Assembly (NCBI GenBank): GCA_013285985.1
Contig: JABDGR010000007.1
Span: 1-42,061, forward strand
From: Verrucomicrobiota bacterium
Lineage (GTDB): Bacteria; Verrucomicrobiota; Verrucomicrobiia; Opitutales; JABDGR01
Direction: 5' to 3'
Length of the DNA: 42,061 bases
In this document: positions 1 to 42,061 of the stretch, one piece after another
Position numbering within the stretch: the stretch's first letter is position 1
Layout of the letters: each line of letters opens with the position of its first letter
Translations under genes and position numbers: made by a program
Notes under the pieces: generated by a model
Databases searched by the model: none
The model's input: only the letters and a program-made list of their open reading frames with translations
What the model was told of the DNA's origin: nothing

Positions 1-610
1 CCTGTTCACGCGTCAGCAGCGGCACCTGGCCCATCTGCTTGAGATACATCCGGACGGGGTCGTCCAGAATGTCGAGCTGCGAGGTGCGCATCTGCTCCTC
101 TTCGCTCTTTTCCTGGCGCTGCTTGTAGCTTTCCACTTCCTCGGCGTCGAGGATGTCGATTTCCAGGTTTTCCAGGATGTTGATGACATTCTCAATCTCC
201 TCCGGGTTATTGACCTTCTCCGGCAGCGCCTCATTGATGTTCTGGACAGTGATATAGCCCTGTTCCTTGGACAGGCGGATCAGGTGACGGATTTTTTCGT
301 TGAGGCGGACGTTTTTCGGCGAAGTCGGGTCGGCGGTGGCGGCTTCAATCGCGGCGCGCGTTGCTTCTTCCTTGCTGGGGATGTGGGTGTGCGCGTGGGC
401 GACGACGGCGCCATGCGTGTGCCCGTGGCCGTTGGCCAGGGGCAAGGGGAGTTTATCCGCGTGGCCATGGGCCTCACCCTTGGGCGAATGCGCGTGGCTG
501 GCCGCAGCCTTGGCCGGGGCCGGCGCGTGTGCAGCCGGTTTGGCGGCTTTGGCCGGCTTGACCGCGCGGGCGGTATGGGAGGACTTGGCGGATTTAGGTT
601 TGACGGCCAT
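1..610 (-). CDS. rpoD: RNA polymerase primary sigma factor RpoD, N-terminal part (runs off window start)
   Basis: Minus-strand frame from ATG at 610 reads MAVKPKSAKSS...HAHTHIPSKEEATRAAIEAATADPTSPKNVRLNEKIRHLIRLSKEQGYITVQNINEALPEKVNNPEEIENVINILENLEIDI...DDPVRMYLKQMGQVPLLTREQ, i.e. sigma70 region 1.1 and start of region 1.2 (DPVRMYLKQMG). Lies downstream of dnaG as in the macromolecular synthesis operon. Confidence 0.93.
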   Translation of the reverse strand, partial: MAVKPKSAKSSHTARAVKPAKAAKPAAHAPAPAKAAASHAHSPKGEAHGHADKLPLPLANGHGHTHGAVVAHAHTHIPSKEEATRAAIEAATADPTSPKNVRLNEKIRHLIRLSKEQGYITVQNINEALPEKVNNPEEIENVINILENLEIDILDAEEVESYKQRQEKSEEEQMRTSQLDILDDPVRMYLKQMGQVPLLTREQ

Positions 611-669
611 GGACCGGGAAAGGTTGGGAAGTAAGTTTGACAAGAAAAAGAAAGTGGAGTGCCTCTACA

Positions 670-2565
670 TTAAGCTTCAGTCGAAGTTATTTTTGGCGGT
701 TGGCGCAGCAGTTTTTGCACCTCTTTGATGCGTTGATGGAGCGTGGCGATGGTGGCGGGATCGTTCGCGGATGTGTTGGTGATGCGGGTGTTGAGTTCGG
801 TTAATTCTCTGCGGTAGTGGGCGTCAAAAATAGCTTTAATGCATTGGTTGGCGGCTTGCACCGGCTCCTCGGTATGAAAAGGCCGGGAGCGTAAATTGCC
901 CAACACCTGGCGCTCTTCATCGGTTTCAAGCAGGTCGTCGAGGTGATCAAGGCCCGGCCAGACATCCTCCCGGTGGGCGGCGAGGCAGCGATCTAGGAGG
1001 CGGCCCTCCAGCTTCCGGGTATCAAGCCATTGATGGTCAATCTCATGGGCAATCGCGGGCGCAAGGTCTTCATGATGCAAAACGAGCACTAATAGCTCAT
1101 ATTCGGCCGTTGTCAACTTGTCATTAAGGTTTTTCCCCTCTGAACCTGGGGTGCCGGACGGAGGAAAACCTTCTTTATTGAGCGTTAGATTTGGAGCGGC
1201 CCGCCTCGCTCGTTGGGCCAGATGGCGCGCAAAGTCCCGTTCTGCCCCCGTGCGATCCACGCCGGCATATTTGCAGGCCTCAGCCAGGTAATCTGCCCGC
1301 ATCATCGCCGAGTCGGCTTGTTCCAAGATCTCAAACAACGCACGCAAGGCATCGGCTTTTTCGCTGGGCGATGGGTTGGATGATGGCAGTAGCGAACGCA
1401 CGGCGAACGCCATGGCCGATTCGGATTTTTTGTCCAGTTCCGCCAGGGCGGTGGCGCCTTTCGCCAAAAAGAGCTCGTCGGGGTCTTCGTCGGCCGCGAG
1501 CGGGAGGAAGCGAATTTCCAGCCCGGCTTTGAGTGCCAGTGGCAGCGCGCGCATCGCCGCCTTTTGGCCCGCGGCGTCGCCATCGAGCAGGCAATCCACC
1601 CGCCCCGCATAGCGCCGTAGCAGGAGAAATTGGTTTTCCGTTATCGCCGTGCCCTGTGGCGCCACCACACTGGTGACGCCCGCCGACCAGCACCGCAGCG
1701 CGTCGAGCTGGCCTTCGACCATCACAAAGCGCCCGGCCTCGCGCACTGGCGTGTGGGCGCGGTCGAGGTTGAAGAGCACGTCGCCTTTGCGGAACAGCGG
1801 CGTTTCGGGTGAATTCACATATTTGGCTTCGCGGGCCGGGTCGTCGCTCGGCGTGCGCTCCGTCTGCCGCGCGGTAAAGGCGATAACGCGGCCTTGGATG
1901 TCGCGGATGGGTATCATCAGCCGGCCGCGGAAGCGTGGCCGCCCGCGCGCCGGGTCGCGCTCGCCCTCGCGGTAAAAAAACAGGCCGCTGGCCAGGTAGG
2001 TTTCCGCCGCAAATTTTTTGGATTTCAGCAATGCTTCGAGCAATCCACCGCCATCCGCCGCCGCCCAGCCGATTTTAAATTCCTTGGCCGGCGCGAGGTC
2101 GAAGCGGCGCGCCTCCGTCCAGTATTTGCGGATGAAGGTGCCGCCATCGTCGTTGCGTAAAAACGCGGCATGGAAGTGGGCGGTTGCGGCTTCATGGAGG
2201 TCGAATAATTCCTTGCGCAGCGATTGGGCCTCGCGCCCGCCGCCCACCGCGCCCTCCTCGTATTCCAGCGTGATGCCGAAGCGCGCGGCAAGGGCTTCGA
2301 CCGCCTCCTGAAAACCGAGGTTTTCCTTGTCTTGTACGAATTTAAAGATGTCGCCGCCCTGGCCCGAGCTGAAGCAGTAATAGAGGTTTTTGCCGGGATC
2401 CACGTAGAACGACGGCGTTTTTTCCTGGGAAAACGGGCTGAGGCCCTTCCACTTTGCCCCGGCTTTTTTTAAATTCACGTAGGGCGAGACCACGTCGTAC
2501 AAGCTGACGCGGGCGCGCACATCGTCAATGGAGCTGCGTTTGATTTTCGGCACGGAAGGAGGCAA
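670..2565 (-). CDS. dnaG: DNA primase DnaG
   Basis: 631 aa; N-terminal primase zinc-domain framework (SPFSQEKTPSFYVDPGKNLYYCFSSGQGGDIFKFVQ) and TOPRIM core (VMVEGQLDALRCWSAG, CLLDGDAAGQKAAMRAL). Confidence 0.95.
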   Translation of the reverse strand: MPPSVPKIKRSSIDDVRARVSLYDVVSPYVNLKKAGAKWKGLSPFSQEKTPSFYVDPGKNLYYCFSSGQGGDIFKFVQDKENLGFQEAVEALAARFGITLEYEEGAVGGGREAQSLRKELFDLHEAATAHFHAAFLRNDDGGTFIRKYWTEARRFDLAPAKEFKIGWAAADGGGLLEALLKSKKFAAETYLASGLFFYREGERDPARGRPRFRGRLMIPIRDIQGRVIAFTARQTERTPSDDPAREAKYVNSPETPLFRKGDVLFNLDRAHTPVREAGRFVMVEGQLDALRCWSAGVTSVVAPQGTAITENQFLLLRRYAGRVDCLLDGDAAGQKAAMRALPLALKAGLEIRFLPLAADEDPDELFLAKGATALAELDKKSESAMAFAVRSLLPSSNPSPSEKADALRALFEILEQADSAMMRADYLAEACKYAGVDRTGAERDFARHLAQRARRAAPNLTLNKEGFPPSGTPGSEGKNLNDKLTTAEYELLVLVLHHEDLAPAIAHEIDHQWLDTRKLEGRLLDRCLAAHREDVWPGLDHLDDLLETDEERQVLGNLRSRPFHTEEPVQAANQCIKAIFDAHYRRELTELNTRITNTSANDPATIATLHQRIKEVQKLLRQPPKITSTEA

Positions 2566-2613
2566 GAATGACGAGGGCGGGATGAAGGCGCAACGAAAAG
2601 TCCGAATCCAGTC

Positions 2614-4653
2614 TTAGCGCCGTGCGGACGGTTTTTTTGCGGCTTTGCGATAGGGTGTGCTGCCGCGCGCACGCCGGCCGGGCGAGGTGGAGCCGGCTTT
2701 TCCGCTTTTGAGCGCTTCAATCTGGTCGCGCAGGATGGCCGCGCGTTCGAATTCAAGCTTGTTGGCGGCATCCAGCATTTCCTGTTCGAGCTCGGCGAGC
2801 ACCGCCGCCACTTCGCGGTCGCCGTGGGCCTCGGCCACGCTGACGGGGTCGGGCTCTGCATCCTTGTACAAATGCAGGCTCGACTGCGCGCCGCGCGAAA
2901 TGCCGCGCGGGGTGATGCCGTGCTCGGTATTGTAGGCCAACTGCCGTTCCCGGCGGTAGCGCGAGACTTCCAAGGCGCGCTTCAACGAATTCGTCATCAC
3001 ATCGGCATAGAGCAGCACGCGGCCCTGCTCATGCCGCGCGGCGCGGCCGGAAGTCTGGATGAGGCTGGTTTCGCTACGGAGAAAGCCTTCCTTGTCTGCA
3101 TCCAAAATGGCCACGAGCGCGACTTCCGGCAAATCCAAGCCTTCGCGCAACAGGTTGACGCCCACGAGCACGTCAAATTCCCCTCCGCGCAGGCGGCGCA
3201 GAATTTCCACCCGTTCCAGCGCGTCAATGTCGCTGTGCAGGTATTCGACGCGCACCTTGGCGTCGCGCAAGTAGGTGGCGAGGTCCTCCGCCATGCGTTT
3301 GGTGAGCGTGGTGACGAGCACGCGCTCATGCTTTTCCACTGCAGCTTGAATTTCGCCCAGCAGGTTTTCCACCTGCCCGCGGATGGGGCGCACTTCCATC
3401 GGCGGGTCCAGCAGCCCCGTCGGGCGGATGAGTTGCTCGGCTACGACTGAGGAAATCTTTAATTCGTAAGGCGCTGGCGTGGCGGAGGCGAAGACCGTCT
3501 GTCCGGTAACCTCGGAAAATTCCCGGGCATTGAGCGGGCGGTTGTCGAGCGCCGACGGCAGGCGAAACCCGAAGTCCACCAGGCGTGATTTGCGTGATTG
3601 GTCCCCGGCATACATGCCGCCAATTTGGGGCACCGTCGCGTGGCTTTCGTCGATAAAGAGCAGGAAATCCTTGGGGAAGAAATCGATCAGGCACCAGGGC
3701 CGCGAACCGGGCGCGCGGCCGGCAATATGGCGCGAGTAATTTTCAATGCCGTTGCAAAAACCCATCTCGGAAAGCATTTCGAGGTCGTATTCCGTCCGCA
3801 GGCGGATGCGCTGGGCCTCGACCAGGCGGTTCTCGCGCTCGAAATATTTCACCCGTTCCTCCAGTTCGGCGCGAATGCCGGCGATGGCGGCGGCGAGCTT
3901 GTGTCGCGGTGTGATGTACTGGTTGGCCGGGTAGAGGCTGAATTTTTCCAACGGCGCCCCCGTGTCGCCGGTTAACGGATCCAGCGGGCGGATGGACTCG
4001 ATGACCCCGCCCCAGAACTCGACGCGGATGGCGCTTTCCATGTACGCCGGAAAAACATCCACGACTTCGCCCCGGGCGCGGAACTTGCCGCGTTCGAGGG
4101 CGATGTCGTTGCGTTCGTAAAGATTTTCGACGAGGCGCTCCAGGAAGGTTTCGCGGGACATCTCTGCGCCCGGCGCCAGCGGAATCATCATCGCGCGGAA
4201 ATCCTCCGGTGAGCCAAGGCCGTAAATGCACGAAACGCTGGCGACCACAATCACGTCGCGCCGGCTGATGAGCGCGCTCGTGGCGGCGATGCGCAGCCGC
4301 TCAATCTCGTCGTTGATAGACGAATCCTTCTCGATGAAGGTGTCCGTTTGCGGAACGTAGGCCTCCGGTTGGTAATAGTCGTAGTAACTGACGAAATACT
4401 CAACGGCGTTGTCGGGGAAGAAGGCCTTGAATTCGCTGTAGAGCTGCGCCGCCAGCGTTTTATTGTGGGAAATGACGAGGGCCGGGCGCTGGAGGCGCGC
4501 CACGAGATTGGCCAGGGTGAACGTCTTGCCCGAGCCGGTGACGCCAAGGAGCGTCTGAAACCGGTGGCCGGCCTGCAGGGATTTTTCCAGCGCGGCGATG
4601 GCGGCGGGCTGGTCGCCCGTGGGCGCGAAACCGGCTTGGAGGCGGAAGTCCAT
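2614..4653 (-). CDS. uvrB: Excinuclease ABC subunit UvrB
   Basis: 679 aa; [27 protein letters not shown] (Walker A), [65 protein letters not shown]-terminal UVR motif ([16 protein letters not shown]). Confidence 0.98.
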
Positions 4654-4761
4654 CCTGGCAAAGAAACGCGTCAGCGGCCCTTTGGCAAGCAGGAGGAATG
4701 GGCGGCTGCTAATTAATATTTATCCAAAAATATTATGCGAAGGTTTGGCCGCCCTCGCCCA

Positions 4762-6738
4762 CTAATGGCGGATTTGCCCCGAGGGCGCGGTGGATGGGGC
4801 CGGATTGCCACCCTCGGGGGTGGGCGCCATGGCCTTTTGCTGCGCCTTGAGTACCCCGTAGGCCTGCTGCAGTTGATCGTTGGTGTCCTGTATGGCTTTC
4901 AGCTGGGCTGCCTGGTCGCGCAATTTTTGCACCGTGTCCATATTTTGCGCCTCGGTTTTGGAGGGATAAACCATGCCCGGGGTGTCGGTGGAGCGATTGT
5001 TGTAATAATAGCCGGGGATTTCTGGCGCGGTAATGCCGGAGCGCAGCATCATGTTGTTGTCCACCACGTCGCGGTAGCTGGCGCCGTCGTTGCTGAGGGT
5101 GCGGGCGGTAATGAAGATGAGAAGGTTGTTGCGGACGTGGACGGTGCTTTTGCTCTTGAAGAATTCGCCGACAATCGGGATATCGCCCAGGATGGGCACC
5201 TGGGTGGTGGCCTTGGTGTCCGTGTCCTGAATCAAGCCGCCCACGGCGAGCGTGAAGCCGTCTTTGATGCTGACGTTGGCGTCGGTGAGGCGCTGGGTGT
5301 CGATGCGCGGGTAAGTGCCGTTGAAATACGTGTCCGAGGTTGCGTTGATGCTGCTGAGTTCAGGATTGAGGATCATGTTGATGAAGCCGTTGTTGGTGAC
5401 GTGGGGCTTGACCTTCATCGTGATGCCGATTTGGTAAACCGTATTATTGCCCGCGGTGGCCACGCCGTTGGAGTTGTTGACGCTCGGAAACACCACGGTG
5501 ATATTCGTGCCGCTGAACAGGGTTATCTCCTGGTTGTCCATGGTCACGGCCGTCGGGTCGGAGATAAGTTTCGCGTCGGTGATGGACTGGAAGGCATTCA
5601 GCACGGCCGTATATTGCGCCTGATTGAAGACGGCCAGGTCGAGGGCTTTGCGCGGGGGCGCGGTGGGGTTCAGGCTCGTGGCCGACTGGGAGTTATTGAT
5701 GTTGTTGTTTGGGTTCGGTGAGGCGGCGGTCTGGCCCAGCGTCAATTGCGGCAAACCGGTGGAGGGCAGCGCACCCGTGGCGCCGATGGAGCCCAAGCCA
5801 TCAAAGATGCTGTATTGGTAGGCGTAGCCGACCGAGCCCAGCGGCGTGCCGTTGAAATTCCAGTCAATGCCGAGGTCTTTGGTGTCGTTGGCCTGTACTT
5901 GGATGAATTTGCTTTCGATAAAGACCTGCGAGATGGGCTTGTCGAGACGCTCAATGGCTTCCTGGAGGTTGTTCAGATGGCTCGAATGCGCCGTGATGAT
6001 GAGGAAGTTGGTGCGGGCGTCGGGGATGATGGTTTCGGGCGGCTTCGAAGTGGTGTCCAGGAAGGAAGTCAGTGACTTGGCCAGGTCGGAGGCTTGGGCG
6101 GAATTGACCGGGATGACGCGAGTTTCCATCGGTTCGCTGGCGACGTCCGCTTTGTTCTTGATTAGAATCACCGCGTTCACGCCCGTGCCGTCCACGGTGT
6201 AAGTGAAGCCCAGCGGGTCGAGCACGTAATGGAAAATTTGCTGCCAGCTTACGTCATGCAACTGAAGGGTGGCGGTCCCGGTAAGGGTTTCGGGCATCAT
6301 CACGTTCAGGTTGAACAGGGTCGCCACGCTGCTGATAATGGTGCGGACATCTTCGTTGGGGAAATTCGCCTTGTGCATGATGTTGGACGTCGTGCCGTTG
6401 GTGTCCGTGCTCGCGGTGGTTGCAGTTGCGCTGGGCAGGTTGATGCTGACAGCGGCGGGGGCCGGCGCCGGGGCCAGGGGATTGGTTGGCGTCTCGGGCG
6501 CGGTTACCGCCGGCGCCGAGGTAGTTGCCGGCATTGGGGGTGCTGGTTCCGACGTGGCCGTAGCCGGGGCGGGTGCCGCGGGCGCGGGCTCTGATGTGGC
6601 GGTAGCCGGGGCAGGTGCCGCAGGTGCCGGCTCTGATGTGGAAGTGGTCGGGGCAGGCGCAGCGGGCACCGGCGCTATCTGCGCGGTCAGGCTGGCCGTG
6701 GCAAAAAACAGGGCGAGGAGTGAGCGGAGGTTTTTCAT
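4762..6738 (-). CDS. Type IV pilus/type II secretion secretin (PilQ/GspD-like)
   Basis: Start taken at ATG 6738 (MKNLRSLLALFFATASLTAQ signal peptide). Secretin core: VPILGDIPIVGEFFKSKSTVHVRNNLLIFITARTL; STN/N0-like FPNEDVRTIISSVATLFNLNVMMP. Last gene of a PilM/N/O/P-like series. Confidence 0.9.
   Translation of the reverse strand: MKNLRSLLALFFATASLTAQIAPVPAAPAPTTSTSEPAPAAPAPATATSEPAPAAPAPATATSEPAPPMPATTSAPAVTAPETPTNPLAPAPAPAAVSINLPSATATTASTDTNGTTSNIMHKANFPNEDVRTIISSVATLFNLNVMMPETLTGTATLQLHDVSWQQIFHYVLDPLGFTYTVDGTGVNAVILIKNKADVASEPMETRVIPVNSAQASDLAKSLTSFLDTTSKPPETIIPDARTNFLIITAHSSHLNNLQEAIERLDKPISQVFIESKFIQVQANDTKDLGIDWNFNGTPLGSVGYAYQYSIFDGLGSIGATGALPSTGLPQLTLGQTAASPNPNNNINNSQSATSLNPTAPPRKALDLAVFNQAQYTAVLNAFQSITDAKLISDPTAVTMDNQEITLFSGTNITVVFPSVNNSNGVATAGNNTVYQIGITMKVKPHVTNNGFINMILNPELSSINATSDTYFNGTYPRIDTQRLTDANVSIKDGFTLAVGGLIQDTDTKATTQVPILGDIPIVGEFFKSKSTVHVRNNLLIFITARTLSNDGASYRDVVDNNMMLRSGITAPEIPGYYYNNRSTDTPGMVYPSKTEAQNMDTVQKLRDQAAQLKAIQDTNDQLQQAYGVLKAQQKAMAPTPEGGNPAPSTAPSGQIRH
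6514..6639 (-). repeat. 42-nt (14-aa) Pro/Ala tandem repeat in secretin N-terminus
   Basis: Translated TSEPAPAAPAPATA / TSEPAPAAPAPATA / TSEPAPPMPATTSA. Confidence 0.85.
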
Positions 6739-6751
6739 AGCGCGGGGGCCG

Positions 6752-7447
6752 TTAGTCACGGCTCTTGGGTTGAGGCGGGGAGTTGGAAGAAGGGGAACGC
6801 GAAGCCCCAATGGGCTTCGACACATAGGAAACCGGCAAAGTGGTGGAGTTCAATTTCAAGACACACTCGTTTTCATTCGCGTCCACCAGTGTGATGTTGA
6901 GCACCGTCAGGTCGGGGGGGACGTTGGCCGTGAAGGATTGGCCGACTTCGATTGTGCCACCGCTGGAAAGCGTCACCAGGCGGGTCTGCGCTCCTTCAAT
7001 CATGCCCGTGGGTTGGAGTTTTTCGGCAATGGCCTTGAGTCTGTCCTCATCGGATAACTTCGTCGGCGCCGCCGGTTCACTGGAGGCTGCGTTGCTGGTG
7101 GTTGTGCTGGCCACCTCCGGGGTGGGTGGCGGCGGTGGCGGTTTGGCGAAAAATGGGTTTTCCGCCGAGTTCAAATGGGCGAGCAGGTCGGGCTTGTTGC
7201 GCTCCAGGAAGACTTTGGTCAGGTTGAGTAACTTGATGCGGGATTGGGGATCGAGTACTTCATCCTCCTTGGGCGGGGAAAAGACGTACCAGGTGCCGGT
7301 TGGCGCTGCCGCCGGAGCCCCCGGGGCGGGTGCGGGCGCCGCCGGTTCATCCGCCGCCGTGGCGCGCGCGAGAGTGGTGCCCAGCGCGACCACGATCGCG
7401 ATGAGTAGGCGTGCCTTCGGGCGCCGATATAAGTGAAAGCGTTTCAT
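6752..7447 (-). CDS. PilP-like pilus assembly protein (putative), Pro-rich
   Basis: Position between PilO-like gene and secretin; signal peptide; C-terminal region GGTIEVGQSFTANVPPDLTVLNITLVDANENECVLKLNSTTLPVSY; polyproline PPPPPPTPEV linker. Call based mainly on gene order. Confidence 0.5.
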   Translation of the reverse strand: MKRFHLYRRPKARLLIAIVVALGTTLARATAADEPAAPAPAPGAPAAAPTGTWYVFSPPKEDEVLDPQSRIKLLNLTKVFLERNKPDLLAHLNSAENPFFAKPPPPPPTPEVASTTTSNAASSEPAAPTKLSDEDRLKAIAEKLQPTGMIEGAQTRLVTLSSGGTIEVGQSFTANVPPDLTVLNITLVDANENECVLKLNSTTLPVSYVSKPIGASRSPSSNSPPQPKSRD

Positions 7448-8016
7448 TTGCCGAGCATTTCGACAGTGAGGGTGATGTTGAGCCGGCCCACATCGCCGCC
7501 GGTGGCGCTGTGAATTTGCGGCGATTTAGCCATTTGGATCAGGGTGATGCGCAGCGGGTGGGGGCCGCTTTGCAGGGCGTAGAGAAACGAGAGGATGTTT
7601 TCCCAATGGCCTGCTACCGAAAGCGTGAATGTGGCGATGGAGGGCTCGGCTGGATCCTTGCTGTGATCCGTGGTGGTGTGGAGGGGGTCCGCCAGTTGCT
7701 CCAGGCCGGCGGTGTGCTCCAGATCATAAAAATATTGCTGGTTGGCGATGTCTTCGACGGGGTTGATCAGGCCATTGGTCAGTTTCGTGGCGTCGGTGTT
7801 CAACTCGGCCAGTTGCTCGTCGAGTAGTTCGCTGCTGGCGTTATTTTTGGAGATGCGGTCGCTTTGCTGGGTGACGGTGTCGAGCTCCGTGTGCGCGTCA
7901 ACGAGCGTGCCCGAGCTGCGCCAGTATGCCCAGCCGGCGAGCACAATGGCCGCCCCCAACAGCGAGAGCGCCAGGGGGTAGGCCAATATTTTGGCAAGTA
8001 CTTCCTTGGGCTTCAT
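7444..8016 (-). CDS. PilO-like pilus assembly protein
   Basis: 190 aa, single N-terminal TM (LALSLLGAAIVLAGWAYW), coiled-coil, then a small alpha/beta domain (LSVAGHWENILSFLYALQSGPHPLRITLIQM) typical of PilO. Confidence 0.65.
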   Translation of the reverse strand: MKPKEVLAKILAYPLALSLLGAAIVLAGWAYWRSSGTLVDAHTELDTVTQQSDRISKNNASSELLDEQLAELNTDATKLTNGLINPVEDIANQQYFYDLEHTAGLEQLADPLHTTTDHSKDPAEPSIATFTLSVAGHWENILSFLYALQSGPHPLRITLIQMAKSPQIHSATGGDVGRLNITLTVEMLGK

Positions 8017-8651
8017 GCGGAGGGTTTGAGGGTGAGCGTGATGGTGAACTTGAACACGCCTGCGGCGGAATCGTGTTTGGTCTCGGTCTTCAGGTTCTTG
8101 TCCGGGTCAACCACGCGGCTTTTTACGACCGGGTTGGCGAGGATTTTTTTCACGAAATTGTCCAGGCCCAGGGAGGTCTCGCTGGCCAGGGTGCCGCTGA
8201 CGATGATGCGCTGGGTGATGGCTTTTTTATTGCTTCCCAAGTCAATGATGAAGGGGCTCAGTTCGACGGTGTCGAAGAGAATGTTGTCCGGCCGGGCGTC
8301 CAGCAGGCAGTTCAGCAGATCGAGCGGGGGCAATTTTTCCGCAAAAAATTTGGCGGCAAACTGCAGCGATTTGGACTTGGTGACAAATTGTTTGCTGTTG
8401 GCCAGGTTCTTGGTGTTCGCTCTCGAACTGTCGTTGATCTGCCCTTGGGCGCGGTCAATGTCCCGGTTGACGTTGTGAATTTCGACTTCGGTCGCGACCG
8501 TCCAGCTCAGGGCCACCAGGGCGAGGGTGATGGCGATAAAATTGACCAGGAAGCCCGTGCGCACCTGCTTGATGTCCGGCAGCAACTCGACCACCCGGAA
8601 GTTCGGGTGCCAGTTGAGGACCGGCTCGACTTTTTTCTTACGCGCGAGCAC
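8013..8651 (-). CDS. PilN-like pilus assembly protein
   Basis: GTG start; NWHPNFRVVELLPDIKQVRTGFLVNFIAITLALVALSW: short cytoplasmic tail plus TM then coiled-coil; overlaps PilM-like gene. Confidence 0.6.
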   Translation of the reverse strand: MLARKKKVEPVLNWHPNFRVVELLPDIKQVRTGFLVNFIAITLALVALSWTVATEVEIHNVNRDIDRAQGQINDSSRANTKNLANSKQFVTKSKSLQFAAKFFAEKLPPLDLLNCLLDARPDNILFDTVELSPFIIDLGSNKKAITQRIIVSGTLASETSLGLDNFVKKILANPVVKSRVVDPDKNLKTETKHDSAAGVFKFTITLTLKPSA

Positions 8652-9705
8652 TGGGAGCCTCCGTTTTTGCGTCGGGTTTTGCCTCGGGCTTGTTTTCGTA
8701 TTTGACCATCAGGCCAAAGAGGCCCAGCCAGCGCCCGTCCAGCGCGGCTAATTCCACGCCCGGCCCGGCCTCGATGCCGAGGGAGCGCAGCCAGGCGGGG
8801 TATTCCGGGGTGAGCGTCTCGATGCCCAGGGTGCGCGCGAGCAGGCCGCCCATCCAGGAAAGATTTTTCGGCAGCATGCTCAGGTGGATTTGCCCGATTG
8901 TCTGCCCGGTCTGCACTTCGTAAAAACCGGTGGACGACTGCAGTTCCTTCAGCGTCTTTTTGAGCAGCGTCGGCCCCATTTCCGTAAAGTCGAAGGTGTT
9001 GGAATAAAAAAGTTTTTTGGCGGACTCCTCGTCCTTCAAGCCCAGCTCCTGCTGCACAATGGGAAACATGTGGTTGAGGCCCTGGGGGATGGGCCGGGCC
9101 AGGTCGAGCTGGTTGCCGCGCAAAATAAAGACCTGCGAATTTTCCTGGGTGATTTCGAGCAGCAGCGTTGGTGCTTTGATGCCCTCCGCTTCCAGGAGAC
9201 TCCCCATGCCGGCAATGGTGGCGACGCTGCCCAACTCCAGCCGGTGTGGGTAGACTCCCGCACTGACGAGGAATTGCTGCCGCTCGCGGAATTCCTCCAG
9301 CGGTGCTCCGCAAAAAACCAACTCCTTCGAATAGCCGGATTCCGGGGTGGCGGACTGGCCGCTTTCGGCGTTCATCACCGCGATCATGTTTTTTGTCGCA
9401 TCCACCTGAAATTGCGAACGGATGTACTCGGCCAGAAAGGCGACGTCCTTGGCCTTGGCCGGGTTCTCCATTGTACTGCGGCGCACGAATCGGTTGATCG
9501 GATAGGCGGATGCCACCGTCTGGGCGTAATGCCCTGAGGGTAAATCCATCAACTCACTGACCACTGCGCCTAATTCATCGACCGTGCCGGTGGGTATTTC
9601 CTTCACGGCTTCAATGACCAGTGGTGGTTCCAGGTTCGAAACCCGTGCAGCCAGCACCGAATACTCGGAAACTTCCAGAAAAAGCGCCTTGCGGGATTTG
9701 GCCAT
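8638..9705 (-). CDS. PilM-like actin-fold pilus assembly protein
   Basis: 355 aa; MAKSRKALFLEVSEYSVLAARVSNLEPPLVIEAVKEIP...LLLEITQENSQVFILRGNQLDLARPIPQGLNHM...; first gene of the PilM-N-O-P-secretin set. Confidence 0.65.
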   Translation of the reverse strand: MAKSRKALFLEVSEYSVLAARVSNLEPPLVIEAVKEIPTGTVDELGAVVSELMDLPSGHYAQTVASAYPINRFVRRSTMENPAKAKDVAFLAEYIRSQFQVDATKNMIAVMNAESGQSATPESGYSKELVFCGAPLEEFRERQQFLVSAGVYPHRLELGSVATIAGMGSLLEAEGIKAPTLLLEITQENSQVFILRGNQLDLARPIPQGLNHMFPIVQQELGLKDEESAKKLFYSNTFDFTEMGPTLLKKTLKELQSSTGFYEVQTGQTIGQIHLSMLPKNLSWMGGLLARTLGIETLTPEYPAWLRSLGIEAGPGVELAALDGRWLGLFGLMVKYENKPEAKPDAKTEAPSARA

Positions 9706-10005
9706 GATTGCACCCCCAGTTTAAGCTCCGCAGATACCCTTTTCGAGCACCGCCAACGGTTTTCACGAAAGAGGGAAATACCGAGCCGCCAACTGGATAG
9801 CACGACTAGGATACCCAGCATACCCGGCAATTCACAAGACAAAAAAGGGCGGCTAGTCACCAGGTCAATTTGGGGAAAGACCCCAGGCCGTCATCCTGTC
9901 AAAGCCCGCTCGACATTGCGGCCCAACTCAATTAACGAAGCTTTGCCTTTTGCCATCGGCGGGAAATACGGAAAGCCGCCCCTTGTTTCCGTCGGAGCAC
10001 CAACT

Positions 10006-11085
10006 ATGAATGACATTGCCCCAAATCCTCTGCTCGGAGTCGGCTTGCATGCCGTCGGGGCGGTCTTTGCCGCCAGTTGCTACACCCCGCAGAAAAAGGT
10101 CAAAGGCTGGTCGTGGCAGACCTATTGGATAGCCCAGGCGTCGTTTTGCTGGTTTCTGCTGCCAATTATCGGCGCTTTTCTGACGATTCCTGACCTCCTG
10201 GCGGTTCTGCGGGAAGCACCCACGAGCGCCATGCGCAATTCGTTTTTCCTCGGGATGGCCTATGGCATTGGTGGGACTGCCTTCGGCATTGCCATCCGTT
10301 ATATTGGCTTTTCTCTCACCTACGCCATTGCGGTCGGTCTTTCCAGCGTTCTGGGTACGCTCATTCCCCCGCTGGTTCATGGCACGCTGGGTGACACCTT
10401 GCACAAGACCGGCGCATCGTGGGTGATTGCGGGCATTGTCGTGGGCACGCTGGGCATCGCTTTCGCGGGCTGGGCGGGCCGGTTGAAGGAAAATGACCTG
10501 GCCGCGCAGGACAACCGTGGGGAGTTTTCGCTGACCAAGGGCCTGCTGATCTCGCTGCTGGCGGGTGTGCTCTCGGCGGTCTATGGCTTTGCGCTCGATG
10601 CCGGCACGCCGATTGTCGATGTGGCCGCCGCCCATGGCGCGGGCGTGTTTAAGGGCAATGTGGTTTACATTTTTTCCAACACCGGTGCGTTCGTCACCAC
10701 CGCCGTCTATTGTTTGTATCTCCATCTGCGGCACCAAACCCTTGGCGAACTGGTCGAATTGCCCGCCGGGCCGGAAAAGAGCCGCCTGCCGGTCAATTTT
10801 GCCATGGCCGCTCTCACCGGCCTATTGTGGTACGGCCAGTTCTTTTTCTACAACCTTGGCCACGTGCACATGGGGGACAAATTTGCCTTCACTAGTTGGG
10901 CCATCCACATGATCATGCTCGTGCTCTTCAGCAACCTGATGGGCGTGATGCTGCGCGAGTGGCAGCACTGCCGCCGTCTGACGCACACTACCGTCGCCCT
11001 CGCCCTGGTGGTGCTGGTCGCCGCGGTGCTGTTGCTCACCTATGGAAATTACCTCGGTGATCTCGCCGCAAAAGCCAGCGGATGA
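10006..11085 (+). CDS. RhaT-family L-rhamnose/proton symporter-like transporter
   Basis: Start at ATG 10006; multi-TM; ASCYTPQKKVKGWSWQTYWIAQ and FFLGMAYGIGGTAFGIAIRYIGFSLTYAIAVGLSSVLGTLIPPLV resemble E. coli RhaT ([40 protein letters not shown]). Confidence 0.85.
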   Translation: MNDIAPNPLLGVGLHAVGAVFAASCYTPQKKVKGWSWQTYWIAQASFCWFLLPIIGAFLTIPDLLAVLREAPTSAMRNSFFLGMAYGIGGTAFGIAIRYIGFSLTYAIAVGLSSVLGTLIPPLVHGTLGDTLHKTGASWVIAGIVVGTLGIAFAGWAGRLKENDLAAQDNRGEFSLTKGLLISLLAGVLSAVYGFALDAGTPIVDVAAAHGAGVFKGNVVYIFSNTGAFVTTAVYCLYLHLRHQTLGELVELPAGPEKSRLPVNFAMAALTGLLWYGQFFFYNLGHVHMGDKFAFTSWAIHMIMLVLFSNLMGVMLREWQHCRRLTHTTVALALVVLVAAVLLLTYGNYLGDLAAKASG

Positions 11086-11092
11086 TTAAGCC

Positions 11093-12148
11093 ATGTCTGT
11101 GGAAATCTCCAGCTACGATTACAGCCTGGTCGGCAAGAACAGCAAACTTGCCGAGGAAAAAGGTTTGGCCTCGGCCGAGTGGTATTCCAGCCCGATTTCC
11201 CGCAAGCGGTTGAAGGAATTGATGCAGCGGCGGGACGGGCCGGCCATCCGCGACACGTTAATCTGGTTCGCGCTCCTCAGCTTGAGTGGTTTCCTCGGTT
11301 ATCATTATTGGGGCACCTGGTGGTGCGTGCCGGCGTTTTTTGTTTATGGCGTATTGTATGGCTCGGCTTCCGATTCGCGCTGGCATGAATGTGGCCATCG
11401 CACGGCGTTCAAGACGGTCTGGATGAACGACGTCATTTATGAAATGGCCTCCTTTATGGTGTTGCGTGAGTCCACCTCCTGGCGCTGGAGCCATACCCGG
11501 CATCATACCGACACCATCATTGTCGGGCGCGACCCGGAGATTGCCGTGCCGCGTCCGCCGGACTTGGTGGGCATTGCGATGGCTTTCTTCAGCCTCAAAA
11601 GTGGGCCCAAGGAATTTCACCGGGTATTTCTGCACTGCCGCGGCCGCCTCACCGACGAGGAGGCGACGTATGTGCCCGACTCCGAACGCCCGCGGGTTTA
11701 CCGTGTCGCGCGCATCTGGGCGCTCATCTACCTTGTGACCATTGGCCTCGCTATTTATACGCGCAGCATCCTGCCGCTGATGTTCATCGGCCTGCCGTCG
11801 TTTTACGGTGCCTGGCTGCTCGTCGTCTTTGGCCTCACCCAACACGCCGGCCTCGCGGAAAATGTCTTGGACCACCGCCTCAACTGCCGGACGGTGTATA
11901 TGAATCCGGTGTTCCGCTTTGTTTACTGGAACATGAATTACCATCTGGAGCACCATATGTTCCCGATGGTGCCCTACCACAATTTGCCTGCGCTGCACGC
12001 CGAACTCAAGGCGGACCTGCCGAAGCCGTATAACGGGCTCTGGGAAACCTATCGGGAAATTATTCCCGCATTGTGGCAGCAGTCCAAAGACCCAACCTAT
12101 TTTGTCCAGCGGCAGTTGCCCCCCGGCGCCAAACCACTCCCCGGCTAA
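11093..12148 (+). CDS. Membrane di-iron fatty-acid-desaturase/hydroxylase family protein (MocD-like)
   Basis: 351 aa; three His boxes WHECGHRTAF, SHTRHHTDT, NYHLEHHMFP; several TM segments; immediately followed by a Rieske ferredoxin. Confidence 0.88.
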   Translation: MSVEISSYDYSLVGKNSKLAEEKGLASAEWYSSPISRKRLKELMQRRDGPAIRDTLIWFALLSLSGFLGYHYWGTWWCVPAFFVYGVLYGSASDSRWHECGHRTAFKTVWMNDVIYEMASFMVLRESTSWRWSHTRHHTDTIIVGRDPEIAVPRPPDLVGIAMAFFSLKSGPKEFHRVFLHCRGRLTDEEATYVPDSERPRVYRVARIWALIYLVTIGLAIYTRSILPLMFIGLPSFYGAWLLVVFGLTQHAGLAENVLDHRLNCRTVYMNPVFRFVYWNMNYHLEHHMFPMVPYHNLPALHAELKADLPKPYNGLWETYREIIPALWQQSKDPTYFVQRQLPPGAKPLPG

Positions 12149-12173
12149 TCTGTTTTTGCCAAAGACCACACTC

Positions 12174-12503
12174 ATGAAAAACGAAATTAAAGACGGCTGG
12201 GTTGACGCTTGCGCGGTTGGCGACATCGAGCCCGAGGATGTGCGTCGTTTTGACAGTGGCGGGCGTACTTTTGCGCTCTATCGTTCCAATGATAATAAAT
12301 ACTACGCCACGGATGGCTTGTGCACACATGAGCAGGTCCACCTCGCCGACGGGTTTGTCATGGACCACATCATTGAATGCCCCAAGCACAATGGCCGTTT
12401 CGATTTTACGACGGGAAAAGCCCAGGGCGCGCCGGTTTGCGTCAATTTGCAGACCTACCCGGTGAAAGTCGAAAGCGGGCGGGTGTTTATCAAACTCGGC
12501 TAA
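12174..12503 (+). CDS. Small Rieske [2Fe-2S] ferredoxin (MocE-like)
   Basis: 109 aa from ATG 12174; Rieske ligands CTH-X16-CPKH (DGLCTHEQVHLADGFVMDHIIECPKHNGRFDFTTG). Confidence 0.92.
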   Translation: MKNEIKDGWVDACAVGDIEPEDVRRFDSGGRTFALYRSNDNKYYATDGLCTHEQVHLADGFVMDHIIECPKHNGRFDFTTGKAQGAPVCVNLQTYPVKVESGRVFIKLG

Positions 12504-12520
12504 ATACTTTCACTCCTCCG

Positions 12521-13336
12521 ATGAAAATTTTGTATTTTAGATCCGTCTGGGGTCTCGAGGATTTGCCCACGCTGGAGGAGCGTTTTGCGAAAATCAAGCG
12601 GGGCGGCTTCGACGGCGTCGAGGTGGACGTGCCGTTGGAAATGGAAGCGTGCAAGCGCGCGCGGCAATCGCTCGATAAATTGGGCCTGGCCGTCGTCGCG
12701 CAACAGTGGCGCACCAGTGGCAAAAATCCGTCGGAGCACATGGCGAGTTATGCACAGCAGTTTGAGCGGGCGCTGATATTAAAACCGCTCTACTTGAACT
12801 CCCATACCGGTTGCGACTATTTTACGCTGGAGGAAAACCTCGCCATCTTTGACCACACTGAGGCGCTGGCCAAAAAACACGGTCTGCCCGTTTATCATGA
12901 AACGCATCGTGGGCGCGCCTTGTTCAGTGTTCCCAGTACGATGCAAATACTGGCCGCCCGGCCCAAGCTGCGTTTGACCGCGGATTTCTCGCATTGGTGC
13001 TGCGTGCATGAGTCGTTACTCGAAGGACAGCAATCGTCCGTGGCGAAGGCGGCGGAGTGTTGCTACGCCATCCACGCCCGCGTCGGCCATGCCGAAGGGC
13101 CGCAGATTCCGGATCCGCGTGACCCGCTCTGGGCGCCCAACCTGCAGGCGCACCTCGCCTGGTGGAAGGTGATTGCCGCCCACCGCCGCGCCGAAGGCTG
13201 CGAAATATTGCCCATCTGCCCGGAATTCGGCCCGCCGCCGTACATGACTTTGTTGCCCAACACCAAGCAACCCATCGCCAACCTCTGGGACATCAATTGC
13301 TACATGCGGGATTGGTTGAAGGAGCGGTTGGTCTAA
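12521..13336 (+). CDS. Sugar phosphate isomerase/epimerase-like TIM-barrel protein
   Basis: Start at ATG 12521; FAKIKRGGFDGVEVDVP, LPVYHETHRGRALFSVPSTMQILAARPKLRLTADFSHWCCV, YAIHARVGHAEGPQIPDPRDP: AP-endonuclease-2/xylose isomerase-like TIM barrel motifs. Confidence 0.88.
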   Translation: MKILYFRSVWGLEDLPTLEERFAKIKRGGFDGVEVDVPLEMEACKRARQSLDKLGLAVVAQQWRTSGKNPSEHMASYAQQFERALILKPLYLNSHTGCDYFTLEENLAIFDHTEALAKKHGLPVYHETHRGRALFSVPSTMQILAARPKLRLTADFSHWCCVHESLLEGQQSSVAKAAECCYAIHARVGHAEGPQIPDPRDPLWAPNLQAHLAWWKVIAAHRRAEGCEILPICPEFGPPPYMTLLPNTKQPIANLWDINCYMRDWLKERLV

Positions 13337-14616
13337 CCAACCTGATGGATTTTATCTGCAAGCGCCCGGATTTTCGCCAACACTTGCGGTAACTCGGACA
13401 AATGTGCGCGGCCGGGTGGGGTGGCCCAGGGGAGTGCGCGGGTTTCGTGGGGCCAGCGGCCGGTTTCCGCGAATTCGCGTAGCGCCGCCGGCAGACCGCA
13501 TGGCGCGGGGATGGTTCCATTCGCATGCCAATCGAGAAATTCAGCGGCGATTTTTGGAATGCCGGGCGCAGCGGCGTAGATTAAATCGTTCCATGCGACA
13601 AAAGGACGGCTATCCCGCAGCGACACGACAGGTTTTTCATATTTTCCGGCGACGTAATCAAAATAGCGGCGGAAGTTGCGCTCCTGCCAGTCGCCCTGGG
13701 TGCGCAGGTCAATTGTGTCGCGGCGGCCATCCAGCCAAAGGATTTCACAACTGTGGTCAGTGACGTAGCGCAGTTGCGCTTTCTCACAGAACAAATATTC
13801 AACGTGCCCCTCGCTTTCCGGCGGGCAGGCGTGGGTGGCGGCGAAGCGGAGCAGGACGCCTTCCGGCGTGCGCGCCTCGGCAAACACGGTGTCCGGCCCT
13901 TCAATGGCGTGCGCGTGGTAAATGCTGGAGCGCACATCGAGTACCGTGGCGAAGCCGGCGGGTTGCGAGCCGGCCCAGTGGAGAAGATTTTGCAAAAAAT
14001 GGCCCATGGCGTTGCCGACGCATGAATCGAGCAGCGGCACGGGCGAGCCCGCATGAAAAATTTTCCCCGCCCAGTCATTGCGCTGGAAATAGGCTTTCGG
14101 CCGCGGCCAGAGACCGAGGAACGCCGCCGATTGTAGTTTGCCAAATTCACCCGCGTGCAGCCGGGTCTTGAGCGCGTTTCGTGCAGGCTCGGTGATGAAG
14201 TTAAACCCAACTTCCGTGGAGCGTCGTGCATGGGTGTCCGTCACGATCATCGTTTCCAATTCCTCCCGCCAGAGAGTTGGCGGTTTCTCGAGGTAAACCG
14301 GCACGCCGCGCTCAACGCAGGCGCGGTGCATCGGCGCGTGCAGATGGATGGGTGTCGGGATCGTGACAAAATCAACTGACCCGGCGATGCCTTCCAGCAT
14401 GGCCTCGAAGCTCGGGAAAATTTTTACACCGCGTTCATTGAGACACAAATCGGCGCTTTGCGGGAGGACGCGTTCGGGCGAAGGATCACAGGTCGCCACA
14501 ACTTTGCACCGACCCTCGTGTTCGAGGCGTTGCAGCGTCAGGTGATGGTGCCGGGCGTAGCCACCAAAGCCAGTGACAGCCACGCGGAGCGGCGGATGCG
14601 GGGGAGACTCGGGCAT
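13333..14616 (-). CDS. Gfo/Idh/MocA family oxidoreductase
   Basis: 427 aa; Rossmann start LRVAVTGFGGYARHHHLTLQRL, VDFVTIPTPIHLHAPMHRACVERGVPVYLEKPPTLWREE (EKP motif). Confidence 0.92.
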   Translation of the reverse strand: MPESPPHPPLRVAVTGFGGYARHHHLTLQRLEHEGRCKVVATCDPSPERVLPQSADLCLNERGVKIFPSFEAMLEGIAGSVDFVTIPTPIHLHAPMHRACVERGVPVYLEKPPTLWREELETMIVTDTHARRSTEVGFNFITEPARNALKTRLHAGEFGKLQSAAFLGLWPRPKAYFQRNDWAGKIFHAGSPVPLLDSCVGNAMGHFLQNLLHWAGSQPAGFATVLDVRSSIYHAHAIEGPDTVFAEARTPEGVLLRFAATHACPPESEGHVEYLFCEKAQLRYVTDHSCEILWLDGRRDTIDLRTQGDWQERNFRRYFDYVAGKYEKPVVSLRDSRPFVAWNDLIYAAAPGIPKIAAEFLDWHANGTIPAPCGLPAALREFAETGRWPHETRALPWATPPGRAHLSELPQVLAKIRALADKIHQVG

Positions 14617-14715
14617 GGCGAAATACCAGATTTCTTTTTTAAGGCCCGCGCCGGCCTCACGCCATCTTTAATGCAAAAGCAAACTTACTCGCCCGCTGTG
14701 CCAGTTTAAATCGCC

Positions 14716-15075
14716 TCACTGCGCGAACGTCACCGTGCCAAAGGTGTTGGCGGAGATGGACAATTGGGTCGCGGACAGCACAATGGCCAGATTGGTATAA
14801 TCCTCGCCCGCGACTGGAGCGACGTTGTGCATGAGGTTGTCCGTGCTGGTTCCAATGAGGTCGGTATACACGCATTGGGTCACGGCATTTTCGAGCATGT
14901 ATTGCTGGGCGGAACTCGATATCTGGCGCAAGTTGTTGAGGACGGTCTTCGAGCGCGAATTCTGCCGCACAGCGACAAAAGTGGGGATGGCCATCGCCGC
15001 CAGCAGGCCGATGATGACGACGACAATCATGATTTCCACCAGCGTGAAGCCCCGCGTATTTCTAAGATTTTCCAT
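14716..15075 (-). CDS. Type IV pilin / pseudopilin
   Basis: 119 aa; class III prepilin signal NTRG^FTLVEIMIVVVIIGLLAAMAIPTFVAVRQNSRSKTVLNNLRQI. Confidence 0.93.
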   Translation of the reverse strand: MENLRNTRGFTLVEIMIVVVIIGLLAAMAIPTFVAVRQNSRSKTVLNNLRQISSSAQQYMLENAVTQCVYTDLIGTSTDNLMHNVAPVAGEDYTNLAIVLSATQLSISANTFGTVTFAQ

Positions 15076-15076
15076 A

Positions 15077-15098
15077 TTTAATAAAATTTTTTATTAAA
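15077..15098 (-). promoter_or_regulatory. Perfect A/T palindrome at the pilin ribosome-binding position
   Basis: + strand TTTAATAAA-ATTT-TTTATTAAA (9-bp arms, 4-nt loop), ending 1 nt before the pilin ATG (15075). Confidence 0.6.
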
Positions 15099-15251
15099 CG
15101 GTTGCGGTGGGGCGCAGGAATTAAAGAGCGACAAATGAGTCGAAAGCTAAGCACAGACAGCATAACACTAGGGTGTATACCTTAAACAACAACCCATGGC
15201 AAGCACCGCCTTTCCATTTCCGTGTTTGTCCTTGGGTAACAGCCCCGCAAC

Positions 15252-16595
15252 TTACTTCACTCCGCTGAATTTTTCCGGCTGGGAAACCTTGGCCGGGTCA
15301 GCAGGAGCGATTTCCACCGCATAGACTTGCACCGGCCCCTGAATATTTGAGCGGAAGACGACCCATTTCTTGTCCGGCGTGATGGAGACATTCGGCTCGA
15401 TGCCGCCGCCTTGGACGCCCAGTCGCGTCTGGCCGGTGACATAATTGTGCTTGGACATATTGACGAGTTTTTCGCGGGTCACACTGCCGTCGGGTTGCAC
15501 CCGGAAAAGATTAATCCAGGCGCCGTTCGGCGAAAACGCAACCTGAGTCGGGTCGCCGCCGTCGCTGGCAAAAAGTGTGTTGTCGCGCGAGACGTTGAAG
15601 TGCACGCCCCACCAGTCGCGCTCAATGTGGTATTTAGTGAGCTTGCCCGAGTCCACGTTCACCCCGGCAATCCAGAAGTCTTTGCTGCGCGGTGTTTGCA
15701 GATCGAACCAGATGGTCTTGCCGTCGTAGCTCCAGAATTCGTGGCCGCCGATTTCCATGTCCATCTGCCGCTTGTACATCAAGCGTTGCGCGGAGCCGTC
15801 GGTGCGCACCGTCCAGATGCGATCCACCTCGTGCCAGGTGCCTTCGTGGGCGTAGAGGACGAGATGCGGGTCGGTGGGGGAAAACTGTTGATGATCAATG
15901 GAGGCATATTGGAAGCCCGTCCACGTCTGTGTGCCGGTTTTTAAATCGGTGAAAAGAAAGCCGGTGGAGGACGGGCGGGCGAGGCGCGCGGAGAGGCCGT
16001 CTTCCTTGGCCGCGGCGAATTCCTCATCCGGGGTCAGCGGAATGCCCTGGGCGATTTTGTCGCCGAACATGCGCTGGCGTTGGGGCTGGATGTTTGGCGG
16101 TGGTGGCGGCTGGGCGTGGCCCGTGGGATCCTCACCAACCAGCATGCCACCGGCGATGGTTCCGTCGCAATTCACGCCCCACACGGTGCCGGTCATGAGT
16201 TGGCGAGACGCCTTGGTGTCCACGTTCACGGCATAGAGGGCGCCGTTCGAGGTGTAGTAGAAGTCGCGTGATTTATAGGCCGCCATCAAGGGGTTGACGC
16301 GCGCGTTGCGACCATCCACCAGCCATTCGAGTTTCGGTGTGCCCTGGCCGAGGGTTTTCAGGTCCACGGACCAGATTCCGCTCGGTGCGCCAAAAATCAT
16401 TTTGTCGCCTTCCGGCGTGTAGGAATTGTAGTGGAAATAAAGACTCTGGCTGTTGTCCTCGTCAGAAATACGGATGACGCGGTGGCCGGTGTCGGGGTCA
16501 ATCCATTCGCGGGGATTATCGCCTGCGGCGGCCGGGGTGGCCGCTTGCGCGGTGGCGCAGAGCGACAGGAAAAACAGCCAGGGTAAGGGGCGCAT
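15252..16595 (-). CDS. Oligogalacturonate lyase-like (PL22-type) secreted protein
   Basis: Signal peptide MRPLPWLFFLSLCATAQA; DPDTGHRVIRISDEDNSQSLYFHYNSYTPEGDKMIF, HQQFSPTDPHLVLYAHEGTWHEVDRIWTVRTDGS, GGHEFWSYDGKTIWFDL: beta-propeller oligogalacturonide lyase pattern. Confidence 0.82.
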   Translation of the reverse strand: MRPLPWLFFLSLCATAQAATPAAAGDNPREWIDPDTGHRVIRISDEDNSQSLYFHYNSYTPEGDKMIFGAPSGIWSVDLKTLGQGTPKLEWLVDGRNARVNPLMAAYKSRDFYYTSNGALYAVNVDTKASRQLMTGTVWGVNCDGTIAGGMLVGEDPTGHAQPPPPPNIQPQRQRMFGDKIAQGIPLTPDEEFAAAKEDGLSARLARPSSTGFLFTDLKTGTQTWTGFQYASIDHQQFSPTDPHLVLYAHEGTWHEVDRIWTVRTDGSAQRLMYKRQMDMEIGGHEFWSYDGKTIWFDLQTPRSKDFWIAGVNVDSGKLTKYHIERDWWGVHFNVSRDNTLFASDGGDPTQVAFSPNGAWINLFRVQPDGSVTREKLVNMSKHNYVTGQTRLGVQGGGIEPNVSITPDKKWVVFRSNIQGPVQVYAVEIAPADPAKVSQPEKFSGVK

Positions 16596-16606
16596 GGGAA
16601 ACAAAT

Positions 16607-18055
16607 TTATTTCGCGGCTTTGGCCAGTTCAACGGCGAATACTTGCGAGCCGTGTTCTTCGCCGAGCATATTCGAGCGGAACACAATCCACTTCATGTCG
16701 GGCGTGAAGCTTACATTGGGCTCGAGTCCGTAGTCGTGATTCGCGAGGTTGACGAGGCGTTCGGCCTTGAAAGTCATGGTCTGCACATCTTCGTTGCCGA
16801 CTTTGATGGTCGCGGCGGTCGAGGGGTCAGGCGTAAATAAATATATCCACTGGCCGTTGTCGCCGCGCGCGACGCTGGTCGGGCCGCCGCCGTCGCCGGC
16901 AAACAATTTGCCGTCGGGTGAAACATTGTAATGCACGGACCACTGGTTTTTCTGCAGCGAATAACGGATATGCTGGCCGGTGGCCAAATCCATGCCGCCG
17001 ACCCAAAATTGGGTGCTTTTGGGTGTCTGCAAATCATACCAGGCGTGTTTGCCATCGGCGCCCCAGAATTCATGGCCCGCGATTTCCATGTCCATCGTGC
17101 GCTGGTGGATGAGTCTGGGCGGAGCGGGAGGTAGTTGGATTTTCTGGCCGATTTTCAAGTCATCCGAAGTCAGCCCGGCGGTGTATTTAATCATCGCAGG
17201 ATAAGTACCGTGCGCGGCGGCGATTTTTTCCAGCGTGTCGCCAGTCTGCACGGTGTAAATATCTCCTGCGACCCGGATTTGCCAGACGCGGTCCACGCGG
17301 TCCCACGAGCCTTCGTGACAATACATCAAGAGCGTGGGGTCGGTGGGGGAAAACTGCACGTGATTGAGCCAGTCAGTTTCGGCGCGGAAGAATTTTTTAA
17401 GTTCCCCGGTTTTGATGTTGATGGCGTAGAGCACCATCGGCACGAGGGCGGCCATGCGCTGCGGCAGCTGCCCGTTACCCGTCCAGGCTGGGCCGATGGC
17501 GCCGAGTTCGCCCGGCGCGGCGTCGCCCGAGCCGGCCAGCAGGGTTTCGTCAGCATTGACGGTAAAGCCCGCGCCCCAGAATAATTCATCCGGCAGTGAG
17601 CAAATTTTACGCGTCGCGCCGGTGTCGAGGTTGGTCGCCATTACGTCGGCGCCGCGCGTGTAATAGACAGTCGGCGTTTTGCGACCCATGACGATATGCG
17701 CGATGCGTTGTTCCGGCGGGGTGTTGTCATGCGTGTCAATCCGCTGCGTCGGTGTGGAGCCGGAAACCACTTTTTTGATTTCGTACGTTTTGAGATTAAT
17801 GGTCTCGATGCCGCTTGGCACCGTCACGACCACGCGGGTGCCATCGGGCGTGTAGGTGTTTTGATGGAAATACAGACTCTGCGTTTCATCTTCGCGGGAA
17901 AGGCGGATGACGCGGTGGCCGGTGTCGGGGTCAATCCATTCCGTCGGCAATTTGTCCGGCTTGGAAGCGGCGGACGGCGTGTCCGCGGCCGAAGCGTGTG
18001 CCAGCAACGCCAGCGCAGAAAACAAGAAAGCAGGGGTGCAGAAACACTTTTTCAT
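16607..18055 (-). CDS. Oligogalacturonate lyase-like (PL22-type) secreted protein with internal LysM domain
   Basis: Start at ATG 18055 (MKKCFCTPAFLFSALALLAHASAA). Same blade motifs as the neighbouring paralog (DPDTGHRVIRLSREDETQSLYFHQNTYTPDGTRVVV; HVQFSPTDPTLLMYCHEGSWDRVDRVWQIR; AGHEFWGADGKHAWYDL), interrupted by a LysM. Confidence 0.82.
   Translation of the reverse strand: MKKCFCTPAFLFSALALLAHASAADTPSAASKPDKLPTEWIDPDTGHRVIRLSREDETQSLYFHQNTYTPDGTRVVVTVPSGIETINLKTYEIKKVVSGSTPTQRIDTHDNTPPEQRIAHIVMGRKTPTVYYTRGADVMATNLDTGATRKICSLPDELFWGAGFTVNADETLLAGSGDAAPGELGAIGPAWTGNGQLPQRMAALVPMVLYAINIKTGELKKFFRAETDWLNHVQFSPTDPTLLMYCHEGSWDRVDRVWQIRVAGDIYTVQTGDTLEKIAAAHGTYPAMIKYTAGLTSDDLKIGQKIQLPPAPPRLIHQRTMDMEIAGHEFWGADGKHAWYDLQTPKSTQFWVGGMDLATGQHIRYSLQKNQWSVHYNVSPDGKLFAGDGGGPTSVARGDNGQWIYLFTPDPSTAATIKVGNEDVQTMTFKAERLVNLANHDYGLEPNVSFTPDMKWIVFRSNMLGEEHGSQVFAVELAKAAK
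17129..17257 (-). other. LysM domain inserted within the lyase propeller
   Basis: Reads YTVQTGDTLEKIAAAHGTYPAMIKYTAGLTSDDLKIGQKIQLP, in frame with the lyase; absent at the equivalent position of the adjacent paralog. Confidence 0.93.
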
Positions 18056-18092
18056 AAAAATCCCACAGAGTGCGATGTCGGCACAGTGCGAT

Positions 18093-19481
18093 TTAGGCTT
18101 TGCTGAAAGCCACATCGAGCTTGCCGTTGCTGTCGCCGATTTTTTCCGTTGGTGTGCCCATCACGTCGAGCATTGAGCGGTAGAGGTTGGTAATGGGGGT
18201 CAGCTCACCCATATGAATATGCTGGCCCGCGGCGATGGCGCCGCCGCCACGGCCCGCGAGCACCATGGGGAGGTTTTCCGGGGTGTGGTGGTTGCCGTCG
18301 CTCAAGCCGCCGCCATAGAGCACCATCGAGTTGTCGAGCAAGGTGCCGTCGCCCTCTTTCACCGACTTCATTTTTTCGAGGAAGTAGGCGTATTGTGTCA
18401 TGTGGTAGCGATTGATGATGGCGAGTTTCGTCAACTTTTCCGGGTTGTTGTTATGGTGCGACAGGTCGTGGTGGCCCTCGGAAATGCCGGACTCGAAGCC
18501 TTGCGCGGTTGCCTTGGGGTAGGGGCGGTTGCTGCCGTCGTGGCCGAGGATGAAGGTGGAGACGCGCGTGGCGTCCGTCTGGAACGCCAGGACCATGATG
18601 TCCATCATCAGGTGCGCGTGGTCTTCGAAATTATAATCGGCGAGCATCTTCAGCTGGCGCTGTTCCGGCGGCAAATCGATGATGAATTTCTCGCTGGACT
18701 CGATGCGGCGTTCGAGGTCGCGCACGGCGGAAATGTATTCGTCGAGCTTGCGCTGGTCATTGCCGCCAAGGGTGCGGCCAAGCTGGTTCGCGTCATCCAG
18801 CACGAAGTCCACCACGCTCTTGTTGTAAAGCTGGCGTTTGGCGCGGGCTTCCTTGGTGGCAGCATCGTTAGCCCCGCCAAAGAGGCGTTCAAAGGCCTGG
18901 CGCGGATCCACTTCGGGGTTCATCGGCATCGAGTCCGATTTCCAGGAAATATTGAATTGGTAGGCGCAACTGTAACCGGAGTCGCACGAGCCGGCGCGCT
19001 GGCCATGGTCGCAACTGAGTTCGAGCGAGGGCAGCTTGGTCTGGTCGCCGATGCGTTCGGCGGCAATCTGGTCCACGGAGATGCCGGCCTTGATGTCGGC
19101 CCCATTGGTCTTGCGCGGGTGGACGCCGGTGAGGTAACTGGCCGAGGCGCGGGCGTGGCCGCCGCCGCCGTCGCCCAGTTCATTGGCGTTGTTGTTGTCG
19201 AGGCTGCTGATGACGGTGATGTCTTTCTTGAAGGCGGCCAGCGGCTGGAGGGTGTAGGGTAATTCGAAATTTGGGCCGGTCGTCGTTGGCGTCCAGTAAT
19301 CCATATTTGCGCCATTGGGAATATAGATGAAGGCCATGCGCGTCGGGAAGACTTTGGCTGCGCCAGCGGTTGCGCCCAGCAAGCGGGTGGCGGGCAGCAG
19401 GGACTCGAACAGCGGCAACGCCATGACCGTGCCAAGGCCGCGCAAAAATTTCCGGCGGGGTAATTGCCAGGGGTTGCTCAT
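18093..19481 (-). CDS. DUF1552 family secreted protein
   Basis: Start at ATG 19481: MSNPWQLPRRKFLRGLGTVMALPLFESLLP (twin-arginine-like) then RMAFIYIPNGANMDYWTPT...ISSLDN...GGGHARASASYLTGVHPRKT...SVDQIAAERIG, as in planctomycete/verrucomicrobial DUF1552 proteins. Confidence 0.87.
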   Translation of the reverse strand: MSNPWQLPRRKFLRGLGTVMALPLFESLLPATRLLGATAGAAKVFPTRMAFIYIPNGANMDYWTPTTTGPNFELPYTLQPLAAFKKDITVISSLDNNNANELGDGGGGHARASASYLTGVHPRKTNGADIKAGISVDQIAAERIGDQTKLPSLELSCDHGQRAGSCDSGYSCAYQFNISWKSDSMPMNPEVDPRQAFERLFGGANDAATKEARAKRQLYNKSVVDFVLDDANQLGRTLGGNDQRKLDEYISAVRDLERRIESSEKFIIDLPPEQRQLKMLADYNFEDHAHLMMDIMVLAFQTDATRVSTFILGHDGSNRPYPKATAQGFESGISEGHHDLSHHNNNPEKLTKLAIINRYHMTQYAYFLEKMKSVKEGDGTLLDNSMVLYGGGLSDGNHHTPENLPMVLAGRGGGAIAAGQHIHMGELTPITNLYRSMLDVMGTPTEKIGDSNGKLDVAFSKA

Positions 19482-19650
19482 AAATCCGCAGGGTGGGCCA
19501 AGGGGAAATGACGGCCAGCCAAGCTGGAAAAGTAACACCCGGTGCGGGTTCCCGCAAGTCCATTTCCAAGGGTGATTCCACAAATTAAATTGCGGGCTGT
19601 TTTTGCCTTTCCCTGCGGGCTCGCGAGCGTCACAATCGGGCGTATCCCCC

Positions 19651-19986
19651 ATGAAACGAATTCTCCCCTGCCTGCTGTTTTTATTGCTGCTCTGCGGTTG
19701 CATCAGCTCAAGCCTGACGGATTACCGCTACGTCACGCTGGCGGACATCAATGCCAAGCGCAGGGCCAACGCGGCTAATCAGGCCGAATTTTACAACAAA
19801 TGGTATTACGCGGGGTCGGACGACAAATACGACTACATCTATGAATATACCAAGGGCATCTCCATAACTCCGCCCTCCCATTTTCATTACTACAAGCTAG
19901 ATAAGGGACAGATCGAAAACCTCCCCGGCGCTGGGTCTCCTTTCAATCCCGACCTGAACGCGAACCCGGAAATTTTCACCTGGTAG
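19651..19986 (+). CDS. Small putative lipoprotein
   Basis: MKRILPCLLFLLLLCGCISS: signal peptide with lipobox LLCGC; rest not recognised. Confidence 0.7.
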   Translation: MKRILPCLLFLLLLCGCISSSLTDYRYVTLADINAKRRANAANQAEFYNKWYYAGSDDKYDYIYEYTKGISITPPSHFHYYKLDKGQIENLPGAGSPFNPDLNANPEIFTW

Positions 19987-19995
19987 CGGGGGCAC

Positions 19996-20517
19996 ATGAG
20001 CCAGGGGCCGAACACGATCAGCACCCTCGGCGCCTTCATTTATACTTGCAAGGCCGCGGTGGCCGCGACCCTTGCGATTTCGCTTTGCACCTTGTTCACG
20101 CTGCCCTGGGCGGTCTGGGCCGTGGTCTCGGCGTTGATCGTCATTCAACCGTCGCTGCATCCCTCGTTGCGTGCGTCGGTCGTGCGCGTGGTGGCGAACC
20201 TCATCGCGGCGTTCGTCGGCAGCGCGCTGCACGCCATCGTCGGCGTGCAGTTGATTGACTTGGTTCTCGGCATCATGGCCGTGGGCATGATTTGCCATCA
20301 CACGAAGCTCGACGACGGCCTGCGCGCGGGTTATGCCGCAGTGGCCATCGTCACCCTTGCCATGCCGGACAACACGGTGGGCGGGGCGGTAAACCGGGTT
20401 GTCGCCGTCATCCTCGGCTGCATGTGCGCGTTGCTGGTGAATGTTGTGTTCGACAAACTCAGCACAAAGAATCCCCGCAAGGCTGACGAATTCTCCAGCG
20501 GAACCCATGAGGAATAA
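19996..20517 (+). CDS. FUSC-like / aromatic acid exporter family membrane protein
   Basis: 173 aa, about 5-6 TM; WAVWAVVSALIVIQPSLHPSLRASVVRVVANLIAAFVGSAL and later VGGAVNRVVAVILGCMCALLVNVVF resemble FUSC family repeats. Confidence 0.7.
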   Translation: MSQGPNTISTLGAFIYTCKAAVAATLAISLCTLFTLPWAVWAVVSALIVIQPSLHPSLRASVVRVVANLIAAFVGSALHAIVGVQLIDLVLGIMAVGMICHHTKLDDGLRAGYAAVAIVTLAMPDNTVGGAVNRVVAVILGCMCALLVNVVFDKLSTKNPRKADEFSSGTHEE

Positions 20518-20535
20518 CCATCTGGGTTCGGCGAA

Positions 20536-21234
20536 CTATTTAGACTTTTGGCTGACGTCTTGGGCGGTTATGCCCGGCCACTTTTTATACTCCTGTGCGC
20601 GGCCAGTGCGGGGCGTTGGCGTTTCTTCGGGGTGGAATAAATGCGGGAGCGCGAGAACATCCGGATGTTCTCGCAATGAAGCGGGTAGCGGACAGGCCTT
20701 TTCCGGCGGATGATGCCATGCTTTGCGCGCGGGGATGTGAAAGAGCGCTCCTGATGGCAAATCAGCTTCGTTAATTTCCCGGGGCGGCGTGGCGGCCAAT
20801 GCCGCCAGGTTGCGGGATTTTACTTCCAGAATTTGCCAAAGACCCTGTCGTGCATCGGTGAACACGGTAAAAGGCGGCTGAGCGCCGCCAGCCAGTGCCA
20901 GCGCTGCCGCCAGATGCAGGCTGCCACACGCCCAGACTGGGCGTATTTTTCCCGAATTACGCGCGGCATCGTCCACCTGCCAGGCGCGGATGGCTATGGC
21001 CGCCAGCCGCAGGCCGAGCACCGAACCGGGGCCTTCGACGTAGAGATAGCCGACCAATTTTTCCCATGACAAGCCGGCTTCAGTCAAAACTTCGCTTACG
21101 CCGGTGAACAGGCCTTCCAGCGCCGCCGCATCGCTTTCGCGCCAGCCGAGCCAGCGCGAGTTTTGCCAAATTCCAACGCGTACTTTCACGCCGCTGGCGT
21201 CAAGAAACAGCCATGAGCTTTTCAGGTCGAGCAT
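20536..21234 (-). CDS. TsaB-like protein (tRNA t6A biosynthesis), divergent
   Basis: LFLDASGVKVRVGIW...ALEGLFTGVSEVLTEAGLSWEKLVGYLYVEGPGSVLGLRLAAIAIRAW resembles the TsaB N-lobe (GPGSFTGLRIG), with weaker conservation after it. Confidence 0.62.
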   Translation of the reverse strand: MLDLKSSWLFLDASGVKVRVGIWQNSRWLGWRESDAAALEGLFTGVSEVLTEAGLSWEKLVGYLYVEGPGSVLGLRLAAIAIRAWQVDDAARNSGKIRPVWACGSLHLAAALALAGGAQPPFTVFTDARQGLWQILEVKSRNLAALAATPPREINEADLPSGALFHIPARKAWHHPPEKACPLPASLREHPDVLALPHLFHPEETPTPRTGRAQEYKKWPGITAQDVSQKSK

Positions 21235-21321
21235 CGCACGACCAAGATTCAGTTTTAATTCTAAATGTTCAACGCTTAACTCCGCGGAGGCAGCCCGGGT
21301 GCCGCCGGCGTAAATACACTT

Positions 21322-22782
21322 TTACGCATACCGCCGTCTTAAATTCGTCGGCAAAATTCCGAGTTCCTCGCGATATTTCGCCACCGTGCGCCGGGCGATC
21401 TGGACGTTCTTTTCGCCGAGGATGGCGACGATATCCTGATCGCTGTACGGCTTGGCGGGGTTTTCCTCGCTCACGATTTGCGCAATGCGATCCTTGATGC
21501 TGGTGTTTGAGACGGACTCGCCGTTGGCGGTGTAGCCGGGGGTGAAGAAAAATTTGAATTCGAACACGCCCCACGGCGTGGCGATATATTTGTTGGCGAT
21601 GGCGCGCGAGACAGTGGTCTCGTGCACGCCGACGGCCTGTGCGACCTGGTTCATCGTCAGCGGGCGCAGCTTGGAAACGCCGTGCTCGAAAAAGTCCTTC
21701 TGCTGGTTGAGGATCTCCCGCGTGATGCGTTCGATGGTCTGCTGGCGCTGTTCAATGGAACTAATGAGGAATTTGCCGGAGCGCATTTTCTCCGAGATAT
21801 ATTCCTTTTCCTTCGGGGTCAGGTTGTTCTTGGCGAGCAGTTCTTTATACGTCCCGCTCAGCCGCAGCCGCGGGATGTAGTCGCGGTTGAGGTTGATGAG
21901 CCAGCGGTCGCCGTCGCGCTCGATGCGCACATCCGGTTCAACGACGCGGTTGGAGTCCTCGCCGAAACGCCGGCCCGGCGCGGGGTCGAGCGTGGCGATT
22001 TCCTCCAGGGCGTCCTGCACGTGTTCCAGGCTGGCGTCAACTTTGCGGGCGATTTCAGGGATGCGCCGGCGCAACAGCAGGGCGTAATGGTTGCGCAGGA
22101 TGTTCGCCGCCAGGCTGTCGCCGTGGCCACGGATTTTCAGTTGCTGAATCAGAGATTCCTGCACATTGGCGGCGCCGATGCCCGGTGGGTCAAAAGTCTT
22201 GAGCAACTCGGCGGCGTCCTGCACCGCTTTCAGTGGGAGGCCCGCCATGAGCGCGATGTCGGAAACGCCGGCGGTCAGGAAACCCTGGTCGTTGAGGCTG
22301 CCGACGAGGTAGCGCAGCGCCTCGCGCAGCTTGGGCTCGCCATCCGCCAAATCGGCCTGGCCGAGCAGGTGTTCCTGCAAAGAAGTTTCGCTCACCAGCG
22401 AATCGAAGAAATGCTGGCGGCGTTCGGCGTCCTCGCGCGTGAAGGTGTTCTGGCTGCCCGCCTGTTGGAAATGGTCCCGCCAGTCCTGGTCGAGTTTGCG
22501 CAGGATTTCAAAGTCGTTCTGGAAACGCATTTCCTCGTTGGCCTCAGGCGTGGCTTCATTCTCGCCGTTGCGGTCGGAGTCGTTTTCCTCGTTCTGTTGT
22601 TCGATGGAAACGCCGCTCATGGGCATTTCTTCGAGCAGGGGGTTGCTTTGCAATTCCTCCAGGATCGTGTGGCGCAACTCCAGCGCCGGCGCTTGCAAAA
22701 TTTTAAGCGACTGGCGCAGTTGCGGCGCCAGGACCTGGCTTTGGGTGAGCTTTTGAAATTGGTGGAGGCCTTGATGCGCCAT
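21322..22782 (-). CDS. rpoN: RNA polymerase sigma-54 factor RpoN
   Basis: 486 aa; region I LTQSQVLAPQLRQSLKILQAPALELRHTILEELQSNPLLEE; RpoN box ARRTVAKYREELGI. Confidence 0.97.
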   Translation of the reverse strand: MAHQGLHQFQKLTQSQVLAPQLRQSLKILQAPALELRHTILEELQSNPLLEEMPMSGVSIEQQNEENDSDRNGENEATPEANEEMRFQNDFEILRKLDQDWRDHFQQAGSQNTFTREDAERRQHFFDSLVSETSLQEHLLGQADLADGEPKLREALRYLVGSLNDQGFLTAGVSDIALMAGLPLKAVQDAAELLKTFDPPGIGAANVQESLIQQLKIRGHGDSLAANILRNHYALLLRRRIPEIARKVDASLEHVQDALEEIATLDPAPGRRFGEDSNRVVEPDVRIERDGDRWLINLNRDYIPRLRLSGTYKELLAKNNLTPKEKEYISEKMRSGKFLISSIEQRQQTIERITREILNQQKDFFEHGVSKLRPLTMNQVAQAVGVHETTVSRAIANKYIATPWGVFEFKFFFTPGYTANGESVSNTSIKDRIAQIVSEENPAKPYSDQDIVAILGEKNVQIARRTVAKYREELGILPTNLRRRYA

Positions 22783-22815
22783 GATAATCTTCTCTCTCGG
22801 GGCAGGCGGGGCGGA

Positions 22816-23853
22816 TTATTTGGAGTTTTTCTGCATCCAGCGCTGGCTGGCGGTCGCGCCGTGCGGCCCGTACAGGTCGCGCACGTATTCCGCAAGTTTT
22901 TCGTTGGTTGGGCCGTAACCGTCGCTGTAAAGGTAGCGTTCAAGAATGTCGAGCAACTCGGCGGCGCTTTGGTAGCGTTCTTCGCGTGGGCGGGCGAGGG
23001 TCTTGTGCAGGATGGCGTTGAGCTTGGCGTCCACATCCTCACGAACTTTGGCAAAATCCGGCAGCGGCATTTTGAGGATGTTCTCCCGCGTGGCTTCGGG
23101 CGTTTCGCCTTCAAAGATGTTGCGCATGCAGAGCATTTCCGCCAAGACGACGCCACAGCCGAACAAATCCGCGCGCCCGTCGGTGACTTCGCACTTGGCC
23201 TGTTCGGGGGAGAGGTATTCGTCCTTGCCGGCGATTACCTCGCCTTCTTCATTATACATCAGGTCGAGCGCTTTCGCGATGCCGAAGTCGGTCAGCTTCA
23301 CGTCGCCCTCGCTGGCGAGCATGATGTTCTTGGGGTTCACGTCGCGGTGTACGATGCCCAGCAGCCGGCCCTGCGCATCGCGTTTCTGATGCGCGTAGGC
23401 CAGCCCGCGGGAGACGCGGGAGACGATGAAAACGGCGAGGGTAACGGGGATTTTCTGTTTTGTCTCAAGGTGCCGGATGATAAAATCTTCGAGGTTCTTG
23501 CCGTTCACGAATTCCATGACCATGTAATATTGCCCCCCGATGACGCCGAGGTGGTAGGTCTGCACGATGTTGGTGTGGATCAGGTCGGCCACCAGGCGCG
23601 CCTCGCCGACAAAGTTGCTGCGAAATTCCGGAATGGCCGAATACTCCTCGCGAATCAGCTTGATGGCGACTTGCTTGCTGAAATTGTCCGAGCCCAGCTG
23701 GCGCCCTTCGAGCACCATACCCATCCCGCCCTCCGCAATCGAGCGCACCAGCTCGTAGTGGATTTCGTTAAAAATGTGCTTCAGTTTGTTCAAGGGAAAC
23801 GAATCAAAGTCTTTTCTTGCGTCGGCGGCAACCCCTTTTTCACAAACTCGCAC
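22816..23853 (-). CDS. Serine/threonine protein kinase (cytoplasmic, no evident TM)
   Basis: [57 protein letters not shown] start; exact N-terminus uncertain. Confidence 0.9.
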
Positions 23854-23927
23854 GATTCTTGCTGTGGAGGGTTTTGCTTCGCGGGGCGCCGGTTGACAAA
23901 ACCGGCGGGTTGCTTCATGCTGTCGGC

Positions 23928-24245
23928 ATGATCTCCCTCACTGAAAGCGCGGCCCGCCGCATTGAGCAGCTCCAGCGCGAGCAAGGCGCGGGCGGCAAGC
24001 TCTTGCGCTTGTTTATTTCGACTGGCGGTTGTTCCGGCCTCGAATACGGCATGTCGTTCGACGAACTCAAAGCCGGTGACACGCGCATGGAGTCGCAGGG
24101 TATTGCCTTTCTGGTGGATGGCACGACGCTCGAAAAAATTGACGGCTCGTCGGTGCACTTTGACGATGGCTTGCACGGCAAGGGCTTCGAGGTGCGCAAT
24201 CCGCGCGCCGCCAGCACCTGCGGCTGTGGGCGCTCGTTCAACTGA
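23928..24245 (+). CDS. IscA/ErpA-type (HesB family) iron-sulfur carrier
   Basis: [16 protein letters not shown]...[17 protein letters not shown]...[10 protein letters not shown]: conserved Cys positions of A-type carriers. Confidence 0.93.
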
Positions 24246-24766
24246 TGTCCATAGCCACCCGCACCGGCGACGACGGCACGACCGCCCTTTTGTTCAACCG
24301 GCGCGTGCCCAAGACCCATCTGCGCATCATCGCTTCGGGTGCGGTGGATGAACTGAACGCCGCGCTGGGCCTCGCCCGGGTCTCGGCGCAGGATGTGAAA
24401 ATCGCCGCCATTTTATTCGCCGAGCAAAAATGCCTCGTCGGCCTTATGGCCGAACTCGCCACCGACGATGCCGACCGCCCGCGCCTGCTCCAGTCCAAGC
24501 TCCAGCGCCTGGTGCCGGAAGACCTGGCCCGGCTCGACGCCCTGGTCGCAGACCTCGAGGCGCGCCAGCCGCCTGCTAATGATTGGGACACCCCTGGCGC
24601 TAACCTTGCGCACGGGCATTTGCACTTCGCCCGCGTCATTTGCCGCCGCGCCGAACGCGAATGTGTCGCTCTCCGCGCTACTGGCGCTCATGTCCCGGAT
24701 TTGATTTTGCAATACCTCAACCGCCTGTCGGATGCCCTCTGGCTGCTCGCGCGGGAACTGAACTGA
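24245..24766 (+). CDS. Cob(I)yrinic acid a,c-diamide / cobalamin adenosyltransferase, PduO type
   Basis: [45 protein letters not shown]...CRRAERECVAL...LQYLNRLSDALWLLAREL. Start ATG overlaps the IscA stop (TGATG). Confidence 0.93.
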   Translation: MSIATRTGDDGTTALLFNRRVPKTHLRIIASGAVDELNAALGLARVSAQDVKIAAILFAEQKCLVGLMAELATDDADRPRLLQSKLQRLVPEDLARLDALVADLEARQPPANDWDTPGANLAHGHLHFARVICRRAERECVALRATGAHVPDLILQYLNRLSDALWLLARELN

Positions 24767-24846
24767 AGCTGAATGGAAATTGTTTTTGAGATTGCCGGAA
24801 ATTTGGGGTGGGGCGGTTTGCTCGCATCAGCCGGGTAGCAGTCGGG

Positions 24847-26514
24847 TCAGTCTTTTTTCGGCAGGTGCATCAGTTCGGCACGGGCGAACAAATATTCGGT
24901 AAAATCCACTTTTTCGGTATCCAGGCATTTGTTGAAAAAGTATCGCGCATTGTTGAAGTCGCCCTTGAGCAGGTGTGTCATGCCGGCATAATAAAAAGCT
25001 TCACACTGGTGTTCGCGCACGGTTTTGTCGTCGCCCTTGGCCGCTTCCGTCAAAAAATCATCTTCCTTTAATTTTCCCATCAGGAAACGCCCCACAGTTT
25101 TCTGCCAGCCATCTTTCCAGCCGGCCACGGCTTGGGCCAGCCCGGCTGGTGTTTCATCGCGGTGCAGGCGGCGCAGGGTCAGCGCCAAATAAAACCGGAT
25201 ATAATCTTCTTTCGCGGGGTTAAGTTCGATCGCTTTGGTGTAATCAGTAATCACACCCTCATAATTACCTTTGGTCTGCCGAAGTATGCCGCGATTTTCG
25301 TAGGCGATGAATTGGTTTGGGTCCAAGGCGATGGTTTGGTCGTAATCGGCGATGGCTCCGTCGAAATCGTCTTTGGTTAGTTTGGCGTTACCGCGGCTGA
25401 GGTAGGCATTCGTAAATTTGGGATTTAAGACCGTGGCCTGGTCGAAATCGGCAATCGCCCCGTCGAGATCGCCTTTGGCTTTTTTGGCGCCGCCACGATT
25501 GTAGTATCCGACCTCCAGTTTTGAATTTAATTTGACGGATTGGGTGTAATCGACAATGGCGCCGTCGAGATCGCCAACCGTCTGGCGCACAAACCCGCGG
25601 TTGAAGTAGGCCAGGGCATATGTGGGATCGAGGGCAATGGCCGTGTCAAGGTCGGCGATGGCGGTGTAGTAGGAGCCTTTGCGTATCTCGGAAAGGGCGC
25701 GGTCAACGTAGGCCGCGACAAATTTCGGATCCAGTTCAAGAGCTTTGTCGTAGTCCGTGGCCGCGCCGTCGAAATCGCCCTTGAGCTTTTTGGCATTCCC
25801 GCGGTTGTTATACGCCAGCGCCGATTTTGGGTCGAGTTCGATGGCCTTGTCATAGTCCGCGATGGCTTCGTCCAACTTACGTTTCTCCAGCTTGGCCCCG
25901 CCGCGATTGATATAGGCGTTGGTCAGGGTGGGGTCGAGTGCGATGGCTTGGTCGCAATCGGCGATGGCGCCGTCGAAATCACCTTTGGCTTTTTTGGCAA
26001 GGCTGCGGCTAGAGTAGAAATTGGCGTTTTTCGGCTCCAGTTCGATGGCCTGGTCTAAATCGGCCAGGGCCCCGACCGAATCGCCTTTGGCTTGCTTGGC
26101 GTTGCCGCGGCCAGAGTAAACGGCCGGCTGTTGCGGGTTTAATTTGAGCGATTCGGTGAAATCGGCGATGGCGCCGTCGAAATCGCCAATGGCTTTGCGC
26201 ATGGCCGCTCGGTTGTTGTAAACTTGATCGTACGTGGCGCCGAGGTTGATCGCCTGGTCAAAATCGGCGAGCGCGCCGCGGAAATCGCGCAGAGCTTTTT
26301 TGACGAGGCCGCGATTATAGTGGGTCTTGAAGTCGGTCGGGTCCAGCTCAAGCGCTTGGTTGTAATCGGCCAGGGCCCCGTCGTAATCGGCCTTTTGCTG
26401 CTTGGCGATACCCTGGTTCGCGTAATCCGTGGCCGTAGTTTGGGCCGGGAGGAGGCCGGCGGATGCCAGCAAAAACATGGCCAGGCCGAGGATGGGGGAA
26501 GGGCGCGGCTTCAT
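24847..26514 (-). CDS. Secreted tetratricopeptide repeat protein (about 12 contiguous TPRs)
   Basis: Signal peptide then 34-aa units of the type AYxNRGxAKKxKGDFDGAIADYDQAIALDPxx; 102-nt periodicity. Confidence 0.95.
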   Translation of the reverse strand: MKPRPSPILGLAMFLLASAGLLPAQTTATDYANQGIAKQQKADYDGALADYNQALELDPTDFKTHYNRGLVKKALRDFRGALADFDQAINLGATYDQVYNNRAAMRKAIGDFDGAIADFTESLKLNPQQPAVYSGRGNAKQAKGDSVGALADLDQAIELEPKNANFYSSRSLAKKAKGDFDGAIADCDQAIALDPTLTNAYINRGGAKLEKRKLDEAIADYDKAIELDPKSALAYNNRGNAKKLKGDFDGAATDYDKALELDPKFVAAYVDRALSEIRKGSYYTAIADLDTAIALDPTYALAYFNRGFVRQTVGDLDGAIVDYTQSVKLNSKLEVGYYNRGGAKKAKGDLDGAIADFDQATVLNPKFTNAYLSRGNAKLTKDDFDGAIADYDQTIALDPNQFIAYENRGILRQTKGNYEGVITDYTKAIELNPAKEDYIRFYLALTLRRLHRDETPAGLAQAVAGWKDGWQKTVGRFLMGKLKEDDFLTEAAKGDDKTVREHQCEAFYYAGMTHLLKGDFNNARYFFNKCLDTEKVDFTEYLFARAELMHLPKKD

Positions 26515-26525
26515 GTGGCGGGCCC

Positions 26526-27659
26526 TTACGGGGTCGGAGGCTTGCGGCCGTGTATGCCGGAGATGGAGTCGAACGCATACCGCAGTATCCAGGCTTTTGC
26601 CGCCGTACCCGTAGTGCCGGAAATTTGGGTGGTATTGTCAACCGCTTCGGCTTTTAACAGAGCGGTTTCAAGGACATGCGTCGCCGTGGGAGAGCGATTG
26701 GCCAGCCGAAAAAGGATTTTGTAGGCGGCGCCTTCGTAGATGCGATAGCAGGCGAGTGGATCACCGTTGTTATAGATCCCGACGCCGCTGGTGATGGCGT
26801 CTTGAATGGTCGTGTTGATGATCAATGCATCAGCCTCAGTGCATTCGAGTTCGAGCGCAGAGCGGACTTTTTTCGCCTCGGCCAGCGCGCGCTTCACGTC
26901 GGGGGTAAAATCCTCCAGCTTGCGCTCGAAAGGTTCATCGAGGGTCGCCAGCTCATCGGCGATGACACTGGCCGGGATGGCGAAATTCAGGTTTTGCCCG
27001 GAAGTGTAAGTGGAGGCAGTCAGGCCGATGACTTCGCCCGTTGCCGCCGAGAGGATTGGGCCGCCGCTGGAACCAGACGAAATCGGGGTGGTAACCTGAA
27101 TGAGATCGTATTTGCCCTCGTGGGGACGCAGGCCGCTGATGATGCCTTGAGAGAGGGTGTTGCCCAAGCCGAGTGGGCTGCCAATGGCAACCACTCCGGC
27201 GCCAATGCGCACCGCGGCCGCGGGCGCCAACTTGAGCGGCGGTTGGGTCAGTGGATCGACTTTAAGCAGGGCGATATCCCAGCCTTTGTCACTGCGAATA
27301 ACCGCGGTGGCGACATAAGTGGATTCGTCGGAAGTTTGGATTTCCACTGTCGCGGCATCGGCGACGACATGCAGGCAAGTAACGATCACGCCGGTTTTGT
27401 CGACGATGAAGCCACTGCCTTGTTCAAGTTTTCGGCCGGCGGCGGTGTAGGTCCTCAGGGTCACAACACTTGGGTTGGTCTTGGCGAAGAGGTCGGCAAG
27501 ATCAACCTCCGCGCGAGTTACCGGGGCCACGGCCAGCAATCCCATGCTCCAGAGGAATGATAGGCGAACGATTCGGAATAAAAAACGATTCAACGCGCCT
27601 CGCGCAGCCCAACGTTGGCGCGAGGCAAAAGACGGCCAGGGGCGGATAGCGGCAGACAC
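26526..27659 (-). CDS. Secreted trypsin-like serine protease (HtrA-like, no PDZ recognised)
   Basis: GSGFIVDKTGVIVTCLHVVADA (His), GWDIALLKVD (Asp), TTPISSGSSGGPIL (Ser). N-terminus uncertain; signal/TM segment FLFRIVRLSFLWSMGLLAVAPVTRA. Confidence 0.88.
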   Translation of the reverse strand: MSAAIRPWPSFASRQRWAARGALNRFLFRIVRLSFLWSMGLLAVAPVTRAEVDLADLFAKTNPSVVTLRTYTAAGRKLEQGSGFIVDKTGVIVTCLHVVADAATVEIQTSDESTYVATAVIRSDKGWDIALLKVDPLTQPPLKLAPAAAVRIGAGVVAIGSPLGLGNTLSQGIISGLRPHEGKYDLIQVTTPISSGSSGGPILSAATGEVIGLTASTYTSGQNLNFAIPASVIADELATLDEPFERKLEDFTPDVKRALAEAKKVRSALELECTEADALIINTTIQDAITSGVGIYNNGDPLACYRIYEGAAYKILFRLANRSPTATHVLETALLKAEAVDNTTQISGTTGTAAKAWILRYAFDSISGIHGRKPPTP

Positions 27660-27746
27660 CCATAAAACCTAACTGACGCCCGTCGCCGCAGGCAATGTTT
27701 TACTAACGGGAAATCACATTCGCGAACCGTCGGGGGCGGAGACGAT

Positions 27747-29780
27747 TTATTTCGTCTTCTTCGGCCGCGATTTCTCGCGCGGATTCAAATACGTCTTTTC
27801 GCGGAGAAGTTCCTCGTACATCTCCAGCATGCGCACGCCTTCGCGGGGGCGGACTTCGTCGGCCTTCGTTGCGCGGTCGATTTGTTTTTTCATCAGGCGC
27901 GCAAGTTCTTCGCCGTCCCACTGGATCATTTCCAGAATTTTGTCCACCCGCGCGCCGTTGATGGATTCCTCGATATAGAAGCCGTCCTCCTCGTCCTCTT
28001 CGAGGAATACGTGCACTTCGTTGACGCGCCCGAAAAGGTTGTGCAGGTCGCCCATGATATCCTGGTACGCGCCGACGAGGAACACGCCGAGGTAGTAGGG
28101 CTTGTTGGGCTGGAGCGGATGCAGCGCCAGCGTGCCGCGCACGTCCTCCAAATCAATAAAGCGCGAGACCTTGCCGTCCGAGTCGCAGGTGATGTCGACG
28201 AGGACGGTCTCGACGGTAGGCTTTTCATCGAGGCGGTGGATGGGCAGGATGGGGAAGAGCTGGTCGAGCGCCCAATGGTCGAGCAGCGACTGGAAGACGG
28301 AGAAATTGCAGACGTATTGCTCGGCGAGCATGGTGTTGAGCTGGGCCAGTTCGTCGGGCAGATAGCCGCGGGCGGCGGCACTTTTCTGACGGATGTCGGC
28401 GCAGATTTTCCAAAAGAGGCTCTCGGCTTCCGCGCGCGTTTCCAAATCTAGGAAACCGAGGGTGAAGAGCGTCTGCGCTTCCTCTTTTTTCTGCTGGGCG
28501 TCGTGAAATCTTTCGAGCCGGCCGTATTGGTCGCTGTCGTTGAAGATGTGTTCGAGGGCCAGGATGACTTCGTGTTTCTTGTGCTTCTTCTTTTTTTTGC
28601 CGTTCAGGGAATGGAACGGCGTGGACTTCGAGATGCGGTCCACGACTTCCAAAATCAAAATGGAATGCGGGGCGACGAGCGCGCGGCCACTTTCGCTCAC
28701 GATGTCGGGCACAGGCACGCCCGCGTTGTCGCACACGCTCTTGATATTCGAGACGACGTCGCGGGCATATTCTTCGAGCGAATAATTCATCGACGACTCG
28801 TAGTTCGCGCGGCTGCCGTCGTAGTCAATCCCCAGGCCGCCGCCGACATCGATAAGCTTCATGTTGAAGCCCAGCTTGTGCAGTTCGACGTAGAAGCGCG
28901 TGGCCTCGACGACCGCCTTTTTGATGGTCAGGATATTCGGCACCTGCGAGCCGATGTGGAAGTGAACGAGTTGCAGGATGTTTTCCAGGCCGGCCTTTTT
29001 CAACTTGCTCACGGCCAGCATCACTTCGCCGGTGGTGAGGCCGAACTTGGCGTCTTCGCCCGACGATGTGGCCCATTTACCTTCGCCAGTGGTGCGCAGT
29101 TTGATGCGCAGGCCCAGGCGCGGCTCGATGCCGGTTTCCTTCGCAATGCGCAGGATGTCGTCAATTTCCGAAAGCTGTTCGACGACGAGGATGATGTTCT
29201 TGCCCAGCTTGCGGCCCAGCAGGGCGAGGCGGATGTATTCGGCGTCCTTGTAGCCGTTGCAAATCAGCAGCGCGTGCTTGCTGTCGAGCGCGGCCAGCGC
29301 GATGAGGAGCTCCGGCTTGCTGCCCGCTTCGAGGCCGAAGCCGTATTCCTCGCCCGCATCGAGGATTTCTTCGACCACTTCGCGCAGCTGGTTGACCTTG
29401 ATGGGGAACACCCCGCGGAAGACGCCGCTGTATTCCTCCTGCGCGACGGCGGTGCGGAACGCCTCGTTCAACTGGGTGACGCGGTGGCGCAGTAAATCCT
29501 GCACGCGGATGGTCAGCGGCGCGCGCAGGCCCATCGAGGCGGCCTCGTTGACAATGTCAAGCAGGCGGATTTTGCGGTGGTCCGCGCACGGGTGCACGCA
29601 CAGGCCGCCGTCCTCGCCGATGGAAAAATGGTTTCCGCCCCAGCGTTTGATGCCGTAGTAGTCTTCCGCGTCGCGCAGCGTCCACGGGGCCGAGGTATGA
29701 ATTTTGAGTGCCACTGCCGAAATGTTTTGAGCTACACTTGCGTTAAACCATCCCCGCGCGCGGTGCAATATCGAATGCAA
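27747..29780 (-). CDS. speA: Biosynthetic arginine decarboxylase
   Basis: 677 aa; WTLRDAEDYYGIKRWGGNHFSIGEDGGLCVHP, FPIKVNQLREVVEEI, LIDVGGGLGIDYDGSR, FLVGAYQDIMGDLHNLFGRVNEVHVF. Confidence 0.97.
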   Translation of the reverse strand: MHSILHRARGWFNASVAQNISAVALKIHTSAPWTLRDAEDYYGIKRWGGNHFSIGEDGGLCVHPCADHRKIRLLDIVNEAASMGLRAPLTIRVQDLLRHRVTQLNEAFRTAVAQEEYSGVFRGVFPIKVNQLREVVEEILDAGEEYGFGLEAGSKPELLIALAALDSKHALLICNGYKDAEYIRLALLGRKLGKNIILVVEQLSEIDDILRIAKETGIEPRLGLRIKLRTTGEGKWATSSGEDAKFGLTTGEVMLAVSKLKKAGLENILQLVHFHIGSQVPNILTIKKAVVEATRFYVELHKLGFNMKLIDVGGGLGIDYDGSRANYESSMNYSLEEYARDVVSNIKSVCDNAGVPVPDIVSESGRALVAPHSILILEVVDRISKSTPFHSLNGKKKKKHKKHEVILALEHIFNDSDQYGRLERFHDAQQKKEEAQTLFTLGFLDLETRAEAESLFWKICADIRQKSAAARGYLPDELAQLNTMLAEQYVCNFSVFQSLLDHWALDQLFPILPIHRLDEKPTVETVLVDITCDSDGKVSRFIDLEDVRGTLALHPLQPNKPYYLGVFLVGAYQDIMGDLHNLFGRVNEVHVFLEEDEEDGFYIEESINGARVDKILEMIQWDGEELARLMKKQIDRATKADEVRPREGVRMLEMYEELLREKTYLNPREKSRPKKTK

Positions 29781-29910
29781 AAATTTCCGTGACGAACGCG
29801 TTGCGCATTTTTATCGAAAAGAAAAAGCCAATACAACCTGTGCGCGAGTTCTTTCGAGGGTCTCAACGGGGGTAATTTCCCGCTTGTGTAATGGGCTGTT
29901 TAAATATGGA

Positions 29911-29937
29911 TTGGCGTTTATTGGTTTTGGCTATAAT
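29911..29937 (+). promoter_or_regulatory. Putative sigma70-type promoter upstream of the 32-aa repeat protein
   Basis: TTGGCG (29911-29916) and perfect TATAAT (29932-29937); spacing 15 nt is short, so only the -10 is convincing. SD-like AAAGGA precedes the ATG at 30006. Confidence 0.45.
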
Positions 29938-30005
29938 ACCTCGGCTAAATTTGTGAATGGCGAGTATATTGATCATCACTCGGTGAGTCTCTGAAAGGAT
30001 CTAAT

Positions 30006-31967
30006 ATGAATGCAAAACTCAAAACCCTCCTCGCCGCGATTGTGCTGGCCGGTGGTGTGGTTGCCTTGGCGGCGCAGTACCGGGAAATTCTCCGGTTGCG
30101 CGGACAGTTGAACCTTTCCGCAAACTCGAAAATTTCCGCAAGCGGCAGTCGCGCTGAACACGTCGCTGCGCTTTCCAAAATTCTCAATCTGGCGGGCACG
30201 GACCAAATCCAATCCATGCATCAGGTGCTCGATTTTGTTGACCACCTCAACCCCGCCGATGCGAAAGGGGTCTTGGAGTCTTTCAGCAAACTGCCGGAGA
30301 ACGCGGCCTCGGATCTGGCCAAATCGATGGTGCTGACGCGTTGGTCCGAAGCCGACCCCGCCGCCGCCCTGGCCTGGGCCAAGAGCCGGACAAAATTTGA
30401 CGGGCGCAGCGCCGACATTGCCACTGTTTTCCAAGCTTGGGCCGCTAAAGACCCATCGGCCGCGCTCGCCGCCGTCAACCAGGTGGATGACCCCCGTGCG
30501 CGGGATGATATTTATCAAAATGTTTTTGCCCGTTTGGCGGCCGTGGATCCACAGGCAGCCCTGGCCACATTGAGCAAAATGCCCCCGGGCCAGCAACCGG
30601 TTGATGCCTATGGCGAAGTATTCTATACTTGGGCCATGCAGGATCCGACCGCGGCATCCGCTGCGGCGCTCAAGCTTGCGCCGAGCCTCGCGCGCAACGA
30701 AGCGATGCAACAACTTGCTTATGGCTGGGCGCAACAGGACCCGACTGCGGCCCTCGCATGGGTGAACGGCCTGCCGGCGGGCAATGTCCGCAACGGTGCA
30801 CTTATGTCTGCCCTGACTTCCATTGCGAAGGATGACCCCAAAGCTGGCACAACGTATCTGGCCAGCGTTCCCAATGGCCCCACGAAGAATTCCCTGACGG
30901 TCAACTTTGCCGCCAATTGGGCCACGACCGATCCGACCGCCGCCCTGGCCTGGGCGGATAACGTAACTAACGGCCAGACCCACGATCAAGCGGTGCAAGG
31001 CATCCTCGCGCAAATGAGCGAATCCGACCCTGCCGGCGCCGCCAAAGAACTTGAACAGATTTCCCTGGCCAGCGTGCGCGACGCCGCCCTTCCGCAATTG
31101 GCTTCAGCCTGGGCGCAAAAGGATATTCAAGGCGCGCTCACCTGGGTGCAATCGTTGCCCGCTACTGATGCCGACGGACGCAACCAGGCAATTCGCAGTG
31201 TGATGGGGACTTGGGCCCAAACCGACCCCGTCAGCGCCGCCGCTTATGCCCTGACCATCCCCCGGGACCCGAGTTTTCGCGGGTTGACCGATGTTATCGT
31301 GCAGAATTGGGCCAACGCAGATCCGGAAGCGGCTTATGCTTGGGCTCAAACAGTGCCAGCCGACGTGGCTCTGGGATCGCCTCTGAATACCGGGGCAAAA
31401 TCAAACTCTATGCGAACTGCGTTGACGGCTTATGCCAATGTTGATCCGCAGACTGCATGGAATGCGGCCGAGCAAGCCCCGTTCGATCATCTCATCCAGC
31501 AAGACGGCCCGGATGGTATGCTCACCAAGACATTAGCCAACATTGCCATAGTTTGGAGTTCGCAGGATCCCGCGCAAGCCGCCGCGAGTCTCTCACAGCT
31601 TACACCGGGAAGCCCCGCCAATAATGCCACCAATGTCGTCGTGAATAACTGGGCTAAACAAGATCCACAGGCGGTGTCCGATTGGATTAACACCTTGCCC
31701 CCTGGCCAGACGCGCGACACTGCGATCACGCAACTGGTCACCGTGGAAGGCAAGAACGATTTGCCGACGGCTTTCAATTGGGCGACTTCGATTGACAACC
31801 CTTTTTCCCAAAGTAGCGCCCTCACTTCCGTCTTGCAGGAATGGGCCAAGCGGGATCCTGCGGCGGCCACAGCGGCGGTGCAGTCAGCCAATTTCAGTCC
31901 GGCGCAACAAGCCAGGCTTCAGGCGGTCATCACCCAGTATTCTCACCAGGCGGCGTTGAAGAATTAA
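30006..31967 (+). CDS. Secreted/anchored 16-unit 32-aa alpha-helical repeat protein of unknown function
   Basis: 653 aa, N-terminal hydrophobic segment (LKTLLAAIVLAGGVVALAA), then repeating WAxxDPxAAxxWxxxLPxGxxRxxALxxxxxx. Confidence 0.9.
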   Translation: MNAKLKTLLAAIVLAGGVVALAAQYREILRLRGQLNLSANSKISASGSRAEHVAALSKILNLAGTDQIQSMHQVLDFVDHLNPADAKGVLESFSKLPENAASDLAKSMVLTRWSEADPAAALAWAKSRTKFDGRSADIATVFQAWAAKDPSAALAAVNQVDDPRARDDIYQNVFARLAAVDPQAALATLSKMPPGQQPVDAYGEVFYTWAMQDPTAASAAALKLAPSLARNEAMQQLAYGWAQQDPTAALAWVNGLPAGNVRNGALMSALTSIAKDDPKAGTTYLASVPNGPTKNSLTVNFAANWATTDPTAALAWADNVTNGQTHDQAVQGILAQMSESDPAGAAKELEQISLASVRDAALPQLASAWAQKDIQGALTWVQSLPATDADGRNQAIRSVMGTWAQTDPVSAAAYALTIPRDPSFRGLTDVIVQNWANADPEAAYAWAQTVPADVALGSPLNTGAKSNSMRTALTAYANVDPQTAWNAAEQAPFDHLIQQDGPDGMLTKTLANIAIVWSSQDPAQAAASLSQLTPGSPANNATNVVVNNWAKQDPQAVSDWINTLPPGQTRDTAITQLVTVEGKNDLPTAFNWATSIDNPFSQSSALTSVLQEWAKRDPAAATAAVQSANFSPAQQARLQAVITQYSHQAALKN

Positions 31968-32105
31968 GACTTAAAAGGGTATCCGGAAGCAAAATTGGCG
32001 GAAGTGGTTAGACGGAGAAGTTTTTTAAAAAGCTTGGAACTTTTCCAGCATGCCTGTTGTTATGTCATTGACAGCAAGTAATTTAAACAACTAACCACGC
32101 AAAAA

Positions 32106-32534
32106 ATGTCCGTGCAAAAAATGCCACTTATGAAAAACGCCAATCCCCAATTGCTCTCTTCCACGCCAAACGGCGCCCGCCGTTTTTGGCGTTTCCTGAT
32201 GCTGGCCACTGTTATTGTTTGCGCCGGCTTGGCCGGTTGCGTCGTTATGAATGGGAAAGACACCACCACCAGTGGCCGGAAAATCGACGACGCCACCTTT
32301 GCCCAGGTTGTGCCGGGCAAAACCAAGGATTTCGTCGAGGCCCTGCTCGGCGAACCCTCGGAAAAGAAAACCAAGGAAGACGGCACGGTGCAGTGGCGCT
32401 GGCGCTATTCCGAACGACATGATTCGAACACGGGTTTTATTGTTCTCTTTGCTTCGCACAGTTCCTCCACCATGACCCAGAACCGCTATGTCGAATTCAA
32501 GGACGGGGTCGTGACCCGGGAATGGACGGAGTAA
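32106..32534 (+). CDS. Putative lipoprotein, SmpA/OmlA (BamE)-like
   Basis: Lipobox-like CAGLAGC; TFAQVVPGKTKDFVEALLGEPSEKKTKEDGTVQWRWRY resembles the small BamE-like fold. Confidence 0.65.
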   Translation: MSVQKMPLMKNANPQLLSSTPNGARRFWRFLMLATVIVCAGLAGCVVMNGKDTTTSGRKIDDATFAQVVPGKTKDFVEALLGEPSEKKTKEDGTVQWRWRYSERHDSNTGFIVLFASHSSSTMTQNRYVEFKDGVVTREWTE

Positions 32535-32563
32535 CTCGATTTGTTAGGGGTGACTGAAACCGG

Positions 32564-32606
32564 GCGGGCGGCGAGGGGGCAGGGTCCTCGCCGCCCGCTT
32601 TGTTTT
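32564..32606 (+). terminator. Rho-independent terminator
   Basis: GCGGGCGGCGAGG (32564-32576) / CCTCGCCGCCCGC (32586-32598), 13-bp perfect stem, 9-nt loop, then TTTGTTTT. Confidence 0.88.
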
Positions 32607-32724
32607 GGCTGGGAAACAGTCCAAAAATCGTGGTTGCCAAGGGCCGGGCTGTTCCGCATAGTCAACCTTTACGCGCAAGGCGAAGTCCCGCCCTGCGCTC
32701 CTTAATTTTACCCGGAGTTTTACC

Positions 32725-32943
32725 GTGAGAGACGAATATCTTAAAGAAGCCCAGAAAATCATCACCGACCCGAACATCCTCATCAACGTGGTGTCGCGCC
32801 GGGTGAAGCAGCTTAAGTACGGCATGAAGTCCCTCGTGGAATCGCTGGAAAAGCTCGAGCCCGAGGACATCGCCCTGCGCGAGGTCATCGAGGGCAAGAT
32901 TGACTACGAACTGTGGGACGGCATAGAAGACAAGGACAGGTAA
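32725..32943 (+). CDS. rpoZ: RNA polymerase omega subunit-like protein
   Basis: GTG start with upstream CGGAG; MRDEYLKEAQKIITDPNILINVVSRRVKQLKYGMKSLVESLEKLEPEDIALREVIEGKIDYE: omega pattern (NxLxNxVSRRVxQL, DIALxEVxxGKI). Confidence 0.7.
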   Translation: MRDEYLKEAQKIITDPNILINVVSRRVKQLKYGMKSLVESLEKLEPEDIALREVIEGKIDYELWDGIEDKDR

Positions 32944-33025
32944 AACGCACCGCGACGGCGGGAGGAGTGGTGGATGGCCGCCGGCCGGGCGTTCTGCCGG
33001 CTGGGAGAACCGTTTTTCTTACACC

Positions 33026-33505
33026 ATGTCCGCTGCGCCCAAAGATTCCCCGCGTTTCACTGAAATCCGCAATTCCAAGGCCTTCCATCTTTATCATGTG
33101 GGCGAGCGCCTGGAGGCGGGCATCATGCTCAAGGGCACGGAGATGAAGTCCCTGCGCCAGGGCCAGGCGCAACTGGCCGACGCTTTTGTGCGCTTCGAGG
33201 ACGGCGCCCCGGTTCTCCACCACGCGCACATCGCCGAATACGCCCTCGGCAATATCCACAACCACCCGCCGCGCCGCCCGCGCAAACTCCTGCTGCACAC
33301 GCGGGAAATCACGAAACTTCAGGCCGCCGTCGAGCGGCAGGGCATGACGGTCATTCCGCTGCGCATTTATTTCAAGGAAGGCCTCGCCAAGGTGGAAATC
33401 GCCGTGTGCAAGGGCAAGAACGTCGCCGACAAGCGCGAGAGCCTTCGTCGCAAAACCGAGCTGCGCGAAGCCGAGCGCACGCTGCAAGCTTACAAAAGAA
33501 AATAA
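33026..33505 (+). CDS. smpB: SsrA-binding protein SmpB
   Basis: RNSKAFHLYHVGERLEAGIMLKGTEMKSLRQGQAQLADAFV..., IPLRIYFKEGLAKVEIAVCKGKNVADKRESLRRKTELREAER. Confidence 0.97.
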   Translation: MSAAPKDSPRFTEIRNSKAFHLYHVGERLEAGIMLKGTEMKSLRQGQAQLADAFVRFEDGAPVLHHAHIAEYALGNIHNHPPRRPRKLLLHTREITKLQAAVERQGMTVIPLRIYFKEGLAKVEIAVCKGKNVADKRESLRRKTELREAERTLQAYKRK

Positions 33506-33514
33506 AAAACAGCA

Positions 33515-33982
33515 ATGCTCCACGTCGTCTTATTTCAGCCGGAAATCCCGCAGAACACCGGCAACATCGGCCGGGTCTGCGCGTTGACGCGCTCGCGCCT
33601 GCACCTTATCCATCCGCTCGGCTTCCGCATCACGGACCGCCATCTCAAACGCAGTGGCATGGATTACTGGAAGTCGCTCGACGTGGTGCACCACAAAAAC
33701 TGGGAAGACTTTTTGGCCTTTGGCTGTGGCCCCAAGCGGCTGTGGCTTTTCACCACGCACGCCCAACAAAGCTACTGGGACGTGAAATTTGCCGACGAAG
33801 ACGGCCTGCTCTTCGGCAACGAGGGTGGGGGCGCGCCCTCCTGGCTGCATGAATGGGCCGGCGCCGCCCGCAGCATCCGCATCCCGCAAGCTGACCCCGC
33901 GCTCCGCTCGCTCAATTTGTCCACCGCCGCGGGCATAGGGGTTTACGAAGCCATGCGACAGTTGCAAATGCCAGGGTGCTAG
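33515..33982 (+). CDS. trmL: tRNA (cytidine/uridine-2'-O-)-methyltransferase TrmL (SPOUT)
   Basis: MLHVVLFQPEIPQNTGNIGRVCALTRSRLHLIHPLGF, LLFGNEGGGAP, LNLSTAAGIGVYEAMRQL. Confidence 0.96.
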   Translation: MLHVVLFQPEIPQNTGNIGRVCALTRSRLHLIHPLGFRITDRHLKRSGMDYWKSLDVVHHKNWEDFLAFGCGPKRLWLFTTHAQQSYWDVKFADEDGLLFGNEGGGAPSWLHEWAGAARSIRIPQADPALRSLNLSTAAGIGVYEAMRQLQMPGC

Positions 33983-33994
33983 CCGGCAAAAAGG

Positions 33995-36640
33995 TCACTG
34001 GGGAATCAAGGCGGGAATTTTTTGATTCAGTACTTCACGCAATTTGTGCGCCAACGCGTCCGGCGCAAACGGTTTTTGGAGGAACGCCGTGCTTTGATCC
34101 AGCACCGATTGGTGCACCATGGCATTTTCGGGATAGGCGGAGGTGAAAAGAATTTTTATTTTTGGGTTTAACGCCAGGACCCGCTCAGACAATTCCTTGC
34201 CATTCATGTTCGACATAACGACATCGGTGAATAACAAATCAATCCGCCCGATCTCAGGCTGCGGCACCAGGTCCATCGCGTCGACGCCACTGGCCGCCGC
34301 CAAAACCGTGTAACCCAGGCGTCTTAACAATGCCGCCGCCATATCCTGCAGGGCCAGATCGTCCTCAACCAGCAGGATGGTCTCCGTCCCACGCGGTAAA
34401 TCCGGCGACTCGAGTCGCTGCACAGGCATTTCCGCCTTGAACTCCACTTGAGGCAGGAAAATTTTGAAAGTCGTGCCCCGGCCTGGTTCGCTATAAACGC
34501 TGATATGACCACCGCTTTGTTCGATAATTCCATAACAGGTGGACAGGCCCAAGCCGGCCCCCTGGCCTATGCCCTTGGTCGTAAAAAACGGTTCGAAAAT
34601 GCGGGACTTCACTTCCTCGCTCATGCCAGTGCCCGTGTCCGTGATGGCGAGCATGACATATTCTCCGGCCTTTAATTCAGGAAAACGGCGGATGTATTCC
34701 TGTTCCAGCGTGACATTGGCGGTTTCGAGCGTGAGTTTGCCGCCATTGGGCATGGCATCGGCGGCATTCATCGCCAGATTGACAATCACTTGCTCCATTT
34801 GCCCTGGGTCCATTTTCACCGCTTTAAGTCCGACGGCGGGAACCAGGCGCACGTCCGCACCCTTGGCTAACAAATGGCGCAAGATGTTTTCCATCCTGGT
34901 CAGGACCAAGTTCAGATCCAGAATTTCAGGCTGGAGGATTTGTTTGCGGCCGTACGCCAGCAGTTGCCGCGTCAAGGTCGCGGCCCGTTCCGCCGATCGG
35001 TTGATTTCAGCCACATTTTTCGTCAGAGGGCTCCCGGCGGGAAGGGTAGCCCGCAGTAGTTCATTCTGGCCGATGATGGCCGTCAAGATGCTGTTGAACT
35101 CGTGCGCAATGCCGCCCGCCAGTTTGCCGACAGTTTCCAGTTTCTGTGATTGCAGAATCCTTTCTTCCAGTTGGCGCCGCCGGGTGATGTCTTCGGCAAT
35201 GCCAACCAGGCGGTAAACCTTTCCTGCGGCATTCCGAATGGGGAAGCCGCGATCGCGAATCCAGCGCATCGTGCCGTCTGGCCGGAAAATGCGGTAGGTT
35301 TCGTCAAAAGCGTTGAGATGCGCCGCAGCCGCAAAAGCCGTCTTGACCCGTTCCTGATCCTGCGGATGGGTGGCATCGTTCCAGCTGTCCGGTGAATCGT
35401 AAAGGCTTTGGCGGCTGCGTCCCCAGACGGTTTCATACGCAGGGCTCAAATAATCGATTTTGCCGCTTTCCAAATCGGTGACCCAGAACACCTCGGTGAT
35501 ATTCTCGGCCAGTTGGCGAAACCGTTCTCCGCTCTCGCGCAACGCCTCTTCGGCGGTCTTGCGTTCGGTGATGTCACGGAAGGTCCAGATTCGGCCATAA
35601 TATTTTCTGTCCTTCCCCAGCACTGGGGCGGAGTAGCGGTCCAGGGTCGTCCCGTCCTTCAGCGCAATCTCATCACGGCTGATTTCATTCGGGTGGGAAT
35701 TAAGGTAAAGCACTTTCTCGAAAAACTGCGCAGGATTTTTCGTGACGTTCGTGACCCACCGCACCTGCTGCTCGTCGTCATTGTTATCCACTATATCCTG
35801 GGGGATTTTGAACTGGTCGACGGTCCGCTGGTTTTGAAAAATTTTCTTCCCTTTCCCATCCACGACCAGAACCCCGTCGAGGGAGGAATTCATATTGGCT
35901 TCAAAAAGAGCGGTCTCCAAGCGTAACTCCGCTTCCGTTTGTTCCCGCACCTTGATTTCTTCTTTTGCGCTCAGGTAGTCCGCTTTTAGCCGGCGGACCA
36001 CTGCCGTAACGGCCAGGCCTGTTCCCAGGGCAATAAGGATCGTCGCGACGACGAGCCCGTCACCAATAATTCTGATTAGGGAAATAAACTGGGCCAGAGC
36101 CTGGGCAGTTTCGGCCGCGTCGTTTTCGACAAAATCATTTAATTCATTGATAGCCATTAAGAATACATCGTAGGCGGGGGCTTGCTTCGCGTTGATCAGC
36201 TCTATGGCGGCAAGATCCTGATTGGCCCGGCTGAACTCCAACACCGACAGGGTCTGCTCCCAATACGCTTTTCGCGTCTGCATAACCCGATCGTAAAGTT
36301 TTCTTTCCTTTTCCGAGCCAACCAATTCCAGGTAGTCGGCCAGGTCTTTGGCGTTGGCTTTTTCAATATCGTAAATGGTTTCATCAAGACTGGTCAGTTC
36401 CTGCGGGTCATTCTCCAGGACGTGCCACAGCACATCGGCCTGCATTTGCCCCGCCTCCTGGTCGGCATCGCCAATCAAGGATAATTTATTCAGGGCGCTC
36501 GACTGTTGCAGTTGGTTGCTGCGTTCGATGGCGTGCAGGCTGAAATAAAACAAACCGCCGATAACCAGCAGGAAAGCGCAAAGCGCCCCGAACATAAGCG
36601 ACACCTGCCGGCCAACCGACATGAGACTAAATCTGTTCAT
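33995..36640 (-). CDS. Hybrid sensor histidine kinase (two TM, 4-helix-bundle-like sensor, PAS domains, HisKA/HATPase, C-terminal receiver)
   Basis: 881 aa; GGIAHEFNSILTAIIGQNELL (H-box), GTGMSEEVKSRIFEPFFTTK, GAGLGLSTCYGI, receiver TILLVEDDLALQDMAAALL...LLFTDVVM. Confidence 0.93.
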   Translation of the reverse strand: MNRFSLMSVGRQVSLMFGALCAFLLVIGGLFYFSLHAIERSNQLQQSSALNKLSLIGDADQEAGQMQADVLWHVLENDPQELTSLDETIYDIEKANAKDLADYLELVGSEKERKLYDRVMQTRKAYWEQTLSVLEFSRANQDLAAIELINAKQAPAYDVFLMAINELNDFVENDAAETAQALAQFISLIRIIGDGLVVATILIALGTGLAVTAVVRRLKADYLSAKEEIKVREQTEAELRLETALFEANMNSSLDGVLVVDGKGKKIFQNQRTVDQFKIPQDIVDNNDDEQQVRWVTNVTKNPAQFFEKVLYLNSHPNEISRDEIALKDGTTLDRYSAPVLGKDRKYYGRIWTFRDITERKTAEEALRESGERFRQLAENITEVFWVTDLESGKIDYLSPAYETVWGRSRQSLYDSPDSWNDATHPQDQERVKTAFAAAAHLNAFDETYRIFRPDGTMRWIRDRGFPIRNAAGKVYRLVGIAEDITRRRQLEERILQSQKLETVGKLAGGIAHEFNSILTAIIGQNELLRATLPAGSPLTKNVAEINRSAERAATLTRQLLAYGRKQILQPEILDLNLVLTRMENILRHLLAKGADVRLVPAVGLKAVKMDPGQMEQVIVNLAMNAADAMPNGGKLTLETANVTLEQEYIRRFPELKAGEYVMLAITDTGTGMSEEVKSRIFEPFFTTKGIGQGAGLGLSTCYGIIEQSGGHISVYSEPGRGTTFKIFLPQVEFKAEMPVQRLESPDLPRGTETILLVEDDLALQDMAAALLRRLGYTVLAAASGVDAMDLVPQPEIGRIDLLFTDVVMSNMNGKELSERVLALNPKIKILFTSAYPENAMVHQSVLDQSTAFLQKPFAPDALAHKLREVLNQKIPALIPQ

Positions 36641-38205
36641 GCGCTGGCTTTAATCTGCGGCGCATCCAGCATCTCGCGCACTTTATGGGTCAGGGCCGCC
36701 GGGGTATAAGGTTTGGGCAGGAACTCAACTCCCGTCTCCAGCACCCCGTGGTTGGTGATGGTTTCGCCGGTATAGCCCGACGTAAAGAGGATTTTGAGCT
36801 GGGGATAAGTTGTTTTGAGCCACTCGGCCATCATTTTGCCGCCCATTAGTGGCATGATGACATCGGTGACCACCAGATCAATCGGCGAGCCGGAGTGTTC
36901 TCGTACGACGCGCAACGCATCCTGACCGTTTGAGGCAGACAAAATTTTATAGCCCTGGGCTTCTAACAGGGTGCAAGCCAGGCTCCTTACCGCGGGTTCG
37001 TCCTCCACCACGAGCAAGGTTTCCGTCCCGGACGGCAACGGGCCGAGGTGGAACGGCAGCGGGGTGATGCTCAGGGGCAATTCGACCGTGGGGAAATAAA
37101 TTTTAAAGGTGGTGCCTTGCCCCACCTGGGTTTGGACGCCGATGTGCCCGCCGGATTGTTTGACGATGGTGTGGCAAGTGGCCAGGCCCAAGCCGGTGCC
37201 CTTGCCCAAAGGTTTCGTGGTGAAAAACGCCTCAAATATGTGTGCTTTGATTTCGTCGGTCATGCCGGTCCCGGTGTCGCTCACACTGAGTACTACGTGG
37301 TCGCCGGGAATTGCGCCCGGGTGCGCGTGTGCATGGGCTTCATCGAGCGCGGCATTTTCGATGGCGATGGTCAGCTTGCCGCCTTTGGGCATGGCATCGC
37401 GAGCATTGACCACCAGGTTCATCAACACCTGCCCGATATAACCTGGGTCGGCCTTGATGCGTCCGATTTGTTTTCCGGGCAAAATCGTCATGGCAATGTT
37501 GGCATCGATGAGCCGGCGCAGCATTTGGTCCAGGTCTTCCACGACCAGATTGAGGTCGAGGACAGCGGGCAGCACCGTTTCTTTCCGGATGAAAACAAGT
37601 AGTTGCCGCGTCAACCCAACGGCGCGCTCCGATGCTTGGCGGATTTCATTGGTATATTTTTTCAGCAGATGATCCGGGCCCAGTTTTAACGCGATCATGT
37701 CGCTGCAGCCAATGATGACCGCGAGCACATTGTTAAAGTCGTGGGCTACGCCGCCGGCGAGCTGGCCGATCACGTCCATTTTTTGCCCTTCAATAAACTG
37801 CGCCTCCAGCCGGTCTCGCTCCACTTTTGCTTCCACTTCGACCATGGCGCGGCGCACCGCTGGCCCAAGCCGGGCGAGCCGATCCTTCAGGACATAGTCC
37901 GTCGCCCCGCTCTTAAGCGCTTCAATCGCCCGTTCCTCGCCCTGCATCCCGGACACGAGGATTACGGGGATGGCCGGCCAGCGGGCACGGACGAGGGCGA
38001 TGGCCGAAAGCCCGTCAAATTTGGGCAAGGTATAATCGGAAAGAATCAAGTCAATGCCGCCCTTTTCGAGGGCGGTAACAAAACCATCTTGGGCTTCCAC
38101 GCAAGTTATGGTGCAAGCGATGCCGGCGGCCTCCAGCGTGGCGTGCACGAGCGCGACGTCGCTGTCGTCGTCCTCCAGATGCAGAATGTGGAGCGGAACT
38201 TTCAT
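36637..38205 (-). CDS. Receiver-histidine kinase-receiver hybrid protein
   Basis: 522 aa; N-terminal receiver ILHLEDDDSDVALVHATL...LILSDYTLP, AGGVAHDFNNVLAVIIGC, GTGLGLATCHTI, C-terminal receiver LLVVEDEPAVRSL...LVVTDVIMP. Overlaps downstream gene by 4 nt. Confidence 0.93.
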   Translation of the reverse strand: MKVPLHILHLEDDDSDVALVHATLEAAGIACTITCVEAQDGFVTALEKGGIDLILSDYTLPKFDGLSAIALVRARWPAIPVILVSGMQGEERAIEALKSGATDYVLKDRLARLGPAVRRAMVEVEAKVERDRLEAQFIEGQKMDVIGQLAGGVAHDFNNVLAVIIGCSDMIALKLGPDHLLKKYTNEIRQASERAVGLTRQLLVFIRKETVLPAVLDLNLVVEDLDQMLRRLIDANIAMTILPGKQIGRIKADPGYIGQVLMNLVVNARDAMPKGGKLTIAIENAALDEAHAHAHPGAIPGDHVVLSVSDTGTGMTDEIKAHIFEAFFTTKPLGKGTGLGLATCHTIVKQSGGHIGVQTQVGQGTTFKIYFPTVELPLSITPLPFHLGPLPSGTETLLVVEDEPAVRSLACTLLEAQGYKILSASNGQDALRVVREHSGSPIDLVVTDVIMPLMGGKMMAEWLKTTYPQLKILFTSGYTGETITNHGVLETGVEFLPKPYTPAALTHKVREMLDAPQIKASA

Positions 38206-38215
38206 TTTTGGCCGC

Positions 38216-38704
38216 TTACTTTGCGGAAGAAACGACTTCGCTGCCCGGATTCAACGCGGCCCTGCTTCCAGTCTGCGGCGGGGGCTCGTTCACGGCCGCC
38301 CAGAAGACGCCGAGCATTTTCACCGCCTTCATGAACTCGGTGAAATCCACCGGCTTCACCACGTAGGCGTTGACGCCGTGATTGTAGCACTCAATCAAGT
38401 CCGGTTCTTCGCGCGAGGATGACAGCACCACAATGGGTATCATCTTCAGGTTTTCGTCGGCCTTGATTAGTTTCAACACTTCCATTCCGGTGACCTTGGG
38501 CATCTTGAGGTCCAGCAGCACCGCGACGGGGTTGCCCTCGGCCCGGGTGCTGTATTTGCCGCGCCGGTAAAGATAATCCAGCGCTTCTTCGCCGTCGTGG
38601 ACGATGAAAACCTTGTTCGCCAGATTATATTCTTCGAGCGCGGCCAGGGTCAGCTCCAGGTCGCGCGGATCGTCTTCGGCAACGAGAATGTGTCGGAAGT
38701 TCAT
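38216..38704 (-). CDS. Single-domain response regulator (Rcp1-type)
   Basis: ILVAEDDPRDLELTLAALEEYNLANKVFIVHDGEEALDYL...VAVLLDLKMPKVTGMEVLKLIK...IVVLSSSREEPD...YVVKPVDF. Confidence 0.95.
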   Translation of the reverse strand: MNFRHILVAEDDPRDLELTLAALEEYNLANKVFIVHDGEEALDYLYRRGKYSTRAEGNPVAVLLDLKMPKVTGMEVLKLIKADENLKMIPIVVLSSSREEPDLIECYNHGVNAYVVKPVDFTEFMKAVKMLGVFWAAVNEPPPQTGSRAALNPGSEVVSSAK

Positions 38705-40330
38705 TTATGTTTCTTTTGGTTTGGGGATGGAAAAATAAAATGTCGCGCCGCCGTTCAGCACGCCCTTGGCCCAGGTCCGACCGCCGTGCCGCAGAATGAT
38801 GCGCTGGACGTTGGCCAGGCCGATGCCCGTGCCTTCGAACTCAGTGTGGCTGTGGAGCCGCGAAAAGACCCCGAACAGCTTCCCGGCATATTTTGGGTCA
38901 AAGCCGGCGCCGTTGTCGCCGATGAAAATCACTGTTTCACCGTTTTCATTGGGAACTTCCCCAATTTCGATTTTGGTCTCAACCCGCGCGCTCGTGAATT
39001 TCAAGGCGTTGGAAATCAGATTGACCAGCACCTGGCGCAAAAGGGCGCGGTCGCCGCGGACGGTGGGCAGAGGCTGGATATTCCAGGCAATGTTCCGGCC
39101 TTTGGTCTCCGACTGAAAATCGCTCAGGGTCTCCCGCGTCAACTCATCGAGATTGACGTTCGTTTTTTGCAGTTCTGCCCGCCCGATGCGGGAAAAGGCC
39201 AGCAGGTCGTCTATTAAATTACCCATGCGTTGCGCCGCCAACGTAATCGTCGCCAGGTGGCGGAGGCTTTTTTCGGACAGGCTGGGCCCGGCGTCACTGC
39301 GCAACAAGTCCACGAAACCGAGGACATGACGCAGCGGCGCCCGCAAATCGTGGGAAACGGAATAACTGAACGCCTGTAACTCCTTGTTCGCGTCTTCCAG
39401 TTGCGCCGTGCGTTCGGCGACGCGTTGTTCAAGGGTTTCGTTGAGGCGGCGGATTTCATCTTCCGCCTTCTTGCGCTCCGTGATGTTGCGAATGTTGCAC
39501 TGGATGAGCCGCTTTTCGTCCACGAGATAGGCATTGCTGATAAACTCGACCTCGACGCGCTGGCCGCTCTTGGTCTCCAATGGCAGCCCTTCGTAGTGAA
39601 TGCGGTCCTTATGTTGCAATTCGGCGAAAGCGATTTTGGAAGCGCCGGTGCCTTTAAAGGGGCCGATTTCCCAGAGTTTTCGTCCGAGAAATTCCTCCTG
39701 CGAGTAGCCGAGCAAATCTTTCATGAATGGGTTGGCATCCACCACTTGTGCGGTGTCGGCGTCGAGGATGAGGATGCCGTCCTGTGCTGTTTCAAAAAGG
39801 CGCCGGTAGCGCAGCTCAGAGGCGAGTATCGCCTGCACGCTTCGTGCCTCAGCTTCCACGGACCGCGTCTTGGCCTGGTCGGTCCTTAAATTGGCTTGGT
39901 CGGTTCTTAAATTGGCCTCCTGCGTCCGCGAATTCGCTTCATCTGTCTGCGAATTGGCTTGTACGGTTCGTTCGTCAGCCAATTTGGTCCGCGAGTTGGC
40001 CTGGTCGGTCCGCGAATTGGCTTGTTCAGTTCGTTCATCGGCCAATTTGGTCCGTGAATTGGCTTCCGTGGTGCGGGCCTCGGCTTGCTCCGTCCGCACG
40101 TCGGCTTGCTGTGTGCGGGTCTTGGCTTGGGCGGTGCGCTCATCCGCCAATTTTGTCCGCGAGTTGGCCTCGTCCGTCCTGGTCTCGGCCTGTTCAATTC
40201 GACTGCTCTGGCTGGGCGCTGCCGTATCTTGATTTTTTTTTGTTCCGATTTCATCGCGAACAATCACCGTGCTTGGCTCTTTGTCCGATTCTGGTTGGGG
40301 TGGTACTATAATAGAATCTTTAGAGCTCAT
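38705..40330 (-). CDS. PAS sensor histidine kinase with long N-terminal heptad-repeat coiled coil
   Basis: 541 aa; PAS RYRRLFETAQDGILILDADTAQVVDANPFMKDLLGYS, H-box FSYSVSHDLRAPLRHVLGFVDLL, N/G boxes; N-terminal 18 x 7-aa repeats. Confidence 0.94.
   Translation of the reverse strand: MSSKDSIIVPPQPESDKEPSTVIVRDEIGTKKNQDTAAPSQSSRIEQAETRTDEANSRTKLADERTAQAKTRTQQADVRTEQAEARTTEANSRTKLADERTEQANSRTDQANSRTKLADERTVQANSQTDEANSRTQEANLRTDQANLRTDQAKTRSVEAEARSVQAILASELRYRRLFETAQDGILILDADTAQVVDANPFMKDLLGYSQEEFLGRKLWEIGPFKGTGASKIAFAELQHKDRIHYEGLPLETKSGQRVEVEFISNAYLVDEKRLIQCNIRNITERKKAEDEIRRLNETLEQRVAERTAQLEDANKELQAFSYSVSHDLRAPLRHVLGFVDLLRSDAGPSLSEKSLRHLATITLAAQRMGNLIDDLLAFSRIGRAELQKTNVNLDELTRETLSDFQSETKGRNIAWNIQPLPTVRGDRALLRQVLVNLISNALKFTSARVETKIEIGEVPNENGETVIFIGDNGAGFDPKYAGKLFGVFSRLHSHTEFEGTGIGLANVQRIILRHGGRTWAKGVLNGGATFYFSIPKPKET
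39824..40201 (-). repeat. 21-nt tandem repeat encoding 18 heptads (RTxxAxx)
   Basis: RIEQAET RTDEANS RTKLADE RTAQAKT RTQQADV RTEQAEA RTTEANS RTKLADE RTEQANS RTDQANS RTKLADE RTVQANS QTDEANS RTQEANL RTDQANL RTDQAKT RSVEAEA RSVQAIL. Confidence 0.95.
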
Positions 40331-40726
40331 GGGTGAGAACAGGATAGGCTCAATGCCTAGGTGCCGATATGGGGTGTTACCCTACTTTTGCCCTGTGCCC
40401 TGACGCCCACTAACGGTTCGGTAATTGGGCCTCAGATTTAATTGATATTTGGGTGGCCAGAGGGGGTTTTCGGCGATTTCGCTTTTTTAACATCCTCGGC
40501 CATAAACATCGCGATCCTTTCCGTTGCCCCTCCTCGCCTCGTTTTCCCATTTTCCTCGGGAAATCAGTGCTATTGCGGCACAAGCTCAGTAATAACCCTG
40601 AGGGGGGCTCGGGTAGATGCCGGATGGGGGTCAGGTCGTCTCCCTAGAGAGTATCAGGCGAACGAGCGGGTGAATTACAAGGTCGTGCTGATATCGCAAA
40701 CCAACGGGGTGGGGTAAGTTGGGTTT

Positions 40727-41257
40727 ATGAAAATCAGCACGACCCCCCGGACGACCAGCACTCTCCGGATAAGCCTTCTCAAGATGACGACCATCTTGGG
40801 CCTGACCCTCGGGGCCCTCGTGCCGACCACCGCCCACGCCGTTGCCCCCGCCAGTGGCGTCCCTTTTCTCAATGCTCTTGCCGACGCCCGCCTCATTACC
40901 CACACGAATTCAGATTGGCGGGTGTTCATGGTCAAAGGCGTGTCGATGGAGCCCCATTTTGGCCAGAACTCCATGCTCCTGATTGACAAATGCGATTTTG
41001 GCGATCTGCGTCTCGGCATGATGGTGATTTATCAGGATGCCAGCGGCGACTTTGTGGCCCACCGCCTCGTTGCCCGCGCTGGAGCAGGGTGGGTCGCCAA
41101 AGGCCAAAACAACAACCAGAATGACCCAACCCTCGTGACCTCGGCTAATTTTCAAGGCGTGGTGTTCGGAATCATCCACTACAAAGAAGGCACCGACCAA
41201 CTCGCCTCGGTTGATTCCGCCAGCAAACCGCTCGTGGCGTTCGCGAAGACCTACTAA
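40727..41257 (+). CDS. Secreted S24/S26-like (signal peptidase fold) peptidase homolog
   Basis: Signal peptide (LLKMTTILGLTLGALVPTTAHA); VKGVSMEPHFGQNSMLLIDKCDFGDLRLGMMVIYQDASGDFVAHRLVARAGAGWVAKGQNN: GxSMxP plus AHRLV. Confidence 0.72.
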   Translation: MKISTTPRTTSTLRISLLKMTTILGLTLGALVPTTAHAVAPASGVPFLNALADARLITHTNSDWRVFMVKGVSMEPHFGQNSMLLIDKCDFGDLRLGMMVIYQDASGDFVAHRLVARAGAGWVAKGQNNNQNDPTLVTSANFQGVVFGIIHYKEGTDQLASVDSASKPLVAFAKTY

Positions 41258-41288
41258 CAATTTGTGGAGCAAGTTTTGGGGACGGCCA

Positions 41289-41324
41289 GGAGCCGGGCGT
41301 GAAGGGCGCCCGGCTCCGTCATTT
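41289..41324 (+). terminator. Terminator-like hairpin after the S26-like gene
   Basis: GGAGCCGGGCG (41289-41299) / CGCCCGGCTCC (41307-41317), 11-bp perfect stem; only weak downstream T tract (GTCATTT). Confidence 0.55.
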
Positions 41325-41452
41325 ATGCCGCGGAGGCACTTGCCTTTTTTGCCGAAAGAAATAGAGTTGATTTAAGGCGGGAGGATCCCTAAATATTACT
41401 GGTTTCCCTCCTATTTTGCAGTCCAGCCCGATTGCCCAAAGAAACTATCGCC

Positions 41453-42061
41453 ATGAGTGACCCTGCCCCCCAGACCACCGCCGCCGCCCCGGCGCCTGCC
41501 AACGCGCCAGCGCCCACACCGCCGCCGGCGCCCAAATACAAGGAAATCCCCTTCAAGGAGCTTGACCCGCGCATCCAACGCCAGATCGAACAGGCGGAGA
41601 AGGCGGTGGAAAAGAACCCCGCCATTGCCATTGAGGTTTGCACCGGCATCCTCAATACCAACCCCGCCATCCTCGAGGCCCGCAAGATCTTGCGCAAGGC
41701 CCAGAAAAAGGCCAACCCCGCCGCCGGCAAGGGCATGACCAAGCTTTTTAGCGGCCTCACCAATACGCCCTTCGTCCTCAAGGCGGGTTCGCAAATCAAG
41801 ACGGACCCCAAGGGCGTCCTTGATGCCGCGGAAAAACTTTTAGCCACCAACCCCTCCAACATTCAGGCCCTGCGTCTGGAAGCCCAGGCGGCGGTGGCGA
41901 TGACATTATGGGGCACCGCGGCCCTCGCTTACGAAGACATCCGCGAACTCGAGCCTGAAAATCTCGACAATCTGATGGCGCTGGGCAACACCCTCATCGA
42001 CGCCGGCCGGCCCAAGGAAGCCATCAAATGGGGCGAAGAAATCCTCTCCTTGCAACCCGGC
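41453..42061 (+). CDS. TPR-like protein with Pro/Ala-rich N-terminus (runs off window end)
   Basis: ATG 41453: MSDPAPQTTAAAPAPANAPAPTPPPAPKYKEIPFKELDPRIQRQIEQAEKAVEKNPAIAIEVCTGILNTNP...ALAYEDIRELEPENLDNLMALGNTLIDAGRPKEAIKWGEEILSLQPG; helical TPR-like repeats. Confidence 0.8.
   Translation, partial: MSDPAPQTTAAAPAPANAPAPTPPPAPKYKEIPFKELDPRIQRQIEQAEKAVEKNPAIAIEVCTGILNTNPAILEARKILRKAQKKANPAAGKGMTKLFSGLTNTPFVLKAGSQIKTDPKGVLDAAEKLLATNPSNIQALRLEAQAAVAMTLWGTAALAYEDIRELEPENLDNLMALGNTLIDAGRPKEAIKWGEEILSLQPG

Follow-up and report, generated by a model that had tools for sequence, protein, structure and literature searches.

LysM domains usually sit at protein termini or in tandem, and the 42,061-nucleotide stretch of Verrucomicrobiota DNA analysed here (the window) raises the question of whether one of its genes genuinely carries such a domain inside the β-propeller of a PL22-family protein, as a first-pass annotation of the locus had proposed, and, if so, what the domain might do there. 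The minus-strand reading frame at 16607-18115 is open from end to end over 502 codons, and reading through it revealed neither a frameshift, a fault that the annotation had itself raised, nor an internal stop. Within this one frame Pfam identifies both Pectate_lyase22 (PF14583, E = 8.9e-13, 48.1 bits against a curated cut-off of 30) and LysM (PF01476, E = 1.7e-10), and an AlphaFold2 model agrees, confirming that the gene encodes a genuine LysM within a PL22-fold propeller. Translation likely starts at Met21 of the 502-residue frame (ATG at 18055), giving a single unbroken coding sequence of 482 amino acids at 16607-18055 (minus strand), exactly as annotated; the longer frame would extend into the tail of the gene before it (18093-19703, PF07586). 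A Sec-type signal peptide, MKKCFCTPAFLFSALALLAHASA (17987-18055, minus strand), is probable from the sequence and from a helix at residues 9-23 at the N-terminus of the model, and we infer that the protein is secreted.

The LysM match (17129-17257, minus strand; residues 287-329 of the 502-residue frame) is full-length, covering profile positions 1-43 of 43 at 41.1 bits against a cut-off of 20.9, and its nearest solved counterparts in the PDB are LysMs of LytE (4e-11), of entry 4uz2 (2.3e-9) and of an autolysin (2mkx). The complete β-α-α-β order of these domains, which AlphaFold2 reproduces across the segment, and their GDTL motif are common to the inserted LysM, which retains GDTL..IA, a glycine at 303, SD and the terminal IGQ. 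A chance LysM-like stretch was considered and rejected on the E-value, the retained consensus positions and the modelled LysM fold. The inserted domain differs from the LytE, 4uz2 and 2mkx LysMs in being nested in a hairpin and in carrying alanine (Ala313) after the second helix, where asparagine occurs in 22 of 22 compared LysMs. Asparagine at this position is typical, not strictly required; judged by sequence, its replacement may weaken or abolish ligand binding, and because it is missing the binding of GlcNAc glycans by the inserted domain is not to be assumed. The LysM stretch has a GC3 of 0.60, compared with 0.74 and 0.72 on its flanks (about the first percentile of within-gene stretches), and a poorer codon score; the lower GC3 hints mildly that it arose separately. 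No near copy of the LysM DNA was found in the approximately 50% complete genome (best match 33.7 bits), and the further LysM genes of this genome, on contigs 10 and 37, resemble the insert only moderately, so that the domain did not arise by very recent copying of a gene in the sequenced half.

The whole insertion (17126-17263, minus strand; about 46 residues, 285-330) is absent from all relatives in an alignment of 41 sequences, in which the site is occupied by a short turn, R-T-D-G-S/T-x-L-x-x-I-H-x-R-T-M, where the LysM-bearing protein reads R-V-A-G-(about 46 residues)-P-R-L-I-H-Q-R-T-M. It separates RVWQIR (17273-17290, minus strand; residues 276-281, model strand 256-261), the third strand of the interrupted blade, from RLIHQ (17102-17116, minus strand; residues 334-338, model strand 314-318), the fourth. 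D275, R276 and W278 before the insert, and R339, E344, G347, H348 and E349 after it, are among the most conserved columns of the family, indicating that the propeller sequence is intact on both sides. In the AlphaFold2 model (built with 32 sequences; mean pLDDT 85.9, pTM 0.83, with ten-residue block means of 74 to 89 over the LysM) a propeller strand ends at 261, followed by a strand at 266-268, helices at 275-282 and 286-293 and a strand at 305-307, before the propeller resumes at 314. In the model, then, the LysM falls between strands 3 and 4 of a single blade, the propeller being otherwise complete, and does not form part of the propeller itself. Foldseek comparison with the PDB returned the PL22 structures 3pe7 (E = 6e-24, TM 0.80 by target) and then 3c5m as best matches, both leading other folds by more than 10 orders of magnitude.

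Alignment to 3pe7 equates R276, H348 and H395 with R217, H242 and H287, respectively, and R276 (the first residue of the interrupted third strand) and H348 (the first of the HEFW motif at 17063-17074, minus strand) are invariant in 41 of 41 aligned sequences. From published work on 3pe7, we take Arg217 and His242 to be catalytic, the latter as the base, and the metal ligands to be H287, Q350, H353 and H355. By spacing, the last three correspond to Y462, E465 and N467 in the stretch Y-G-L-E-P-N (16715-16732, minus strand), which stands in place of the canonical Q..H.H, so that three of the four ligands are replaced and H395 is kept. The replacements are invariant or nearly so within the branch, and among 68 distinct PL22-family frames the C-terminal motif is EPN in 52 and Q..H.H in 12. 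The branch bearing Y..EPN is large; its members (L008-L042) are secreted PL22-family proteins from Verrucomicrobiota and Acidobacteriota that keep the catalytic histidine and arginine. The protein thus shares with the oligogalacturonate lyases 3pe7 and 3c5m the propeller fold, the catalytic histidine and arginine and one metal-binding histidine, and differs from them in its internal LysM, its probable signal peptide and its Y..E.N for Q..H.H. It is thus a PL22-family protein from a branch whose metal site is altered, and its catalysis on oligogalacturonate is uncertain because most of the canonical ligands are replaced. Of the earlier description as a PL22-type oligogalacturonate lyase, the family assignment therefore holds, whilst the lyase label is too firm, such activity not being assured.

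The adjacent paralog (15252-16604, minus strand; PF14583, E = 1.5e-14) lacks the insert, as the first-pass annotation had stated; at 35% identity it aligns on both sides of the LysM, where the largest gap falls. Two side-by-side PL22-family frames, as in the window, also occur at L015, and a single stretch at L031, from an Opitutae genome, has four such frames, of which three are in tandem. A purpose-made LysM profile run on the 68 PL22 frames recovered the window protein at E = 1.4e-17, with the next best above 4, and found no LysM in the other 67. A query spanning both junctions, run on overlapping sets of 384 genomes of the class and 388 of the phylum (a family query covered 384 class genomes), recovered the protein itself (296 bits) and no other sequence covering both halves; no second chimera was found in these genomes, among which the source genome is the sole member of its family. 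Partial junction matches in G413 and G436 contained no LysM when read and are not chimeras. A second chimera was likewise not found among 25 loci from the genome collection, there were no matches in viral contigs, and none was noted in 17 plasmid records, which were not gone through singly. The named relatives are mostly from Opitutae, other Verrucomicrobiota and Acidobacteriota. The EPN-branch secreted proteins of L008-L042 are 41-56% identical to the LysM-bearing protein in the alignment, share its EPN motif and occur as tandem copies in some genomes, but all lack the LysM. Titles and abstracts in the open-licence literature yielded nothing relevant on an inserted or internal LysM, or on LysM combined with oligogalacturonate lyase, and the architecture appears unreported in the literature and genomes covered here.

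What the domain does may be approached through its position. In β-propellers the strand 1-2 and 3-4 hairpins lie on one face, and the 2-3 and inter-blade loops on the other. R276 opens the third strand of its blade and H348 stands just before the first strand of the next, which in standard topology assigns the two residues to the opposite face from the insert; the LysM should therefore face away from the active-site residues, a placement read from blade topology and not from model coordinates. We consider it about an even chance (roughly 0.5) that the protein is a secreted PL22 propeller whose in-frame LysM lies on the far face and acts as a weak tether to a GlcNAc polymer. On this proposal a complete LysM, inserted at the apex of the hairpin that joins blade strands 3 and 4, would leave the propeller able to fold and would project from its far side, facing away from the active-site cleft and holding the enzyme to peptidoglycan of its own cell, or to chitin or other walls outside it, whilst the enzyme would act on pectin-derived or related uronate oligosaccharides. 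If the LysM has any function, tethering is the most likely one. Against the proposal stand Ala313, the three replaced metal ligands and the occurrence of the architecture in one known copy. More tentatively, a functional nested LysM carried on two linkers opposite the cleft might anchor a lyase of uronate oligosaccharides to peptidoglycan or chitin.

A serious rival to tethering, and one we regard as possible though somewhat doubtful, is that a LysM-coding fragment landed, in frame, in a tolerant surface hairpin, where it folds harmlessly with no selected function and is perhaps losing its binding. The singleton architecture and the alanine in place of the conserved asparagine both suit such an origin, as do the lower GC3 and poorer codon score, which fit a separate or recent arrival, and tandem paralogs are common enough in the PL22 family that one copy may vary freely. 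Weighing the other way, the LysM is otherwise full-length and high-scoring, without stop or frameshift, and the sequenced half of the genome contains no near-identical donor.

The annotation had also suggested that the insert could reshape substrate access, and a LysM that remodels the mouth of the active site, or delivers GlcNAc-containing substrate there, might alter specificity. The insert does fall between R276 and H348 in sequence, but the model, read with standard topology, sets these residues on the face opposite the strand-3/4 hairpin, the equivalents of Arg217 and His242 lying at the other ends of the interrupted strands; such a role is unlikely, and a peripheral tether is likelier than a substrate-access device because the insert sits at the strand ends away from the active-site residues. 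An assembly or binning artefact that fused part of a LysM gene with the PL22 gene is likewise unlikely, and is the reading we rate lowest: although the source is a fragmentary metagenome assembly (about 50% complete, 116 contigs) and the composition of the insert is somewhat different, an artefact would take two separate in-frame joins falling at one hairpin turn inside a 42-kb contig, and no repeated DNA elsewhere in the sequenced genome could have misled the assembler.

The LysM/PL22 protein appears to be a new domain architecture made from two known parts, in a single case, and, should its LysM prove functional, we know of no other polysaccharide lyase displayed through a hairpin-nested binding module. 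The presence of a LysM inside one hairpin of a catalytic propeller shows that this domain, its ends being close together, can serve as an insertable module, a point of interest for domain evolution and for the engineering of displayed enzymes. The protein also draws attention to the large EPN branch of secreted PL22-like proteins, whose metal site is altered and for which we know of no measurement of activity.

GH88, GH43, GH2, GH31, GDSL esterase and feruloyl-esterase-like genes neighbour the PL22 genes of relatives, and a gene for a RhaT-like rhamnose transporter lies within the window, in agreement with a role in degrading glycans that are pectin-like or otherwise contain uronate. The minus-strand gene directly upstream of the PL22 pair (18093-19703) is a DUF1552 gene (PF07586, HXXSHH). 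PSD-type genes often accompany DUF1552, and at L027 (6381-9320) one of these (DUF1585/1587/1588/1592/1595) closely follows a PL22 gene, which suggests a recurrent association of PL22 genes with DUF1552 and PSD-type genes. Just downstream of the pair, a minus-strand gene at 14716-15075 encodes a small pseudopilin-like protein with the N-terminal methylation motif PF07963.
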